64,000 bases of DNA from Latilactobacillus sakei subsp. sakei DSM 20017 = JCM 1157 (GTDB lineage: Bacteria > Bacillota > Bacilli > Lactobacillales > Lactobacillaceae). Positions 1 through 64,000 of this stretch are shown piece after piece. A program made the translations under genes and the position numbers. The notes under the pieces are model-generated. The model searched no databases. It saw nothing but the letters and a program-made list of their open reading frames with translations, and was not told where the DNA came from. The stretch's first letter is position 1. The number at the start of each line of letters is the position of its first letter. The DNA is taken from positions 1,116,001 through 1,180,000 of the forward strand of contig NZ_AP017929.1 of assembly GCF_002370355.1 (NCBI RefSeq), written 5' to 3'.

Positions 1-389
1 GCATCGAGCGTACCATAGATACCGGTGCCGCCTGCACAAAATAAAACGATGACGGTTACGAGGGCTGAAATAAATTCAGCATCTGTCAAAGTTGTTTTAC
101 GAACTGGAAATAGTTTTGAAATGGGCTTTTCCATTAAGATGGCGCCACGATCAATCCAGTGACCGAAATGAACGGCTAGTCCAATGCCAGTCCCTAAGAC
201 AATTGCGAGGATAACGGCCGGCATATTTCGCATGACGACAATTGCGTTGATGCCCATTCCCATTGAACAAACGCCGAAGATTAAAGTGATCTCTGTTTTG
301 AATCTAGCGGATAGTTTATCACCCAATAAACCACCGATAATACCGCCGAATAAGACGGATAATGAATTAATAATGACGCCAGTTGGCAT
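1..389 (-). CDS. DUF554 family membrane protein (N-terminal part)
   Basis: Reading leftward from the ATG at 387-389, the frame is open to the window edge (about 129 codons), so the C-terminus is missing. The N-terminus MPTGVIINSLSVLFGG, followed by glycine-rich hydrophobic segments (GGIIGGLLGDKLS; GMGINAIVVM), is typical of DUF554 (YdfK/YqgA) integral membrane proteins, whose function is not established. Several transmembrane helices are visible. A terminator hairpin separates it from the LURP-one-like gene upstream on the same strand, so it is probably transcribed on its own. Confidence 0.8.
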   Translation of the reverse strand, partial: MPTGVIINSLSVLFGGIIGGLLGDKLSARFKTEITLIFGVCSMGMGINAIVVMRNMPAVILAIVLGTGIGLAVHFGHWIDRGAILMEKPISKLFPVRKTTLTDAEFISALVTVIVLFCAGGTGIYGTLD

Positions 390-482
390 TGTAAAGACCC
401 CTTTAATTTTAAAAATAACATATTCAACTATACCAATTAAAAAAAGGGGACGCAAATTTTTATGAATTTAACGTTGGGCAAC

Positions 483-510
483 AAAAAAGTCACCGCTTTT
501 GACGGTGACT
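483..510 (-). terminator. Rho-independent terminator after the LURP-one-like gene
   Basis: A 7-bp GTCACCG/CGGTGAC stem, followed on the minus strand by a run of six T, lies just past the stop codon at 518. Confidence 0.8.
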
Positions 511-517
511 CATTTGT

Positions 518-1036
518 TTAACTAAAGCGAAGCGTGTTAGGTGCTAATTTACGAATGAAAGCCTTCGGTTGTGTATACACCCAATGGTTTAAAACGGCTG
601 CAATCAAGATACAAGAGACCTGATCTGCATCTTCCGCAATCGCTAATTTAAAAGTAGGCCCAGCACTTGTCAGGATGATATTAGTTTGCATGATGGTTTG
701 GGTATGGTAGATAATGCGGTATTGATTCTGAATTAGGTCGCCCATGATTAGCCAGTTGAGATTTTTAACATAGACGAATTCATGCCAAACACCCCAAATC
801 TTCTGGAGGCTGCCGATTGATTGGCCGTTTTGAAATAGTTCAAAACTGGGTGAAAACCCGAGTGATTTCTGTTTGATTTCACCGAGTAATTCACCCGAAA
901 GCCGGTAGAGTGAAAAGCCATCTTGGCGTAAGCCGCGACTGCCGACTAAGAGGAATAAGGGCCGTTGGTGGTCATCCATAATCGTTGAGACCCCTTTTAA
1001 GGCACTTGCTTGATGCTTAATGTATAAATCAGGCAT
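518..1036 (-). CDS. LURP-one-related (YxjI-like) protein
   Basis: A 172-aa soluble protein. The pattern of short beta-strands (for example GSRGLRQDGFSLYRLSGELLG and later LNWLIMGDLIQNQYRIIYH) fits the LURP-one/Tubby-C-terminal-like fold found in Firmicute YxjI proteins. No catalytic residues are known for the family and its role is unclear. The start lies 6 bp after the stop of the HAD phosphatase, so the two are probably co-transcribed. The family call rests on overall pattern rather than a signature motif. Confidence 0.6.
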   Translation of the reverse strand: MPDLYIKHQASALKGVSTIMDDHQRPLFLLVGSRGLRQDGFSLYRLSGELLGEIKQKSLGFSPSFELFQNGQSIGSLQKIWGVWHEFVYVKNLNWLIMGDLIQNQYRIIYHTQTIMQTNIILTSAGPTFKLAIAEDADQVSCILIAAVLNHWVYTQPKAFIRKLAPNTLRFS

Positions 1037-1042
1037 AACCTA

Positions 1043-1930
1043 TCACTTCTTTTCGGCTGCTTGGTTAAGATCAATGGCGTGATAAATGGCTTGGGCAACG
1101 CCGTCTTGTGTGTTTTTAGCGGTATGGTAATTAGCTAAGTCGGTAATTGTGGGCACTGCGTTAGCCATCGCAACGCCAATGCCTGCTGCTTCGATCATGG
1201 AATAATCATTGAGATTATCACCAATCGCCATTGTTTCAGACATTGGAATTCCTTTTTCCTTGGCATAGGCTGCAAGTGCAATCCCTTTTTGCGCGTTGAT
1301 GTGGTTGATTTCGATATTGTTGCTAGAAGAGGAGGTGACAATTAAATCGCCACGTTCTTCACAGAAAACCTTCACGGGTTCTAAATCCGCAAGACCTTTC
1401 GTACTGAAAGCAATAATTTTAACAATTTTGATGGTTGGATCAGCAATAATGCCGGCATAATGATCATCGACATAGTTGATATTCATTAATTCTAGACGCG
1501 CTGCAGCTAAGGCAACGGCAATTTTATAACTAGTATCAGGATTGAGGTCGACTAATAGATCGGCCACGTTTTGAATGCGATTGACCTGGCTGTCAGAATA
1601 GTTCCCGGCAGTGGTCATCAATTCAAAATAGTAACCACTAGCGCGTAATTCATCCGTAACTGCCACGACAGTAGCGGGTTCAATTGGAATGTTGATGACT
1701 TCGTTGCTCAATTGATCGAAGACTTGGGCGCCATTCATGGTAATTAAGGCTGGTTTGATACCACCTTCAGCCATTAGCGGAAGTGCTTCGTTGCGACTGC
1801 GCCCGGTAGCGACGATGAATTCAATACCAGCGTCTTGAGCCGCTTTGATGGCATTGATGTTACCGTCAGAAACCTGCATTTTATCATTTAAAAGGGTACC
1901 GTCCATGTCAGATGCGATAAGTGAAATCAA
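1043..1930 (-). CDS. Cof-type HAD-IIB phosphatase
   Basis: 295 aa, the usual length for Cof/YidA-type sugar-phosphate phosphatases. Motif I is DMDGTLLND at residues 8-16, holding the nucleophile and acid/base Asp. A motif II-like VATGRS follows near residue 40. The C-terminal metal-binding motif is AIGDNLNDYSMIEAAG near residues 234-249, followed by GVAMANA. Between these lies the alpha/beta cap domain of class IIB. These enzymes dephosphorylate sugar phosphates or flavin/pyridoxal phosphates in the cytosol; the substrate cannot be told from sequence. It is the first gene of a two-gene minus-strand unit. Confidence 0.9.
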   Translation of the reverse strand: MISLIASDMDGTLLNDKMQVSDGNINAIKAAQDAGIEFIVATGRSRNEALPLMAEGGIKPALITMNGAQVFDQLSNEVINIPIEPATVVAVTDELRASGYYFELMTTAGNYSDSQVNRIQNVADLLVDLNPDTSYKIAVALAAARLELMNINYVDDHYAGIIADPTIKIVKIIAFSTKGLADLEPVKVFCEERGDLIVTSSSSNNIEINHINAQKGIALAAYAKEKGIPMSETMAIGDNLNDYSMIEAAGIGVAMANAVPTITDLANYHTAKNTQDGVAQAIYHAIDLNQAAEKK

Positions 1931-2045
1931 TTCAATTCCTCCTGAAAACGTATTTTTAAAGACTTAGTTATATCTTAGCATGGGAGGGCACTTTCTTCTA
2001 GCAACTTGTGTTAAAACAGGATAAACTAATCGATGAGGTGAAAAA

Positions 2046-2735
2046 ATGAAAACAATTATTCATAATGATTGGCAAACCGTCTTAGAACCAGAGTTTGCCA
2101 AACCTTATTATGGTCAGTTGCATCAATTTTTGAAGCAAGAATATGCGACGACTACGGTCTATCCGGAAATGCACCATATTTTCCAAGCTTTCGAGTGGAC
2201 GCCATTCGAACAAGTCAAAGTTGTGATACTGGGTCAAGATCCTTATCACGGTCCACATCAAGCGCATGGCTGTAGTTTCTCAGTATTGCCAGGGGTTAAA
2301 GTGCCGCCATCATTAAAGAATATCTATAAGGAACTACAAACGGATGTCGGTTTTAATCCTGTTAATCATGGCTATTTGAAGGCCTGGGCAGATCAAGGCG
2401 TGTTCCTATTAAATACTGTGTTGACTGTGCGAGCCGGTGAGGCCAATTCTCATCGCCAGCAAGGTTGGGAGCAACTAACTGATGCGGCGATTGCGGCCTT
2501 GTCAAAACGCGGGCACGTGGTCTTTATTTTATGGGGCAATGCGGCTAAAGCTAAACGGGTCTTAATCGATGAAAGTCAAAATGCGGTGTTAACGGCTGTT
2601 CATCCAAGTCCGCTAGCAGCCTACCATGGCTTCTTTGGCTCCAAACCATTTTCACAAACAAATCAGCAGTTAAAACAGTGGGCAATGACGCCCATTAATT
2701 GGCAATTACCACAAGACGTTTCTGAACAAAAGTAA
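2046..2735 (+). CDS. ung: Uracil-DNA glycosylase
   Basis: 229 aa. Family 1 UDG removes uracil from DNA in base-excision repair. The water-activating motif GQDPYHGP is near residue 63, the uracil-binding region includes [10 protein letters not shown], and the DNA-intercalation loop [13 protein letters not shown] lies near residue 182. The ATG is preceded by GAGGTG at good spacing. A cre-like sequence overlaps its stop codon and belongs to the following pta promoter. Confidence 0.97.
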
Positions 2736-2745
2736 AACGCTCTCA
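2732..2745 (+). promoter_or_regulatory. cre-like site upstream of pta
   Basis: GTAAAACGCTCTCA matches 11 of 14 positions of the CcpA operator TGAAAACGCTTTCA. It overlaps the ung stop and is centred about 50 bp before the probable pta transcription start. In Bacillus subtilis a cre at a comparable upstream position lets CcpA activate pta. Activation here is inferred. Confidence 0.5.
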
Positions 2746-2753
2746 TTATTGAC

Positions 2754-2782
2754 TTGTCGGACGATAAGAAACGTTGTATGAT
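2754..2782 (+). promoter_or_regulatory. Probable pta promoter
   Basis: TTGTCG at 2754-2759, a 17-bp spacer, then TATGAT at 2777-2782. This is a good match to a sigma-70/SigA promoter in the ung-pta gap. Confidence 0.6.
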
Positions 2783-2797
2783 TGTATCAGATTATAA

Positions 2798-2811
2798 ATA
2801 AAACGCTTTTA
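2798..2811 (+). promoter_or_regulatory. Second cre-like site in the pta leader
   Basis: ATAAAACGCTTTTA also agrees with the cre consensus at 11 of 14 positions and has a palindromic core. It lies between the promoter and the ribosome binding site, where a bound CcpA would act as a roadblock rather than an activator. Confidence 0.4.
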
Positions 2812-2825
2812 TGGAGGTTACTATT

Positions 2826-3812
2826 TTGGATTTATTTGAAAGTTTGAAAGCAAAAATTACGAGTCATGATTTTAAGATTGTTTTTCCTGAAGGAACAGAA
2901 CCTAGAATTATTGGTGCAGCAGCCCGTTTAAATGCTGATCGAATTTTAAAACCAATTTTAATCGGGGATGCAGCTGATATTCAAAGCATTGCATCTGCCA
3001 AAGGGTTTAACCTCACAGGGATTACAATTATTGATCCTAAAGCGTATCCTCAAGCAGATTTTGACACAATGGTAGCAGCTTTTGTTGAACGTCGTAAAGG
3101 TAAAGCAACGGCGGAACAAGCCCAAACTATTTTACAAGATCCTAATTACTTTGGCACAATGATGGTTTATCTTGATTTGGCCGACGGGATGGTCTCAGGT
3201 GCTGTTCACTCAACCGGTGATACAGTCCGTCCAGCTCTTCAAATTATTAAAACAAAACCTGGCATCCAACGGACAAGTGGGGCCTTCATCATGCAACGCG
3301 GTCGCGACAATGAACGTTATTTATTCTCAGACTGTGCGATCAACATCAATCCAAATGCACAAGAATTAGCAGAAATTGCAGTGGCTTCAGCACGCACGGC
3401 TGAATTATTTGATATTGATCCTAAAGTGGCACTTTTGAGCTTCTCAACAATGGGTTCTGCCCGTGGTGAAGAAGTGACAAAAGTCCAAGAAGCAACGAAG
3501 ATTGCCCAAGAATTAGCACCTGACTTAGACATCGACGGTGAATTACAATTCGATGCCGCTTATGTCCCAGTAGTTGCTAACCAAAAAGCACCAGATTCAA
3601 AAGTCGCTGGGCAAGCCAACGTCTTCGTATTCCCAGAATTACAATCAGGGAACATTGGCTACAAGATTGCCCAACGTTTCGGTAACTTCGAAGCAATCGG
3701 TCCAATCCTACAAGGCTTAAATAAACCAATCTCAGATTTATCACGCGGGAGCAACGAAGAAGATGTTTACAAGTTAGCCATCATCACAGCTGCCCAAGCA
3801 TTACAAAACTAG
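2826..3812 (+). CDS. pta: Phosphate acetyltransferase
   Basis: Converts acetyl-CoA and phosphate to acetyl phosphate, the substrate of AckA (encoded at 42.6 kb). The protein is single-domain, about 328 aa, with EutD/Pta motifs IVFPEGTEPRIIGAA at the start, VSGAVHSTGDTVRPALQ near residue 125 and FSTMGSARGEE near residue 200. I start it at the TTG at 2826. The upstream ATG at 2811 lies inside the Shine-Dalgarno ATGGAGG, and the TTG gives MDLFESLKAK, the usual start. It is monocistronic with its own terminator. Confidence 0.95.
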   Translation: MDLFESLKAKITSHDFKIVFPEGTEPRIIGAAARLNADRILKPILIGDAADIQSIASAKGFNLTGITIIDPKAYPQADFDTMVAAFVERRKGKATAEQAQTILQDPNYFGTMMVYLDLADGMVSGAVHSTGDTVRPALQIIKTKPGIQRTSGAFIMQRGRDNERYLFSDCAININPNAQELAEIAVASARTAELFDIDPKVALLSFSTMGSARGEEVTKVQEATKIAQELAPDLDIDGELQFDAAYVPVVANQKAPDSKVAGQANVFVFPELQSGNIGYKIAQRFGNFEAIGPILQGLNKPISDLSRGSNEEDVYKLAIITAAQALQN

Positions 3813-3831
3813 AGTGTCTTAGCATTTAATC

Positions 3832-3873
3832 AAAGAGGCTTAGGATAATGGTGACGTTATCTTAAGCCTCTTT
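3832..3873 (+). terminator. Terminator after pta
   Basis: Long stem (AGAGGCTTA.GATAA with its complement) around an 8-nt loop, ending in CTCTTT. Confidence 0.8.
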
Positions 3874-3968
3874 ATGTTTGCTTTTGAGAATCTTCGGATA
3901 GCAATGCTTTCCTCACTTGTTATTTTTCGGTATAATGCAGACAAAGAGTCAATAGAATGAGGCGAATT

Positions 3969-4433
3969 ATGTTAGAATTTCAAACAACGCAACCAGAAGA
4001 AACGATTACGATTGCTAAAAAATTAGGCCGCCAATTGCAAGCAGGCGATGTTTTACTACTCGATGGTGATTTGGGTGCCGGTAAAACAACTTTCACTAAG
4101 GGATTAGCGGAAGGTTTGGATATTAAACGGTATATCAAAAGTCCCACGTTTACTTTGATTCGAGAATACCCAGATGGCCGGATTCCACTTTATCATATGG
4201 ATGTTTATCGGTTAGAAGAAACCGGCGCCAGTGATCTTGGTTTAGAGGAATATTTTGATGGGGATGGCGTTTCAGTCATTGAATGGAGTCAATTTATTGC
4301 TGATGAATTACCAAGTGACTACTTGACGATTCATTTCAATAAAAATGATGACGACGATCAAATGCGGACACTTGTTTTTGAACCGCACGGTGCGCGTTAC
4401 ACGGCCTTGGTTGAGGCTAGTTTTGACAACTAA
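3969..4433 (+). CDS. tsaE: tRNA t6A biosynthesis ATPase TsaE
   Basis: About 154 aa. TsaE is the ATPase partner of TsaB/TsaD in making N6-threonylcarbamoyladenosine at tRNA position 37. Visible motifs are Walker A GDLGAGKTTFTKG near residue 40, SPTFTLIREY near residue 62, and YHMDVYRLE followed by VIEWSQF. An in-frame ATG at 3957 exists, but GAGGCG directly before the ATG at 3969 makes the later start (MLEFQTTQPEE) more likely. The 3' end overlaps the following acetyltransferase start by 11 bp, so the two are translationally linked. Confidence 0.93.
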   Translation: MLEFQTTQPEETITIAKKLGRQLQAGDVLLLDGDLGAGKTTFTKGLAEGLDIKRYIKSPTFTLIREYPDGRIPLYHMDVYRLEETGASDLGLEEYFDGDGVSVIEWSQFIADELPSDYLTIHFNKNDDDDQMRTLVFEPHGARYTALVEASFDN

Positions 4434-4950
4434 ATCTTTAGTAATTCGGCCTGTGCAGGTAACGGATGCACGGGCTTATTTATGTTTTTTAAACCAAGTG
4501 GTACAGGAAACGCCATTTTTACCAATCGCAGCGGAAAACTTGGCGATGTCTGAGGCGTTTTGCGAACTGACGTTACGAGCCGTGCTTGATAGTTCAACTG
4601 ATGCTTTATGGGTGGCAGTTGATGGGGCTAAGATTGTCGGGGCTGCTCGGCTTGTGAGTGAACCCGAACCAGGCTTGCAACACATTGGCGAAATAAGTGT
4701 TGCCGTTTTAAAAGTATACTGGCGACAAAAAATTGGCACACAATTGTTAGACGCACTATTACAAGCAATCAGCGCTAGTGGACAACCGCGCCGAATCGTA
4801 TTAACAGTTCAAGCACGTAACCAAGGTGCGATTCAGCTTTATCAGCAATTTGGTTTTCAAATTGAGGCCAAACTAGAAGCGGGCTATTATGATCCGGCAG
4901 TTGGCATGCTGCCAGTATTGCAAATGGTGCGCTTGATTAATATAGAGTAG
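4423..4950 (+). CDS. GNAT family N-acetyltransferase
   Basis: About 175 aa from the TTG at 4423, which has GAGG seven bases upstream and overlaps the end of tsaE; longer in-frame extensions lie wholly inside tsaE. The acetyl-CoA binding loop is KVYWRQKIGTQLLDALLQ (variant Q/RxxGxG/A), followed by LTVQARNQGAIQLYQQFGF, the classic GNAT motif B. Being next to tsaE suggests a RimI-like position, but the sequence is closer to generic Firmicute GNATs, and the substrate is unknown. Confidence 0.85.
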   Translation: MTTKSLVIRPVQVTDARAYLCFLNQVVQETPFLPIAAENLAMSEAFCELTLRAVLDSSTDALWVAVDGAKIVGAARLVSEPEPGLQHIGEISVAVLKVYWRQKIGTQLLDALLQAISASGQPRRIVLTVQARNQGAIQLYQQFGFQIEAKLEAGYYDPAVGMLPVLQMVRLINIE

Positions 4951-4961
4951 GAGATTTAAAC

Positions 4962-5870
4962 GTGATACAACAACGGAGAAAAGGGATTTATTTAGCAATT
5001 TTAGGCTCAATTTTTTGGGGTATTCAGGGGCCAGTATCACAATGGCTATTTACAGATACACCAATTGCACCAGAGTGGTTGATGGGCGTCAAAATGGGGT
5101 TATCAGGGCTCTTCTTATTAGGTTATGCATTCAGTAAGCAACCGAAAACTGTCACAGCAGTTTGGCGGCAACCGCGAGATGCTGGGCGACTATTGGCTTT
5201 TGCTATTTTAGGATTATCGGCTGTCCAGTACGCTTATTTTTTAACAATTCAAGCTAGCAACGCACCGACTACGACGATTTTGCAACAATTAGGGACCGTC
5301 ATGATTATCATTATCAGTCTTGTGATCTATCATAAGACACCTAGCCGAACCGAATTAATCGCTGTTATTGTCGCTTTATTGGGGACTTGGTTATTGGTCA
5401 CTAAGGGGCAACTCACTCAGTTATCGATTTCAGGCGCAGCATTAGGCTTGGGCTTGTGTCTTGGTTTCTCAGGTGCATTAAATACGTTAATCCCAGGTAA
5501 ATTATTTCAGAAGTATGATACGTTGGTGATTGTGGCCTGGGCAATGCTAATTGGAGGCGTGTTATTTAATGTGATTCATCCATTTTGGGTGGATGCACCA
5601 CCAATGAACATGCCCACAATCATCAGTGTGTTATTCATTGCCATTTTTGGGACAGCTTTGGCTAACCTTTGCTTTTTAGGGAGCTTGAATTACATTACCC
5701 CCACAACAGCCGGTTTATTGAATACTTTTGAACCGTTAGCTGCGACAATTGGGACAGTGTTATTTTTAAAAACGAGTTTCAATCATTGGGAAGTCATCGG
5801 GGGCTTGTTGGTTATCAGTACAGTTTTCATTCTTAGTTTTGGAAATCGCCGGGGAATCAGCAAAAAATAA
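4962..5870 (+). CDS. EamA/DMT family transporter
   Basis: 302 aa from a GTG preceded by GGAGATT. About ten hydrophobic helices in two EamA repeats; GSIFWGIQGPVSQWLF opens the first repeat and LGLGLCLGFSGALNTLIPG the second. Members export amino acids or other metabolites through the cytoplasmic membrane; substrate not determinable. It starts 11 bp after the acetyltransferase stop and is the last gene of the tsaE-GNAT-EamA unit. Confidence 0.88.
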   Translation: MIQQRRKGIYLAILGSIFWGIQGPVSQWLFTDTPIAPEWLMGVKMGLSGLFLLGYAFSKQPKTVTAVWRQPRDAGRLLAFAILGLSAVQYAYFLTIQASNAPTTTILQQLGTVMIIIISLVIYHKTPSRTELIAVIVALLGTWLLVTKGQLTQLSISGAALGLGLCLGFSGALNTLIPGKLFQKYDTLVIVAWAMLIGGVLFNVIHPFWVDAPPMNMPTIISVLFIAIFGTALANLCFLGSLNYITPTTAGLLNTFEPLAATIGTVLFLKTSFNHWEVIGGLLVISTVFILSFGNRRGISKK

Positions 5871-5871
5871 G

Positions 5872-5900
5872 TTAACGTAATAAAGTAAATGTGGTACAAT
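5872..5900 (+). promoter_or_regulatory. Probable promoter of a small RNA
   Basis: TTAACG at 5872-5877, 17-bp spacer, TACAAT at 5895-5900, starting 2 bp past the EamA stop codon. No coding gene follows on this strand before the convergent exonuclease gene, so the promoter would drive a non-coding transcript. Confidence 0.5.
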
Positions 5901-5905
5901 TATTA

Positions 5906-6049
5906 GTGGATAAAAAGCTATTTAATCATTAGTGCGATTGCTAATGGTTAAATGTATTAATGACACACCTTAATGTTGATTTAGCTTTAATCCACCATTG
6001 CTAATAAAGAGGCTATCAGTAACCATTTCAGTTACTGATAGCCTCTTTT
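5906..6049 (+). ncRNA. Candidate structured small RNA (about 145 nt)
   Basis: Transcription from the promoter just upstream would begin at or near 5906. The predicted fold has closing stem P1 pairing GTGGATAAAAAGCT (5906-5919) with AGCTTTAATCCAC (5983-5995). Hairpin P2 is TTTAATCATTAG (5921-5932) with CTAATGGTTAAA (5941-5952). A short P3 is ATTAA (5956-5960) with TTAAT (5970-5974). Together they form a three-way junction, followed by a 15-bp terminator at 6009-6045. No ORF of note lies inside. It could instead be the 3' UTR of the EamA gene. I do not recognise an Rfam family. Confidence 0.5.
6009..6049. terminator. Strong bidirectional terminator
   Basis: A perfect 15-bp stem (GAGGCTATCAGTAAC and its complement) with a 7-nt loop, then TTTT. 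It ends the candidate small RNA or EamA transcript on the plus strand, and on the minus strand it follows the exonuclease gene and its downstream repeat. Confidence 0.85.
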
Positions 6050-6059
6050 GTTGGTAGGA

Positions 6060-6083
6060 TTAAATCGCTTTGAAGGGCATGCT
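6060..6083 (-). repeat. Fragment of the structured repeat (5' arm only)
   Basis: On the minus strand this reads ATGCCCTTCAAAGCGATTTA, closely resembling the left arm of the repeat copies at 6089-6205 and 19345-19463, but no matching right arm follows. It looks like a truncated sixth copy directly beyond the complete one. Confidence 0.5.
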
Positions 6084-6088
6084 ATTTA

Positions 6089-6205
6089 AAACGTGCGTTC
6101 AAAGCTAACTTCTCCATCTTGCTACGTATTGCAAATAATCGACTAAAGTCGCTTACTCACAACACTATGCAAGTACTCGAAGTTAAACCACTTTGAAGGG
6201 CACTC
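6089..6205 (-). repeat. Structured intergenic repeat, copy C
   Basis: A 117-nt minus-strand element beginning GAGTGC and ending GCACGTTT. Outer arms TTCAAAG/CTTTGA, second arms CTTGC/GCAAG next to the conserved TACGTAG, and inner hairpin CGAC-ttta-GTCG. The first bases overlap the stop codon of the exonuclease gene, so the element forms the start of its 3' UTR, ahead of the terminator. It belongs to the same family as the copies at 10.8, 19.2, 19.3 and 60.2 kb. Confidence 0.7.
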
Positions 6206-6741
6206 TAGCCGATTATTTTCGTGACCTGTTTTAGTGGGTCTGTGCCAAACTCTTGTGCTTCTTTAATCAGAATTTTGGCGCATGCGATACTGTCAGCTAG
6301 TGCATTGTGGTGATTTTCGAGTGGAATTTCTAAGTTGGTACATAATGTATTTAACTTATGATTTTTAAATTGGGGATAAAGCCGACGACCAGTTGTTAAA
6401 GTGTCGAGGGCTAAATAGTGAGGTTCTGGGATGTCGTAGTGTTGGAGTGTGCTACGAAGGACACCGATATCAAAGGTCGCATTGTGCGCCACAACTAATT
6501 TTTGCGGTGTGAAAAAAGGTGCGATGTGTGGCCAAACTTGATCAAACTTAGGGGCTTGGGCCACATCATCTTCATAAATACCGTGAATCTGGCTATTACG
6601 GCTACTAAAATAAGTTTCGGGTTTAATAAGGGTGTAAAATTGATCGACAATTTGGTCGTTACGAACAACGACTAGTGCAATTGAACAAGCACTGTCGCGT
6701 TGACCATTGGCGGTTTCAAAATCCATTGCAACGAAATTCAC
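6205..6741 (-). CDS. DnaQ-like 3'-5' exonuclease
   Basis: 178 aa. The DEDDh exonuclease motifs are visible: ExoI AMDFETAN (D7, E9), ExoII VVAHNATFDIGVL, and ExoIII HHNALADSIACAKIL with the catalytic His and Asp. It is a stand-alone domain like those related to DNA polymerase III epsilon; the target (DNA proofreading, repair or RNA) is unknown. The convergent side carries repeat copy C, which begins within its stop codon. It lies 35 bp downstream of exoA on the same strand, so the two repair-type nucleases may be co-transcribed. Confidence 0.9.
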   Translation of the reverse strand: MNFVAMDFETANGQRDSACSIALVVVRNDQIVDQFYTLIKPETYFSSRNSQIHGIYEDDVAQAPKFDQVWPHIAPFFTPQKLVVAHNATFDIGVLRSTLQHYDIPEPHYLALDTLTTGRRLYPQFKNHKLNTLCTNLEIPLENHHNALADSIACAKILIKEAQEFGTDPLKQVTKIIG

Positions 6742-6776
6742 TGTTTCTACCTCGCTTTATTTGAAGTTTGCTTATT

Positions 6777-7541
6777 CTAAGCGAATAAATCTTGTGTGTC
6801 AAGTTCTACGGGACAATGATCTGAACCATAGATTTCCGTATGGATTTTGGCATCCATTAATTTTGGTTGGAGCTCGTCAGAAGTGATGAAATAGTCAATC
6901 CGCCAACCGGCATTGTTATCGCGTGCATGGAATCGATAGCTCCACCAAGAATAAATATCGGCTTGTTCAGGATAAAAATAACGGAAGGTGTCTGTGAATC
7001 CAGATTGAAGAAGTGTCGTCATTTGGGCCCGCTCTTCATCAGAAAAGCCAGCACTCTTGTGGTTGGTTCGATCGTTTTTCAAATCAATTGCTTCATGCGC
7101 CACGTTTAAATCGCCGCAGAAAATAACCGGTTTTTGCGTGCCTAGTTGTTGCACGTAAGTTCTAAACGCGTTTTCCCAAGTCATGCGGTAATCTAACCGT
7201 TTTAATTGATTTTGCGAATTAGGGGTGTAGCAAGTGATCAAGAAAAATTGAGGGTATTCTAATGTAATTACACGGCCCTCATGGTCATGTTCAGGTTGTT
7301 GAATACCGTAAGTGACATTGAGTGGTTCATGTTTCGTGAAAATAGCCGTACCAGAATAACCTTTTTTCTCGGCATAATTAAAGTATTGATGGTAGCCAGG
7401 TAAATCAAGTTCAACTTGACCAGCTTGCATTTTTGTTTCTTGTAGACAGAAAAAATCGGCATCTAATTGTTCAAAGGTAGTCATAAAATCCTTTTTTAAA
7501 ACGGCTCGTAAGCCATTAACATTCCAAGAGATAAATTTCAT
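6777..7541 (-). CDS. exoA: Exodeoxyribonuclease III / AP endonuclease
   Basis: About 254 aa. Cuts DNA at abasic sites in base-excision repair, the step after Ung. Endonuclease/exonuclease/phosphatase motifs: MKFISWNVNGLRA at the start, FCLQETKMQ (metal-binding Glu), VIFCGDLNVAHE and C-terminal YGSDHCPVELD. An in-frame extension to 7616 exists, but MKFISWNVNG is the conserved N-terminus and has GAGGCG upstream, so the ATG at 7539-7541 is chosen. Confidence 0.95.
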   Translation of the reverse strand: MKFISWNVNGLRAVLKKDFMTTFEQLDADFFCLQETKMQAGQVELDLPGYHQYFNYAEKKGYSGTAIFTKHEPLNVTYGIQQPEHDHEGRVITLEYPQFFLITCYTPNSQNQLKRLDYRMTWENAFRTYVQQLGTQKPVIFCGDLNVAHEAIDLKNDRTNHKSAGFSDEERAQMTTLLQSGFTDTFRYFYPEQADIYSWWSYRFHARDNNAGWRIDYFITSDELQPKLMDAKIHTEIYGSDHCPVELDTQDLFA

Positions 7542-7669
7542 AGCGCTTCGCCTCGTTTCTATCCTATATTTTAACGGTCTATGAGTAATTACGCAAAAGA
7601 AGTGTTGACTGTTCAATTACGGTCTACTTTGTTAAACTAGAATAAGATTATTTGAGAGGAACGACAGCC

Positions 7670-8581
7670 GTGTTAAGTCAAATCAACGCATTTTTAGAAG
7701 CAAATCAAACAATTAATGTTAAAACCAATGAACCTTTAAGTAAATATACCTTCACCAAAACCGGTGGTCCGGCTGATTTATTAGCCTTACCAACGTCAGT
7801 TCCTGAAGTGCGCCAACTATTAGTAGCCGCTAAGCAGAATCAATTACCAATTACTGTGATCGGGAATGCTAGTAATTTAATCGTCCGTGATGACGGGATT
7901 AGTGGCTTAGTGATTATCTTGACCGCCATGGATCAAATCGATGTGCAGGGCACAACTGTGGTTGCACAAGCCGGAGCTGGGATTATCCAAACCTCTGAGG
8001 CTGCCTATAGTGGTAGTTTGACGGGGTTAGAATTTGCGGCTGGGATTCCTGGAAGCGTTGGGGGCGCGGTATTCATGAATGCTGGGGCATACGGTGGTGA
8101 GATTAGTGATGTCTTAACATCTGCCGAAATTTTAACGCAGGATAATGAAATTGAAACGTTAACGAACGTCGAATTAAATTTCAGCTACCGGCATAGTTTA
8201 ATCCAAGAAAATGGGAGTATTGTATTGTCAGCCCGTTTTGAAATGGCTAAAGGTGTTGCACCAACCATCCGCGAGAAAATGGATGAGTTAAACGCATTAC
8301 GCGCTGCTAAACAACCGTTGGAATATCCTTCATGTGGGAGTGTCTTTAAACGACCAGTGGGCCATTTTGTGGGGCCTTTAATTCAAAAAGCAGGCCTTCA
8401 AGGACATCAAATTGGCGGCGCACAAGTTTCAGAAAAACACGCTGGTTTTATTGTTAATCGTGGCGGCGCAACTGCCACTGATTATTTAACGTTAATTGCG
8501 TATATTCAAGAAACAATTTGGCACAAATTCGAAGTTCGCCTTGAACCAGAAGTGCGAATTATCGGTAAAAAATCAGAATAG
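7670..8581 (+). CDS. murB: UDP-N-acetylenolpyruvoylglucosamine reductase
   Basis: About 303 aa. Flavoenzyme of peptidoglycan precursor synthesis, reducing UDP-GlcNAc-enolpyruvate to UDP-MurNAc with NADPH. Type IIa MurB features: TFTKTGGPADLLALP, VIGNASNLIVRDDGISGLVI, GLEFAAGIPGSVGGAVFMNAG for FAD binding, then YPSCGSVFKRP with the catalytic Ser, and the final Glu within LEPEVRIIGK. The start is taken as the GTG at 7670; the upstream in-frame TTG at 7652 lies in the Shine-Dalgarno GAGAGGA. Confidence 0.95.
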   Translation: MLSQINAFLEANQTINVKTNEPLSKYTFTKTGGPADLLALPTSVPEVRQLLVAAKQNQLPITVIGNASNLIVRDDGISGLVIILTAMDQIDVQGTTVVAQAGAGIIQTSEAAYSGSLTGLEFAAGIPGSVGGAVFMNAGAYGGEISDVLTSAEILTQDNEIETLTNVELNFSYRHSLIQENGSIVLSARFEMAKGVAPTIREKMDELNALRAAKQPLEYPSCGSVFKRPVGHFVGPLIQKAGLQGHQIGGAQVSEKHAGFIVNRGGATATDYLTLIAYIQETIWHKFEVRLEPEVRIIGKKSE

Positions 8582-8640
8582 TGAAAATGGGGGCCAGTCA
8601 TTGTACGACCCCTATTTTTGCATGAAAGTGAGGGATTTAG

Positions 8641-10755
8641 ATGGCTATCATTGAAGCTGTTATTTTGTTAGTGATGCTGTTGATTGTCGCTAATATCATC
8701 GGTCACTATGTACCACGACTACCGGTCAGCCTGATTGAAATTGGGTTGGGCTTGCTGGTGGCACTACTTTTTTCAGTTGAGATTCCATTAAAAACAGATT
8801 GGTTTATGTTAGTGTTTGTCGCGCCGTTGTTGTTTAACGACGGCCGCCGGTTTCCTAAAAGGGAATTATGGGCGCTGCGAGGACCGATTATTGGAAACGC
8901 GATTTTCTTAGTATTTGTCACTACATTGATTGGGGGCTTAGCGATTCATTTGCTAGTGCCTAAGTTGCCATTGGCGGCGAGTTTTGCGTTAGCCGCTATT
9001 TTATCACCAACGGATCCGATGGCGGTCCAGTCGATTTCAGAACAAGCTGACTTGCCGCCACGTGTTTTACATTTGGTTAGTGGCGAAAGTTTAATTAACG
9101 ATGCCAGTGGCTTGATTAGTTTTAAATACGGGATTGCCGCTGCGGTAACTGGCTACTTCTCGATTCAACAAGCTGCCGGTGATTTCTTATACATCAGTAT
9201 CGTTGGCGCAATTGCTGGGATGTTGTTGATGTATGCAATTCATTTTATTCGACTGTTTATGTTGCAACAAGGGATTGAAGATGTTGTTTTCCACACCGTC
9301 TTGCAGTTGATTACCCCCTTTGTGATTTATCTAGTGGTTGAAGATTTACTCCATGCCTCAGGTGTGATTGCCGTGGTTGTGGCTGGGATTATTAGTCACG
9401 CAAGTCGCAATATTTACTTGGATTATTTACCAGAATTAAAATTAGTGACGGAACAAACTTGGTCGATTGGTGTTTATTTATTGAATGGCCTTGTCTTTTT
9501 AATCTTAGGGATTGAATTACCAGTTGCGATGAGGGGGACGGTGCATAGTCCACTGATTAATACGGGAGAAGAAATTCTCCTGGTATTAGCGGTTTGGGGA
9601 ATTCTAATTTTAATTCGAACCTGTTGGACATTAAGTTACTTGTTGTACACCAACAAATCGAATCCGAAGCAATTAAAAGATAACCTTAAAATTTCAGTCC
9701 TTTCAGGGCTTTCAGGTGTGCGAGGAGCCATTACGATGGCCGGGGTGCTTTCTGTACCGACTGTGCTTGCTGATGGGTCACCATTTCCAGAACGCGGTTT
9801 AATGCTATTTATTGCAGCCGGCGTTATTATCGTTAGCTTGGTGATGGCGATTATCTTTATCCCAATATTAACTAAGGTGAGAACGCCGATTGAATTACGG
9901 GGGACTGCCCACGAAGATACAAATGATGAGACAGGACTCGTACCAGTTGATGATCAACTGCTGAGTGAATTTGATGCCAAAATCTATATGTATCGTGTGG
10001 CAGTTGGGACGGTTGAATCGCTGCGTCATATTGAAAATAATCGGGCGGCACTAGATTTAATTGCTGAATATCAACTGATGATGCGCCGTTTTGAAAATCA
10101 ACAAAATGAGCAGACAGAAGGCGATGAATTACCACCGTTGATTGCAGAAGAATTAATTTTGCGGCAGGTTGCCTTTGAAGGGGAACGGCAAAAATTAGAA
10201 ACATTGCGGTCTGATGGTGAAATTACGGCCAAAACTTACCGTCGTGGTAAACGGAAATTACGGCAAAAACAAATTGCTTTGTCGGTGATTGGCAGTAATT
10301 TCAGTTGGCGTCATGTCCAATTGATGTTTTATAGAGGTTTGACGATGTTGAAGCGATTGATAGCGAGATTAAAGACATCGCAGAAATCGACAGCGGCGCT
10401 CACTGAATGGCGAACGACCGAAAAGGAAATGGCTAAAGCGGGCATCAAACAACTGTCGTATTTCTTGAAACAACCTGAGAACCGGCAGCATCATTATAAC
10501 CGGCAAGTTATTTATCAAATTATTATTCGTTACCGGAATCAAATTGAAAATATGAAAAATATCGGCCATACGAAGACGGATATTTACGAACAACAACTAC
10601 AAAAATTACGAATCAAGGCGCTAACGAGTGAACGACTTGCGATTCAAGAATTATTGGAACAGCATAAGATTTCATGGGGATTGGCGGATGAGTTACGCAA
10701 AGATATTAACTACGCTGAAAACGCGTTGATCTTGGCGGACACGGATACGGAATAA
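8641..10755 (+). CDS. Na+/H+ antiporter, CPA1 (NhaP) family
   Basis: 704 aa. About 12 membrane helices occupy residues 1-425, with the CPA1 motif SPTDPMAVQSI near residue 121 and SGESLINDASGLISF near residue 145, which include the ion-binding Asp residues. Residues from about 430 onward form a large, charged, alpha-helical cytoplasmic domain rich in Arg, Lys and Gln. It probably exchanges Na+ or K+ for H+ and serves pH/sodium homeostasis. It has its own terminator and sits between murB and the convergent YfhO gene. Confidence 0.92.
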   Translation: MAIIEAVILLVMLLIVANIIGHYVPRLPVSLIEIGLGLLVALLFSVEIPLKTDWFMLVFVAPLLFNDGRRFPKRELWALRGPIIGNAIFLVFVTTLIGGLAIHLLVPKLPLAASFALAAILSPTDPMAVQSISEQADLPPRVLHLVSGESLINDASGLISFKYGIAAAVTGYFSIQQAAGDFLYISIVGAIAGMLLMYAIHFIRLFMLQQGIEDVVFHTVLQLITPFVIYLVVEDLLHASGVIAVVVAGIISHASRNIYLDYLPELKLVTEQTWSIGVYLLNGLVFLILGIELPVAMRGTVHSPLINTGEEILLVLAVWGILILIRTCWTLSYLLYTNKSNPKQLKDNLKISVLSGLSGVRGAITMAGVLSVPTVLADGSPFPERGLMLFIAAGVIIVSLVMAIIFIPILTKVRTPIELRGTAHEDTNDETGLVPVDDQLLSEFDAKIYMYRVAVGTVESLRHIENNRAALDLIAEYQLMMRRFENQQNEQTEGDELPPLIAEELILRQVAFEGERQKLETLRSDGEITAKTYRRGKRKLRQKQIALSVIGSNFSWRHVQLMFYRGLTMLKRLIARLKTSQKSTAALTEWRTTEKEMAKAGIKQLSYFLKQPENRQHHYNRQVIYQIIIRYRNQIENMKNIGHTKTDIYEQQLQKLRIKALTSERLAIQELLEQHKISWGLADELRKDINYAENALILADTDTE

Positions 10756-10797
10756 AAAGACGTTCAGGCAAAATTAATTTTGCCCGAACGTCTTTTT
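10754..10797. terminator. Bidirectional terminator between antiporter and YfhO genes
   Basis: AAAAAGACGTTC and its complement with an inner GGCAAAAT/ATTTTGCC stem, T-rich on both sides. It serves the antiporter gene and, after repeat copy E, the convergent YfhO gene. Confidence 0.85.
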
Positions 10798-10821
10798 ATT
10801 CTGTTTAAATATGATTTGTCT

Positions 10822-10937
10822 AAACGTGTTCTATAAGTCATATTCCTGTGGTTAACGCCGAACGACGAATAATTGCTAACGCAATTATCCGCCGCTCTCT
10901 GTTAATCCTCAGAATATACCCGACTTATACCACACTC
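10822..10937 (-). repeat. Structured intergenic repeat, copy E
   Basis: 116 nt on the minus strand, beginning GAGTGT and ending ACACGTTT. Outer arms GTGT..TATAAGTC pair with GACTTATA..ACAC; second arms GATTAAC/GTTAAC; inner hairpin ATAATTGC-gtta-GCAATTAT. The arm sequences differ from the other copies but remain complementary. It begins about 8 bp after the YfhO stop codon and ends before the terminator. Confidence 0.7.
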
Positions 10938-10944
10938 TTCTTTT

Positions 10945-13560
10945 TTAAAATAATCGTCTTCTTCTAAAATAGCGCGTTATAATCGCAATTAAGATTGCCA
11001 TTAGTCCTGATACCACTGAGATTAGAAGCCCTAGTTTGAAATAAGGTGGCCGGTAAGTCAGTTCAATTTGGTGATGACCCGCTTTTAATGGAACTGCGAT
11101 GAAGTTCTTGAGCCCTTTGACTGCTTTTACGGGGTGGTTATCGACCGTTACTTGCCAGCCAGGGGCATAAGGAATCGTCGTCATTAAGACCTGATCCTTG
11201 TGCTTGATCGTGATATCACCGCTGATATGGGTATTTGAAAAGTGTTTGATGTGTAACGGTGATTGTTTTAATTGCGTTGTAATCTTGCTTAATGTTTCCA
11301 AGTTAAGACTGTAGAGATTGATGTTTTGAAGCCAAATTTCATCCTTTGAAAAGGCGATGTCTAACGTCTGTGGTTTCCCGAGTGCCTTGTTAGTCAAGTT
11401 AAGTGCAACCGTATCTCTAAAGGTATCGTATTGCGTAATCGGTTGACCGTTTAACGTCAAGCGCACAGCATTCTTCTCGAGACTTGAGCCCAGTGTTAAA
11501 TAGTAAGGGTCATTCGTCGTCGGCGTGAAGGTGTAGGTCACGTGCGCATCTTTTTTAGAATTAATGCGGAGGAAGGTTTCGTTTAACTTCGGTTTTTGTT
11601 TAGTATTTTGATAAGAAACGGTGTTGAAATATTGAAGGGTAAATAATTGATTGCCAAGTGTTGGATTATCCGTTAGCTTGGTTGCAATGTTCCCCTGTTC
11701 AAGAATCGGATAGTCCGCCGTGACTTTATGCTTAAGCACTTTATCAGAAGCCGCAAAACCGAGTGGTAACGCATTATCATTTTGATAAATAGCAATCTGA
11801 CCGTTTTGCTTGATTTGGCGATAGTCACTTAAATCGGGTTTGTTGGTACTGCGCGGCACGGTTGCTTGGACGCTGGTGCTGTTTAAATAATACCGATAAC
11901 TTAATAATGCATCAGTGAACATCGTTTGGTTGGTATCGGCAACGGAACCATCACCAGCAGGTTCACCGATACTACCCATGAATTTAGGATAGCTCGGTTC
12001 CAACATCGAATTAAAGTGAGAACCGCCGAAATAATTGGCTTGCATCGGATCATTTTTAGTCCGCATGAACGTTTTACCAATCCGTTGGAATGGGACCTTG
12101 TTAGGGACGGCGGCGATAGCTGATTGGAGTTGTTCAGTATAATCAGCGTAATCCTTTTGTGAAACGTAGCTAATTTGATTTAAGCTGAGAACTGCATTGG
12201 CGGTCATTTCGCCGCCGGTAACCAGTAATAAAAAGACGGTAGTATAGCGTTTGAAGCGTGCTGGCAACATTAAAATTAAGCTGACCGCGATTAAAAAACC
12301 AACGCTAAGGAGTACTTGTCGTTCAGATAACGCCGAAAATGTTTTGACGTGTTTGAAAGTATAAGCAAGTGATGCCGCTAGTAGTAAAAGTGGTGCTAGC
12401 AAACTGTACCACTTAAACTGTGGCTGATAATGCAATCGCTGAACAGCTAAGACAATTAGCCAGAAACTAATCACATAAGAGAAGCGATAAGGGTACCAAA
12501 CTGGGAATTGCATGCCGTGCCAGAGTAAATCGAGTGGTTCAAAGCACAGTGATAAGCCGAGAAAAGCAGTCACTAGTAATGCGGCCAGTCGTTCTTTAAT
12601 CGGAATGCTACGGGTTAGGAAATAGGCGATAAAACCAATTAAAACGAGACTGCCAACGAAAATGTTGGGTTCGCCTTTTGGCATCTGATCGAAATTGAAA
12701 TTCCCAACCACTAATTTAGAGAGGATTTTGAGGGGATTATATTCAATTTTCCAATGAATCTTTTGAATCGTATATTGGCCCTTACTTTGTGTTAATTGGA
12801 AGAAAGTCGGTAATAACAGCCAAGCCGCTAACAAGCCAGCTAGGATTGAACCACCGGCAAATTTGAGATAGGCGAGGCAAGTTTGGCGCCAAGTTTTAAA
12901 ATGATGGACACTTGCCCAGAAAAAATAAGCAATCACAAATAAACAAACCATGTAGCCCATATAATAGTTAATAATCAATAAGGCCGCTAAGCTAAGTGGG
13001 TATAACCAAAAACGATGGCGCTCAAAGAGTTGTTCGATGCCTAAAACGACTAGTGGCAACCAAATCATGGCGTCTAACCACATCACGTTAAATTGGTTGG
13101 CAATTGCAAAGCCAGATAATGCATAGGCTAGACTGAGTGTTGGCAGCCACCAACCACTTAGTAGACGACTTTTCTTGAGATAATAGGCAAAACTCAGCCC
13201 ACTAAAACCGTATTTGAGCAATACCATGAGCCAAACGCCAAAGCTCAACCATTTACCGGGCGTCAATAAGACGAGTAGGTTAAACGGGCTCATTAAATAG
13301 TAGGCCCAAACGCCGAGCATATCACCGCCAAGTCCCTTGGCAAATGAATAAAAGAAGGTATCGGGATGCTGAAGTAAGGTCGTTCTAAAATAGGCAAAAA
13401 AATCGATGTATTGTTGCCCTAAATCAACCGTCATAATTGTTTGTCCGCCAAACGGAAAGACGTGGCGACTTAAGCCATAAATAAAAATAATGGCAAAAGG
13501 AAGTAAGAAGCTAAGGCCTAATGCGTAGTGGCGTCGTAAAAAAGTGTATAATCGAGTCAC
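10945..13560 (-). CDS. YfhO family multispanning membrane protein
   Basis: 871 aa. The first ~480 residues contain a dozen or more hydrophobic helices and the YfhO hallmark QYIDFFAYFRTTL.HPD near residue 50. The last ~380 residues form a long extracytoplasmic region with WQVTVDNHPVKAVKG, ending in one more helix and a basic RRRR tail. YfhO proteins in Firmicutes are GT-C-like and have been linked to glycosylation of teichoic acids or to polytopic envelope glycosyl transfer; a precise substrate is inference only. It is transcribed alone, divergent from the PBP gene. Confidence 0.85.
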   Translation of the reverse strand: MTRLYTFLRRHYALGLSFLLPFAIIFIYGLSRHVFPFGGQTIMTVDLGQQYIDFFAYFRTTLLQHPDTFFYSFAKGLGGDMLGVWAYYLMSPFNLLVLLTPGKWLSFGVWLMVLLKYGFSGLSFAYYLKKSRLLSGWWLPTLSLAYALSGFAIANQFNVMWLDAMIWLPLVVLGIEQLFERHRFWLYPLSLAALLIINYYMGYMVCLFVIAYFFWASVHHFKTWRQTCLAYLKFAGGSILAGLLAAWLLLPTFFQLTQSKGQYTIQKIHWKIEYNPLKILSKLVVGNFNFDQMPKGEPNIFVGSLVLIGFIAYFLTRSIPIKERLAALLVTAFLGLSLCFEPLDLLWHGMQFPVWYPYRFSYVISFWLIVLAVQRLHYQPQFKWYSLLAPLLLLAASLAYTFKHVKTFSALSERQVLLSVGFLIAVSLILMLPARFKRYTTVFLLLVTGGEMTANAVLSLNQISYVSQKDYADYTEQLQSAIAAVPNKVPFQRIGKTFMRTKNDPMQANYFGGSHFNSMLEPSYPKFMGSIGEPAGDGSVADTNQTMFTDALLSYRYYLNSTSVQATVPRSTNKPDLSDYRQIKQNGQIAIYQNDNALPLGFAASDKVLKHKVTADYPILEQGNIATKLTDNPTLGNQLFTLQYFNTVSYQNTKQKPKLNETFLRINSKKDAHVTYTFTPTTNDPYYLTLGSSLEKNAVRLTLNGQPITQYDTFRDTVALNLTNKALGKPQTLDIAFSKDEIWLQNINLYSLNLETLSKITTQLKQSPLHIKHFSNTHISGDITIKHKDQVLMTTIPYAPGWQVTVDNHPVKAVKGLKNFIAVPLKAGHHQIELTYRPPYFKLGLLISVVSGLMAILIAIITRYFRRRRLF

Positions 13561-13829
13561 GAGAAACCTCCAATTAATAAAAAAATCTAAAAATTAGTTT
13601 GATGAACAGCTTTTAATGATGAAAAGCTGTAAAATATAACAGTAATGTTAATCCTCTTTAGGATACCATAATCTCACTTGAATTTAGAGATTGGGCATAG
13701 CTTGTTATGGATAATTTTGCTAAACTTAACCAATGAAGCATATGCTATGTACAACAATCTTATTTTATTAAGATTTAAATAAAGAATCGCAAGGCTTTTT
13801 CAAAAAGCCTAATAATAAGGAGTAACTGA
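13561..13829. other. Divergent intergenic region between YfhO and PBP genes
   Basis: 269 bp, AT-rich, holding the promoters of both genes. Three inverted repeats are visible: CAGCTTTT/AAAAGCTG around 13607-13630, AATCTTA/TAAGATT around 13757-13775, and a 9-bp perfect repeat at 13792-13810 close to the PBP ribosome binding site. No convincing ORF is present. Confidence 0.6.
13792..13810 (+). promoter_or_regulatory. Hairpin just upstream of the PBP ribosome binding site
   Basis: AGGCTTTTT-C-AAAAAGCCT can fold into a stable stem 6 bp before AAGGAG. It resembles a terminator stem without a following T-run. Confidence 0.4.
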
Positions 13830-15944
13830 TTGTCCGTGAAAATTATGAAGAAAAAAACCAAGAGAAACCGGGAGAGATCCCATATTCCATTCAGACTTAA
13901 CTTCCTATTTTTTATCGTTTTTGCATTATTTGCAGCCTTGATTATTCAATTGGGGCGCTTGCAAGTTTTAAATGGTGCGAGTTATCAGGCGATGGTCAAT
14001 AGTACCGATAAAAAAATCGTGACAGGCAATGTCCCTCGGGGGATGGTTTTAGATGCCAAGGGGCGTGTGTTGGTCGGCAATAGTGCTAAATCAGCAATTA
14101 CGTATACGAAGAATATGAACGTCTTGGCGGATAAAATGTATGCGGAGGCTAATCAGTTAACGAAATATCTAACCATCGATAAGTTGGATACGTTGACGGA
14201 ACGTGATCAGATTGATTATTACCTCAGCAATCCGAAGAATCTTAAAAAATGGAATGCTCGCCTACCAAAATCTAAAAAAGTAGCGGCTGATGGTTCTAAA
14301 ATTCCGGATAAGACGGTTTATCAATCAACAATTGATCTTGTTGAAAAGTCATTTACTGGCTTATCAGATAAACAAAAACAAGCCGCAGCGATTTTTAAAA
14401 TCATGAGTGGTGCTTATCAACTCTCAACAGTTTACATCAAGAATGACAATGTAACGGATAAAGAAATTGCTGAAATTAGTGAACATTTAACCAGTTTACC
14501 TGGGATCAATGTCGGGACCGATTGGGAACGCTCATATCCTAACGGTGATTCAATGCGCAGTATTATCGGGCATGTTTCAACAGAAGAACAAGGATTACCA
14601 GAAGACGGTATCAATTCGTTATTAGCCCAAGGCTATTCACGAAACGACCGGGTTGGGACCAGTTATTTAGAAAAGCAATACGAAAGTATTTTGCATGGCT
14701 CTAAATCACAAACCCAAGTGGAAGTTGGTAATAACAACCAAATTCTCTCAAGCAAAGTGCTCTTCAAGGGCCAAAAAGGAAGTAATTTAAACTTAACCAT
14801 CGATCAAGCCTACCAAACAAAAGTGGAAGCAGCCTTGAAGAAAATCTATGCCAAAGCAGTCGCTGCTGGCGCAACGACTTACTCTGACGGTGCTTACGCG
14901 GTTGCGATGAATCCAAAAACCGGTGCGATTTTAGCGATGGCTGGTGAACAAAACGACCGTACTACTAAGCAAGCCAGCGATGACGCGCTAGGGGTTATCA
15001 ATCGCACCTTCGTCATGGGTTCTGCTGTCAAAGGGGCCACAGTGATGGGTGGGATGATGGACGGTGTTATTTCACCAAGTAATAATACCTTGCCGGATAC
15101 GCCAATTTATTTACCAAGTACCCCAGTTAAGAAATCTGTTTACCCAGTGGGGACTTTCGGGTCATTATCAGCACAATCGGCTTTGGAAGTTTCTTCCAAT
15201 ATTTACATGATGCAATTAGCATTGCGCGAAGGGAAAGCTGAGTACATTCCCAATAAGAGCATCAAGATTTCACCGGATATCTTTACAAAAATGCGGGGTT
15301 ACTTCAATCAATTTGGTTTAGGTCAAAAAACAGGTATCGATTTACCAGGTGAAGCAAAAGGGATTGAAGGACCAACTTTAACGGATGATGGGAGTACAGC
15401 CGTGGGTTCCGCACTGGATTTATCCTACGGGAACTACGATGCCTATACCTTGATTCAATTGGCACAATATATTTCAGCAATTGCCAACGGTGGTAACCGG
15501 ATGAAACCTTATTTGGTGGATTCCATTCAACAAACAGGGACGGATGGAAATCTAGGTAAACTCGAATCTAAGACTAGTCCAACGGTCTTGAACACGATTA
15601 ACGCACCAAAATCGTACTTTAATGTTGTTAAAGAAGGGATGTACAACGTTGTCAACGGGACTAATGCTTGGGGGACAGCGCACACCTTGAAAGATATCAA
15701 ACCAACCTTTGGCGCTAAAACAGGGACGGCGCAATCATTTGCACGTGAAGATCCTAATGATTCAAACAGCAAGCAAGTGGAAACCGTCACATCAAGTCTT
15801 GTTGGGTTCGCCCCATATAATGATCCACAAGTCGCCATCGCGATTGTTTTCCCTAACTTGACATCCGATGAAGGGCACTACAATACCTTGTTGGCGCGTG
15901 AAATGATTACCGATTACTACAAATTAAATAATATTTCAAAATGA
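13830..15944 (+). CDS. Class B penicillin-binding protein (PBP2B type)
   Basis: 704 aa. Membrane-anchored DD-transpeptidase for cell-wall cross-linking, probably at the division septum. A basic N-terminus is followed by one membrane helix (FLFFIVFALFAALIIQLGRL), then the dimerisation domain and the transpeptidase domain. Catalytic motifs: S398-A-V-K401, SSN near 455, KTG at 630-632. No PASTA repeats, which fits PBP2B/PbpB of lactobacilli. The TTG at 13830 has AAGGAG seven bases upstream; GTG 13836 or ATG 13845 remain possible. It is not inside a mraY-ftsZ cluster here. Confidence 0.92.
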   Translation: MSVKIMKKKTKRNRERSHIPFRLNFLFFIVFALFAALIIQLGRLQVLNGASYQAMVNSTDKKIVTGNVPRGMVLDAKGRVLVGNSAKSAITYTKNMNVLADKMYAEANQLTKYLTIDKLDTLTERDQIDYYLSNPKNLKKWNARLPKSKKVAADGSKIPDKTVYQSTIDLVEKSFTGLSDKQKQAAAIFKIMSGAYQLSTVYIKNDNVTDKEIAEISEHLTSLPGINVGTDWERSYPNGDSMRSIIGHVSTEEQGLPEDGINSLLAQGYSRNDRVGTSYLEKQYESILHGSKSQTQVEVGNNNQILSSKVLFKGQKGSNLNLTIDQAYQTKVEAALKKIYAKAVAAGATTYSDGAYAVAMNPKTGAILAMAGEQNDRTTKQASDDALGVINRTFVMGSAVKGATVMGGMMDGVISPSNNTLPDTPIYLPSTPVKKSVYPVGTFGSLSAQSALEVSSNIYMMQLALREGKAEYIPNKSIKISPDIFTKMRGYFNQFGLGQKTGIDLPGEAKGIEGPTLTDDGSTAVGSALDLSYGNYDAYTLIQLAQYISAIANGGNRMKPYLVDSIQQTGTDGNLGKLESKTSPTVLNTINAPKSYFNVVKEGMYNVVNGTNAWGTAHTLKDIKPTFGAKTGTAQSFAREDPNDSNSKQVETVTSSLVGFAPYNDPQVAIAIVFPNLTSDEGHYNTLLAREMITDYYKLNNISK

Positions 15945-15961
15945 AATATTGCGAATTAACC

Positions 15962-15990
15962 TTTTCAGATACTAGAAAAAATGGTATGAT
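15962..15990 (+). promoter_or_regulatory. Probable rpmG promoter
   Basis: TTTTCA at 15962-15967, 17-bp spacer, TATGAT at 15985-15990 preceded by TGG (extended -10). Confidence 0.6.
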
Positions 15991-16052
15991 ACTAAGAGTC
16001 TAAGAATTAAACAGTTTTTTAGAAATTTACTTACAGCTTGGAGGCTATATCA

Positions 16053-16202
16053 ATGCGTGTTCACATTACAATGGAATGTACAGAATGTCACGAACGTAGT
16101 TACTTATCAAACAAAAATAAACGTAACAATCCAGATCGCTTGGAATTAAAGAAATATTGCCCACGCGAACGCAAAGTAACTTTACACCGTGAAACTAAAT
16201 AG
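16053..16202 (+). CDS. rpmG: 50S ribosomal protein L33
   Basis: A 49-aa protein starting [19 protein letters not shown]. The paired Cys (CTEC near residues 9-12) with a later KYCPRERK Cys shows the zinc-ribbon-like form, though only three Cys are present. GGAGG lies upstream at the right spacing. Structural protein of the large ribosomal subunit; it has its own promoter and terminator. Confidence 0.95.
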
Positions 16203-16210
16203 TGACGCAT

Positions 16211-16244
16211 AAAAAAAGCCGGGGCGCTTGCCCGGGCTTTTTTT
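16211..16244 (+). terminator. Terminator after rpmG
   Basis: GC-rich stem (AGCCgGGGC with one mismatch to its complement) with A-run before and seven T after. Confidence 0.8.
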
Positions 16245-16260
16245 GTTAGGAGGGGTCTTC

Positions 16261-16803
16261 GTGCAAACTAAGCAACAAGTCCGACAACAGGGTTTGGCAG
16301 CGTTACAGCGTTTAGCCCAACAACCCGCTAACAAGCAACAACAAGAAGCAATCTTGTTACAAAAATTAATTGACAGTGCGGCTTTTCAATCCGCAACCGT
16401 GATTGGAATGACGCTTAATCAACCGATTGAAGTCGCAACGCAACCGATTATTGAGGCTGCACAAGCGGCTGGTAAACGGATTGTAGTGCCCAGAACCTTG
16501 CCTAAGCGTCAGATGGCCTTTTATGAGTTGACACCAACAACGGTCCTTGAGAGAAGTCATTTTGACGTCTTAGAGCCGCAGATAACTGGTGAGCCAATTG
16601 TGCCGGACTTAATGATTGTGCCAGGGGTTGTCTTTAGTCTAGACGGTTGGCGTGTTGGTTTTGGTGGTGGGTATTATGATCGCTATCTGGCAGCGCATCA
16701 GATGAACAATGTTGCACTCGCTTTAAAGCCACAACAAGTGAAGGTGCCTGATTGGTCAGTTGATCAATTTGATGTTAAACTAAAGCACATTATTACGGCT
16801 TAA
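16261..16803 (+). CDS. 5-formyltetrahydrofolate cyclo-ligase
   Basis: About 180 aa. ATP-dependent conversion of 5-formyl-THF to 5,10-methenyl-THF. The C-terminal signature is VPGVVFSLDGWRVGFGGGYYDRYLA, and PRTLPKRQMAFYE precedes it. The GTG at 16261 follows AGGAGG; extension further upstream would run into the rpmG terminator. Equivalent to Bacillus yqgN, and the order yqgN-rhomboid-yqgQ-glcK is conserved with B. subtilis. Confidence 0.93.
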   Translation: MQTKQQVRQQGLAALQRLAQQPANKQQQEAILLQKLIDSAAFQSATVIGMTLNQPIEVATQPIIEAAQAAGKRIVVPRTLPKRQMAFYELTPTTVLERSHFDVLEPQITGEPIVPDLMIVPGVVFSLDGWRVGFGGGYYDRYLAAHQMNNVALALKPQQVKVPDWSVDQFDVKLKHIITA

Positions 16804-16815
16804 GAAGGAGAAGAG

Positions 16816-17481
16816 ATGAAAGTAAATCATACTACCAAAGATTGGCGAGAAATACCATTTGTCGCTTATGCTTTGATTATCATGAACGTCCTTTATTTTG
16901 GGTTAATGTTTGTTGCACCAATGATTTGGGCGCAGGGAATTACGTCGGTGCAAGGCTTGCTGGCAGGTGGGGTTGTCCCATTTTTAATGGCTTCAATTAA
17001 CCATATTAGTTTTTTAAGTCTCTTAATGGATTGTGTTATTTTATATTTTGTCGGGAGCCAATTAGAATCATTAATTGGTCATTGGCGCTTATTAGCAATC
17101 TATATACTCAGTAGTTTAGCAAGTTTAATCACACAAGGCCTTTTCTTAGGAACAGGTTCGCAAACGATTACAGCGGGCTTAGCCGTTCTTGGGATTTTTG
17201 GTGGTTTTTTAATGCTTGGTGATGCGTTCAAAGATAATCCAGTTTTTGGTCAGATTGCGCGCCAGTATTGGTTATTCCTATTTTTAACAGCCGGATTACA
17301 ATTTGTCGTTAATCGCAATGCGATGTACGGGATGGTTGGCGGTATTTTAGGTGGCTTTTTAAGTAGTATGGCACTTGGCGCACCACGTATCGGGAAAATT
17401 AACCCGCTAAACCGTGTGGTTAGTGGGTTAATTTACGTCATTACCCTCATTTTATTTGTCTACTTGGGTATGAATCGTTAA
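16816..17481 (+). CDS. Rhomboid-like membrane protein lacking the catalytic dyad
   Basis: 221 aa with six to seven hydrophobic helices. Position and topology match Bacillus GluP/YqgP. The region LYFVGSQLESLIGHWRL corresponds to the L1 loop and following helix of rhomboids. However, where active enzymes have GxSG on helix 4 this protein has ITAGLAVLGIFGG (Ser replaced by Ala). Where helix 6 has HxGG, it has GMVGGILGG (His replaced by Met). It is therefore probably a proteolytically inactive rhomboid pseudoenzyme. It starts 12 bp after the cyclo-ligase stop, in the same operon. Confidence 0.75.
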   Translation: MKVNHTTKDWREIPFVAYALIIMNVLYFGLMFVAPMIWAQGITSVQGLLAGGVVPFLMASINHISFLSLLMDCVILYFVGSQLESLIGHWRLLAIYILSSLASLITQGLFLGTGSQTITAGLAVLGIFGGFLMLGDAFKDNPVFGQIARQYWLFLFLTAGLQFVVNRNAMYGMVGGILGGFLSSMALGAPRIGKINPLNRVVSGLIYVITLILFVYLGMNR

Positions 17482-17513
17482 TAAATTTAGGTATAATATG
17501 ATAGGTGAAGTTG

Positions 17514-17747
17514 ATGAGAACACTTTATGATGTACAACAACTTTTAAAACAATTTGGTGTTTATGTCCATGTTGGTAAGCGACTTTGGGATATTGAGCTA
17601 ACGAGTATCGAGTTACGTCATGTCTACGATGCTGGTTTAATCGATGGTAAAGTGTATCGCGACGCTAAGATGGTGCTAGTACATGAACATCGGTTGGAAG
17701 AAAAACAAACATTCAATCATGAATTATTGGAGGAAAAGTTTAAATGA
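17514..17747 (+). CDS. YqgQ family protein
   Basis: About 77 aa starting MRTLYDVQQLLKQFG; AGGTGA precedes the ATG at 17514, and the GTG at 17505 falls in that Shine-Dalgarno. Matches the small YqgQ family (RLWDIELTSIELRHVYDAGLID), which is found next to glucokinase genes in Firmicutes and has no assigned function. Its stop overlaps the glcK start by 4 bp (ATGA). Confidence 0.9.
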   Translation: MRTLYDVQQLLKQFGVYVHVGKRLWDIELTSIELRHVYDAGLIDGKVYRDAKMVLVHEHRLEEKQTFNHELLEEKFK

Positions 17748-18715
17748 CAGACAAGAAGTTAATCGGCGTTGACTTAGGTGGTACAACGGCTAAATTTGCA
17801 ATTATGACAGTGGATGGCGACATTCAACAACGTTGGAGTATCGATACAGATATTTTAGATGAAGGTAGCCACATTGTGCCCGATATCGTTGAATTGATTA
17901 ATCATCATTTAGATTTATACAACATGACACCAGAAGATTTCATCGGAATCGGTATGGGAACACCTGGTAGTGTTAACAGTGAAGAAGGTACTGTTATTGG
18001 TGCCTTCAACTTAAACTGGAAAGTAACGCAATACTTACGTCGCGATATTGAAGCTGGCACACATATGAAACTAGCAGTTGATAATGATGCCAATGTAGCC
18101 GCTTTAGGCGAACGTTGGAAGGGTGCTGGTGAAAACCAACCTGACGTTGCTTTCGTGACACTTGGTACTGGTGTCGGTGGCGGGATCGTTGCTGATGGTC
18201 ATTTACTACACGGTGTTGCTGGTTCTGCCGGTGAATTAGGTCACGTGACTGTTGAACCACGCGGTTACGAATGTACTTGTGGTAAAAAAGGTTGTTTAGA
18301 AACTTATGCTTCAGCAACAGGTGTTGTGCGTGTTGCGCGTGACATGGCTGAAGAATATGCTGGTAATTCAAAATTGAAGACAATGTTAGATGATGGCGAA
18401 CAAATCAGTTCAAAACTTGTTTTCGACTTGGCTAAGGAATCAGATCCTTTGGCTGTCAAAGTGGTTGACCGCGTGTCATACTACCTTGGTTTAGCTTTAG
18501 CTAACGTTGGTAACATGTTGAACCCAGCCTACATCGTTATCGGTGGTGGTGTTTCAGCTGCTGGTGAATTCTTACGTAAACAAGTTGAAGCTTACTTTGA
18601 AGAATTTACATTCCCAAATGTTAAGCAAACAATGAAGGTTCGTTTAGCTAACTTAGGTAACGTTGCCGGTGTTATCGGTGCTGCTTCATTAGCTTTACAA
18701 TTTGACCAACAATAA
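17744..18715 (+). CDS. glcK: Glucokinase, ROK family
   Basis: 323 aa. Phosphorylates glucose at C6 with ATP. ROK features: N-terminal GVDLGGTTAKFAIM phosphate-binding loop, AVDNDANVAALGE near residue 105 with the catalytic Asp, LGTGVGGGIV, GELGHVTVEPRGYECTCGKKGC with the CxCGxxGC zinc ligands, and IVIGGGVSAAGEFL. Translationally coupled to yqgQ. Confidence 0.96.
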   Translation: MTDKKLIGVDLGGTTAKFAIMTVDGDIQQRWSIDTDILDEGSHIVPDIVELINHHLDLYNMTPEDFIGIGMGTPGSVNSEEGTVIGAFNLNWKVTQYLRRDIEAGTHMKLAVDNDANVAALGERWKGAGENQPDVAFVTLGTGVGGGIVADGHLLHGVAGSAGELGHVTVEPRGYECTCGKKGCLETYASATGVVRVARDMAEEYAGNSKLKTMLDDGEQISSKLVFDLAKESDPLAVKVVDRVSYYLGLALANVGNMLNPAYIVIGGGVSAAGEFLRKQVEAYFEEFTFPNVKQTMKVRLANLGNVAGVIGAASLALQFDQQ

Positions 18716-18739
18716 TCTGTTAAAAAGGAAGTTTTGTAG

Positions 18740-19153
18740 ATGTTTGTAATCGGGACAATTAATCCAATGTTTGTTGTTAATATTATCTTGATCGCTATTT
18801 TGTTATGGATAATTGGCGTGTGGGTTTACTATAAAATCCAACGTAAGCGTCTAGGCGGCGAACTGACTGAAAAGGCATTTGAAGAAAACATGCGTAAAGC
18901 CCAAATCGTTGATTTGCGTGAACGCAAGGATTTCGATGCTGGCCATATCTTAGGTGCTCGGAGCATTCCTTACCCAATGTTGAAACAAAACATGGGTGAA
19001 TTACGAATGGATTTGCCGGTCTACCTCTATGATACAGGCATTACATTAAGCGTTCGTGCAGCATTAAAACTTCGCAAAGCAGGTTTTACGAACGTTAAAT
19101 GGCTCCAAAAAGGTTTTAACAACTGGACAGGAAAAACAAAACGTAAAAAGTAG
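18740..19153 (+). CDS. Membrane-anchored rhodanese-like protein without active-site Cys
   Basis: 137 aa. One N-terminal helix (about residues 10-30) and a cytoplasmic rhodanese domain with IVDLRERKDFDAGHILGARSIP and GFNNWTGK. In active YqhL-type proteins the loop is VYxxCxSGxRS; here it reads VYLYDTGITLS, so the catalytic Cys is replaced by Asp. It therefore cannot act as a classical sulfurtransferase and may be a regulatory or binding domain. It follows glcK by 24 bp and is the last gene of this operon. Confidence 0.85.
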   Translation: MFVIGTINPMFVVNIILIAILLWIIGVWVYYKIQRKRLGGELTEKAFEENMRKAQIVDLRERKDFDAGHILGARSIPYPMLKQNMGELRMDLPVYLYDTGITLSVRAALKLRKAGFTNVKWLQKGFNNWTGKTKRKK

Positions 19154-19161
19154 ATTAAAAA

Positions 19162-19207
19162 AAGACCCAAAAGTCGCCAGTGAAAAACAGCAGACTTTTG
19201 GGTTTTT
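19162..19207 (+). terminator. Terminator after the rhodanese-like gene
   Basis: GACCCAAAAGTC pairs with GACTTTTGGGT..., followed by TTTTT. Confidence 0.8.
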
Positions 19208-19217
19208 ATATGAAAAA

Positions 19218-19336
19218 GAGTGCTTTTACCGCTTGGTCAGCTTTTGAGCATTAACCTAGGGTGACGAATTAGCGATGTAATCGCTAGTTTGGCACACGTA
19301 GTTAAGCACAGAAAGCTAGCGATAAAAGTACGTTTC
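19218..19336 (+). repeat. Structured intergenic repeat, copy A
   Basis: 119 nt from GAGTGC to ACGTTTC. Outer arms GTGCTTTTA.CGCT with AGCG.TAAAAGTAC; second arms TTAAC/GTTAA flanked by CCTAG and ACGTAG; inner hairpin TTAGCGAT-gta-ATCGCTAG. First of two tandem copies in a 371-bp convergent gap. Unlike the other loci it lies beyond the upstream gene's terminator. Confidence 0.7.
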
Positions 19337-19344
19337 AAGAAAAA

Positions 19345-19463
19345 GAGTGCTTTTCAAAGCGATTTGATTCTGAGCATTTGCCTAGTATCGTGAATAAACG
19401 ACGCTAGTCGATTGTTTGCGGTACGTAGCAAAGCACAAGAGGCAGCTTTGAAAAGCACGTTTC
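19345..19463 (+). repeat. Structured intergenic repeat, copy B
   Basis: 119 nt from GAGTGC to CACGTTTC. Outer arms GTGCTTTTCAAAGC and GCTTTGAAAAGCAC are perfectly complementary (14 bp); second arms TTTGC/GCAAA beside TACGTAG; inner stem ACGAC-gcta-GTCG. Begins 127 bp after the start of copy A, in the same orientation. Confidence 0.75.
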
Positions 19464-19466
19464 AGC

Positions 19467-19507
19467 ACAAAAAAAGACGCCACCCACAAAAGCAGGTCAA
19501 CGTCTTG
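19467..19507 (-). terminator. Terminator of the DUF3042 gene
   Basis: On the minus strand AAGACGT and GACC pair with GGGT..CGTCTT, followed by seven T. Confidence 0.6.
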
Positions 19508-19524
19508 TGATCATCTTTAATCGC

Positions 19525-19704
19525 TTAGCCTTGGTGAGCTGAATGGCTCTTACGGTTAGCGCGACGACGATTTTCTTCGATTTTATTTTCTTCTTCTTCG
19601 ATAGGATCTAACACGGTTTTCTTAAATGCAAAGAGTGAACCGGCAATCGCACCAACAGTAGAAACAGTCCCGATTACGAAACCTTTAAAAAATTTATGTT
19701 TCAT
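19525..19704 (-). CDS. DUF3042 family protein
   Basis: A 59-aa protein read from the ATG at 19702-19704, starting MKHKFFKGFVIGTVSTVGA and ending in a basic segment with NRRRANRKSHSAHQG. One N-terminal membrane helix, then an acidic EEEE stretch and the basic tail, exactly the layout of the DUF3042 proteins of Lactobacillales. Function unknown. GAGG lies just upstream. Divergent from miaA. Confidence 0.9.
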   Translation of the reverse strand: MKHKFFKGFVIGTVSTVGAIAGSLFAFKKTVLDPIEEEENKIEENRRRANRKSHSAHQG

Positions 19705-19802
19705 CGTAAAACCTCCTCAATCATTCATTCAAACTATATGTTCATTATCGCGTATTTAGGCGCGAATAGCTAGTAAAATACGTTAATTAGTGTGGTGAAA
19801 TA

Positions 19803-20735
19803 ATGAAAAAAGAAAAGATAATTGTCATTGTAGGGCCCACGGGTGTTGGTAAGACGGCACTTAGCCTACAAGTGGCACAACAGTTGAAGGGCGAAATTAT
19901 TTCTGGAGACGCGATGCAAGTTTACCGTCATCTTGATATCGGTACGGCCAAAGTAACGCCGGCAGAACAAGCCATTGCGCCGCATCATTTAATCGATGTC
20001 GCTGATATTGATGAACGTTTCACGGCTTTTGACTTTCAACAACAAGGTCAACAGTTGATTACAAAAATTACTGACCGTCAACATCTACCGTTGATTGTTG
20101 GTGGGACAGGTCTTTATTTGCAAGCTTTGTTGTATGATATGACGCTGGGAAGTGCAACGGATGCTGAACAGGATTTCAGTATTCGCAATAAATGGCAAGC
20201 ATACTTAGAACAGCATTCAGAAACTGATTTATGGCAGGCGCTGGCTAAGATTGATCCAGATGCTGCGGCAAAAATTCCAGCGGCCAATACGCGTCGCGTT
20301 ATTCGGGCGTTAGAAGTTTATGAAACAACGGGTGTTTTATTCTCGCAACAAAAGCCTAAGGAGTTGCGCTATGATACCTTTATTATTGGCTTGAATTGCG
20401 AGCGTCCTGTCTTGTACGAGCGGATTAACCAGCGTGTTGACCAAATGGTGGACGCCGGATTAATTGAAGAAGCAGGATGGGCTTATGAACGCCGTGCAAC
20501 AAGTCCGCAAGCAGTTCGCGGTATTGGTTATAAGGAATTTTTCCCGTACTTTGATGGTGAGTGTTCACTAGAGGCAGCTATTGATCAAGTGAAGCAAAAC
20601 TCGCGCCATTATGCAAAACGGCAATTAACGTGGTTTAGAAACCAAATTCCTGTTAACTGGTATAATCTAGTCGAGCATCAAGAAGCAGACTTAGCGCGCA
20701 TCCAAGCAGATATCCAAACCTGGTTACAGAAATAG
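19803..20735 (+). CDS. miaA: tRNA dimethylallyltransferase
   Basis: 310 aa. Adds the dimethylallyl group to A37 of tRNAs reading UNN codons. P-loop VGPTGVGKTALSL at residues 10-22, ISGDAMQVYRHLDIGTAK, HHLIDVADIDERFTAFDF, and VGGTGLYLQALLYD. As in Bacillus, a YnbB-type gene and glnR-glnA follow nearby, but no hfq or hflX is present between them. Confidence 0.96.
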   Translation: MKKEKIIVIVGPTGVGKTALSLQVAQQLKGEIISGDAMQVYRHLDIGTAKVTPAEQAIAPHHLIDVADIDERFTAFDFQQQGQQLITKITDRQHLPLIVGGTGLYLQALLYDMTLGSATDAEQDFSIRNKWQAYLEQHSETDLWQALAKIDPDAAAKIPAANTRRVIRALEVYETTGVLFSQQKPKELRYDTFIIGLNCERPVLYERINQRVDQMVDAGLIEEAGWAYERRATSPQAVRGIGYKEFFPYFDGECSLEAAIDQVKQNSRHYAKRQLTWFRNQIPVNWYNLVEHQEADLARIQADIQTWLQK

Positions 20736-20754
20736 TGGAAACGGAGTGAATAAT

Positions 20755-22011
20755 ATGAATTGGCAAGATTCGTTAGCACCAGAATTACGGACCAAAATTG
20801 AAGCCGTTGACGCTCAAATTGCGCCACGACTTCAAGCGTTAGATGAACAAATCATTAATAATCAAGCAAAGGTGCTGCAAGCCTTTCAAGAAGAAAATAT
20901 TTCAGAATCACATTTAAACGGAACAACGGGTTATGGGAACGATGACCAAGGACGCGATAAGTTAGAAGCGGTCTATAGTCGTTTTTTCAAGACGGAAGAC
21001 GCGCTTGTTCGGCCACAACTGGTTTCTGGCACACATGCGATTGGAACAGCTTTATTGGGCATGTTACGCCCTGGAGATGATTTACTCTATCTGACCGGAG
21101 AACCTTACGATACGCTCCAAGAAGTTGTCGGGATGGCCGGTAACGGCATTGGTTCGATGAAGGAATATCAAATTGGCTTTGATTACGTGTCATTATTGGC
21201 AGATGGCTCGGTCGATTTTGAAACAGCTAAGACGAAGATCACGGCTAAAACGAAAGTCGTTGCGATTCAACGTTCACGTGGTTATGCCGATCGCGATAGT
21301 TTTACGGTTGCTAAAATTGAAGAGATGGTGCGTTTTATCAAGGGGATTAATCCCGAATTGATTGTCTTCGTTGATAATGCTTACGGCGAATTCTCAGAAA
21401 CAATCGAACCAACGGAAGTCGGCGCGGATGTCATGGCCGGTTCATTGATTAAAAATGCTGGTGGTGGTATTGCCCAAACAGGTGGTTACATTGTTGGGCC
21501 AGAACGCTTGATTGAAATGATTGGTTATCGCTTAACGGTGCCAGGTGTTGGTGCCAGTGAAGGGGCCACACAAGGTAACTTACAATTAATGTTCGAAGGC
21601 TTTTTCTTAGCGCCAAGTGTTACAGGAAATGCCATCAAAGGTGCCGTTTTTGAAGCAGCGCTTTTGGAACAAATGGGCTTGAACGTTTCGCCAAAATGGG
21701 ATGCCCCTAGAACTGATTTAATTCAAACAGTTAACTTTGGTAATCCTGATGACATGGTTAAGTTTGCGGGTTGTGTACAAGCACAATCACCAATCGATTC
21801 TTTTGTCACGCCAATTCCAAGTGACTTTGCCGGGTACGAAGATCAAATCGTGATGGCTGCCGGGACCTTTATTCAAGGCGCCAGCATCGAATTTTCAGCT
21901 GACGGACCATTGCGGGCACCTTACACGCTTTATTTACAAGGTGGTTTAACTTATGCGCACGTTAAACTCGCCATTAGTCGGGCAGTGCAAACAACATTCT
22001 TTGAAAAATAA
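20755..22011 (+). CDS. YnbB-like PLP-dependent enzyme (aluminium resistance/methionine gamma-lyase family)
   Basis: About 418 aa from the ATG at 20755, with GGAG eight bases before; the GTG at 20746 overlaps that Shine-Dalgarno. A fold-type I PLP protein of the aluminium-resistance (YnbB) family: LVSGTHAIGTALLGMLRPGD, VFVDNAYGEF with the PLP-contacting Asp, and SLIKNAGGGIAQTGGY with the Schiff-base Lys. The substrate is not established. It follows miaA by about 20 bp and ends at a strong terminator. Confidence 0.88.
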   Translation: MNWQDSLAPELRTKIEAVDAQIAPRLQALDEQIINNQAKVLQAFQEENISESHLNGTTGYGNDDQGRDKLEAVYSRFFKTEDALVRPQLVSGTHAIGTALLGMLRPGDDLLYLTGEPYDTLQEVVGMAGNGIGSMKEYQIGFDYVSLLADGSVDFETAKTKITAKTKVVAIQRSRGYADRDSFTVAKIEEMVRFIKGINPELIVFVDNAYGEFSETIEPTEVGADVMAGSLIKNAGGGIAQTGGYIVGPERLIEMIGYRLTVPGVGASEGATQGNLQLMFEGFFLAPSVTGNAIKGAVFEAALLEQMGLNVSPKWDAPRTDLIQTVNFGNPDDMVKFAGCVQAQSPIDSFVTPIPSDFAGYEDQIVMAAGTFIQGASIEFSADGPLRAPYTLYLQGGLTYAHVKLAISRAVQTTFFEK

Positions 22012-22017
22012 ACAGGT

Positions 22018-22057
22018 AGCGGTGAATCAAATTGACGTTTGATTCACCGCTTTTTTT
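22018..22057 (+). terminator. Terminator after the YnbB-like gene
   Basis: A perfect 14-bp stem (AGCGGTGAATCAAA and complement) followed by seven T. Confidence 0.9.
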
Positions 22058-22069
22058 GTATGTAAAGCG

Positions 22070-22179
22070 TGGTATGATAAGGGTGCAACGAATCGTAGCG
22101 GTCTGATTTAACCATTGCTTCAGATTGTTGCTGGTGAAAAAAGGCGGTTTTCGCTACGGTAGGTCTTGGAGGTGGTTAG
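22070..22179 (+). promoter_or_regulatory. Promoter and structured leader of the XRE gene
   Basis: An extended -10 (TGG-TATGAT, 22070-22078) without an obvious -35, then a leader in which CGTAGCG (22094-22100) is perfectly complementary to CGCTACG (22152-22158). A smaller TCTGA/TCAGA hairpin lies inside. The GGAGG ribosome binding site follows the closing arm. Confidence 0.45.
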
Positions 22180-23043
22180 ATGTTAATTGGTCAGCGCTTA
22201 AAACAATTTCGATTAGGTGCGGGGTATTCACAACAGACGCTTGCGGATAAACTTAATGTTTCACGCCAAGTTATTTCTAAGTGGGAAACCGACAAAAGTG
22301 TACCGGATTTGAACTTATTAGTCGGACTTGCACAACTTTATAACGTGAGCTTGAACGAACTGTTAGACGTTGAAACAGTTACCAAATCAGGTTCGCTGTT
22401 AACGCGATTACGACAGCATTGGCATTTATCTGAAACGGAAGAAACAGTGCCGTTATCCGCTTTGGGACAGCTTATCCAAAAACCAGAGCGGTACTATGTT
22501 GACTTAAGGCAACAGTTTAGTGAAACGTTGACAGATGTCGCTGTTATCAGGGACGGGCAAACGATGCCGACACATTGGCGGCAAACACGGACGCCTTATT
22601 TAATAACGTTAGCACCACATCAAATCAGTTTGAAACAGACAGATTATTTAAAAGTGATGCCCACGAAGATGGTTAAGCAATTGGCGACAACAGTAATTCG
22701 AGCTGTCCATTATGCAGTCTTCCAAACTGCTGGACCAGCAGCGGGGATTGGGGGACTACCAGGTATCGGTCACGCTTATCGCGCCATTGTCACTATTGAT
22801 ACAAAACAATCCTTAGTGCCATATTATGTAACCAATCAGGACTTTTATCAGTTGGCAAAAGTCTTGAAGGCCTATGCGCAAGAGGAACACATTCAATTTG
22901 ATGATTCGATGGGGTTACTACCGTTTTTCATGGCCCATGACACGACAGCGTGTTACGATTATTTAGAAACGCATTACAGCGAATTAGCGAAGAAAGTGGG
23001 CTTTCCAACAGAAAGTGCAGGACAGGCGGTTTATCGATGGTAG
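22180..23043 (+). CDS. XRE family transcriptional regulator
   Basis: 287 aa. Residues 5-60 form a Cro/C1 helix-turn-helix (LKQFRLGAGYSQQTLADKLNVSRQVISKWETDKSVPDLNLL). The rest is a larger domain of unknown type containing HYAVFQTAGPAAGIGGLPGIGHAY and a C-terminal portion with several aromatic residues; I do not recognise it. It overlaps the following Tag-like gene by 7 bp, so the two are probably a unit. They sit between ynbB and glnR, which are adjacent in Bacillus, suggesting an insertion specific to this lineage. Confidence 0.8.
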   Translation: MLIGQRLKQFRLGAGYSQQTLADKLNVSRQVISKWETDKSVPDLNLLVGLAQLYNVSLNELLDVETVTKSGSLLTRLRQHWHLSETEETVPLSALGQLIQKPERYYVDLRQQFSETLTDVAVIRDGQTMPTHWRQTRTPYLITLAPHQISLKQTDYLKVMPTKMVKQLATTVIRAVHYAVFQTAGPAAGIGGLPGIGHAYRAIVTIDTKQSLVPYYVTNQDFYQLAKVLKAYAQEEHIQFDDSMGLLPFFMAHDTTACYDYLETHYSELAKKVGFPTESAGQAVYRW

Positions 23044-23582
23044 ATGAGACAGCGAAAAATGATTTTAAAATAGCGACAGATGGTATTCAAGCCTATCATC
23101 GCTATTTTGGAACGCCAACTGATGATGATCAAATTTGGTTTGAACTCTTAACGGTTGGTGTTTTCCAGGTGGGTTTAAGTTGGAAAGTAGCCGCTAGTAA
23201 AATTCCAATTTTACGGCAACAAATGGCGGGGATGGTGATTGATCGGGTTGCACAATTTGATGAAATTGATGTTGAGCGACTTCAAGAAGCACCAGATATG
23301 ATTCGCAATACAAGAAAGATTCGCGCCACTATTCAGAATGCGCGGGCGATTCAAAAAGTGCAGGATGAGTTCGGTAGTTTCTCAGCGTACTTGTGGGCGT
23401 TTGTTGACAATCAACCTCAATTACTTGATTCACAAATGGCTGGGGTCTCCGATAAATCAGCGCCAATTAGTGCCCGACTTGCCAAAGACTTAAAGAAACG
23501 GGGCTTTAAATTTGTGGGACCCGTCGTTACGCATTTATTTATGCTTGCGGGCGGTTTAATCCAGCTGATTGATGAAGAATAG
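23037..23582 (+). CDS. Divergent DNA-3-methyladenine glycosylase I-like protein
   Basis: About 181 aa from the ATG at 23037. It resembles Tag: AYHRYFGTPTDDDQIWFELL followed by FQVGLSW (Tag: FEMICLEGQQAGLSW), then IRNTRKIRATIQNARA and a C-terminal GFKFVGPVVTHLFMLAGG. The Glu of LEGQQAGLSW, which recognises 3-methyladenine in E. coli Tag, aligns with Gly here (TVGVFQVGLSW), and the N-terminal zinc Cys is absent. It is probably an altered or inactive glycosylase. Overlaps the XRE gene by 7 bp. Confidence 0.75.
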   Translation: MVDETAKNDFKIATDGIQAYHRYFGTPTDDDQIWFELLTVGVFQVGLSWKVAASKIPILRQQMAGMVIDRVAQFDEIDVERLQEAPDMIRNTRKIRATIQNARAIQKVQDEFGSFSAYLWAFVDNQPQLLDSQMAGVSDKSAPISARLAKDLKKRGFKFVGPVVTHLFMLAGGLIQLIDEE

Positions 23583-23587
23583 CTTTT

Positions 23588-23619
23588 AAAAGGTAAACCA
23601 AAACGGTTTACCTTTTTTT
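23588..23619 (+). terminator. Terminator after the Tag-like gene
   Basis: AAAAGGTAAACC/GGTTTACCTTTTTTT stem-loop directly after the stop. Confidence 0.85.
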
Positions 23620-23629
23620 ATGCCATCCA

Positions 23630-23646
23630 TGTCAGAAAACCTAACA
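23630..23646 (+). promoter_or_regulatory. GlnR/TnrA box
   Basis: TGTCA-N7-TAACA matches the GlnR/TnrA consensus TGTNA-N7-TNACA at every specified base. It lies just upstream of the -35 of glnR-glnA, as expected for autoregulation by GlnR in response to glutamine. Confidence 0.85.
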
Positions 23647-23653
23647 TGAAATG

Positions 23654-23682
23654 TTGACCGGTAAGAAGTCGACTGGTAAGAT
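23654..23682 (+). promoter_or_regulatory. glnR-glnA promoter
   Basis: TTGACC at 23654-23659, exactly 17 bp spacer, TAAGAT at 23677-23682. Confidence 0.8.
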
Positions 23683-23705
23683 AAAATGCAAGTGAGGTGA
23701 AATAG

Positions 23706-24077
23706 ATGGCTGAAAAGCAATTAAGACGAAATTTAGCGGTTTTACCGATTGGAACGGTGATGAAGTTAACCGGTCAAACGGCGCGTCAAATCCGTTATTA
23801 TGAGAGTCAAGAACTTGTTTTGCCCGAACGTACGCCGGGGCACCAACGATTATTTTCGTTGAATGATGTTGATCGCCTATTAGAGATTAAGGATTATTTA
23901 GCAGAAGGAGCCACGATGGGTCAAATTCGCCAGATTTACCGCAAGCAAGCACAAAAAATAAAACAACGGCATCTGACCGATACCAAGGCCCGCCAATTGT
24001 TAGCCGAAGAAATGCTTTCGGTCGGTGGATTAGTAGGACAACGACCATCTATTTCACAATCATCTAAATTATATTAA
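23706..24077 (+). CDS. glnR: MerR-family nitrogen regulator GlnR
   Basis: 123 aa. N-terminal winged helix-turn-helix of the MerR type (VMKLTGQTARQIRYYESQELVLPERTPGHQRLFSLNDVDRL), then a short coiled-coil and the C-terminal tail through which feedback-inhibited glutamine synthetase modulates GlnR. Represses glnRA and ammonium-assimilation genes. Lies 15 bp before glnA; a GlnR box lies upstream. Confidence 0.96.
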   Translation: MAEKQLRRNLAVLPIGTVMKLTGQTARQIRYYESQELVLPERTPGHQRLFSLNDVDRLLEIKDYLAEGATMGQIRQIYRKQAQKIKQRHLTDTKARQLLAEEMLSVGGLVGQRPSISQSSKLY

Positions 24078-24092
24078 GGGGCGACTAGATTA

Positions 24093-25436
24093 ATGGCACG
24101 AAAAATGTTGACAGCAGAAGCAATCAAGCAATTAGTGGATCAAGAAAACGTTAAGTTCTTAAGATTAATGTTTACGGATATTAATGGGATTATCAAGAAT
24201 GTGGAAGTCCCAATCAGTCAATTAGACAAAGTTTTAAGTAACAAAATGATGTTTGATGGTTCTTCAATCGACGGTTTTGTCCGGATTGAAGAAAGTGATA
24301 TGTATTTGCGTCCTGATTTAAGTACTTGGTTGATTTTCCCATGGGAAGCTGAACATGGCAAAGTAGCTCGTTTAATCTGTTCCGTTTACACTGCTGATGG
24401 GGAACCATTCTTAGGTGATCCTCGCAATAACTTGAAAAAAATGGTTCGCGAAATGCAAGATAAAGGCTTCAAAGATTTTAACATCGGGCCTGAACCAGAA
24501 TTCTTCCTCTTTAAATTAGATGAAATTGGCAAACCAACCTTAAAATTAAACGATCAAGGTGGCTATTTCGATTTTGCCCCTGTTGATTTGGGAGAAAATT
24601 GTCGTCGGGATATCGTATTGGAACTTGAAAAGATGGGCTTTGAAGTTGAAGCCAGTCATCATGAAGTTGCACCTGGCCAACATGAAATTGATTTCAAGTA
24701 TGCCGATGCAGTCGATGCAGCCGATAATATTCAAACCTTCAAATTAGTCGTTAAAACAATTGCCCGTAAACATGGGCTTCACGCAACCTTTATGCCAAAA
24801 CCATTACACGGTGTCAATGGCTCAGGGATGCACATCAACATGTCATTATTCAACCAAGATGGGACAAACGCCTTCTTCGATGAAAATGGCAAAGAACAAT
24901 TATCAGAAACAGCCTATCACTTCTTAGCAGGCTTATTACGCCATGCTCGTGCGATTACGGCTATCAACAACCCAACTGTTAATTCATACAAACGCTTGGT
25001 ACCTGGCTTTGAAGCACCCGTTTATGTGGCTTGGTCAGGCCATAACCGTTCACCATTAATCCGAGTACCACAATCACGTGGTTTATCAACGCGTCTTGAA
25101 TTGCGGAGTGTTGACCCCAGTGCAAACCCATATCTTGCGATCAGTTCAATCTTAGCAGCTGGTTTATCAGGATTAGAACAAGGCCTTTCACCAGAAGCAG
25201 GTGTTGATCGTAACATTTACAGCATGGATGAAACAGAACGGAAGGAAAATCATATTACTGATTTACCATCAACCTTGCACAATGCGCTTAAAGAACTAGC
25301 TAAAGATGATATTATTAAAGATTCAATGGGCACTTATCTCTATCAAAGTTTCATGGATTCTAAGTCATTGGAATGGGCAGCCTATCGTCAACAAGTTTCT
25401 GAATGGGAACGCGAGCAATATTTGGAACTCTATTAG
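24093..25436 (+). CDS. glnA: Glutamine synthetase type I
   Basis: 447 aa, typical of the GSI-alpha form that is not adenylylated. [14 protein letters not shown] near the start, [21 protein letters not shown], metal-binding [10 protein letters not shown], and the ATP-binding [14 protein letters not shown], then [24 protein letters not shown]. Makes glutamine from glutamate and ammonium; co-transcribed with glnR. Confidence 0.98.
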
Positions 25437-25495
25437 TCGCAATTTAAAGCTAATTTTTGTACAATGAACTTTTAGAAATAGAAAGTTGGCAGTGT

Positions 25496-26194
25496 ATGAA
25501 AACATTAGTGATTGTCAGTCATCCTGAAATGGCCAACTCGCTTGTTCAGAATTTTTTGAAGGCGAGTGCGACACCGTTTCAAGATGAAGTGACTTGGCAC
25601 GATTTAGCAACCATTCAACAGCTGGATATCGCCGCGGAACAAGCCTTATTGCGCAACCATGAGCGGATCATTTTCCAATTTCCGCTCTATTGGTATGCTG
25701 CACCAGCCAGTCTCAAAACGTGGTTAGATACTGTTTTAACTGGTGAATTTGCATTTAGCGGGCGAATGCCGCTACAAGGGAAATCGTTGGGGGTTGTTGT
25801 CTCGACCGGGATTGCTGGCAAACATTTTCAAGCTGGTGGCAGCGAGCAAGCAACGCTTTCCGAAATTTTACGGCCATATGAATTAGTCGCACGGAAATTA
25901 GGGATGACCTATTTACCGCCGCTTGCGATTCATCAATTTAGTTATTTAACCGAAACAGCCCGCCAATTATTATTAGTTGATTACCAGCGCTATTTAACGC
26001 AAACGACTTTTAACTTTGAACAAAAGGTGGCGTGGTTTGAACAGCAGTTGCGACACCGCCAATCGGCTGCGACTGATTCAGATCAGCAGCAACAGCTTGC
26101 GTTATTAGCTGATCAGTTGACAGAACAAGGTGAATTGTTAACCGATTTAGGTTGGCAAGTGCAACTGATTCGCCAGGAAGAAGGCGAAGGTTAA
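25496..26194 (+). CDS. Flavodoxin-fold NAD(P)H:quinone reductase with C-terminal extension
   Basis: About 232 aa from the ATG at 25496 (MKTLVIVSHPEMANSLVQ). FMN-binding flavodoxin-like fold as in KefF/YwrO/general stress protein 14: IIFQFPLYWYAAPASLKTWLDTVL and TGIAGKHFQAGG. After about residue 180 a Gln-rich helical extension follows, absent from the shorter family members. Its stop overlaps the start of a 58-aa ORF by one base. Confidence 0.88.
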   Translation: MKTLVIVSHPEMANSLVQNFLKASATPFQDEVTWHDLATIQQLDIAAEQALLRNHERIIFQFPLYWYAAPASLKTWLDTVLTGEFAFSGRMPLQGKSLGVVVSTGIAGKHFQAGGSEQATLSEILRPYELVARKLGMTYLPPLAIHQFSYLTETARQLLLVDYQRYLTQTTFNFEQKVAWFEQQLRHRQSAATDSDQQQQLALLADQLTEQGELLTDLGWQVQLIRQEEGEG

Positions 26195-26370
26195 TGACAA
26201 ACGAAGAATGGTTAAACCAACAAATTCAAATGCTCAAACAACAAGCAACCACGTATGAGGATCAAGCCTTCTATGAAGCGCTTGCAGAACTCAATCGAGC
26301 ATTAGCAACTCGGATTGAACAACGTCAGGGTGAACTGGACGGCCGTATCTGGAATGCGACTAAGTGGTAA
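26194..26370 (+). CDS. Small helical protein, unknown function
   Basis: 58 aa starting MTNEEWLNQQIQMLKQQ, predicted wholly helical with heptad-like spacing. The ATG overlaps the preceding reductase stop (TAATG), a typical translational coupling. The composition resembles the Gln-rich tail of that reductase, so the two may interact. No family recognised. Confidence 0.65.
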   Translation: MTNEEWLNQQIQMLKQQATTYEDQAFYEALAELNRALATRIEQRQGELDGRIWNATKW

Positions 26371-26377
26371 TGATTAG

Positions 26378-26422
26378 AAAAAGCCTTTCTAAAATCGAAA
26401 TTTGATTTTAGAAGGGCTTTTT
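26378..26422. terminator. Bidirectional terminator
   Basis: Long stem AAAAAGCC.TTCTAAAATC with its complement, T-rich at both ends, between convergent genes. Confidence 0.85.
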
Positions 26423-26432
26423 GATTGGTTAT

Positions 26433-26735
26433 TTATTGTTGCATTAAAGATGAAATAGGATGTTCTTGTTGATATTGTTCTTTTTCAATTTCGTTGTCAG
26501 CAACGGATCCTAGTATGAAGATTAGAAGTAATAAACTAGTCACTACGATACCGGTAATCGCTAATTTTTTGTGATCCTTCTTAACTGTTCCAATAATTGA
26601 TAGGACGAATCCTGCTATTTCAAGTAGTGATGGTATAATAAGCCCCAATCCAAAATCCGCTGGAAGCGAAAAAAGAAACCCTAATACCGCTAAACCAAAG
26701 CCGATTAATGTTAGTGAATATTGTTTCTTTGCCAT
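26433..26735 (-). CDS. Small membrane protein, unknown function
   Basis: 100 aa from the ATG at 26733-26735 (MAKKQYSLTLIGFGLAVLG), with GGGGGA upstream. Three hydrophobic segments, then a charged tail (EIEKEQYQQEHP). Layout similar to small DUF4190-like membrane proteins, but the match is not firm. The 26736-26927 region upstream is very AT-rich and probably holds its promoter. Confidence 0.65.
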   Translation of the reverse strand: MAKKQYSLTLIGFGLAVLGFLFSLPADFGLGLIIPSLLEIAGFVLSIIGTVKKDHKKLAITGIVVTSLLLLIFILGSVADNEIEKEQYQQEHPISSLMQQ

Positions 26736-26884
26736 GATAAAAATTTCCCCCAAAATAAGTATATTAGTTTTTATATCTTAATAGATACAAAAATAAATAA
26801 AATGTATCTAAAATGACATAAATTCATTTGTTAGTATAGCATACGAATCGTTTGAATTAAAACTAAATTTATTTTGAATGGACA

Positions 26885-26911
26885 AAAAAACCGTCGAAAA
26901 CTGATCGACGG
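26885..26911 (-). terminator. Terminator after the FMN reductase gene
   Basis: CCGTCG/CGACGG stem followed on the minus strand by seven T. Confidence 0.8.
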
Positions 26912-26927
26912 TTGAATTAATTAAGAT

Positions 26928-27485
26928 TTAGTCAATATAACGGTTAATCAATGTAACAAATGCATCAACAATCACTTGGAAGAAGGCGATTGTATCTGGG
27001 TTAGCAACTTGGCCATTGTCGTCTAATAGGTTCATTACATTACCGATGTAAGCCTCGGGTTGTTGAACTGTTGGCATGTTTAGGAAAACGAGTGATTGGC
27101 GTAAATGATGGTTAGCGCCAAAACCGCTAATGGCACCTGGTGAAACGCTGACGATTTCGGCAGGCTTGTTATCCCAGACACTCGCACCATAAGGACGTGA
27201 ACCAACGTCTAAAGCATTTTTTAAGACGGCCGGTACGGAGCGGTTATATTCAGGTGTGACGAATAATACGGCGTCCATCTGTTGCATTTTATTTCTGAAA
27301 GTCGTGTAGGCTTCGGGTACTTGATCAAGATCATCATAGTCTTGATTGTAAAGTGGGAGATCACCAATTTCAATTACCTCTAAATGCATGTCTTCTGGGA
27401 ATAACGGCATCAATTGTTTGGCAATTGCCTTACTAAATGAATCCTTACGTAAACTACCAATTAAAACTGCTACATTTTTTGTCAT
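26928..27485 (-). CDS. NADPH-dependent FMN reductase family protein
   Basis: About 185 aa from the ATG at 27483-27485 (MTKNVAVLIGSLRKDSFSK) with GGAGG upstream. The GSLRKxSxSK FMN-phosphate loop and FVTPEYNRSVPAVLKNALDVGSRP are the family hallmarks (YhdA/ChrR type). Probably reduces quinones, azo compounds or chromate with NADPH and FMN; monocistronic. Confidence 0.92.
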   Translation of the reverse strand: MTKNVAVLIGSLRKDSFSKAIAKQLMPLFPEDMHLEVIEIGDLPLYNQDYDDLDQVPEAYTTFRNKMQQMDAVLFVTPEYNRSVPAVLKNALDVGSRPYGASVWDNKPAEIVSVSPGAISGFGANHHLRQSLVFLNMPTVQQPEAYIGNVMNLLDDNGQVANPDTIAFFQVIVDAFVTLINRYID

Positions 27486-27630
27486 AGATGTAACCTCCAA
27501 TATTGAATTGACTACACTTCTAGCATAGCGAATTCCGCCACATTTTGGCAACTAAAAGGGTTAGTGGATTGAATTTAAATAGGTATTACAAGTATAATAA
27601 ACGTAAGAGTTTTCGAAAGCAGGTTAACAA

Positions 27631-28533
27631 GTGATGGAAATTAAATGGCAAGTCGCCACACAACAATCACAAACAATGAAACAGTTCCTTCTAAAAAATG
27701 GGATTAGTCAGCGCCTATATGCCAAAATTAAGGCGCAGGGTCTACCGGTTCGCTTAAATAATCGGTTAAGCAGTCCTGCTGACCAAGTTCAAAACGGCGA
27801 TCAGGTCAGTCTGACATTACCTGCAGAACCAGCCGATGAAACGGTCGCGGTCAGTGGAGTACCGATTGAAGTGCTCTATGAGGATGACTACTGGTTAGTC
27901 GTGAACAAACCGGCTGGCCTGGCAACAATCCCTGGACCAACTAATACGACAGATACGTTGTTGAACCGGATTAAAGGTTACTGGCAACAAAATGGGGCGA
28001 TCGATTTAGTACCCCATATTATTACCCGTCTTGATTTTGACACGAGCGGGATTGTGTTAGCGGCTAAACACCAAGTAGCCCAAAGCTTACTTCAACCGCA
28101 GATTGAACAACATCAATTGCAAAAATTTTATCTAGCAGTTGTTGCGGGGACTGGACTACCTGAATTTGGGACGATTAAAGCACCGATTGGCCGTGTCGGG
28201 GTTGAACCACGTCGGCGGGTGATTGCTGACGGACAAAGTGCTTGGACTGATTATTGGCGTTTAGCACAAGATGAGCGCTTAACTGTCTTAAAAGTCCAGA
28301 TTCACACCGGCCGAACACATCAAATTCGTGTTCACTTGAGTGATTTAGATCATCCGTTAGTTGGTGATCAACTTTATGAGGGGCCGCTTGGTTGGGGAAT
28401 TGACCGCCAAGCATTACATGCGTACCAATTAACCTTTAATGATCCGTTCAGTCAACAGAAAAGACAGTTTACAGCGCCGATTCCAGCGGATATTCAAATG
28501 ATTTTACCAACTAAAATTAATGACAAGCTGTAA
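27631..28533 (+). CDS. RluA family pseudouridine synthase
   Basis: About 300 aa. N-terminal S4-like RNA-binding segment (residues 20-70), then the synthase domain with VNKPAGLATIPGP and the catalytic HIITRLDFDTSGIVLAAK, and HTGRTHQIRVHLSDLDHPLVGDQLY. Modifies uridines in rRNA or tRNA; target uncertain. GTG 27631 or ATG 27634 may be used. A gene for a secreted hydrolase follows 15 bp later. Confidence 0.93.
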   Translation: MMEIKWQVATQQSQTMKQFLLKNGISQRLYAKIKAQGLPVRLNNRLSSPADQVQNGDQVSLTLPAEPADETVAVSGVPIEVLYEDDYWLVVNKPAGLATIPGPTNTTDTLLNRIKGYWQQNGAIDLVPHIITRLDFDTSGIVLAAKHQVAQSLLQPQIEQHQLQKFYLAVVAGTGLPEFGTIKAPIGRVGVEPRRRVIADGQSAWTDYWRLAQDERLTVLKVQIHTGRTHQIRVHLSDLDHPLVGDQLYEGPLGWGIDRQALHAYQLTFNDPFSQQKRQFTAPIPADIQMILPTKINDKL

Positions 28534-28548
28534 GAAAGAAGTTTCAGG

Positions 28549-29391
28549 ATGCGAAAATTAAGAATAGTATTGATTTGTGTTTTTTGTTTAGTCGTTGGTG
28601 GGGTAATTGGGACACTGGGTACCACTAGAGTTGCGGTTCAAGGCCTGGTTAGCCCGCAAAAAGCGGATCGCCAACCGATTGTTTTTGTACCCGGCAGTGG
28701 TGGCACTAATGACCGGTTCGATCAACTTTTTAAAACAGTTAACCAACATTATCGCCAACATAGTATTCTTAAAGTGGAAGTGATGGCGGATGGTCAAGTC
28801 AAAACGAAGGGCCAGATTGTTTGGCGCGATAAAGTCCCTTTAATTGTGGTCAGTTTTGAAAACAATAATGACGGGGACGAGAATGTCTTTAAGCAAACTG
28901 AATGGTTTGAAAAGGCAATGCAACAGCTGACTAAGCAATACCATTTTAAGAAATTTAATGGTGTTGGCTATTCTAACGGCGGGTTAGTGTTAACGCGGTA
29001 TGCAGAACGCTATCCTAAAGAGGCGCAATTAAGCCGTTTATTAACGATTGGCACACCCTATAATGGGTTAAATGCCAGCATCAAAGATGAAAGCCCAATG
29101 TTAACGGATTTAAAATCTCAAAAAGAACACCTTTCTAAAAAAATGGTTGTCTATTCCGTTGGTGGCACAACGACTGGTGGGGATGATGGCATTGTCCCAG
29201 CTTCTAGCGTTGCGGCAGGTCGGGAAGTCTTCCAAAATCAAATCGCCCATTACATGTCGATGTTTGTGAGTGGTAATGATGCCAAACACACAAGTTTACC
29301 GGAAAATGAAACGATTGTTTATTTGATTGAGGAACTAATTGTGCAACAACCGGTCGATCCTCAGAAGCCACTGAGTGCAAAATTAAAATAG
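28549..29391 (+). CDS. Secreted alpha/beta hydrolase, DUF915
   Basis: 280 aa with an N-terminal signal-anchor (residues 5-25). DUF915 features: PIVFVPGSGGTNDRFDQL, nucleophile elbow FNGVGYSNGGLVLTRY (GxSxG type, Ser about residue 145), LLTIGTPYNG, GGDDGIVPASS and a C-terminal AKHTSLPEN with the catalytic His. Substrate unknown. Ends at a terminator shared with the convergent MATE gene. Confidence 0.88.
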   Translation: MRKLRIVLICVFCLVVGGVIGTLGTTRVAVQGLVSPQKADRQPIVFVPGSGGTNDRFDQLFKTVNQHYRQHSILKVEVMADGQVKTKGQIVWRDKVPLIVVSFENNNDGDENVFKQTEWFEKAMQQLTKQYHFKKFNGVGYSNGGLVLTRYAERYPKEAQLSRLLTIGTPYNGLNASIKDESPMLTDLKSQKEHLSKKMVVYSVGGTTTGGDDGIVPASSVAAGREVFQNQIAHYMSMFVSGNDAKHTSLPENETIVYLIEELIVQQPVDPQKPLSAKLK

Positions 29392-29398
29392 AATATTG

Positions 29399-29441
29399 AA
29401 AAAGGGTAGGGACAAAAATAACTTTTGTCCTTACCCTTTTT
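29399..29441. terminator. Bidirectional terminator
   Basis: AAAAAGGGTA.GGACAAAA and complement, T-rich at both ends. Confidence 0.85.
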
Positions 29442-29444
29442 AGA

Positions 29445-30761
29445 TTATTCACCAAGCGTGTTCAATAAACTGTGAGTGATGAAGAAGCCGCCGATTAAGA
29501 CCACTAATTCGGTGAGCGGCACACTGAGCCAGACACCCGTTAGGCCAAACAAGGCTGATAATAATAAGACGCTCCCAATCAAGAGGACATACCCGCGCAT
29601 AATCGCGACGAAAAATGATAGTCGCGGTTGGGCAATGGCCGTCATAAATAGGTTGTTGACGATATTCATACTTGAGAAGAAAAAGCTGATGAAAATCAAC
29701 GGAATACCGGCGGCCGCGTAATGAACGAGTAATTGATTGTGATCATGATTGAAAATGGCGATGATCGGTTCTTTAAATCCAAGCAGGACTAGATACAGGC
29801 CAGTTGCGATCCCGAGTGCTGATAACAAACCGATTCTTAAACTAGTTTTAACGTTATGCCAGTTTCGTTTACCAAATTCACGGCTGACGATTGGTTGGAC
29901 TCCAACGGCAACACCGTTAAATAACGATAAACCGACAAGTAAGATATTAGCAATAATGCCGTAAGCTGCGACGGCGTAGTTATCGGCTAAATGCAAAATA
30001 ACGATGTTGAAGACGAAAATGCTAACGCCGGTACTCATTTCGGTTAAGAAAGAAGGAAAACCCAATTGGACAGCTTTAAACGTTGGTTTGAAGTTTAACG
30101 TGAGTTTTTTGAGGGTGAGTAAGCGTTCCGGGTGATGACGATGTTGCGTTAAAATCAAAAGGCTGACGAGCGGTGAACAAATCGTCGCGAGGGCCGCCCC
30201 CATCATGCCCATGTGTAGTGGGAACATCAATAAGTAATCAAAAATAATCACGAATAAACTTTGAGAAAGGGTCGCAATCATGGTTAGATGTGGATTGCTA
30301 TCGTTTCGCACGAAACTGAGAACCAAATTATTGAGAATAAAGAGTGGGCTCCCAATTAAAATAACGCGTAGGTAAGCCAAGCTAGGCCCGAGCGTTTCAT
30401 GATTAGCACCCAGTAGATGGAGGAGCGGATGAATAAAAATCAAACCGAGGCTCATGATGATTAGCCCCAATAAAATTCCGAAGGAGAGGACTTCAGTGAA
30501 AATCGCCTGACTCTTTTCGGGATGGTTAACCTTATTAATCGAGAAAATTGTTGCGCCACCAATACCGAGCATCAATCCTAAGCCGTTAAAAAGGTTAAAA
30601 AGTGGTAAATCAATATTGAGCGCGGCCAAGCCAATTGGGCCAACCGCGTAAGCGATGAAGTAGGTATCGGCCAAAATATAGATGGAAAGGCCGAGTGAAC
30701 TGAAAACATCACGAATGATGTAACCAGTCAGTTCTTTTTTAATCTGTGGTGAGTTTGTCAA
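29445..30761 (-). CDS. MATE family efflux transporter
   Basis: 438 aa with twelve membrane helices in two MatE repeats; NLVLSFVRNDSNPHLTMIATLSQS and GVQPIVSREFGKRNWHNVKTS are the typical cytoplasmic loop signatures. Cation-coupled export of drugs or metabolites. It starts 12 bp after the stop of the LysR regulator gene, so the regulator may control it. Confidence 0.9.
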   Translation of the reverse strand: MTNSPQIKKELTGYIIRDVFSSLGLSIYILADTYFIAYAVGPIGLAALNIDLPLFNLFNGLGLMLGIGGATIFSINKVNHPEKSQAIFTEVLSFGILLGLIIMSLGLIFIHPLLHLLGANHETLGPSLAYLRVILIGSPLFILNNLVLSFVRNDSNPHLTMIATLSQSLFVIIFDYLLMFPLHMGMMGAALATICSPLVSLLILTQHRHHPERLLTLKKLTLNFKPTFKAVQLGFPSFLTEMSTGVSIFVFNIVILHLADNYAVAAYGIIANILLVGLSLFNGVAVGVQPIVSREFGKRNWHNVKTSLRIGLLSALGIATGLYLVLLGFKEPIIAIFNHDHNQLLVHYAAAGIPLIFISFFFSSMNIVNNLFMTAIAQPRLSFFVAIMRGYVLLIGSVLLLSALFGLTGVWLSVPLTELVVLIGGFFITHSLLNTLGE

Positions 30762-30773
30762 AGTGGAACACTC

Positions 30774-31604
30774 CTATTCAATTGGTAGTGGGGTCGCCAG
30801 TAATGTCGCAACGAAATCCTGGATTGGTTGGGGTAAACCCTTGCGATTAACCAGGTAAAATTGGCGTTGGTACTGTTTGGAAAGCGGTCGGTAGGGAATC
30901 TCTGGATAATCAAGTAATGCGGCACTTGAAATCAATGATTGGCCTAATCCTTGTCGTAATAATTGGACGATAATGGCATTACTTTTAACTGTCATCACGT
31001 TATCGAGCGTTAAATTATTTTCCTTTAAATAATTCATCGTGTAATGATAGACGCCAGAACCATTTTCACGTAAGAGCCACGGTTCGGTTGGTTGACCGGC
31101 TAAAACTAATTGATCCGTTTGTAGCGGCGTGCGAACGATATCTTTTTCCGTTAATGGTTTTTCGATAAAGCCAAAGTCCAATTTGTGTTGCGACAACTGT
31201 TCGATAATCTGCGAGGAATTTAACGTGCAGATTTCAATTTCTAAAGCATCTAAAGCAGCACGGTGGCGACTAAGTAACGCCGGTAAGAAGTAGGCCGCCG
31301 TGGTGTGTGAAGCAGCAATCCGGCAGGGGATTTTAGCCTGCCTTTCTTGATGTTGTAGTTGATGGAGATCTTGGTGCCATAAATCCAGTAATTGCTGGCA
31401 TTGCTCGTAGAATAAATCCGCCTGTTTGGTGGGCACGATTTGTTGGCGACCATTGCGTTCGAATAAAACAACATCGAGCGACTCTTCAAGTTGTTTGATT
31501 TGCACTGAAACGGTTGGTTGCGACAGGAAAAGGAGTTGGGCCGCAGTCGTAAAATTTTTAGTTTCATAAACCGTCTTGAAAATTTCGAGCGTTTTAAACA
31601 TCAT
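30774..31604 (-). CDS. LysR family transcriptional regulator
   Basis: 276 aa. Helix-turn-helix at residues 18-60 (NFTTAAQLLFLSQPTVSVQIKQLEESL), then a LysR substrate-binding domain. It is divergent from a YeiH-type exporter gene, like the YeiE-YeiH pairs in other bacteria, and upstream of a MATE pump. It probably regulates the exporter, the pump, or both. Confidence 0.9.
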   Translation of the reverse strand: MMFKTLEIFKTVYETKNFTTAAQLLFLSQPTVSVQIKQLEESLDVVLFERNGRQQIVPTKQADLFYEQCQQLLDLWHQDLHQLQHQERQAKIPCRIAASHTTAAYFLPALLSRHRAALDALEIEICTLNSSQIIEQLSQHKLDFGFIEKPLTEKDIVRTPLQTDQLVLAGQPTEPWLLRENGSGVYHYTMNYLKENNLTLDNVMTVKSNAIIVQLLRQGLGQSLISSAALLDYPEIPYRPLSKQYQRQFYLVNRKGLPQPIQDFVATLLATPLPIE

Positions 31605-31710
31605 ATCACTTCCATTAAAATTCTTAATAACAACTATTATAAAGATTTATTTTATTAATTGAAAGAGTTTCGGTATAGTTAACTTATTGATTTGAGAGGA
31701 AGCGAGTAAA

Positions 31711-32724
31711 ATGCAATCATTGATTAAGAAATTACCTGGCTTTATTGTATCATTGGTCATCGCGATTGGAAGCTACTATATTGCACAATTATGGTTACCA
31801 ATGTTAGGTGGTGCAACCATCGCGTTATTTGTTGGCATTATTTTAGGCAATACCTGGTTAAAACAACCGGGCTTAGCCGCGGGCACGAAATTTTCTGAAA
31901 AAAGACTCTTGGAATATTCGGTGATGTTATTAGGCGCGACAATCACATTCCAAAGTATTCAAAAAATTGGCTGGCAAGGGGTTGTTCTAACGGTCTTGCA
32001 GATGAGCTTAACAATTGGCTTTGCCATCTGGTTGGGCCGGCGCTTGCGCTTTAGCGAAGGCACGTACTTATTGATGGCCGGTGGGAATGCGGTCTGCGGT
32101 TCTTCAGCAATCGGGGCGATTGCGCCCGTGATTGATGCGGATAATGAAGATACTGGGATTGCCATCACAATGGTCAATCTTATGGGGACAATCTTGATGT
32201 TGGCACTGCCAGTTTTAGGGACACTGTTATGGGGCCATGATAATCTTGCTCGAGGGATTTTAATTGGTGGCACGGTGCAATCTGTGGGTCAAGTGGTCGC
32301 CAGTGCCACCATGATTAATCAAGGCACTGTCGTCACAGCAACCTTATTTAAAATCTTGCGAATTATCTGTTTAGTCTTTGTAGTGACCGGTTTTGGTTAT
32401 TTACATCAGAAGAAACAAAGCCAAGCAACCGATACGAAGTTAAGTCAACAACTATTGGCTAAAAAGAGTAGCTTAGTACCTTGGTACGTTTTAGGCTTTT
32501 TAATCTTTTGTGTGATCAACAGCCTACATCTTTTCCCAGGTCAATTCGGAACAATCTGCCATTTCTTGAGTACGTGGTGTGAAATGACCGCCTTAGCCGC
32601 AATCGGCTTACGGTTAAACTTAAAAACACTATTTAATCAAGGCAAACAATTGTTATTTTATGCCGGCGGGTTAGTCGTTTTCCAAGTTGCTGCTGCTATT
32701 TTATTAATTACGATCTTATTCTAA
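31711..32724 (+). CDS. YeiH family putative sulfate exporter
   Basis: 337 aa. UPF0324/YeiH: about ten membrane helices with MLGGATIALFVGIILGN, LLEYSVMLLGATITF, MAGGNAVCGSSAIGAIAPVI and GGTVQSVGQVVASATMI, all characteristic. Often described as a sulfate exporter, on limited evidence. Expressed divergently from the LysR regulator. Confidence 0.9.
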   Translation: MQSLIKKLPGFIVSLVIAIGSYYIAQLWLPMLGGATIALFVGIILGNTWLKQPGLAAGTKFSEKRLLEYSVMLLGATITFQSIQKIGWQGVVLTVLQMSLTIGFAIWLGRRLRFSEGTYLLMAGGNAVCGSSAIGAIAPVIDADNEDTGIAITMVNLMGTILMLALPVLGTLLWGHDNLARGILIGGTVQSVGQVVASATMINQGTVVTATLFKILRIICLVFVVTGFGYLHQKKQSQATDTKLSQQLLAKKSSLVPWYVLGFLIFCVINSLHLFPGQFGTICHFLSTWCEMTALAAIGLRLNLKTLFNQGKQLLFYAGGLVVFQVAAAILLITILF

Positions 32725-32775
32725 AAAAACACCATCAATGTGGACGCAATTGTCCAGAATTGATGGTGTTTTTTT
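32723..32775. terminator. Bidirectional terminator
   Basis: AAAACACCATCAA.TGGAC and complement, with seven A before and seven T after. Confidence 0.88.
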
Positions 32776-32789
32776 GATGAAAGTCATTA

Positions 32790-33029
32790 TTAACCTTCAT
32801 AGCGGCCCATTTGAGGGAGATTTTGAAGTCGTTTAGGTGTGTGGTGTGAGTTTGCGAAGGCTTCTGTTAAGTCTTGTCCAGCTCTCAAGCCTTTAAAATG
32901 TTTGCCACCTTCCCAAGGTCCCATTGCGGATAGGTCATAGACGATACCTTCAACAGCAACGTAACTTGGTTGGCCATCTTGACCGTTATATTGTGCGAGT
33001 GTTTCTTTTGTAAAAATTTTATCAGTCAT
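32790..33029 (-). CDS. Cytochrome b5-like heme/steroid-binding domain protein
   Basis: 79 aa. FTKETLAQYNGQDGQPSYVAV, YDLSAMGPWEGGKHFKGLRAGQDLTEAF and SHHTP follow the bacterial cytochrome b5-like domain, with possible axial His residues at KHFKG and SHH. There is no membrane helix. Ligand in lactobacilli is unknown. Monocistronic, convergent with the YeiH gene. Confidence 0.85.
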   Translation of the reverse strand: MTDKIFTKETLAQYNGQDGQPSYVAVEGIVYDLSAMGPWEGGKHFKGLRAGQDLTEAFANSHHTPKRLQNLPQMGRYEG

Positions 33030-33237
33030 TATAAAAACCCCCTAGATATTAGCATAACTATAACGTTTTCGCGAACATTTGGCAACAATTAAGTTGTGCA
33101 CGGCATAGTTAAATCTGACAGTCCACTAAGAAATAGTTTTCATCGTTAGGCGGACCATGTTAATATTAAGAAAATTAATGCGTTAAACTAATCACATGAT
33201 TAGTAAAATGTAAAAATACTTTATTGGGGGAATAAAG

Positions 33238-34293
33238 GTGAGAGTTAAAAACAAGGTACTAATGGGTGCTTTCTTACTACTAACGGTGGGACTAGTAGGG
33301 TGTCAGGACAACACTAAGCATGCAAAAAAAGTAGAGCAACATGTCGTGTCACCTACTACTAAAAATGGTCGGATTAAGATTATTGGACAGAACTTTGCGG
33401 GTAGTTATCAAGGGGCTGGTACGAAGACGGACCCAAGCTACGAGTATTTAATGGCGTTTAAAGCAGATGGGACGTTCAGACAAGATATTACTGCAACAGA
33501 TGGTTATTATGCCAAGTTTGTAGAGCAAGGGACCTACACAATTGATAAGCAGACAGCTAAAATTGTGATTAACATTCAGCAAGTTGTGGAAGTCACTTAC
33601 GCGACTGAATATGATTTATCCCATCAACAGCCACCAATTAGTTATGATTATCGTAAACAACAAGGGGGCAAGGCTCTGACAGCAGCAGAGGATAAACCGA
33701 TTAATATTCTAATTAAGTCGGATTATTTACAGGGAAGTGTTAATGGCATTCAGTTGCGACCAACAAAACATGCGATGATATCGTTCAACCATTTTAAGAC
33801 AGCCGCGCAAAATGAAGTTCAATCGCAAAAAAGTCGTAAGACGACAACTAGCACGTCGCGTCAAACAACGAATACCACAAAAGTGGAAACTGCACCAACT
33901 GGAAGTAGTGAATTAACGCAGTTGAAGGCAGAAGTTGCGGGGCAGGATCCGAGTCTAAAGGTAACGAGTGAGTCGGTTATTGATACGAATATGGGAGTTG
34001 AACTGTATAATCTATTGGTTGGAAAAAGAATGAATGTAATGTGGCGTGTCTGGCGTAATAGTGGCGTTGATGATGATGCGGTGATAACTTTAGAAAGTGA
34101 TGGCAGTTATAAATTGTTCTTTCAAGGCACTGCCACACCCGCTATCAGACGCTTTGGTGACGTTGCTGTATATGGCTTTATAAGAGAAGGTCCGGGCGCC
34201 GATCCAACAGATTACGAAAAAGAAATTGTTGATTTAAAAAATATGCGGGTTATCGGGACGACAACAATCGCACCGACACATATTCATGACTAG
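33238..34293 (+). CDS. Predicted lipoprotein, first of a tandem pair
   Basis: 351 aa from a GTG. Lipobox VGLVGC places the lipid-modified Cys at about residue 22. Residues 50-185 match the next gene closely (YLMAFKADGTFRQDIT, KFVEQGTYTID, VVEVTYA), then a Ser/Thr-rich linker (about 195-220) leads to a different C-terminal domain (MNVMWRVWRNSG, ITLESDGSYKLFFQG). Beta-rich, perhaps lipocalin-like; function unknown. Confidence 0.8.
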   Translation: MRVKNKVLMGAFLLLTVGLVGCQDNTKHAKKVEQHVVSPTTKNGRIKIIGQNFAGSYQGAGTKTDPSYEYLMAFKADGTFRQDITATDGYYAKFVEQGTYTIDKQTAKIVINIQQVVEVTYATEYDLSHQQPPISYDYRKQQGGKALTAAEDKPINILIKSDYLQGSVNGIQLRPTKHAMISFNHFKTAAQNEVQSQKSRKTTTSTSRQTTNTTKVETAPTGSSELTQLKAEVAGQDPSLKVTSESVIDTNMGVELYNLLVGKRMNVMWRVWRNSGVDDDAVITLESDGSYKLFFQGTATPAIRRFGDVAVYGFIREGPGADPTDYEKEIVDLKNMRVIGTTTIAPTHIHD

Positions 34294-34306
34294 GGGGAGC
34301 GTCATA

Positions 34307-35707
34307 ATGAAAAAAATGAAATTAGTAATGCTGCTGGCATTTGCTAGCTTACTATTGGTTGCATGTAGTCGCCAAGTGAAGTTAGCTAAACAGATTAGTC
34401 ACGCACAACACCAAACTACAACACAAAATAATGTTAGCGGTGGCACTTATCACGGGACTTATACGGGGAATAAGTCTCATGAAGATCCAGATTATGATTA
34501 TTTAATGAGCTTTAAAAAGGATGGTACATTCCGACAAGATATTACCGCCAGTAACGGATATGCTGGTAAGTTTGTTGAATCAGGGACCTATCAGGTGAAT
34601 AAGAAGACGCAACAGATTATCATTAAAATTCAAAAAGTAGTTGAAGTCACTTACGCAAGTGATAGTGCGCTTAAACAAAAGGCAACGCCAACTGCATATC
34701 AATATAGGGACGAACATCAGTTAACAGCAGCTGAAAATAAGCCAATTGAAATTAAAATAACGCCTAAATATTTAGAAGGTTCAATTAATAAGGTTAAATT
34801 ATATAAAGTAAAAACTAAAGTGGTTGATTTCGATCAATTCAAGACACAACAAGCTAAGCAATATCAATTAGCACCGAAAGTGGTCGCGCAAAAGTTGATT
34901 GGTGGTAAGAATTTTATGGGCCGAATTGATAAGAATCAGGTTTGGCTAACCTTTAATCAAGATGGTACTTTTAACTGGCAAGCAGTCTACAATTCCTATG
35001 GTGCTGGCTCAGTAGCCTATATGACGGGTCAGTACCATTTAGATGATCAAGGTCATATTACTTTTGATCATAACCAGGGGGATGTTTATGACATGAGTCA
35101 ATTGAGTGTTGCGGGTAACCAGTACCGTGATCGGTCAAGTGTGTCAGCGCCTGATGAACGCTTTAATTTTGCGGTTTATGATAATCAGCTTATTATGCGG
35201 CTATCGGATTCGGTCGGTGGGTCGAAAGCAGCGTATCAAACACCGGATTCAGGGGCTTATAAAACAAGTACAGTGATGACTGAATCAGCAACCAAAACGC
35301 CAACTTATCTTGAAAAACGAGGCACAATGACTAAAGTTAATCCGCTTATCAGCCAATTTGAAAATGCAGAAAATTTTGGTAAGTGGGCGTTAATTGCCTA
35401 TCGGACACCGAGTTTAGCAGGTATGTGGGGCCGCCCCCAAGCATTTGGAATTAAAGCGACTGATAGTAACGTGACACAAGGGGGGATTCGGTTTGCTTAT
35501 CTGACGACGATTGAAGATGTTTCACCAAAAGATGAACAACAGATTGATGGCGTTGAATTAATTGGTTTAGGAGAAGATGGCAATATTTATCTAAATCCCG
35601 GGACGGGCTTTATTAAATCAGCGAAGTTTACAGACTATTTAAATGCTGAGAAGGTTGATTCTGCTAGCTTAAGTGAATTTGATGCATCAGCAAGCTACGA
35701 TGACTAA
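34307..35707 (+). CDS. Predicted lipoprotein, second of a tandem pair
   Basis: About 466 aa from the ATG at 34307, which follows GGGGGAG; lipobox LLLVAC. The N-terminal domain is paralogous to that of the preceding protein (YDYLMSFKKDGTFRQDIT, GKFVESGTY). A second domain around residues 205-290 (VWLTFNQDGTFNWQAVYN, TGQYHLDDQGHITFD) looks like a diverged repeat of the same fold. The C-terminal ~120 residues (RTPSLAGMWGRPQAFGIKAT) are unique. Starts 14 bp after the first gene, so co-transcribed. Confidence 0.8.
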   Translation: MKKMKLVMLLAFASLLLVACSRQVKLAKQISHAQHQTTTQNNVSGGTYHGTYTGNKSHEDPDYDYLMSFKKDGTFRQDITASNGYAGKFVESGTYQVNKKTQQIIIKIQKVVEVTYASDSALKQKATPTAYQYRDEHQLTAAENKPIEIKITPKYLEGSINKVKLYKVKTKVVDFDQFKTQQAKQYQLAPKVVAQKLIGGKNFMGRIDKNQVWLTFNQDGTFNWQAVYNSYGAGSVAYMTGQYHLDDQGHITFDHNQGDVYDMSQLSVAGNQYRDRSSVSAPDERFNFAVYDNQLIMRLSDSVGGSKAAYQTPDSGAYKTSTVMTESATKTPTYLEKRGTMTKVNPLISQFENAENFGKWALIAYRTPSLAGMWGRPQAFGIKATDSNVTQGGIRFAYLTTIEDVSPKDEQQIDGVELIGLGEDGNIYLNPGTGFIKSAKFTDYLNAEKVDSASLSEFDASASYDD

Positions 35708-35713
35708 GATAGT

Positions 35714-35755
35714 AAAAAAGAACCGCCAACAATTATTGTTGGCGGTTCTTTTTTA
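35714..35755 (+). terminator. Terminator after the lipoprotein pair
   Basis: AAAAAAGAACCGCCAACAA and its perfect complement around a TTA loop; also T-rich on the minus strand, so it may serve the tRNA gene too. Confidence 0.88.
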
Positions 35756-35769
35756 TGGGATTAAATTGA

Positions 35770-35842
35770 TGGACCCGACCAGATTCGAACTGGCGACCTC
35801 CTACATGCGAAGCAGGCGCTCTCCCAACTGAGCTACGGGCCC
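35770..35842 (-). tRNA. tRNA-Ala (CGC)
   Basis: 73 nt cloverleaf read on the minus strand. Acceptor stem GGGCCCG/CGGGTCC, with G3:U70, the alanine identity pair. D-arm GCTC-AGTTGGGA-GAGC, anticodon stem CCTGC/GTAGG with loop TTCGCAT (anticodon CGC), T-arm GCCAG-TTCGAAT-CTGGT. The 3' CCA is not encoded. It stands alone, not in an rRNA or tRNA cluster. Confidence 0.93.
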
Positions 35843-35893
35843 AAACGCTTACAAAAGATATTTTAGCACTTTCAGCTAAAATAGCAAGCGTCT

Positions 35894-36268
35894 TTAACGA
35901 CGAGGCGATGTCCGGAGGTTGTTGGGCTTGCTGCCTTTAATTGTCCGTTGCTTAAATGTCGTTTGTTGTTGATCAGGCATAAATTTGAAATGTTGCATTT
36001 TGCCAGCGTAAGGTTTCCCGCTGACACGAATTTTTAGCCAGTCTTGCATGGCGACAATCATGCCATTTAATTTGGCAGCTTGTTCTGAGTTGCCTTGTTT
36101 TTGGACTTCAACGGTGACGTCATTGGTGAGATAAGCGAGTAATTTTTGATGGTATGCGACTAATTCTTCAGTTAGTGGTGCTTGGTTGTATTGGTTGAAT
36201 AATTTTTGGACAAAACGCATGGCATCTTTGGCGTTTTGAGGTTGGTAAAAACGATCTTGCTCGGGCAT
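35894..36268 (-). CDS. Conserved small protein, unknown function
   Basis: About 124 aa from the ATG at 36266-36268 (MPEQDRFYQPQNAKDAMRF) with GAAGG upstream. Predicted helical for residues 10-90, with a basic C-terminus ending PNNLRTSPRR that could bind nucleic acid. I recognise no family. It sits between tRNA-Ala and a divergent VanZ gene. Confidence 0.65.
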   Translation of the reverse strand: MPEQDRFYQPQNAKDAMRFVQKLFNQYNQAPLTEELVAYHQKLLAYLTNDVTVEVQKQGNSEQAAKLNGMIVAMQDWLKIRVSGKPYAGKMQHFKFMPDQQQTTFKQRTIKGSKPNNLRTSPRR

Positions 36269-36364
36269 TTTAAAACCTTCTTTCAAATGGTAGTATATCT
36301 GATTTTAATGCTTGGAACAACTTTGGTATACTGTAATCTGAGATTAATTAGCGGAGGATTAAGC

Positions 36365-36865
36365 ATGTTTAAGAAAAAGAGCGATTGGTTCTTAGTGTTG
36401 GCACTTGTCATGATGGCAATTTTGTTTTATAGCTCATCAATGACGTATCATGAACAAACATCCGTCCCACTTTTGGAACGCGTCTTGAAAAATGAACCAC
36501 TTAAGCAGTGGTTGAGTCAATTCTCCTTCCATTATGCAGGCAGTGAACAAAGTGTTAAGGCAAGTGGTTATTTTAAGTTTGTCGAATTCTTTGTGCGCAA
36601 GGGTGCCCACTTCGGCACATATTTCTTATTAGCGTTATTTAGTTATTTAGGATTACGTCCCCGAATCGAAGGCACTTTCTTAGCGGGCATCTTCAGTTGG
36701 CTGGCCGCCACCGGGTATGCCGCCACTGATGAATTCCACCAAATGTTAACGGGTGATCGGACACCACTTTTTCAAGATGTCATGCTCGATAGTGTGGGCG
36801 CTTTATCAGGGATTGTCATTATGAGTGTTATTTTATACTTTACAGGTCGTAAAAAACGACGATAA
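36365..36865 (+). CDS. VanZ family membrane protein
   Basis: About 166 aa from the ATG at 36365 with GGAGG upstream. Four membrane helices; the VanZ signature is FVRKGAHFGTYFLLALFSYLGL and ATDEFHQMLTGDRTPLFQDVMLDSVGALSG. VanZ-like proteins are linked to glycopeptide tolerance in enterococci, but most members have no known function. Confidence 0.88.
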   Translation: MFKKKSDWFLVLALVMMAILFYSSSMTYHEQTSVPLLERVLKNEPLKQWLSQFSFHYAGSEQSVKASGYFKFVEFFVRKGAHFGTYFLLALFSYLGLRPRIEGTFLAGIFSWLAATGYAATDEFHQMLTGDRTPLFQDVMLDSVGALSGIVIMSVILYFTGRKKRR

Positions 36866-36955
36866 ACGTGACTACCATTGCTTTTGAGTTGATAATTTGC
36901 TATCATAGATAACGACTTAGTACCAGAATTCTATAATCGAAAAGAGGAGTTAGAT

Positions 36956-37687
36956 ATGTCAGGACATTCAAAATGGCATAATATTCAGGGTCGTAAAAAT
37001 GCACAAGATGCAAAACGCGGCAAGATTTTCCAAAAACTATCCCGTGAGCTTTTCATGGCTGCGAGAAGTGGCGGTCCTGACCCAAGTTCTAACGCCGCAT
37101 TACGTTTAATTATGGATAAAGCACGTTCAGCTAACATGCCTAAAGATAACATCAAACGGGCAATTGACAAGGCTGACGGTAGCGATGGCGCGAACTACGA
37201 TGAAATTACTTATGAAGGCTACGCACCAGGTGGTGTTGCCGTTTTAGTACACGCTTTAACTGACAATAAGAACCGGACAAGTTCAGACGTTCGTGTTGCA
37301 TTTACTCGTAATGGCGGGACAATGGGCGCTGCTGGTTCAGTGGCTTACATGTTTGACCGTCGCGGTTATATCGCGATTGCACGTGAAGGCTTAGATGTTG
37401 ATGAAGATCAAATGTTCGAAGACATTTTAGAAGCTGGTGCGGATGATTTACAAACCGAAGAAGATGTGTTTGAAATTTACACAGATCCTAAGGAATTGGC
37501 AAATGTCCGTGATATTCTTGAAAAGAAATACACTTTGGCAAATGCTGAATTAACAATGATTCCACAAAATACAACACCAGTTGATCCTGAAAAAGTAGAA
37601 CAATTCCAACGTTTAGTTGATGCTTTGGAAGACAACGATGATGTTCAAGATGTTTATACTGCTGGTGAACTACCAGAAGAAGAATAA
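36956..37687 (+). CDS. YebC/PmpR family protein
   Basis: 243 aa starting [22 protein letters not shown], the invariant YebC N-terminus. The family acts as transcriptional regulators or, as recently shown for some YebC members, as translation factors easing ribosome stalling at proline stretches. Monocistronic, with a good Shine-Dalgarno (AGGAG) and its own terminator. Confidence 0.95.
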
Positions 37688-37697
37688 TATTATTCTA

Positions 37698-37740
37698 AAT
37701 AACCTTAAACCAATATTATTGGTTTAAGGTTATTTTTTTT
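37698..37740 (+). terminator. Terminator after yebC
   Basis: AATAACCTTAAACCAA and complement followed by eight T. Confidence 0.88.
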
Positions 37741-37802
37741 GCAAAAAAATATGACCATCCCTAGCGTAATTTTAAGTAACAACTTAAAAGAAAGGTGATG
37801 GC

Positions 37803-38693
37803 ATGTCAACTGAAGAAAAGCTAACAACTTTATTAAAGCATTGTGCTAAGCACCATGTGCAAGATCTTTATTTTACACCGACAATAGGTGGCTGGCGCTT
37901 GACGGAACGTCGTCAGAGCGATTTGGTCACCAATCAAGAATTGGATAAACCGACTGGAACGCGTTATTTAAATCGACTGAAGTATATGGCGGGGATGGAT
38001 ATCAGCGAGACTCGGCGTGCGCAAACCGGCCGCTCGGAATTACAACTGGCTGACCAAACAATTTATTTACGCCTAGCGACGGTTGGGGATTTTTTAAACC
38101 GCGAAAGCTTGGTCATTCGGTTTATCTATCCAATTGGTGCCATTTATCATTGTGATGATCAACAGATCTTGGCGCAATTAACGCAGATGAGTCGACAGGC
38201 GGGCTTAATTCTTTTCGCTGGGCCGACTGGTTCTGGTAAAACGACTAGTCTCTATCATCTGGCCCAACAATCAATGAGTGCCAAGATGGTGGTTGCTATT
38301 GAAGATCCGATTGAAATTGTTGCACCTGAGTTTTTGCAACTGCAGGTCAACGATAATGCGGGATTGAGCTACGCCGAGCTATTAAAAATTAGTTTGCGAT
38401 TGCGTCCAGATACGCTGATTATCGGTGAGATTCGCGATTTAGAGACGGCCCAATATGCCGTTTCCGCGGCTTTAAGTGGCCACCTGGTATTGAGCACAAT
38501 CCATGCTCGAAGTACACGGGGCGTGGTCGCGCGTTTATTGGATCTTGGTATTTCTAATCTGCAATTACGAGCCTGTCTAACGGGGATTGCCTATCAATCA
38601 TTGGTGACAAAAGACGACATTGTGCAAGCCCATTATGAGTTATTAACTGGTTCAGATTATTTCTCGGCAAAAGAAGGTGGATGCGATGTATAA
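37803..38693 (+). CDS. comGA: Competence pilus ATPase ComGA
   Basis: 296 aa. Secretion ATPase that powers assembly of the DNA-uptake pseudopilus. Walker A FAGPTGSGKTTSLYH near residue 140, Asp box and Walker B-like AIEDPIEI and LRPDTLIIGEIRD, His box LSGHLVLSTIHARSTRG. First gene of a seven-gene comG operon; in L. sakei com genes are reported to depend on the alternative sigma factor SigH, and no clear SigA promoter is visible ahead. Confidence 0.95.
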   Translation: MSTEEKLTTLLKHCAKHHVQDLYFTPTIGGWRLTERRQSDLVTNQELDKPTGTRYLNRLKYMAGMDISETRRAQTGRSELQLADQTIYLRLATVGDFLNRESLVIRFIYPIGAIYHCDDQQILAQLTQMSRQAGLILFAGPTGSGKTTSLYHLAQQSMSAKMVVAIEDPIEIVAPEFLQLQVNDNAGLSYAELLKISLRLRPDTLIIGEIRDLETAQYAVSAALSGHLVLSTIHARSTRGVVARLLDLGISNLQLRACLTGIAYQSLVTKDDIVQAHYELLTGSDYFSAKEGGCDV

Positions 38694-39693
38694 GTCACGA
38701 CAACAAGCGCAATTTTATGCCGATTTCTTGCAGTTATTGGGGCGGCTATTAGAGAACGGCTTTTCATTACAACAAGCTTTTGCTTTCTTACCGATTGTCT
38801 TTCCAAAACAACGACAGTGGTTAAATCAGGTGAATCAAGCCCTTGAAAAAGGTGACAGTCTGGCAGTCAGTTTAGCGCATGTTCATTTTCCGGCTGATTA
38901 TGTTGGTCAAATTGAACTAACCGAATTACAAGGTAATCTCGGGCAATGTTTATGGCATTTAGGCCGGATTCAAAGTATCCGCCAAAAGCGCCATCGAGAA
39001 ATACGGGGGGTACTAGCTTATCCGTTATTTCTTTTGGCTTTTTTAGGGGGCTTAATCGGTTTATTACGCCATTATTTATTACCTGAGATTGCCCAGATAA
39101 CGCCCGAGTCAAACCAGACAGGCTCGCCGCTGAATCGCATCATATTGTGGGGCTTTTTGTTAGTGCTAGTCCTTTTGATAATGGGCAGCGGTCTTTTTAT
39201 GGTTTACCGCCGGTTACCGGTTTTAGTTCGATTACAAAAAGCGTTCAAGTGGCCAATCATTGGGCGTGATATTCAGCAGTATTATCATTATTGTTTATTA
39301 TTTGATTTGAGCACTTGTCTGCAAAACGGGCTCAAGTTAACAGAAATTTGTGCTTTACAGAAGCAACTGCAACAAAATACATGGCTGGTGACCTTGGTAG
39401 CACAATTGGAAGTCGTACTCGCTTCAGGGCAATCATTGGATGCTTATCTTAGTCGCTCTGCATTTTTTCCACAGTCGTTACGATTGGTATTAGCTAAGCA
39501 TAATCTCACGCAACAGACGACCGATGAGATCACCATGCTAGCTAACCTGCAGTATACGGAACTACAGAAGCAATTACAGCGGAAAGTGAGCTGGTTACAA
39601 CCTATTTTATTTATCTTAATTGGGCTCATTATTATTTGTACGTATCTCAGTATTTTATTACCGCTGTATCAAACAATGGAGGGAATTTCATGA
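38686..39693 (+). CDS. comGB: Competence pilus membrane protein ComGB
   Basis: About 335 aa from the ATG at 38686, overlapping comGA by 8 bp. A GspF/PilC-type polytopic membrane platform for the pseudopilus, with two T2SSF domains (LLENGFSLQQAFAFLP; CLQNGLKLTEICALQ) and three hydrophobic helices, the last at the C-terminus. Confidence 0.93.
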   Translation: MYKSRQQAQFYADFLQLLGRLLENGFSLQQAFAFLPIVFPKQRQWLNQVNQALEKGDSLAVSLAHVHFPADYVGQIELTELQGNLGQCLWHLGRIQSIRQKRHREIRGVLAYPLFLLAFLGGLIGLLRHYLLPEIAQITPESNQTGSPLNRIILWGFLLVLVLLIMGSGLFMVYRRLPVLVRLQKAFKWPIIGRDIQQYYHYCLLFDLSTCLQNGLKLTEICALQKQLQQNTWLVTLVAQLEVVLASGQSLDAYLSRSAFFPQSLRLVLAKHNLTQQTTDEITMLANLQYTELQKQLQRKVSWLQPILFILIGLIIICTYLSILLPLYQTMEGIS

Positions 39694-39989
39694 AGAAAAA
39701 AAGAAATGCTTTTACATTAATCGAAATGGTAATTGTTCTAGCAATTGTGGCGTTGTTAATTTTATTAATCTCACCAAATTTGGTGGCTCAAAAACAGCGC
39801 GCGGAGAAGAAAACCGATCAAGCTTTAGTGACGACTTTACAAACGCAAGTTGAATTGGCTGCCGATGAACAAGGTCATCAAATTAAGAGTCTAGATGAAT
39901 TAACGGATAAGTATATTTCAAAAGACCAATTAAAGCACGCAAAGGAGAAGGGGATTACAATTGATAGCGGCACGGTTAAGCAAAAATGA
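39690..39989 (+). CDS. comGC: Major competence pseudopilin ComGC
   Basis: 99 aa. Prepilin with a short basic leader and N-methylation site: NAFTLIEMVIVLAIVALLIL, cleaved before Phe by the ComC peptidase. Its ATG overlaps the comGB stop (ATGA). The C-terminal half is a small globular domain typical of ComGC. Confidence 0.94.
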   Translation: MKKKRNAFTLIEMVIVLAIVALLILLISPNLVAQKQRAEKKTDQALVTTLQTQVELAADEQGHQIKSLDELTDKYISKDQLKHAKEKGITIDSGTVKQK

Positions 39990-40413
39990 GGGATTTACGT
40001 TGATTGAAATGTGCGTGGTCTTAGCAATTGTGAGTCTATTAAGTTGGTTACCGATTTATCAAATTAAGCAATACCGTGCGCAACAGGCTGAGCAGTTGTT
40101 TCTACATCAATTTGAAACGAGTTGGGATGCAGCCCGCCAATATGTGGCAATTGAACCGCGGGCGATTCGGGTGATGTGGGATGCACCAACACATGCGATC
40201 ACATTTAAAGGTGCTGGTGAGTCGTTTAGAAATCACCAACTTGTATTACCAGAAACTTTAACAGTGAGTAATCCAGCCGAATGGCATTTAATTAATATTA
40301 CTCATAATAAGGGGATCAAACCGCGCACCTTAAAGTTAAAATCAACGCTTAATAATCGTGAATATCAGTATAAAGTCCAGATGATGTGGGGGGTATTACA
40401 TGTTCAGAAGTAG
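39961..40413 (+). CDS. comGD: Minor pseudopilin ComGD
   Basis: 150 aa from a TTG at 39961 (AGGGG upstream), overlapping comGC by 29 bp. Prepilin motif EGFTLIEMCVVLAIVSLLSW. Minor component of the DNA-uptake pilus. Confidence 0.88.
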   Translation: MIAARLSKNEGFTLIEMCVVLAIVSLLSWLPIYQIKQYRAQQAEQLFLHQFETSWDAARQYVAIEPRAIRVMWDAPTHAITFKGAGESFRNHQLVLPETLTVSNPAEWHLINITHNKGIKPRTLKLKSTLNNREYQYKVQMMWGVLHVQK

Positions 40414-40705
40414 ACCGGCCTTTTTGCTTGTTGAAAATATCATTGCCTTAACCTTAGTACTAGGGGCTTGCTGGCTATTAACGGTAAGTCTACTACACTT
40501 TAAGCAACAACAAACGCTTAAACAACAGCAAGTTGCACAACAGGCGGTTCTAGCAATGGCCGCTGAGCAGTTGAGAGCGCATCAGACAGTGAAAAAACGG
40601 TGGCAAATGGGGCGAACAATCTATACGGTGACGGCTAATCAGCAGAAATTAAAGGTAACCACAAAGGCAGGTGAGTCGGTTGCGATTAATTGGACGACCG
40701 ATTAA
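40400..40705 (+). CDS. comGE: Minor pseudopilin ComGE
   Basis: 101 aa, overlapping comGD by 14 bp. Hydrophobic N-terminal helix with a degenerate prepilin site (RPAFLLVENIIALTLVLG, retaining the Glu at +5). Assigned by position and layout. Confidence 0.82.
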   Translation: MFRSRPAFLLVENIIALTLVLGACWLLTVSLLHFKQQQTLKQQQVAQQAVLAMAAEQLRAHQTVKKRWQMGRTIYTVTANQQKLKVTTKAGESVAINWTTD

Positions 40706-41192
40706 ACACTCAGCGTTCACGCTAATTGAAATGGTGATTTCAATGGCGATTCTAATCCTGACGAGTCAGTTACTGGTGGCAACGGTGGGTGTTTTACAAA
40801 AGGCAATTAAAGTGACACAACAACAGCAAAATACAATCAATTGGCATATCAGTACGATTCAGTTAGATCAGTTTTTAGCCGATGCGTATTTTACACATCA
40901 TCAGGATCAAGATGGCTCCAAAATCACTTTTCGAAAACCAGACACTAATCAGTCAGGGGAGGAAGCGGAGACTGTTTACTATTTAAAAAGGATGAAAAAT
41001 GAAATGGTTGTTGTCAGCCAATTAGATGGGTATATGCCATTATTAGGCAACCTCAAGCAACTTCAACTTGACTACCAGCGACCGTTTGTTCAAATCGATG
41101 CGACTTTTACGGATCAGAGTCGCTACCAACATGAAGTTTTCTTGGAGGAACAAGATGAACAGGCTAAAAAAAAGACGATCAAAACCGATTAA
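40680..41192 (+). CDS. comGF: Minor pseudopilin ComGF
   Basis: About 170 aa from the TTG at 40680, six bases after AGGTGA; the GTG at 40671 lies inside that Shine-Dalgarno. Overlaps comGE by 26 bp. Prepilin motif HSAFTLIEMVISMAILIL, then a ComGF-type soluble domain (TVYYLKRMKNEMVVVSQLDGYMPLL, short fragments). Confidence 0.87.
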   Translation: MRLIGRPIKHSAFTLIEMVISMAILILTSQLLVATVGVLQKAIKVTQQQQNTINWHISTIQLDQFLADAYFTHHQDQDGSKITFRKPDTNQSGEEAETVYYLKRMKNEMVVVSQLDGYMPLLGNLKQLQLDYQRPFVQIDATFTDQSRYQHEVFLEEQDEQAKKKTIKTD

Positions 41193-41505
41193 ACATTCGG
41201 CGGTTGCATTACTTAACGCGATATTAATGCTGACATTAATCAGCGTCGTATTAGTAGGTGTGACACATAGTTATCAACAGCAACAACAGAGTTATCGATA
41301 TTTGCTGAATCATTATCAAGCTAAAACACTTTATGAGTTGACCTTGGCTAGTCAATCCAAGACTGATTTAAAGGGGATTAAAGCCACAACAGGTGAAAGT
41401 AAAATTCTAAGGAAACAGCATCAAATCAAGGTGACACTTAAGAATGGCTATCAGAAACAGTTTGAAATAAAAAATATAACAGGTAAAAATAAAAATTCCA
41501 TTTGA
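41155..41505 (+). CDS. comGG: Minor pseudopilin ComGG
   Basis: About 116 aa from the ATG at 41155 with GGAGG upstream, overlapping comGF by 38 bp. Basic leader (RLKKRRSKPIKHSA), then a hydrophobic helix without the FTLIE signature, as usual for ComGG. The last bases carry the -35 of the following ytxK-ackA promoter. Confidence 0.82.
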   Translation: MNRLKKRRSKPIKHSAVALLNAILMLTLISVVLVGVTHSYQQQQQSYRYLLNHYQAKTLYELTLASQSKTDLKGIKATTGESKILRKQHQIKVTLKNGYQKQFEIKNITGKNKNSI

Positions 41506-41530
41506 TAAAGCGCTTACTATAGCTTATAAT
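41502..41530 (+). promoter_or_regulatory. Promoter of ytxK-ackA
   Basis: TTGATA at 41502-41507, exactly 17 bp, TATAAT at 41525-41530. Overlaps the comGG stop codon. Confidence 0.75.
41505..41518 (+). promoter_or_regulatory. cre-like site inside the ytxK-ackA promoter
   Basis: ATAAAGCGCTTACT matches 11 of 14 positions of the degenerate cre TGWAANCGNTNWCA and lies between -35 and -10, where CcpA binding would repress. Confidence 0.5.
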
Positions 41531-41615
41531 TTGTAATGTAACCATCTGTATTACTTGCGTTGATGTTGGATTACCGCTAGAATATAACAGAATCCAATGA
41601 ATAGAGGTGGCTATT

Positions 41616-42626
41616 TTGCCTAAGAGTGCTGTAGAAACGTTGTTTGACTTAATTGATCAAACAACAACGTTGATTGAACAGAATTTAGAAACAACCTATT
41701 TAGATGCATTGACTGAATCAATTGCCAATATCGCTGATGGTGGTCGTGTGAAGGTTGAAGATAATTTACCAGATGCGCAAACTGTCGCACAACTTGAAAC
41801 AATTTACGCAACGGTTAAGCTTAACCAGTTTGATGCGGAGACCATTCGTCAAGCCTTACAACTGGCAACCTTAAAAGGGCTTCGTCAAGTTAAAGTGGAG
41901 CCTAATAAACAAATGACACCTGATGCAATTGGTTATTTAGTCGCATATTTGGCGGAAGTATTTGGTGGCGCTGATCAAATTAAGACAGTGTTGGACCCAG
42001 TGATTGGTACAGGTAATTTATTAGCAACTGTTATGAATCATATTCAAAATCTAACGGGTAATAAGCTCCAAGGTTTTGGGGTTGATAACGATGATAGTCT
42101 GCTAGAATTAGCCGGTATTAGTAGTGAGTTACAAGGGTTAGACACCACTTTATTCCATCAAGATGCGATTGAACCATTAATGGTTAAGCCAGTTGATATC
42201 GCGGTTGCCGATTTACCAATTGGTTTTTATCCAATTGATGAACGAGCAGCAGATTTTGAAACGCATGCTGCTAGTGGACACTCATATGCGCATCATTTAT
42301 TAATTGAACAAACGATGCACTATGTTAAAGACGGCGGTTTTGGTTTCTTCCTTGTACCAAATGTTATTTTGGAAACAGATGAAGCGAAGCAACTGGTAAA
42401 ATGGATTACTAAACACGTCTACTTGCAAGGTTTATTGAGCTTACCAGTTAACTTGTTTAAGACTAAAGAGGGTCAAAAAGCCATCTTAGTCTTACAAAAA
42501 CAAGGTGCTGGTGCCCAACAAGCTAAGCAAATTCTATTAGGTGAATTTCCAAATTCAAACGATCAAAAAGCGTTCGCTGCGTATTTACAACAGATTCGGA
42601 CTTGGCATAAAGAAAATATTAATTAA
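41616..42626 (+). CDS. Class I SAM-dependent methyltransferase (YtxK-like)
   Basis: About 336 aa from the TTG at 41616; the GTG at 41607 is part of the GAGGTGG Shine-Dalgarno. N6-adenine methylase-like core: VLDPVIGTGNLLATVMNH (SAM motif I), VDIAVADLPIGFYP (NPPY-type motif changed to DLPI) and GGFGFFLVPNVILE. It always neighbours comG or ackA in Firmicutes; no target is known. The DLPI in place of NPPF/Y suggests altered chemistry. Confidence 0.88.
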   Translation: MPKSAVETLFDLIDQTTTLIEQNLETTYLDALTESIANIADGGRVKVEDNLPDAQTVAQLETIYATVKLNQFDAETIRQALQLATLKGLRQVKVEPNKQMTPDAIGYLVAYLAEVFGGADQIKTVLDPVIGTGNLLATVMNHIQNLTGNKLQGFGVDNDDSLLELAGISSELQGLDTTLFHQDAIEPLMVKPVDIAVADLPIGFYPIDERAADFETHAASGHSYAHHLLIEQTMHYVKDGGFGFFLVPNVILETDEAKQLVKWITKHVYLQGLLSLPVNLFKTKEGQKAILVLQKQGAGAQQAKQILLGEFPNSNDQKAFAAYLQQIRTWHKENIN

Positions 42627-42647
42627 TCGAATAGAAAAGGTGATTAG

Positions 42648-43844
42648 ATGTCAAAAATTTTAGCAATTAATGCCGGCAGTTCAACTTTAAAATGGAAATT
42701 ATTTGTAATGCCTGAAGAAAAGGTGATTGCCAAAGGGATGGTTGATCGTCTCGGCTTATCCGATTCTGTCTTCACTGTTAAATATGGTGATGGTCAAAAA
42801 TATGAAATCACGCAAGATATTGAAACTCAAGATGTTGCGGTTGATTTATTACTTAAGAAGTTAATCGAATTTAAGATTATTGCTGAATATTCTAAAATTA
42901 GTGGGATTGGCCACCGGGTTGTTGCCGGGGGCGAAGATTTTAAAACATCAGCCTTGATTACTGAAGCATCATTAAAACGCATCGAAGAATTAGCTGAATA
43001 CGCACCATTGCATAATCCTGCTGAAGCCGGTGTGATCCGCGCCTTCCGTAATATTTTGCCTAATGTGCCACAAGTGGCAGTCTTTGATACCTCTTTCCAC
43101 ACGACAATGCCCGAAGAAAACTATCTTTACAGTCTACCATTAGATTATTATCGTAAATATGGGGCTCGTAAATACGGTGCTCATGGGACTAGTCACCGTT
43201 ATGTTTCACATCGTGCTGCTGAAATGTTAGGAAAACCATTAGAAGATTTGAAGATGATTACTATGCATCTTGGTAGTGGCGTTTCAATGACTGCTATCAA
43301 AGATGGTAAATCATTAGACACTTCAATGGGCTTCACACCACTTGCTGGTGTTACGATGAGTACCCGTTCTGGTGATATCGATGCATCATTAGTCGCTTTC
43401 TTAATGAAGAAATTAGATATCAAAGATCCAGAAGAGATGATTGACATCTTGAACAAGAAATCAGGAATTTACGGTATTTCAGGATTATCACCTGATATGC
43501 GTGATCTTGAAAAGACAAGAGAAGAACGCCCAGAATCACAATTGGCAATCGATATTTTCGTTAACCGTTTAATCAAGTATGTTGGTTCATACGTTGCGAT
43601 TATGGGTGGCTTAGATGTCTTAGTGATTACAGCTGGGATGGGTGAAGGCGATATTTTAATGCGTCAACGAATTGGCGATCGCCTTAGCTATTTCGGTGTC
43701 GAAGTTGATCCAGAACGGAACAATGTTATGGCACAAGAACGGATTATTAGTACTGATGATTCAAAAGTTAAGGTGCTCCTAGTACCTACAAACGAAGAAG
43801 TCATGATTGCCAGAGACGTTATGTCAGTCGGTCAAATTAAATAA
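42648..43844 (+). CDS. ackA: Acetate kinase
   Basis: 398 aa. Transfers phosphate from acetyl phosphate to ADP, completing the route begun by Pta. ASKHA motifs: ILAINAGSSTLKWKLF, VFDTSFHTTMP, HGTSHRYVS, MITMHLGSGVSM, VITAGMGEGD. 21 bp downstream of ytxK, so expressed from the cre-containing promoter. Confidence 0.97.
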   Translation: MSKILAINAGSSTLKWKLFVMPEEKVIAKGMVDRLGLSDSVFTVKYGDGQKYEITQDIETQDVAVDLLLKKLIEFKIIAEYSKISGIGHRVVAGGEDFKTSALITEASLKRIEELAEYAPLHNPAEAGVIRAFRNILPNVPQVAVFDTSFHTTMPEENYLYSLPLDYYRKYGARKYGAHGTSHRYVSHRAAEMLGKPLEDLKMITMHLGSGVSMTAIKDGKSLDTSMGFTPLAGVTMSTRSGDIDASLVAFLMKKLDIKDPEEMIDILNKKSGIYGISGLSPDMRDLEKTREERPESQLAIDIFVNRLIKYVGSYVAIMGGLDVLVITAGMGEGDILMRQRIGDRLSYFGVEVDPERNNVMAQERIISTDDSKVKVLLVPTNEEVMIARDVMSVGQIK

Positions 43845-43898
43845 GTTTAAAAAGTGATCAGCGTATTGCTGGTCCTTTTTTATTGGAGGTTCAAAGCA

Positions 43899-44357
43899 AT
43901 GTCGAGTTTTACAATTTTTTATAGCATCCTAGCAATGGCTTTATTAGTCATTTGGCTAGTCGTGCAGTTTCATATGGTATATCGTGCTAAGAGTAGTCGC
44001 GTGATGCGCATCATTTTAACGGTAATTGCAATTGGGTTACTGATTGCCAGTGTTGTTGTCACGGGATCGGTAGATGATAAACTGACAGGTGTTGCATCAG
44101 TCATTATCTTGTTAGTCTTCGCCTTTTGGCCAAAAGGGTTTACCAAGACCATGCTAATTGCCAATTTAAATACGGTTCGTCAATTTGCCGCAATTTCGAA
44201 GATTGAACTAATCACAAAAGAGGCCGAAACGGTTGTTCAAGTCTTTAGCGGTCAAATTCAAATTACGACGTTAAAATTTAAATTAGATAGCCAAACACTA
44301 GCTAAATTCCTCAAAGAACGCTTCCCTGAGAAACGATTAGTGGTTAAATCGGCGTAA
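43899..44357 (+). CDS. Small membrane protein, unknown function
   Basis: About 152 aa from the ATG at 43899 with GGAGG upstream (MSSFTIFYSILAMALLV). Three membrane helices in residues 1-90, then a cytoplasmic domain of about 60 residues. Probably the last gene of the ackA unit. No family recognised with confidence. Confidence 0.7.
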   Translation: MSSFTIFYSILAMALLVIWLVVQFHMVYRAKSSRVMRIILTVIAIGLLIASVVVTGSVDDKLTGVASVIILLVFAFWPKGFTKTMLIANLNTVRQFAAISKIELITKEAETVVQVFSGQIQITTLKFKLDSQTLAKFLKERFPEKRLVVKSA

Positions 44358-44403
44358 TCCTTTTATATTACGCGAATTTATGATAGAATATGCTATGCAT
44401 ATC

Positions 44404-44770
44404 GGGGCCGTTACGGATTCGACATGTGTAGGTGAGCGTGAATTGCACTTCGTAGGTTACGTCTGCGTTAACAACGTTACAGTTAATTATAACTGCAAAC
44501 AATAACAATTCTTACGCTGTAGCTGCCTAAACACCAGCATAGCGTGATCCGCCTGACTTCACCCAAGGGTTAGATCCGGGTCTCAAATTAATTGGGTTAC
44601 GTTAAATGCCGCCGTTTGAAGTGTTTAAAAGAGATTTTCAAACTAGTTAGTCCATCCGAGCCTCTGTTGAACGGCGTTTTGGGCTAGCGAATTTCTAAAT
44701 AGTTCGACTATGAGTGTAGAGATTGACGTGGCAATGCGCATGGACGCGGGTTCAACCCCCGCCGGCTCCA
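44404..44770 (+). ncRNA. ssrA: Transfer-messenger RNA (tmRNA)
   Basis: About 367 nt. The tRNA-like ends are GGGGCCG at the 5' end and a 3' T-arm GGGTTCAACCCCCGCC ending GGCTCCA. The tag reading frame starts at GCA near 44494 and encodes ANNNNSYAVAA followed by TAA, a typical lactobacillus degradation tag. Rescues stalled ribosomes with SmpB. Confidence 0.96.
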
Positions 44771-44786
44771 TTGGATAAAACAAGGG

Positions 44787-44853
44787 TTAAGCCAATTAGT
44801 TGGCTTAATAAAAGGCATTTAACACTACCGTAACGGTGTTAGATGCCTTTTTT
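44787..44853 (+). terminator. Hairpin plus terminator after ssrA
   Basis: A TTAAGCCA/TGGCTTAA hairpin at 44787-44808, then AAAGGCAT.TAACAC and complement followed by TTTTTT at 44811-44853. Confidence 0.8.
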
Positions 44854-44899
44854 GTTGCAAAAAAATAACAGCCACCAGTGTGACTGTTAAATCAATTGC

Positions 44900-45265
44900 T
44901 TATGCCCAACGATTTGTTTTTGTTGGTAGGAGCATTAAGATGTAGAACCAGATTGTCCCGATCAGTGGTACGAATTCAATGAGAACCCACCAACCTGAGC
45001 GGTCTGTATCGTGCAGACGACGGATTTTAACGGATAAAGTTGCGATCCATACAATGAAAACTACGATATTACGGCCCATCGAAATGCCTAAATCACCAAT
45101 GTTATAAATTTCTGAGATTGGATGCCCGGTCATTGCCTGAATAATCCCAATAATAATGCCACCTAAAATGTAATTAATAATAATTGGCCACCAAAAATCG
45201 GGACGATTTGAGGTCCCCGTGAAATCAAGAATACGTGCCCAATATCTTTGATATGATTTTACCAT
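44900..45265 (-). CDS. DUF805 family membrane protein
   Basis: 121 aa. The motif RNVVVFIVWIATLSVKIRRLHDTDRSGWW (short fragment RRLHDTDRSGWW) is diagnostic of DUF805 (YhaH/YhaI), with about four membrane helices. Function unknown. Confidence 0.9.
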   Translation of the reverse strand: MVKSYQRYWARILDFTGTSNRPDFWWPIIINYILGGIIIGIIQAMTGHPISEIYNIGDLGISMGRNIVVFIVWIATLSVKIRRLHDTDRSGWWVLIEFVPLIGTIWFYILMLLPTKTNRWA

Positions 45266-45390
45266 GATAAAAGCCCCTTTCCATTAATCAGCGCTTAACG
45301 TTTTTAAACGATAAGAAAAACGCTTTGCTGTTAATAATATTATGGCATATTGCGTTTGCTAATTAACAGTTTTTAGCTTATTAAGCGGTA

Positions 45391-46197
45391 TTAAATGATG
45401 AATGAAGCGAGAATGTATAATAACCAAATATGGATTGGGTAGAAGAAGTAGAAAAACGATTTCATACTTCGACCTTTTTGACCGTTGTATAACAGGATTG
45501 GAATGATTGCAAAAATCATCATCCATTGGGTATTAGTCGTTAATAAACCAGTAAAGATAAAACCTGAGTTAGCGCCTGCGTTAATAACGGCAAAAACAAT
45601 AATTGTCAGGCATTGCAGTAACCGATTATTGCGGAAAAGGTAAAAGAAGACACCGATATAAAGAAAAATAGAATTTTCGGCAAGTGTGATGGTTGGAATA
45701 ACCATGCCGATATTTGCTGCTAACATTGCTGTTTTGGGATTAACTAGTAACAAGATAACGAGTACCGACATCATGATTGGCACGATAATGGCTAAAAAAC
45801 CAATTACCATTTGCTTGGTATTATGGGCCCGACGACCAGCTGTGATTTCTTGGATTCCATACATTGCTAGGACGGCAATAAATAAATCTGTGAAGATGTT
45901 ATTGGATAAAGCGATATCACCAACTGTGAAGAATTGCTGAACGAGTCGATCACCAAAATTCATCACCCAAAAGCCGATGAGCAGCTGAGTCAGATAGCGT
46001 TTTTGGTTACGTGTGTGCGTGAAACCTTCAACCGCCATGAAAAAGAAAATAGTAGCAACTGGTCTACCGAACCAATCGACCCAGTCAGGGACGCCTGCTC
46101 CGGCGAACATCTGGTGGATATGGTCAACAAACATGAGTAAGATTCCTAGAATCTTGATATCAAAATTATTCAGTATCTGCTGTGATTTGGTTTGCAT
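45391..46197 (-). CDS. TraX family membrane protein
   Basis: 268 aa with about eight membrane helices. N-terminal NNFDIKILGILLMFVDHIHQMF and FFMAVEGFTHTRNQKRYL follow the TraX family, named for the F-plasmid pilin N-acetyltransferase but widespread on Firmicute chromosomes, where the target is unknown. No other conjugation genes lie nearby. Confidence 0.87.
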   Translation of the reverse strand: MQTKSQQILNNFDIKILGILLMFVDHIHQMFAGAGVPDWVDWFGRPVATIFFFMAVEGFTHTRNQKRYLTQLLIGFWVMNFGDRLVQQFFTVGDIALSNNIFTDLFIAVLAMYGIQEITAGRRAHNTKQMVIGFLAIIVPIMMSVLVILLLVNPKTAMLAANIGMVIPTITLAENSIFLYIGVFFYLFRNNRLLQCLTIIVFAVINAGANSGFIFTGLLTTNTQWMMIFAIIPILLYNGQKGRSMKSFFYFFYPIHIWLLYILASFII

Positions 46198-46282
46198 AAG
46201 GTAACTCCCATAAAAGATTTAATGGGTATATTATCTCACGTTTTAAGTTTGATGATAAGCATTAAATTCTGGGTGACAATAT

Positions 46283-46312
46283 AAAAAAGCAAAGTCCCAA
46301 AAGACTTTGCTT
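46283..46312 (-). terminator. Terminator of the nuclease operon
   Basis: AAGCAAAGTC/GACTTTGCTT stem followed on the minus strand by six T. Confidence 0.85.
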
Positions 46313-46319
46313 AATGTGC

Positions 46320-47156
46320 TTATTTGGCAGTTTTACTTGAACCGTCTGCGTAATTTAAAGTAACACCATCTGCAACGTTGAAGATATAAGTGTTAAATTG
46401 AATGCTATTATCGCCAATTGACTGACCTTCCATTTGAACCCCACGAGCCAGTAGTTCATTCCCTCTAAAAATGGGTGTTACGCGATAACGCACGTCACTT
46501 GAGGGATGCTTTTTAAGATAGGCTGCAATATCCGACTCGTGCGCCAACATTTCGGGGGCATTCAATTGGCGGGTACCGGTGATGAGGTTTTTAGGGTTGT
46601 TGTTTTCACCAGTCAGTTGATAACCGATTAAATGACTACGATTATAGAGCCAACCGGATTTCACCCGTTTATTACGCCAGCCAGTCGGGTTCCAAGTAAG
46701 ACCTTCCCGTTTGGCAGTGGGCATCATACTTTTATTTAAGAGCGCATTGGCAGTGCCGGCCCGATTTAATTGGTCGAGGTTACTAAAAGTCTGCCAGGGT
46801 CCATTTGTAGTGGCAAGATCAGCCGTCGTAAAGGTAGACTGGTTATTGTTGACGATAATTTCGTTATCACCTTGATAATCTAATGTTGCCAGCTCAGAAG
46901 CAGCGTGATTTGTTGTATTAGCGATGGGGGTATTGGTTTCAGTTGCCAGTTTAGCGAGTTGCTTATTGAGCTTGTTAATCTGACGTTGTAATTTACTGAT
47001 TTTCTTGCCGGTCTTTTTATTCTTCTGATTAATTTTTTGTGCTTGTTGATAATCCGCAGTCCCTGAAGCGGCTTGGGTTGGTTCTGGTGTGATGAGGGGG
47101 CTACTTGCAAGAAGTAATCCGATAATGAGGGTGGTGGTTGCTTTTAATTTTGACAT
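46320..47156 (-). CDS. Secreted DNA/RNA non-specific endonuclease (EndA-like)
   Basis: 278 aa with a signal peptide (residues 1-30, AAS cleavage region). A short Lys-rich coiled coil precedes the nuclease domain. The catalytic region WLYNRSHLIGYQLTG corresponds to the DRGH site of EndA-type nucleases in the N-R-S-H form, and NPKNLITGTRQLNAPEML carries the metal-binding Asn. Probably degrades DNA at the surface, for nutrition or for competence entry. Starts 1 bp after the stop of the preceding gene. Confidence 0.88.
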   Translation of the reverse strand: MSKLKATTTLIIGLLLASSPLITPEPTQAASGTADYQQAQKINQKNKKTGKKISKLQRQINKLNKQLAKLATETNTPIANTTNHAASELATLDYQGDNEIIVNNNQSTFTTADLATTNGPWQTFSNLDQLNRAGTANALLNKSMMPTAKREGLTWNPTGWRNKRVKSGWLYNRSHLIGYQLTGENNNPKNLITGTRQLNAPEMLAHESDIAAYLKKHPSSDVRYRVTPIFRGNELLARGVQMEGQSIGDNSIQFNTYIFNVADGVTLNYADGSSKTAK

Positions 47157-47157
47157 G

Positions 47158-47709
47158 TTAATCCTCCCAGCCGCAAAGTGTATAGCCTTGTGCTTGTGCT
47201 TCGGCCAGAGTCATGGTTGTTGTACTCGTGGCACGCTTTAGGCCGCGACAGTTCGCATCAAGATGGTATTTTTTACCGGCGGTGGGTGCCACTGTCACCA
47301 TTTCTTCAGCTTGATTAGTGGTTGTTTGGGTTGTATCAACCGTGGCAGTCGATTGCACACTACTTTCAGTAGCCGCTTCTTGTGAACTAATATGTGCTTC
47401 TTGTTCTGAAACCGCGATTGATAAGCTGCTAGCTTCAGATTTTTTGGCTGCTAGTTGTTTTTTAAGTGAGGTTGAGTTGGCGAGTGCTTCTTGTTTGGCA
47501 CGTTGGCCTTCTTTTTTTGAAACGTGCTGAACCTTCGTTTTTGAGGCACTGGCCGCATTAATCAGTGTATTGGTGGTGCCTAAGCCGATGATTGCCACAA
47601 GCAAAAACGTCAGGCTCAACCAGAAGCGACGATGATAAGGGTGTTTCGTGAAATAATAAATGCTGGTGATGGTACTGATGATTAAAAGAATCGTCAATAG
47701 AATTGTCAT
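47158..47709 (-). CDS. Membrane protein with Cys-containing C-terminal motif
   Basis: 183 aa. Two N-terminal membrane helices (residues 1-20 and 30-50), a coiled Ser/Thr/Gln-rich middle, and a compact C-terminus APTAGKKYHLDANCRGLKRA...LAEAQAQGYTLCGWE with His and two Cys, like a small metal-binding domain also found next to nuclease genes of lactobacilli. Co-transcribed with the EndA-like nuclease. Function unknown. Confidence 0.75.
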   Translation of the reverse strand: MTILLTILLIISTITSIYYFTKHPYHRRFWLSLTFLLVAIIGLGTTNTLINAASASKTKVQHVSKKEGQRAKQEALANSTSLKKQLAAKKSEASSLSIAVSEQEAHISSQEAATESSVQSTATVDTTQTTTNQAEEMVTVAPTAGKKYHLDANCRGLKRATSTTTMTLAEAQAQGYTLCGWED

Positions 47710-47778
47710 TAATTAGCCTCCAAAGCAAATGATTTAGTTAATTGTATAACGAGCTTGATTTGAACGCAATCAACCACT

Positions 47779-47808
47779 AAAAAAGCCCCAGTCATCAGAC
47801 TAAGGCTT
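47779..47808 (-). terminator. Terminator after the 103-aa gene
   Basis: AAGCC..AGTC/GACT..GGCTT stem with a T-run on the minus strand. Confidence 0.7.
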
Positions 47809-47813
47809 GTGTT

Positions 47814-48125
47814 TTAATTTGATTGCACTTCTAATGAAACAATTGTGCTAGTACGGTAGTATTTATCTGGATGTTCGTCGAGCGTTAACCAGTCAGCGCT
47901 GGCTAATAATCCGGCGAGGACATTAACGGGTTGGCTATCAGTTTGTTGATTGGCTTTAGCAGATTCCAAAGCTTCTTGATAGCTTCCTGAGAAAATTGCT
48001 TCTAAATAGAAGGCTTGGTCTTCATCAACGCTTAGATAACTTGTATCGTTTTTCCAAGCGTGGAAACGTGCTGTTTCCGGTAAAGTAACGGTCTCGTTAT
48101 TTGAAAAAGTCATTAAAAATGTCAT
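47814..48125 (-). CDS. Small acidic protein, unknown function
   Basis: About 103 aa from the ATG at 48123-48125 (MTFLMTFSNNETVTLPE), with GGAG upstream. Mixed alpha/beta, no membrane helix, no recognised family. Confidence 0.65.
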   Translation of the reverse strand: MTFLMTFSNNETVTLPETARFHAWKNDTSYLSVDEDQAFYLEAIFSGSYQEALESAKANQQTDSQPVNVLAGLLASADWLTLDEHPDKYYRTSTIVSLEVQSN

Positions 48126-48268
48126 GGTACCACACTCCAATTCTTAATTTAAAAATCAAAATGAATCCAACCTAAGTATACCATGATTACGAAAAAAGGC
48201 CTTCTTTTTGACATTATCTACTGAAGACTCGTAAAATGAAGTTAGAATAGTGAAAGGGGAAAGAAACG

Positions 48269-48412
48269 ATGGCAAATGAAGAACGTTTAGATAGTCTTAA
48301 AGATCAGATTGAAGGCACAGTTAAGAAGGTCGTCGAAGAAGTGACCCATGATAAATCGCAAGAAGAAGCAAAAAAAGATAAACAAAAAGCTAAAACGAAT
48401 CCAGAAAAATAG
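48269..48412 (+). CDS. CsbD-like small protein
   Basis: 47 aa starting MANEERLDSLKDQIEGTVKK, ending in a run of charged Lys/Glu. Size and pattern resemble CsbD/general-stress family proteins. Preceded by AAAGGGGAAAG and followed by a terminator, so it is a real small gene. Confidence 0.75.
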   Translation: MANEERLDSLKDQIEGTVKKVVEEVTHDKSQEEAKKDKQKAKTNPEK

Positions 48413-48417
48413 TTGCT

Positions 48418-48458
48418 AAAGACGCTCACTAAATTAATTTTAAGTGGTCGTCTTTTTT
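48418..48458 (+). terminator. Terminator after the CsbD-like gene
   Basis: AAAGACG.CACT pairs with AGTG.CGTCTT, then TTTT. Confidence 0.65.
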
Positions 48459-48504
48459 AGTGGCGTCATTTTAAGGAATACTGTTCGCTTTTAAGTGTCA
48501 TGCT

Positions 48505-48513
48505 TGGTATAAT
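48505..48513 (+). promoter_or_regulatory. Extended -10 of lepA
   Basis: TGG-TATAAT, a perfect -10 with extended TGN; no strong -35 at the standard distance. Confidence 0.5.
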
Positions 48514-48546
48514 TTAAGGGATAGTCAGAGGAAGTAGGTACAATAA

Positions 48547-50385
48547 ATGGATTACGCAGAAATGTTAGACCGGCAAAAACACATTCGTAACTTTTCGATC
48601 ATCGCGCATATTGATCATGGTAAATCAACATTAGCTGATCGAATTCTTGAGATGACGGATACTATTGCCAAGCGCGATATGCAAGCGCAAGTCTTAGATG
48701 ACATGGAATTAGAACGGGAACGCGGGATTACCATCAAGTTGAACGCGGTGGAATTGCACTACCATGCTAAAGATGGCGAAACTTATATTTTCCATTTAAT
48801 CGATACGCCAGGGCACGTCGATTTTTCATATGAAGTGTCACGAAGTTTGGCGGCCTGCGAAGGGGCCTTATTAGTTGTTGATGCAGCGCAAGGCGTTGAA
48901 GCCCAAACATTGGCCAACGTTTATTTAGCGGTCGACGATGATCTTGAAATCGTACCGGTTATTAATAAAATTGACCTCCCATCAGCGCAACCTGATGTTG
49001 TTAAGGCTGAAATTGAAGAAATGATTGGGTTAGATGCGTCAGAAGCCGTTCTTGCCAGTGCCAAAAGTGGGATTGGGATTGAAGAAATTCTTGAAAAACT
49101 AGTGACGGATGTACCAGCCCCAACTGGTGATTTAGAAGCGCCATTAAAAGCCTTAATTTTTGATTCAAATTATGATAGTTACCGCGGGGTTGTTTTAAAT
49201 ATTCGAGTGGTCGATGGAACGGTTAAAGTCGGCGACAAGATTCGTTTAATGAACAGCGGTAAAGAATTTGAAGTCACAGAAGTTGGTGTGATGTCACCCA
49301 AAGCGGTTAAACGTGATTTCTTAATGGTCGGTGATGTTGGTTATATCACAGCTAGCATCAAAACAATTCAAGATACACGCGTTGGGGATACGGTCACTTT
49401 AGCTGATAATCCAGCTGATGCACCACTTGATGGTTATCGTCATATCCAACCAATGGTTTATTCAGGGATGTATCCCGTTGATAATGCGAAGTTTAATGAT
49501 TTACGTGAAGCGCTTGAAAAATTACAATTAAACGATGCGGCTTTAGAGTTCGAACCAGAATCATCGCAAGCTTTAGGCTTTGGGTTCCGGTGTGGTTTCT
49601 TAGGTCTGTTACACATGGATGTTGTTCAAGAACGATTGGAACGTGAATTTAATTTAGACTTGATCATGACAGCACCATCGGTTGATTACCATGTTGCCTT
49701 GACTGATGGGACTGAAGAAGTGATCGATAATCCATCAGAAATGCCAGAAACATCGAATATTTCAGAAGTTAAAGAACCATACGTCAAAGCGTCAATCATG
49801 GTCCCTAACGATTATGTTGGGGCTGTGATGGAATTAGCGCAACGTAAACGGGGCGAATTCGTAACAATGGATTATTTAGACACATACCGTGTTAATGTGA
49901 TCTACAACATGCCACTTTCTGAAATCATTTTTGATTTCTTCGATGATTTGAAATCAAATACGAAGGGTTACGCATCGTTTGATTACGAAGTGACAGGCTA
50001 TCGGGCCAGTGACCTGGTTAAGATTGATATCCTCTTGAATGGCGAAGCGGTTGATGCCTTGAGTTTCATCGTGCATCGGGACTTTGCCTTTGAACGGAGC
50101 CGTGTGATTGTTGGTAAGTTGAAAGAAACGATTCCGCGTCAACAATTCGAAGTGCCAATCCAAGCCGCTATTGGGAATAAGATTATTGCCCGTTCAACTG
50201 TTAAAGCTTTCCGGAAAAACGTGCTTGCTAAGTGTTACGGTGGCGATATCACCCGGAAGCGGAAATTGTTAGAAAAGCAAAAGGCTGGGAAGAAACGGAT
50301 GAAATCCGTGGGCTCTGTGGAAGTGCCGCAGGAAGCCTTCATGTCGATTCTTAAGATGAATGATGAAGATACCAAAGGTAAATAA
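48547..50385 (+). CDS. lepA: Elongation factor 4
   Basis: 612 aa. Translational GTPase that back-translocates ribosomes. G1 [19 protein letters not shown]2 RGITIK, G3 DTPGHVDF, G4 NKIDLP; the LepA-specific C-terminal domain ends with [20 protein letters not shown]. Monocistronic. Confidence 0.97.
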
Positions 50386-50390
50386 ATAAC

Positions 50391-50423
50391 AAAAGACCTC
50401 CGATAATGATCGGAGGTCTTTTT
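50391..50423. terminator. Bidirectional terminator after lepA
   Basis: AAAAGACCTCCG and complement CGGAGGTCTTTTT. Confidence 0.87.
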
Positions 50424-50424
50424 G

Positions 50425-50619
50425 TTATTGATACATATCGATTAGTTTTAGAAAGATAACGAGGATAATGATACTAATCCAGAAAGTGACGCTGGCGCTT
50501 TTTCTGAGGGTCGCGTTATGTTTATAAAAGGCGATGAAACTCATTACGGATGAGCCAAGAACGGCAACTGCTGAACAGAAGACGATAAATAATAGGATAA
50601 TTTGTTGTGCTGATGACAT
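50425..50619 (-). CDS. Small two-helix membrane protein
   Basis: 64 aa from the ATG at 50617-50619 (MSSAQQIILLFIVFCSAVAV), with AGGAG upstream. Two hydrophobic helices separated by a basic loop (YKHNATLRKSA). No family recognised. Confidence 0.65.
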   Translation of the reverse strand: MSSAQQIILLFIVFCSAVAVLGSSVMSFIAFYKHNATLRKSASVTFWISIIILVIFLKLIDMYQ

Positions 50620-50762
50620 GTGGATACTCCTTTGATGTGTTGACATTACAAAGTAGTATATCAAAAAAGTGGTGCTGCGAGAATAGGCGACGATGGTTGA
50701 TGCCGGTATTGCTGGAGCAGGCATGCTATAATGACCACAGCTTAGTGAATTTGGAGGAAACT

Positions 50763-51275
50763 ATGATGGAAGCAATGCAATTATCGATTGAAACGGTGGC
50801 TCGCGCCCAAGAACGTCTGTTAGAAGCTTTAGAACAGATGACACTGGAGGAGGCTAATACGATGCCTAATCCGCTTATCAAATCAGTAACATGGCTCATT
50901 TGGCATACGGCACGGGAATTAGACTATCAGATTTCAGATTTAAAAGGGCAAACACCATTGTGGCTCAGTGCTAATTGGACAGGCCGTTTTGGGTTAGCGT
51001 TACCAGATGATACGCAAGATTGGCAGCATAGCCCCGAAGAGGCGGCCAAGGTAGTCGTCTCTGATCGCCAACTTCTAATCGATTACTTGTCAGAAGCTGT
51101 TAAGTTAACACAAGCTTATCTCCAAGATGTTTCTCTAGAAAGCTTAGAGGAAGTGATTGATGATAATTGGACGCCGGCAGTGACACGCGGTGCGCGGTTA
51201 GTTTCGGTTATTGATGATGCTGTGATGCATTCAGGTCAAGCGGTGTACACAAGAAGATTGGTGATTGCCAAATAA
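50763..51275 (+). CDS. DinB-like four-helix protein
   Basis: About 170 aa from the ATG at 50763 with GGAGG upstream. WLIWHTARELDYQI and the C-terminal VIDDAVMHSGQAVYTRR supply the spaced His residues of the DinB/YfiT metal-binding family. Such proteins include thiol transferases (bacillithiol-S-transferase-like), but no substrate is evident here. Confidence 0.8.
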   Translation: MMEAMQLSIETVARAQERLLEALEQMTLEEANTMPNPLIKSVTWLIWHTARELDYQISDLKGQTPLWLSANWTGRFGLALPDDTQDWQHSPEEAAKVVVSDRQLLIDYLSEAVKLTQAYLQDVSLESLEEVIDDNWTPAVTRGARLVSVIDDAVMHSGQAVYTRRLVIAK

Positions 51276-51317
51276 ACTGCAAAATCATAGATGAGTTTCA
51301 AAAAAAGATAAATCAAC

Positions 51318-51349
51318 AAAAAAGGGATACCATTTGGTATCCCTTTTTT
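51318..51349 (+). terminator. Terminator after the DinB-like gene
   Basis: AAAAAAGGGATACC/GGTATCCCTTTTTT around a 4-nt loop. Confidence 0.9.
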
Positions 51350-51421
51350 GTCATTTAGAAGATAGATTACGTGCTACTATATTGAATGTAATTAATTATT
51401 AATATTTGGAGGAATTATCTT

Positions 51422-52033
51422 ATGAAGACTAAATTATTCTCAGTAGTAGCAGTAGCAGCATTGGTGGCACCAGCCGCAATGACAATCGGTTCAGCATCAG
51501 CTGATGCGGTAACACCACAAACATCAAAAGCAGACTTTACGGTTGTTGCTAAAGATCCAACTAACCCAACGGATCCTGAAAACGGTACTTTGGTTTTAAA
51601 ATCAGTACCAAGTTTTAACTTCGGTACAATTGAAGCTAGTGATATTTATGCTGGGTTTAATGGTAAAAAAGCACAAGCAGACGGTACTTTAGAAGTATCT
51701 GATACACGTTTAGGTGCATCAGACTGGACATTAACAGCTAATATGGGTCAATTTGCCGATAAAGATAACCAATTAAATGGTTCAACGTTGAACTTAGCTT
51801 CTACTGGTTCATTAGGTGAAGATTTAGCAACTGCTATTAAAGATGATGCAAGTGCTGTTGAAGTTGTTAAAGGTAATGGTGCCCATGGTGTTGATACATT
51901 CAATATGGCAGCTGCCGATAGTAAATTGACAATGGCAGCTAACCCAGCTGCTGATTTAGCAAAAGATGAAGCTTTCTCAACAACAATTAACTGGAACTTA
52001 TCATCAACAGCCCCAGTTGCACCAGAAGCTTAA
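51422..52033 (+). CDS. WxL domain surface protein (CscB-like)
   Basis: 203 aa with a signal peptide (residues 1-27). Almost the whole mature part is a WxL domain: SDWTLTANMGQF holds the first W-x-L motif and INWNLSSTAPVAPEA the second, at the C-terminus. WxL proteins attach non-covalently to peptidoglycan. First gene of a csc cluster, followed by an internal terminator-like hairpin that should make it the most abundant product. Confidence 0.93.
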   Translation: MKTKLFSVVAVAALVAPAAMTIGSASADAVTPQTSKADFTVVAKDPTNPTDPENGTLVLKSVPSFNFGTIEASDIYAGFNGKKAQADGTLEVSDTRLGASDWTLTANMGQFADKDNQLNGSTLNLASTGSLGEDLATAIKDDASAVEVVKGNGAHGVDTFNMAAADSKLTMAANPAADLAKDEAFSTTINWNLSSTAPVAPEA

Positions 52034-52097
52034 TCTAGAAATAATGAGTCATTGGCGCTAGTGATCGTCATCGTCAATCAAGTGAATGATGTGTTGG

Positions 52098-52137
52098 ATA
52101 AGGGGCAGGCAAAGTGATTTGTCCACCCCTTATTTTT
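52098..52137 (+). terminator. Internal terminator or attenuator of the csc cluster
   Basis: ATAAGGGG.AGGCAAA pairs with TTTGTCC.CCCCTTAT and is followed by TTTTTAT, 61 bp after the small WxL gene and just before the DUF916 gene ribosome binding site. Confidence 0.75.
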
Positions 52138-52153
52138 ATAGGAGGCTACGAAG

Positions 52154-53197
52154 TTGTTTAAAAAGAAAGTATTAATCACAATGTTAGGTTTAATGTGTTT
52201 ATTGGTGGGGATTGGTAGTTTTGCGCAAGCGGTGCATGCTGAAGGTGCTGAATTTACCGTAACACCTGAATATGGGTTAGGACAAACGGATGCTAGTTTG
52301 GGTTATTTCGCAATTAAAGCCGAAAAGGGGCAAACATATCCAATTACCGTCAACGTGCAAAATTTAAATACGAAGAAAACAAATGATTTCAATGCACAGC
52401 TTGTAGCCGCCTCAACGTCAAATAGCGGCAGTATTGACTATACACCGACGCATCAAAAAATGGTCAAAACAAAAGCGCCATTGTTACCTGATTTGGTCTC
52501 AAAAGAGGCCCGCAAACAAAGTTTAACATTAGCGCCAGGTGCTTCAAAAAAAGTGACTTTTAACGTTAAAATACCCCAAAATGGTTTTAAAGGAACGATT
52601 CTTGGTAGTGTTTATGTGAAACGAACGTCGAATAACGAACCACAAAAGAAGGGGTTCGGCATTAAAAATAGTTTTGCGATGACTGTTCCAATCGTTGTGA
52701 CACAGGATTTTGATCAGAAAATCACACCTCGATTAACCTTAACGAAGACTAAGATGGATTCATCCAGTGGGGTGCCGCAAGTTGTTGGTCAAATCGCTAA
52801 TCATGAACCGACAATGTTTGGTCAAATTAAGATGCATGCTTGGATTACCAAAAAGAATCAAACTAAAAAAATATATCAGAAGAACGCGGAAAAATTATCA
52901 ATGGCACCGCGTTCAACATTTAACTATGCAATTGAGACGAATAATAAAATTTTGCCCAAAGGTCACTATACCTATCATGTCAAAATGGTATCGGGTAAGA
53001 AAACCTTTAATTTAAAACAACATTTTACGGTTGATGGTGCGACACGGGAACAAGTTAACAAAACGCTAATTGATCCAGAAAAACCAGGGATAAATCGGTG
53101 GTTATGGGGTTCTCTAGGGATTTTATTATTATTAGTGATAGCATTAGTCGCCTATTTAATTGGTCGAAAAAGGGGTGTAGGGGAACATGACGAGTAG
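52154..53197 (+). CDS. DUF916/DUF3324 WxL-interacting protein (CscA-like)
   Basis: 347 aa from a TTG preceded by GGAGG. Signal peptide, then DUF916 (residues ~35-160, FTVTPEYGLGQTDASLGYF) and DUF3324 (residues ~165-300), and a C-terminal membrane helix ending in RKRG. Anchors and binds WxL proteins at the cell surface. Overlaps the LPxTG gene by 11 bp. Confidence 0.93.
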   Translation: MFKKKVLITMLGLMCLLVGIGSFAQAVHAEGAEFTVTPEYGLGQTDASLGYFAIKAEKGQTYPITVNVQNLNTKKTNDFNAQLVAASTSNSGSIDYTPTHQKMVKTKAPLLPDLVSKEARKQSLTLAPGASKKVTFNVKIPQNGFKGTILGSVYVKRTSNNEPQKKGFGIKNSFAMTVPIVVTQDFDQKITPRLTLTKTKMDSSSGVPQVVGQIANHEPTMFGQIKMHAWITKKNQTKKIYQKNAEKLSMAPRSTFNYAIETNNKILPKGHYTYHVKMVSGKKTFNLKQHFTVDGATREQVNKTLIDPEKPGINRWLWGSLGILLLLVIALVAYLIGRKRGVGEHDE

Positions 53198-53582
53198 TTT
53201 ATCAGGACGTAAAGAAGGCTTAATGATGGGATTGTTGTTACTGATACTCTTATTGGTAACGGTAGCGCAACCAGTACGAGCTAATCGGATTGATAGTGGA
53301 CAAAGTACCGCTAGTTTTGCGGTGCATATTGATCAAAAAAGACCAACGCCACCCGGGAATCATGGTCAGGATGGTGGTGTTGCACAGCCAACAATACCGG
53401 AAAATGGTCAAGAAATTCATTACACAGCGAGTGGTTCCCAAAATGCCACTGGTCGTTTACCACAAACGGGTGCTATAAAAAGTACACTATTAAGTTTAAT
53501 CGGTAGTGCGATGATTCTATTGGTACTTGGCTGGCATCGCCAACAATCTAATACGAAGGAGGCGGACTACGATGCAAATTAA
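53187..53582 (+). CDS. Small LPxTG surface protein (CscD-like)
   Basis: 131 aa. Signal peptide (about residues 10-33) and a sortase signal GRLPQTGAIKS near residue 93, followed by a membrane helix and a charged tail. Short mature region of about 60 residues rich in Pro and Gln. Sortase-anchored member of the csc cluster. Overlaps the next gene by 11 bp. Confidence 0.9.
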   Translation: MTSSLSGRKEGLMMGLLLLILLLVTVAQPVRANRIDSGQSTASFAVHIDQKRPTPPGNHGQDGGVAQPTIPENGQEIHYTASGSQNATGRLPQTGAIKSTLLSLIGSAMILLVLGWHRQQSNTKEADYDAN

Positions 53583-55407
53583 GCGCCTAATTTACGTGAG
53601 TTTGGCGGCAATGATGCTCAGCGGTAGTTTGATTAATGTGCCGGATTACGCTTGGGCGGCTGAATCAGAGTCAGCAACCAGTGTGAGTGAAACTGAAGAA
53701 GAAACATCAACAGAATCAATCGATGTCAATACAAAAAAGCCAGCTACGAGTGAGCAAGCACCAACTAGTCGCAGTGCTGAACCAGTTGGCACACCTAGTA
53801 ATGCAGATAAACCTTCAAAAGATGGATGGAGCTTTTTATTAACAATTTTTAGAAGAGGGTTTAGCCGTCAGCCGCAAGAAGAAGATTATTTTGCGCTGCA
53901 AGATATTGATAAGGCTAAATTCTCAGGGATGAGTATCCTAACGAACTTAGGTAATGGGTTAGGAAAAGACATTACTGTTCGGCGTTGGCACTGGGATGCT
54001 AGTCAGAACAACTGGGTTGAAGATAAAAAGCAACCTAAAGCAAAGACCGGTTTGTCTTTGATCATGGGCTCTTTGGGCTTTTTAGATATTAATGACTATG
54101 CTTTAAATAAGTCGGGCAACTTAGGTGTCGGGACATACTATTATCAATTTAGTTTTTCAGATGGTATCTGGCCCCTTAATAAGACTTTCTATTCTGATTT
54201 AGCGAAAGTGGGGATTACGCCAGAACCGAAACCGGCTAAATCGATTAATGCCGATACGGATAATGCTGACGGTACACCTAAAGTCATCTATTCGGATGTT
54301 GATTATGGTGCTAGAGCGATTATTGATCCAGTCGATTCGACCGATGATATTACTTGGCAAGCAGCCAACGCTAAAGATCTCTTGAAATTTACACCAAGTA
54401 ATGGTCGAAAAACATCTTTAATGGCCGGTAATGGTGAAGTGGGTAGCGACAAACAATATGTACCAGATTCTTATTACGTCAATCAAGTCAATCGTGATCC
54501 TAATGTACCGGGAATTCCCGCTAACTTTAAGATTGCAGCTGGTAATGTAGCGGCTAATAAGGATGTTTATGTTGGTGGTCTGCCAGCCTATAATCGGGCA
54601 ATGGATGCCGGTGGTAGTTGGTCTGTGGACGGCTTGAGTGATTTAGTTAAAGCAACCGGCGCAACGAGTGCTTGGCATTATGCATGGCGTTTTATGGATA
54701 GTACTGGTAAAACGATTGAGTTGCCAGCAAATAGTGGCGTGACAAATAGTAGCGGTGATATTAATAATCTGGCTAACTTAAATACGGCACAACCGTTAAC
54801 GTTTGCTAAAGATAGCCAGTTTATGAAACAGGCCGCAGCTGCGACTGCTAGCGGTAAGCGGTATCAAGCACAGCTAACACTAACGACGAGTGTTGATTCT
54901 GAAGAAGAATCAAGTAAGAAAGCAGAAAAGGTCGTCGTTGTCTCTAATAAGGCCGAACTACAAGTTGAGCCCTCATTAGGTAAGTTAACATTGGATCAAG
55001 TGCCTAACTTTAGATTTGGCAATGTTTTAGCGAAAGATGTTTATAAGGGAACAAACACTCAGAATCAGCCATATGAAGTTAGTGACACGTTAAAAATTAC
55101 CGATACTAGAGTTAATCCGGGTTGGAAACTAACGGCAAAGATGACTAAAATGGCATCTAAAGCTGGTCATCGATTGAATACAACGACGGTTAATATGAGT
55201 GGCCTACCAGGAGGAGCTAATTTAGGATTGGTTGATAATAATAGTGAAACAACGATTGCATCTACCAAGTTATCAAACGCTTGGCAAGTAACGGGTAACT
55301 TATTGATGGCTGCCAATCCAGATCTTCAAATTGAATCTGGTGAAAATTTCTCTAGTGATATCACTTGGACATTAAATAATACGCAGCCTGAAGTACCAGC
55401 AGCATAA
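53572..55407 (+). CDS. Large WxL domain surface protein (CscC-like)
   Basis: About 611 aa from the ATG at 53572 with GGAGG upstream. Signal peptide, an acidic Ser/Thr/Glu-rich linker (residues 30-80), a long middle region of unknown fold, and a C-terminal WxL domain (GWKLTAKMTKM; DITWTLNNTQPEVPAA). Likely to work with the DUF916 and LPxTG proteins in a surface complex for binding polysaccharide or substrates; that role is hypothetical. Confidence 0.9.
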   Translation: MQIKRLIYVSLAAMMLSGSLINVPDYAWAAESESATSVSETEEETSTESIDVNTKKPATSEQAPTSRSAEPVGTPSNADKPSKDGWSFLLTIFRRGFSRQPQEEDYFALQDIDKAKFSGMSILTNLGNGLGKDITVRRWHWDASQNNWVEDKKQPKAKTGLSLIMGSLGFLDINDYALNKSGNLGVGTYYYQFSFSDGIWPLNKTFYSDLAKVGITPEPKPAKSINADTDNADGTPKVIYSDVDYGARAIIDPVDSTDDITWQAANAKDLLKFTPSNGRKTSLMAGNGEVGSDKQYVPDSYYVNQVNRDPNVPGIPANFKIAAGNVAANKDVYVGGLPAYNRAMDAGGSWSVDGLSDLVKATGATSAWHYAWRFMDSTGKTIELPANSGVTNSSGDINNLANLNTAQPLTFAKDSQFMKQAAAATASGKRYQAQLTLTTSVDSEEESSKKAEKVVVVSNKAELQVEPSLGKLTLDQVPNFRFGNVLAKDVYKGTNTQNQPYEVSDTLKITDTRVNPGWKLTAKMTKMASKAGHRLNTTTVNMSGLPGGANLGLVDNNSETTIASTKLSNAWQVTGNLLMAANPDLQIESGENFSSDITWTLNNTQPEVPAA

Positions 55408-55409
55408 CT

Positions 55410-55455
55410 AAAAAAAGTCTCGTAATTGGTTGTTAAATCAATTACGAGGCTTTTT
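55410..55455. terminator. Bidirectional terminator after the csc cluster
   Basis: AAAAAAG.CTCGTAATT and complement CGAG.CTTTTT. Confidence 0.85.
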
Positions 55456-55457
55456 AA

Positions 55458-55784
55458 TTAGTCGATATATTTAACGGCTGTCCCGTAGGCAGCGACTGAT
55501 TGCATGTCCGTTCCAATTGAACCAGAGTCAAAGCGCATCATCACAACAGCATCAGCCCCCATCTCAATGGCATTTTGGCGCAAGCGGTCGATTGCGACAT
55601 CGCGCGATTCGGTCATCATTTCGGTATAGGCTCTAATTTCGCCACCAACCACGTTTTTAAGTGAGGCACCGATATTTTTGAAAACATTCTTAGATTGGGT
55701 TGTGAGGCCGAAAACTTCACCGAGCACTTCGTATTGTTTGCCCGGAATTGTTTCGGTAGTGGTAATTAAAATTTGATTAGTCAT
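55458..55784 (-). CDS. YbjQ family (DUF74) heavy-metal-binding-like protein
   Basis: 108 aa. Starts [22 protein letters not shown], with [21 protein letters not shown] and [14 protein letters not shown], the standard YbjQ/UPF0145 pattern. Forms pentamers in known structures; function not established. Confidence 0.93.
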
Positions 55785-55800
55785 TATGAAAACTCCTTTT

Positions 55801-56166
55801 TTAAAAGATTAAAATTATTAACAATGTGATCAGCGCTGGTAAGCCTTGCAAGAAGAAAATCTTTTTCGTTGCGGTAAAAGTGCCATAAAGGGCAACGATG
55901 AAGATGTATAACATTAATAATGCTAAGACGGTTTTTAAAGCGGCACCGGTCAATAAACAATTGACGGCGATGATTAAGACACCAAGCATCCCATTATAAA
56001 TTCCCTGATTAGCAAGGGCGACTTTGGTGTTGGGCAACCGAACGAAATCCAGGGGCATATCGAAGGCCTTGGCTTTTGTTTGATCGTTAGCGAACATTTC
56101 GAGTCCCATAATGCCGAGATGTTCGATGGCGATTAAACTCGTTAAAATTGTGATGAATAAAGACAT
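55801..56166 (-). CDS. DUF1304 family membrane protein
   Basis: 121 aa, four membrane helices. [14 protein letters not shown] and [13 protein letters not shown] are hallmarks of DUF1304 (YqjF-like). The gene precedes ybjQ by 16 bp and shares its transcript. Function unknown. Confidence 0.9.
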
Positions 56167-56201
56167 GATGAACCTCCTTAAGTTCCATTTTTATTATAAC
56201 A

Positions 56202-56248
56202 AATAAAGCAGTTCAAATCCGTCATTAGGGTTTGAACTGCTTTAATTT
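56202..56248 (-). terminator. Terminator of galE
   Basis: AAAGCAGTTCAAA and complement; T-rich on the minus strand. Confidence 0.8.
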
Positions 56249-56251
56249 AGT

Positions 56252-57244
56252 TTAGCGATCAGCGTAACCGTTAGGATGGTTTAAATGCCAATTCCATGCG
56301 GTTTCAATAATTGCTTCCATATTATCATATTTGGGTGCCCAGCCGAGTGTTTCGCGAGCTTTGTCACTAGCAGCAATCAAGGTACTTGGATCGCCGGCAC
56401 GACGAGGGGCCATTTCAAGTGGAATCGCTTTGCCAGTTACTTTACGAGCAGCTTCAACGATTTCCATGTTTGAAAAACCAGTTGATGAACCCAAGTTAAA
56501 GGCGTTGCTGTCATGACCATCAGCAAGATATTCAAAGGCCAAGATGTGGGCGTCTGCTAAATCTAAAACGTGCACGTAATCACGGACGTTCGTCCCATCT
56601 GGTGTATCGTAATCATCACCGAAGATTGATAATTGATCACGTTTGCCAGCCGCAACTTGTAAGACGATTGGTAAGAGATGAGTTTCAGGATGGTGATCTT
56701 CACCGATTGAACCGTCTGGCTTAGCGCCAACTACGTTGAAGTAACGTAATGCGACAAACTTGATGCCGTAAGCTTTGTCAGCCCATTTCATCATGGTTTC
56801 CATCATTAATTTACTTTCGCCATAAGGGTTGGTTGGTAATTGTGGATCTGATTCCTTGATGGGAATTGATTTAGGTTCGCCATAAGTAGCGGCAGTTGAA
56901 GAAAAGACGATGCGTTTAACATCGAATTCATTCATCACTTCTAATAAGGCGGTCATCCCGTAAGTATTGTTATCGAAGTATTTAAGTGGTGCTTGCATTG
57001 ATTCAGGCACGATTGAAAAGGCGGCAAAATGAATGACACCAGTCACGTCTTCTTGTTGGAAAACGGTCCGCATGAAGTCTTTATCGCGGATATCACCTTG
57101 ATAAAAACGGGCTTTTTGATTGATGGCGCCTTGATGACCCGTTACCAAGCTATCGACAACAGCGACGTCATAGCCGCGTTGGATTAATTGATCAACGGTG
57201 TGGGAACCGATGTAACCGGCGCCCCCTAAAACTAGAATTGACAT
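56252..57244 (-). CDS. galE: UDP-glucose 4-epimerase
   Basis: 330 aa. Interconverts UDP-glucose and UDP-galactose (Leloir pathway and envelope sugars). NAD-binding [11 protein letters not shown] at residues 7-17, catalytic S-x-T around [10 protein letters not shown], and YGESKLMME (YxxxK). The gene stands alone, not inside a gal operon. Confidence 0.95.
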
Positions 57245-57388
57245 GGAATTTCCCCCTAAGTTGAGAATACAGGTGTACTCTTAATAGTATAGCATCTATC
57301 GGATTAAACAAAAGGCGAAGTTGGGCGAAAAGTGCTAAATTTTGCTATAACGGTTTAGTTAATGACTGGGAAGTAGTGAGGGATTAAT

Positions 57389-59701
57389 TTGGAAGCACAA
57401 TATGAATGGCAATTAAAACCAGTACCAACTGAGGATGAATTACAAACAATTACAAAAGACAATCCGCTACCTAAGGCTGCGGCCCAACTTTTGTGGCAAC
57501 GTGGCTTGCGGGATGCAGAGCAGATCAATGATTTTATGAATCCCAATGTCGGTCAACTTCACGATCCATACGCTTTGCATGATATGCAAAAGGCGATTGA
57601 TCGAATTCAAGAAGCGATTGTGAACGGCGAAAAAATTACGATTTATGGCGATTATGACGCGGACGGGATCACAAGTACCACTTTGATGAAGGAAACTTTA
57701 GACGACTTAGGTGCCGATGTTGAAGTCTATGTGCCTAATCGTTTTAAGGATGGCTACGGTCCTAATTTAGAAGCTTATAAACGCTTGATTGAAAATGGCA
57801 CCCAATTAATTGTGACCGTCGATAACGGGGTGAGTGGCTTAGAACCAATCGCTTACGCGCAAGAACACGGTGTTGACGTGGTCGTGACCGATCACCATGA
57901 ATTACCATCAGAATTACCCAACGCAGTGGCGATTGTGCATCCCAGACATCCAGAAGGGCAATATCCTTTTGGCGAACTCTGTGGGGTCGGTGTGGCGTTT
58001 AAAGTGGCGACTGCTTTATTAGAAGAGATTCCTTACGATAAATTAGATTTAGCCGCAATCGGGACGGTTTGTGATATCGTCCCCTTAGTCGATGAAAACC
58101 GGACGTTGGTTAGTTTAGGCTTACAACAATTACAAAATACCGATCGACCAGGTTTGGTCGCATTGTGTCAATCAGCTGGCTTAGAACAAGCGACACTAGA
58201 TGCCACTAACATTGGGTTTGGGATTGGTCCCCGTTTAAACGCAATTGGTCGTTTAGGTGATGCGACCCTTGGTGTGCAATTGTTAACGACGCTTGATGAC
58301 GAAGAAGCGGTTGAACAGGCCCAATTTATTGAACAACAAAATAAAAAACGCCAAGGGCTAGTGCAAGAAATTACGGCAACGGCAATGACAATTGCTGAAA
58401 CACCGGAAAATCAAGCGAGTGCCACCTTAGTTATTGCCCACGAAGGTTGGCATGAAGGGGTTCTAGGGATTGTGGCTAGTCATGTTGTTGAACAGACCGG
58501 TAAACCAACCTTAGTCTTGACGATTGACCCGGAAACTGGCTTAGCTAAAGGCTCTGGCCGTAGTGTGACAGCTTTCCATTTATTTAAAGCGTTAGATGCA
58601 CACCGTGAATTATTGGTTCATTTTGGTGGCCATCACATGGCAGTTGGCTTGACCGCTAAGGTTGATCAATTAGCGTTGATTCAAACTGCAATGAACGAGT
58701 ATGCGCAAGTTAATCAGTTAGATTTAACAGGACGCCAACCATTACCAGTTGATTTGGCGCTGACGCTAGCTGATATTACGCCTGATTTATATCAAGCATT
58801 GCAACAACTGGCACCTTTTGGCAGTGATAATCCAGAACCGTTGATTGAACTTAGCGCGCCCCAGTTAGCCGATGTCAAACAAATCGGTGCTGATCAGAAG
58901 CATTTGAAGATGATGGCGGTCGATCAACAACAACAATTAGCAGTTTTAGCTTTCAATAAAGGGGCTTTGATGCCCGATTTAACTGCCGCTGAAGATGTGA
59001 AATTAGTCGGGAGTTTGAGTGAGAATACTTGGCGTGGCCAGACAACGTTGCAATTAATGGTAAAAGACCTTGCTACAAGTGGGCAAGTCGTACTTGATCA
59101 ACGCAGCAATCGTCTGACGAAGCAATTATTCCAATCAACAGGCGACTACGTCTTTTTTAATGATAAAATGCGCGAGCAACTGCAGTCTTATTTACCGGCA
59201 GGGAGTCAGGCGCTGTTAGCGACCGATGAACAAGTTGCTACTAGCCAAGAGCTAATTGTAGTTGATGAACCAGCTGATTTAACTGCTTTTGAACAATTTT
59301 ATCAACAACAACAGGCCGCTAAATTAAGCTTGATTTTTTATGCTAAACACTCTGCTTATTTAGAAGGAATGCCGACAAAACAACAGTTTGCGACTTTCTT
59401 AGTTTACTTGCGGAAACATCCAAATATTGAAAAAGCGCGGTTAGCAGAATTAGCAGCGTATTTAAAATTACAATTACCGTTAATGATTTTCATGTTGCAG
59501 GTGTTTTTTGACCTCGGATTTGTTAGAATAGAACGTGGTCTGATTACGGCCGAGTTACAACCTGAAAAGCATGCACTGGAAAGTGCACCAAGTTATCAAA
59601 AACGATTAGCTAAAATTGAAATGGAAAAACAGCTTGTTTATTCAACCTTTACCGAGGTGAAAGACTGGCTAGCAACTCTCCCAGCAGTAGCAAATCGCTA
59701 A
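57389..59701 (+). CDS. recJ: Single-stranded-DNA-specific exonuclease RecJ
   Basis: 770 aa from a TTG with GAGG upstream. 5'-3' ssDNA exonuclease in recombination and mismatch repair. DHH domain with [15 protein letters not shown] and [13 protein letters not shown]1 motif [11 protein letters not shown] near residue 412, and a long C-terminal region of the Firmicute type (RecJ_C). 23 bp upstream of apt, probably one operon. Confidence 0.95.
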
Positions 59702-59724
59702 AAGAGTTAAGGAGCGAATTATAT

Positions 59725-60243
59725 ATGTCAATCAACTTTAAAGATTATGTCGCAAGTGTTCCGGATTTTCCGGAGGCTGGCGTTACTTTTCGTGATATCT
59801 CACCTTTGATGTCCGATGGTGAAGCATACGCAGCAGCAACGGATAAAATTGTTGAATACGCTAAGAACAAAGGCGTTGAAATGATCGTTGGCCCTGAAGC
59901 CCGGGGCTTTATTGTTGGCTGCCCGGTTGCTTACAAATTAGGTGTCGGTTTTGCACCTGCTCGTAAGAAGGGTAAGTTGCCACGCGAAACAGTTTCAGCT
60001 AGCTATGGTTTAGAATATGGTAAATCAACATTATATATGCATAAAGACGCGGTTAAACCAGGCCAAAAAGTCTTAGTAACAGATGACTTATTAGCAACCG
60101 GTGGCACAATTGCCGCAACAATCAAAATGGTTGAAGAACTAGGTGGTATCGTTGTTGGGACAGCCTTCTTCATCGAATTGAAGGACTTAAACGGCCGTGA
60201 AAAGATTAAGGACTATGATATTTTCAAATTAATGGAATACTAA
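59725..60243 (+). CDS. apt: Adenine phosphoribosyltransferase
   Basis: 172 aa. Salvages adenine to [18 protein letters not shown] near the start, [14 protein letters not shown], and the PRPP motif [13 protein letters not shown] at about residue 118. recJ-apt is a conserved pair in lactobacilli. Followed by repeat copy D and the lexA terminator. Confidence 0.97.
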
Positions 60244-60247
60244 TAAA

Positions 60248-60326
60248 GAAGTGCGCCATCAACAGGTTGCTTTTGAACATTTGACTGATATAGCAAAGTG
60301 CAGAAAGTAGTTGATGAAAGCACGTT
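60248..60326 (+). repeat. Structured intergenic repeat, copy D (short form)
   Basis: 79 nt from GAAGTGC to GCACGTT. Outer arms GTGC..CATCAAC pair with GTTGATG..GCAC; TTTTGAACATTTG and TATAGCAAAGTGC correspond to the conserved inner boxes, but the inner hairpin is missing. It starts about 5 bp after the apt stop codon and precedes the terminator. Confidence 0.6.
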
Positions 60327-60340
60327 AAAGAGAAACAGAT

Positions 60341-60377
60341 AAAAAAAGAAGTTCGCCTAAGCGAACTTCTTTTTTTA
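60341..60377. terminator. Bidirectional terminator between apt and lexA
   Basis: AAAAAAAGAAGTTCGC and complement around CTAA; ends in seven T on both strands. Confidence 0.9.
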
Positions 60378-60992
60378 TTACATGCGATCCCGGTAAAGGC
60401 CAACGACCTTCCCTAGAATGCTGACTTCATTTAAAATGATTGGTTCAAACGTATCGTTTTCTGGTTGGAGACGATAGTGATCTGCTTCTTTGAAGAACCG
60501 TTTGCAGGTTGCTTCATCTTCGGCAGTCATCGCAATGACAATATCGCCATTATCGGCGGTTGATTGCTTGCGAATGATAACTTCGTCGCCATCTAAGATA
60601 CCGGCGTTAATCATACTTTCACCACGAATTGTTAGCATGAACAAATCTTGTTCGGTTTGCAAACTAGGTGGAAGCGGGAAGTAATCAGTTGCTTCTTCAA
60701 CTGCTAAGATAGGCACACCGGCAGTAACCACCCCTAATACTGGGATTTTCTGGGGTGTCGCCCCAATTGCCGTTAGGCCAGCGGGCGTTAACTCGATCGC
60801 CCGTGGCTTAGTGGGATCCTTTTGTAATAAGCCCTTCTTCTCAAGTCGGGCTAAATGGCCATGGACAGTAGAAGTGGACGATAAATTAACGGCTTCGCAA
60901 ATCTCGCGGACCGTTGGTGGGTAACCTTTGTCTTGAACACGTTCGTGAATAAAACGTAAGACCTCTAATTGTTTGGATTCAGTTTTAGTCAT
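60378..60992 (-). CDS. lexA: SOS regulator LexA
   Basis: 204 aa. N-terminal winged HTH ([27 protein letters not shown]), self-cleavage site A91-G92 in VTAGVP, and the S24 dyad with Ser126 in RGESMINAG and Lys164 in ATCKRFFKE. Represses DNA-damage genes until RecA-stimulated autocleavage. A LexA-type operator lies upstream. Confidence 0.96.
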
Positions 60993-61047
60993 AAGCGCAC
61001 CTCATTCGTTCTATTAAGCATATAGTAGCATATTTATAGGCGGATTT

Positions 61048-61061
61048 CAAACAAGTGTTCG
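61048..61061. promoter_or_regulatory. LexA box between lexA and ynzC
   Basis: CAAACAAGTGTTCG matches the Firmicute SOS box CGAACRNRYGTTYC at 12 of 14 positions. Its place in the divergent gap suggests control of lexA and perhaps of the DUF896 gene. Confidence 0.6.
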
Positions 61062-61123
61062 TATTTTTTGACATTTTGAGCATTTTAGTCCAAAATAGGA
61101 TAAAAGTTTAAATTTGGAGGCCG

Positions 61124-61369
61124 ATGATGGCAATGGATCAAAAACGACTCGATCGTATCAATGAATTAGCACATAAAGCAAAGGCAGAAGGGTTAACACC
61201 CGAAGAAACAGCGGAACGTCAAGAACTACGGGACGCTTATTTGAAGGATTTCCGTTCTAGTTTCCGTTCACAAGTTGAGATGCTACAAGTTTATGATAAA
61301 GAAGGTAAGGAAGTCACACCTGAAAAAGTGAAGGACATCCAACGTGAAAAGGGTTTACGTGACGATTAA
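61124..61369 (+). CDS. DUF896 family protein (YnzC-like)
   Basis: About 81 aa. DRINELAHKAKAEGLTPEE and FRSSFRSQVEMLQVYD are the DUF896 signature; YnzC sits by lexA in Bacillus too and is a small helical protein of unknown function. Several ATGs (61124, 61127, 61133) could start it; GGAGG is upstream. Confidence 0.92.
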   Translation: MMAMDQKRLDRINELAHKAKAEGLTPEETAERQELRDAYLKDFRSSFRSQVEMLQVYDKEGKEVTPEKVKDIQREKGLRDD

Positions 61370-61449
61370 TCTAGGAATTCCGCTTTCTTTTTAGTGCAAT
61401 AATGTGTAGAATATTTAAGTGAACTGAATGAGGAAGGGGTGCATAAGAT

Positions 61450-61680
61450 ATGAATATTGGAATAGGCGTATTAATTTTTGTCATTGGGGCATTATTAGGT
61501 GCAGTTGCTGGCTTTTTCGGCGCACGTGCTTACATGAAGAAATATTTCGAAGAAAATCCACCAGTTAATGAAGATATGTTGAAAGCTATGATGATGCAAA
61601 TGGGGCAAAAACCATCTGAAAAGAAATTAAACCAGATGATGAGCTCAATGAAAGCACAACAAAAACGTAGCAAAAAATAA
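61450..61680 (+). CDS. YneF family protein (UPF0154)
   Basis: 76 aa. One N-terminal membrane helix (GIGVLIFVIGALLGAVAGFF), then YMKKYFEENPPVNEDMLKAMM, the UPF0154 signature. Also found near lexA in Bacillus; function unknown. Confidence 0.93.
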   Translation: MNIGIGVLIFVIGALLGAVAGFFGARAYMKKYFEENPPVNEDMLKAMMMQMGQKPSEKKLNQMMSSMKAQQKRSKK

Positions 61681-61693
61681 ACATGACTTAATT

Positions 61694-61744
61694 AAAGAGG
61701 CGTTTCGTACAAAAACTTATTTTTGTATGGAACCCTCTTTTTAT
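61694..61744 (+). terminator. Terminator after yneF
   Basis: AAAGAGG..TACAAAA and complement ending CTCTTTTT. Confidence 0.7.
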
Positions 61745-61821
61745 TGGAAGAGAAATAATTGTCCCACTGAACTAAGATTGCTATAATGAGGATTATCTAA
61801 TTTTGAAGACGGAGATATTTT

Positions 61822-63567
61822 ATGGGTATATTTAAGAAGTTAGGCTGGTATTTTAAACAAGAATATCGCCGCTATATATTAGGGGTTATTTTTTTAGTCC
61901 TAGTTGCAATTGTGCAAATCGTGCCACCAAAAGTGATTGGGACGTTAATTGATTTAATGGCTGCCCGAAAGTTGAAGGCATCGGTCTTATTAATGTGGAT
62001 TGGGGTCTTATTAGCAGCCGCGATTTTACAATATCTCTTTCGCTATGGTTGGCGGACTCGTATCTGGGGTGGCGCAGCCAAGTTAGAACGGACATTGCGG
62101 AGTCGTTTGTTCTGGCATTTTATGAAGATGGACACAACTTTCTTCCAGAAACACCGGACTGGCGATTTGATGGCCCATGCGACCAATGATTTAACCGCGA
62201 TTCAACAAGTGGCGGGCGCCGGTATTTTAACGTTTGCGGATTCGATTATTACGGGTGGGACGACCATCATCGCGATGATTATTTTTGTCGATTGGCGGCT
62301 AACATTAATGGCCTTGATTCCAATGCCATTATTAGCAGTGGCTTCAGGACGCTTAGGGACGCATTTGCATACCGCTTTTAGAGAATCACAAGCAGCCTTT
62401 TCGAAATTAAATGATAAGACGCAAGAGAGTGTTTCTGGGATCAAAGTTTTAAAAACGTTTGGTCAAGAAGAAGCGGATATCGATGATTTCGACCAAATTG
62501 TGACGAAGACAATTGCGATTAACAAGCGCGTCAACTTTATCGATGGTTTATTTGATCCAGCGATTAGTTTAATTATCGGGCTAACGTACCTCGTTACAAT
62601 TATTTATGGTGGAACGTTGGTCATGAACCACAGTATTACAATTGGCCAATTGATTGCTTTTATCAGTTATATCGCAGCCTTAGTTTGGCCAATGTTTGCG
62701 ATTGGTCGTTTATTCAATGTGCTTGAACGTGGCAATGCCAGTTATGATCGGGTTGAATCATTATTAAAAGAAACCAGCACGATTATTGAAAAGCCAGATG
62801 CCATTCAAACGTTGGCAACTGGTGATATCGACTATGCCATTCAACAATTTTCCTATCCTGAAGAACAAACACCAACTTTAACGAATGTGCATTTCCAACT
62901 GCCACAAGGAAAGACACTGGGAATTGTCGGGAAGGTTGGTTCTGGTAAAAGTACTTTGATCAAGTTGCTGTTACGAGAATATGATCAATATCAGGGCCAA
63001 ATTAAGATTAACCAGCACGATATTCGGGATTACACATTAGATGCATTACTCGATAGTATTGGCTATGTGCCACAGGACAACTTTTTGTTTTCAACGGATG
63101 TTCGCGATAATATTCGGTTCGCGGATTTTGAAAAGGAACAAGAGGCCGTTGAAGCAGCGGCTAGTTCTGGTGCGGTTCATGAAGATATTTTAACGTTTGC
63201 ACAAGGTTACGACACAGTTGTTGGTGAACGTGGCGTGTCATTATCAGGTGGACAGAAACAGCGAATTGCTATTTCCCGGGCAATAATGACTGATCCTGAA
63301 ATTTTAATTTTAGATGATTCATTGTCCGCGGTCGATGCGAAGACTGAAGAAGCAATTTTAATGAATCTTAAGACGCTACGGGCAAATCAAACGACAATTA
63401 TTACCGCTAATCGACTCAGTAGTGTAATGCACGCTGATGAGATTATTGTTATGGATGACGGAACGATTGCCGAACGTGGCACGCACGACAGCTTATTAGC
63501 CCAACAAGGGTGGTATGCTGAAATGTGGGTTAAACAACAATTAAATCAAGCGATGGGGGGCCAATAG
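61822..63567 (+). CDS. ABC exporter half-transporter (YheI-like)
   Basis: 581 aa. Six membrane helices (residues 1-310), then the nucleotide-binding domain: Walker A GKVGSGKSTL near residue 373, signature LSGGQKQR, Walker B ILILDDSLSAVD. Forms a heterodimer with the product of the next gene, whose start is 1 bp after this stop. Family members such as YheI/YheH and LmrCD export drugs. Confidence 0.93.
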   Translation: MGIFKKLGWYFKQEYRRYILGVIFLVLVAIVQIVPPKVIGTLIDLMAARKLKASVLLMWIGVLLAAAILQYLFRYGWRTRIWGGAAKLERTLRSRLFWHFMKMDTTFFQKHRTGDLMAHATNDLTAIQQVAGAGILTFADSIITGGTTIIAMIIFVDWRLTLMALIPMPLLAVASGRLGTHLHTAFRESQAAFSKLNDKTQESVSGIKVLKTFGQEEADIDDFDQIVTKTIAINKRVNFIDGLFDPAISLIIGLTYLVTIIYGGTLVMNHSITIGQLIAFISYIAALVWPMFAIGRLFNVLERGNASYDRVESLLKETSTIIEKPDAIQTLATGDIDYAIQQFSYPEEQTPTLTNVHFQLPQGKTLGIVGKVGSGKSTLIKLLLREYDQYQGQIKINQHDIRDYTLDALLDSIGYVPQDNFLFSTDVRDNIRFADFEKEQEAVEAAASSGAVHEDILTFAQGYDTVVGERGVSLSGGQKQRIAISRAIMTDPEILILDDSLSAVDAKTEEAILMNLKTLRANQTTIITANRLSSVMHADEIIVMDDGTIAERGTHDSLLAQQGWYAEMWVKQQLNQAMGGQ

Positions 63568-63568
63568 G

Positions 63569-64000
63569 ATGGCACAAAAGTATCAATCTGAATGGTCACA
63601 AAAGATATCGACTAAAGAACAGTTTCAAATTATGAAACGACTTTTTGGTTATACCAAGCGCTATAAGAAACAATTTATCGGCGCAATCATCGCAGCAGCG
63701 GGCTTAGCAACGATTAACATTTTGTTGCCGCGCTTATTACAAGTTTTTATGGATCGTTACTTAACGAAACAAACAGCGACAACTCAAATTTTGCTAGGGG
63801 TTGCTGGGTTATATGCCTTAGGGGTTATTTTGAAAGCTATCACGCAGTTTGCCCAATCTTTCCTCTTTGGAATGGGATCAGAACGCGCGATGGAAGATGT
63901 GCGCCGTGATCTTTTTCGTCAGTTGCATCGTTTGGGCATGCGTTATTTTGATCAAACACCTGCTGGATCAATTGTTTCGCGAGTTACCAATGATACGATG
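63569..64000 (+). CDS. ABC exporter half-transporter (YheH-like, partial)
   Basis: The first 144 codons are visible, running off the window. MAQKYQSEWSQKISTKEQF then the first two to three membrane helices and FDQTPAGSIVSRVTNDT, the conserved coupling-region motif of type I exporters. Partner of the preceding gene. Confidence 0.9.
   Translation, partial: MAQKYQSEWSQKISTKEQFQIMKRLFGYTKRYKKQFIGAIIAAAGLATINILLPRLLQVFMDRYLTKQTATTQILLGVAGLYALGVILKAITQFAQSFLFGMGSERAMEDVRRDLFRQLHRLGMRYFDQTPAGSIVSRVTNDTM

Follow-up and report, generated by a model that had tools for sequence, protein, structure and literature searches.

A structured, putatively mobile repeat family at stop codons in Latilactobacillus sakei and other Lactobacillaceae

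Repeat units in the 64-kb window

The window analyzed here is a stretch of 64,000 nucleotides from Latilactobacillus sakei subsp. sakei DSM 20017 (contig NZ_AP017929.1, positions 1,116,001 to 1,180,000). It harbors five copies of a hairpin repeat that had been listed in a sequence-only reading; all are present, at most 1 nt from the coordinates given there, and a covariance model of the family found these five units and no further one in the window at E<=0.01. Units A (19218..19335, plus strand, 110.8 bits) and B (19345..19462, plus strand, 105.6 bits) form a head-to-tail array in which A comes first, with an A-rich spacer of 9 nt between them (19336..19344, plus strand). Unit A is an exception to the stop-codon rule described below, lying 64 nt 3' of the stop of a rhodanese-like gene, and is preceded by a hairpin that by eye resembles the terminator of this gene. 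Its orthologue in the sister genome G001 is 97% identical; in the alignment to that locus (L305) G001 carries A only, unit B being absent.

Unit C (6089..6205, minus strand, 91.6 bits) begins at a distance of -1 nt from an exonuclease-like gene (6205-6741, minus; Pfam RNase_T), the first G of the unit completing the TAG stop of the gene. A fragment of about 25 nt directly after C (6058..6082, minus) resembles by eye the 5' arm of a second unit and is not a model match. Unit D (10822..10937, minus strand, 92.4 bits) starts 7 nt past the stop of a YfhO gene (10945-13560, minus), whose closest relative among the matches listed is that of L. fuchuensis (79%). Unit D is followed by a linker (10801..10821, minus), a diverged form of the type AGACyATnAAtATTCGGATATC, and by a terminator-like hairpin (10753..10797, minus) with apical GCAAAATTAATTTTGC and a T-run. 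Unit E (60249..60327, plus strand, 54.1 bits) is a short, atypical copy without the inner helix, found 5 nt past the stop of a gene with a phosphoribosyltransferase domain (59725-60243). Compared with dinucleotide shuffles, the folding z-scores are -6.4 for A, -6.6 for B, -5.7 for C and -10.0 for D (no shuffle out of 200 did as well), and -3.0 for E (2 of 200 did). The window also contains a tmRNA gene (44404-44773, Rfam RF00023) and a tRNA (35770-35842, minus).

Family size and arrays in the chromosome

The family search started with blastn of the genome with units A and B, which gave 54 places; a subsequent nhmmer search, covering the window and 30 of these loci, yielded 62 matches, one of them a chimeric overlap. 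A covariance model (R1) was then built from 53 copies. Running such a model on the genome had been proposed together with the sequence-only reading, and it gave at least 149 matches. From 236 model matches, 161 non-overlapping units remained once antisense shadows, truncated pieces and duplicates from overlapping stretches had been dropped; 154 of them score 60 bits or more. They sum to 18,492 nt, or 0.95% of the 1.94 Mb chromosome, and form 94 same-strand arrays of one (51), two (26), three (10) or four units (7). Neighboring units are placed head-to-tail in 67 cases and opposed in 6. The spacers between head-to-tail units are A-rich, with a length of 6-8 nt in 58 of the 67. At one locus (L024, chromosome 632833-633192), a unit is enclosed by two others that differ from it, are 98% identical to each other and have an exceptionally long inner hairpin.

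A single array out of 94 starts in a stretch of 364 kb (chromosome 1255842-1620252), where about 18 were expected (P 4e-7, the stretch having been chosen post hoc). Since dnaA lies at 558 kb and the longest genes flip from plus to minus between samples at 1.42 and 1.48 Mb, this array-poor stretch is probably the terminus region. Genes sampled there include the core genes for ATP synthase, RNase J, trigger factor and DnaG. The matches listed for the sister genomes G003 and G001, where copy numbers are lower bounds, likewise leave gaps of about 380 kb.

Structure and covariation

A unit corresponds to a single long hairpin, irregular and about 116-118 nt in length, whose ends are sharply defined, (R)AGTGC...GCACGTTW. 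The arms are variable but complementary, and the unpaired motifs are conserved. Three nested stems had been drawn from the window copies, and five helices were found. From the base, GTGC/GCAC is followed by an outer helix of variable sequence, a bulge of 4-5 nt on the 5' side and a middle helix; inward of this there are an asymmetric loop (GA versus RCA), a five-pair helix, a CTA/GTA loop and a long wobble-rich inner helix, the loops having been assigned by eye. Sequence boxes once described as fixed are frequent but not invariant, as TGAGGATT and CGAGTACT occur too and CCTAG is present only in a subset. A kink-turn was considered for the GA/RCA internal loop and rejected by eye, because the tandem G-A register fails in copies where CAAG replaces CAGA.

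The earlier observation that the arms differ yet remain complementary extends to the 53 copies of the genome aligned with MAFFT, in which 31 of 39 pairs changed on both sides. In this alignment, 93.7% of 2,061 cells are paired, against 72.6% in shuffled and at most 45.4% in slid controls. The covariation score was 0.640 against 0.251 +/- 0.009 in shuffles, none of 500 reaching 0.640, and at most 0.128 when the partner was slid by 1-3 columns. Kinship among copies inflates covariation counts, but the slid controls share that inflation. Covariation in excess of both the shuffled and the slid controls supports the interpretation as selected structure. The outer helix is the weakest, with 78.6% of cells paired, partly because the register shifts among copies.

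Wobble pairs give information about the strand. G-U/U-G and A-C/C-A pairs occur at 218:30 in the MAFFT alignment (90:30 without the four wobble-richest pairs), and at 527:55 in a model-fitted alignment of 143 distinct copies, where G-U at columns 57:93 is kept in 124 of 143. With a double-stranded cruciform as the selected form, the two classes should be similar, so the G-U excess points to the sense strand and hence to RNA. Where the sequence-only reading had left RNA or cruciform DNA as options, this strand bias favors RNA, or single-stranded sense DNA, over the cruciform. The statement that the copies are not the result of recent copying is correct for most, which have diverged, but not for units 97-99% identical that sit in different arrays.

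Placement at stop codons

Relative to the unit, the genes flanking the 94 arrays are oriented ++ in 49 cases, +- in 31, -- in 14 and -+ in none; thus 0 of 94 arrays lie between divergent genes. Among the 80 arrays with a codirectional upstream gene, 70 begin at most 14 nt from the stop, where 23 are expected under uniform placement within the same gaps (P 8e-34). Overlap with the stop codon is frequent: the first base of the array is inside the stop in 19 cases, 16 of which are TAG stops completed by the first G of the unit, and the first two bases in 2. Gene ends were taken from our own six-frame caller (at least 60 aa), which was checked against annotation in L. curvatus alone. There, with the deposited annotation, 38 units were found in 22 arrays, 4 of 42 matches having been dropped as antisense shadows of units, and 18 of the 22 arrays start at an annotated stop, at distances from -2 to +2 nt. 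The genes anchored in this way include rnhC, ccpA, mutS, groL, rpiA, pepV, trmB and those for glucosamine-6-phosphate deaminase and MutS2. Of the four exceptions, one is a three-unit array between divergent cvpA-family and rnhC genes, one consists of two units located before cysS, and the other two are on an 18-kb plasmid.

The two units just upstream of cysS (L270 20981-21220) represent a 5' leader case. In the equivalent gap of DSM 20017 (L201 1977-2690, about 777.8-778.5 kb of the chromosome), four units are located directly 3' of a T-box leader, and this cysS leader array counts against a 3'-end reading.

The stop rule is obeyed by 33 of 39 codirectional arrays (45 arrays in total) in the sister genomes G001 and G003, where the loci are best-scoring matches rather than random ones and many sites are orthologous to those of DSM 20017, so that they are not independent. 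In other genera it is obeyed by 31 of 38 codirectional arrays (56 in total), again at best-scoring and not random loci, with 8 of the 56 arrays belonging to one orthologous Levilactobacillus site; this count excludes weak matches in L101, L109 and L124, the composite L089 21190-21366, and L077.

Linkers and terminators after arrays

An ad hoc pattern detected 21 units with a linker of the type described for unit D, and missed others, such as those at 902477 and 1063379. By eye, a terminator hairpin follows the linker clearly in 17 of the 21 and partially in 2, and is absent in 2; its commonest apical sequence is GACAAAA..TTTTGTC. The motif GACAAA..TTTGTC occurs within 110 nt 3' of 30 of the 94 arrays, and some terminator-like hairpin within the same distance of 63. 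At L189/L078 the linker remains with the terminator though the last unit differs. A directly attached T-run, a feature of intrinsic terminators, was not found on the units, which end in GTTT/A followed by A-rich sequence.

Distribution among Lactobacillaceae

Model matches are present in at least 131 of 301 sampled genomes and at least 20 of 40 genera of Lactobacillaceae. Copy numbers and genome counts across genomes are lower bounds, with the stricter filters of Infernal above 40 genomes. Each of four genomes of other genera has at least 68-88 matches, with a model built on Latilactobacillus. At E<=0.05 there are 28 matches in 19 of 80 named loci, each at most about 22 kb long; the 19 belong to Loigolactobacillus, Levilactobacillus (including brevis), Agrilactobacillus, Liquorilactobacillus and an uncultured Lactobacillus. 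One gap was compared in 19 Levilactobacillus-type loci: it measures 69-80 nt and is without a unit in 6, holds units in 8, and in 5 has other inserts of 243-523 nt with no model match. No match was found in the phage collection; in the plasmid collection three L. curvatus records match, one of them of 592 kb with housekeeping genes. Two matches in one (G046) of 23 genomes from other families of the order were not counted, as the one examined lacks the terminal motifs.

Two variants were observed in other genera. The Loigolactobacillus unit L089 21190-21366 has about 60 extra apical bases and is a possible composite or larger relative. In Levilactobacillus (L119 16096-16590 and orthologues), the unit is followed by a conserved tail, RGAGGCCGCmAGTTTCCGGA...CCTAA, which is repeated within the array.

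Movement and orthologous sites

There are 82 unit pairs with at least 90% identity, of which 6 to 8 lie inside one array. Units 479121 and 1739871 are 99.1% identical, in different arrays and with unrelated flanks. In near-identical pairs from different arrays the identity ends at the first and last base of the unit, save in pairs that share a linker or a similar neighboring unit. Judged from such alignments, the units move singly. G001 has a unit 5 nt past the stop of the gene for ribosomal protein L7/L12, and DSM 20017 has none at that site; the G001 flanks are 90-99% identical to those of DSM 20017 where mapped. No donor was found for this unit among the units compared, the best relative being 87% identical, and its site fits a TTT duplication or none. 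No clear target-site duplication was seen, with a weak excess at 7 nt (40% against 37%, z 2.25), one of several lengths and offsets tried.

Unit number differs in 14 of 20 orthologous arrays when G001 and G003 are compared with DSM 20017, and in the orthologous array 799612 two units are in swapped order. Deletion between short repeats at the unit ends can explain some losses. Of 45 arrays in G001 and G003, 32 mapped to loci of DSM 20017. A unit is present at 22 of these, the first units are full-length in 20, and identity is at least 75% in 10; the target set consisted only of DSM 20017 sites with units, and the proportion of common sites is not derivable from it. The 10 orthologous first units have stem changes at 43/868 and loop changes at 31/292. 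With pairs taken from the fold of the DSM 20017 unit, 38 pairs changed: 22 keep pairing by a one-sided change and 2 by a two-sided change, and 14 are broken. These changes may be read as modest support for selection after insertion, not as proof. At groL, DSM 20017 and L. curvatus keep by eye a seemingly orthologous long inner hairpin with several paired changes, and the outer stem differs.

Proposed role and alternative explanations

The reading that we prefer, with somewhat better than even confidence, is that the units are non-autonomous mobile elements of Lactobacillaceae that are active as RNA, serving in mRNA as a stop-codon-anchored 3'-end module. Structure, sense strand, location at the stop codon and movement as a unit are the parts of this reading that derive directly from the sequence comparisons. 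We infer the function, as well as transcription, action on mRNA and insertion at TA/TAA-A-rich sites. In transcripts, units would form the beginning of the 3' UTR, or lie between operon genes where a terminator is absent, and the hairpin would act in cis on its own mRNA. A ribosome arriving at the stop codon would have to open the lower stem; after its departure, the closed hairpin, flush with the reading frame, may slow or mark termination and would leave nucleases no free 3' RNA. The effect would grow with additional units. Insertion of new units probably takes place at TA/TAA-A-rich sites, and such a site is recreated by the unit end (GTTT-AAA), which would explain the arrays. The sequence-only reading was right about structure as far as it went; mobility, head-to-tail arrays and stop anchoring were not visible to it.

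Several observations count against an mRNA module: 14 of 94 arrays in DSM 20017 are antisense to both flanking genes, 10 of the 80 codirectional arrays are more than 14 nt from the stop, and 3 of 56 arrays in other genera lie between divergent genes. Orthologous stops can, in addition, be without a unit. A purely selfish element without host function, its fold serving its own copying and the 3' ends of genes being the least harmful insertion sites, is possible if somewhat doubtful. Dispersed near-identical units, a patchy presence in 20 of 40 genera (a lower bound) and differing orthologous sites all suit it, and in the part of their work used here Croucher et al. interpret pneumococcal repeats in this way (PMC3049150). 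Tolerance alone, however, predicts a spread across the whole 3' region, whereas 70 of 80 arrays start within 14 nt of the stop with 23 expected, and where pairs changed in place between orthologues, pairing was more often kept than lost (24 of 38). It is rather unlikely that what matters is single-stranded DNA folded for recognition by a recombinase, in the manner of REP/RAYT or integron attC sites, with RNA being incidental. DNA would likewise tolerate a G-T pair on a single strand. A recombinase would also fit the sharp ends of the units and their head-to-tail arrangement, and GTAG REPs, too, frequently provide the TAG stop of the adjacent gene, according to the sections of PMC3733652 considered. 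But a Y1 transposase is missing from DSM 20017 and G001-G004 (G005 has a sub-cut-off fragment), Y1 genes were found in genomes with and without units, and folding of DNA leaves the same-strand rule relative to genes unexplained.

Matching changes might also be mutational and not selected, if template switching in a palindrome copies one arm onto the other; the arms do change jointly and stay complementary, and at groL two species seem to share an orthologous inner stem, with a different outer stem in each. We consider this very unlikely, since arm copying of this sort would remove bulges and wobble pairs, and the units have retained both internal loops and, in 124 of 143 copies, one particular G-U pair. 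That the units are transcription terminators or attenuators is hardly tenable. Terminator-like hairpins do occur within 110 nt downstream of 63 of 94 arrays, but these are separate from the units, which end in GTTT/A and A-rich sequence with no longer T-run, and a scan detected no terminator hairpin at 20 of 49 arrays between codirectional genes.

A broader version of the RNA-based reading, which we regard as improbable, may be formulated as follows. The element would be selected as RNA, its structure and loop motifs kept while the arms are rewritten in concert, and insertion would be coupled either to the end of translation or to the replication fork, which would bring units to stops in gene direction and keep them out of the terminus-proximal fifth of the chromosome. 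The array at a stop codon would then be a tunable, inherited setting of the mRNA.

Small interspersed repeats are usually recognized by a conserved sequence; here the arms vary and the structure is kept. The family is without an Rfam entry although it makes up about 1% of the genome and occurs in at least 20 of 40 sampled genera of the food-relevant Lactobacillaceae. Because arrays of 0-4 units occur naturally at a given stop in related genomes, it can be tested directly whether such repeats affect the mRNA at all, and the sharp unit boundaries offer a handle on the spread of elements without a known transposase.

Comparison with known repeat families

A search against Rfam had been proposed as a check, and no family reaches its gathering score on the units (whole window, Rfam 15). 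In a loose search (E<=5, 19150-19520), three sub-threshold matches touch A/B; the best, NsiR1 (E 0.007), falls mostly on the terminator preceding unit A. At E<=0.1, only T-box leaders were found in L201 and L119, outside the units. No description of the family was found in Rfam or in the open-access literature searched, which was largely lactobacillus-directed.

Integron attC sites are hairpins beside stop codons, with structure rather than sequence conserved and head-to-tail order. In contrast to integrons, there are no cassette genes between the units, where spacers are mostly of 6-8 nt, and attC boxes were not noticed. Conserved terminal inverted repeats like those of MITEs from DDE transposons were not found either: the base GTGC/GCAC is shared, and the next seven-pair helix varies at every pair.

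The comparison with known repeats draws on parts of PMC3049150, PMC12306157, PMC3733652, PMC1590033, PMC12320835, PMC2267715 and PMC2817692. The family is similar to the REP/BIME elements of enterobacteria, pseudomonads and others, which are high-copy intergenic palindromes, mostly downstream of genes, many of them near or supplying a stop codon; location just downstream of genes is shared. In the passages used, GTAG REPs often provide the TAG stop of the flanking gene (PMC3733652), and E. coli REPs less than 16 nt from the stop are reported to lower translation (as cited in PMC12306157). As these sources portray them in part, REPs have 20-40 bp, a GTAG or CGTC end, oppositely oriented dimers and linked Y1 (RAYT) genes, whereas our units have about 117 nt, variable arms, the ends (R)AGTGC and GCACGTTW, and an ACGTAG that is internal and variable; neighbors are on the same strand in 67 cases and on opposite strands in 6. 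The Y1 transposase (PF01797) has 0 matches in DSM 20017 and G001-G004 and one sub-cut-off fragment in G005. As a mover of the units it was rejected, being absent from DSM 20017 and showing by eye no tracking with the units across genomes.

Pneumococcal BOX elements, and RUP and SPRITE, are likewise interspersed structured repeats in modular arrays. The part of PMC3049150 consulted describes BOX as boxA-boxB-boxC modules, with a stop codon encoded by the repeat in 36 CDSs and a distance to the nearest gene that follows a gradually decaying intergenic-length pattern; arm covariation and strict stop anchoring are not mentioned for BOX in that part. From a related lactic acid bacterium, E. faecalis, the portion of Cozzuto et al. 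2008 used here (PMC2267715) reports Efa-1, an intergenic stem-loop repeat of 163 nt with 65 copies, 18 of them complete, which was compared with our units by size and copy number alone; the Lac-1 stem-loop family of L. johnsonii, listed in the same paper, is inside genes. The family works like REP or BOX repeats but lacks three REP features that were tested. Since REP and BOX share placement at gene ends, with some copies supplying the stop, it belongs with them as a variant rather than forming a kind of its own.
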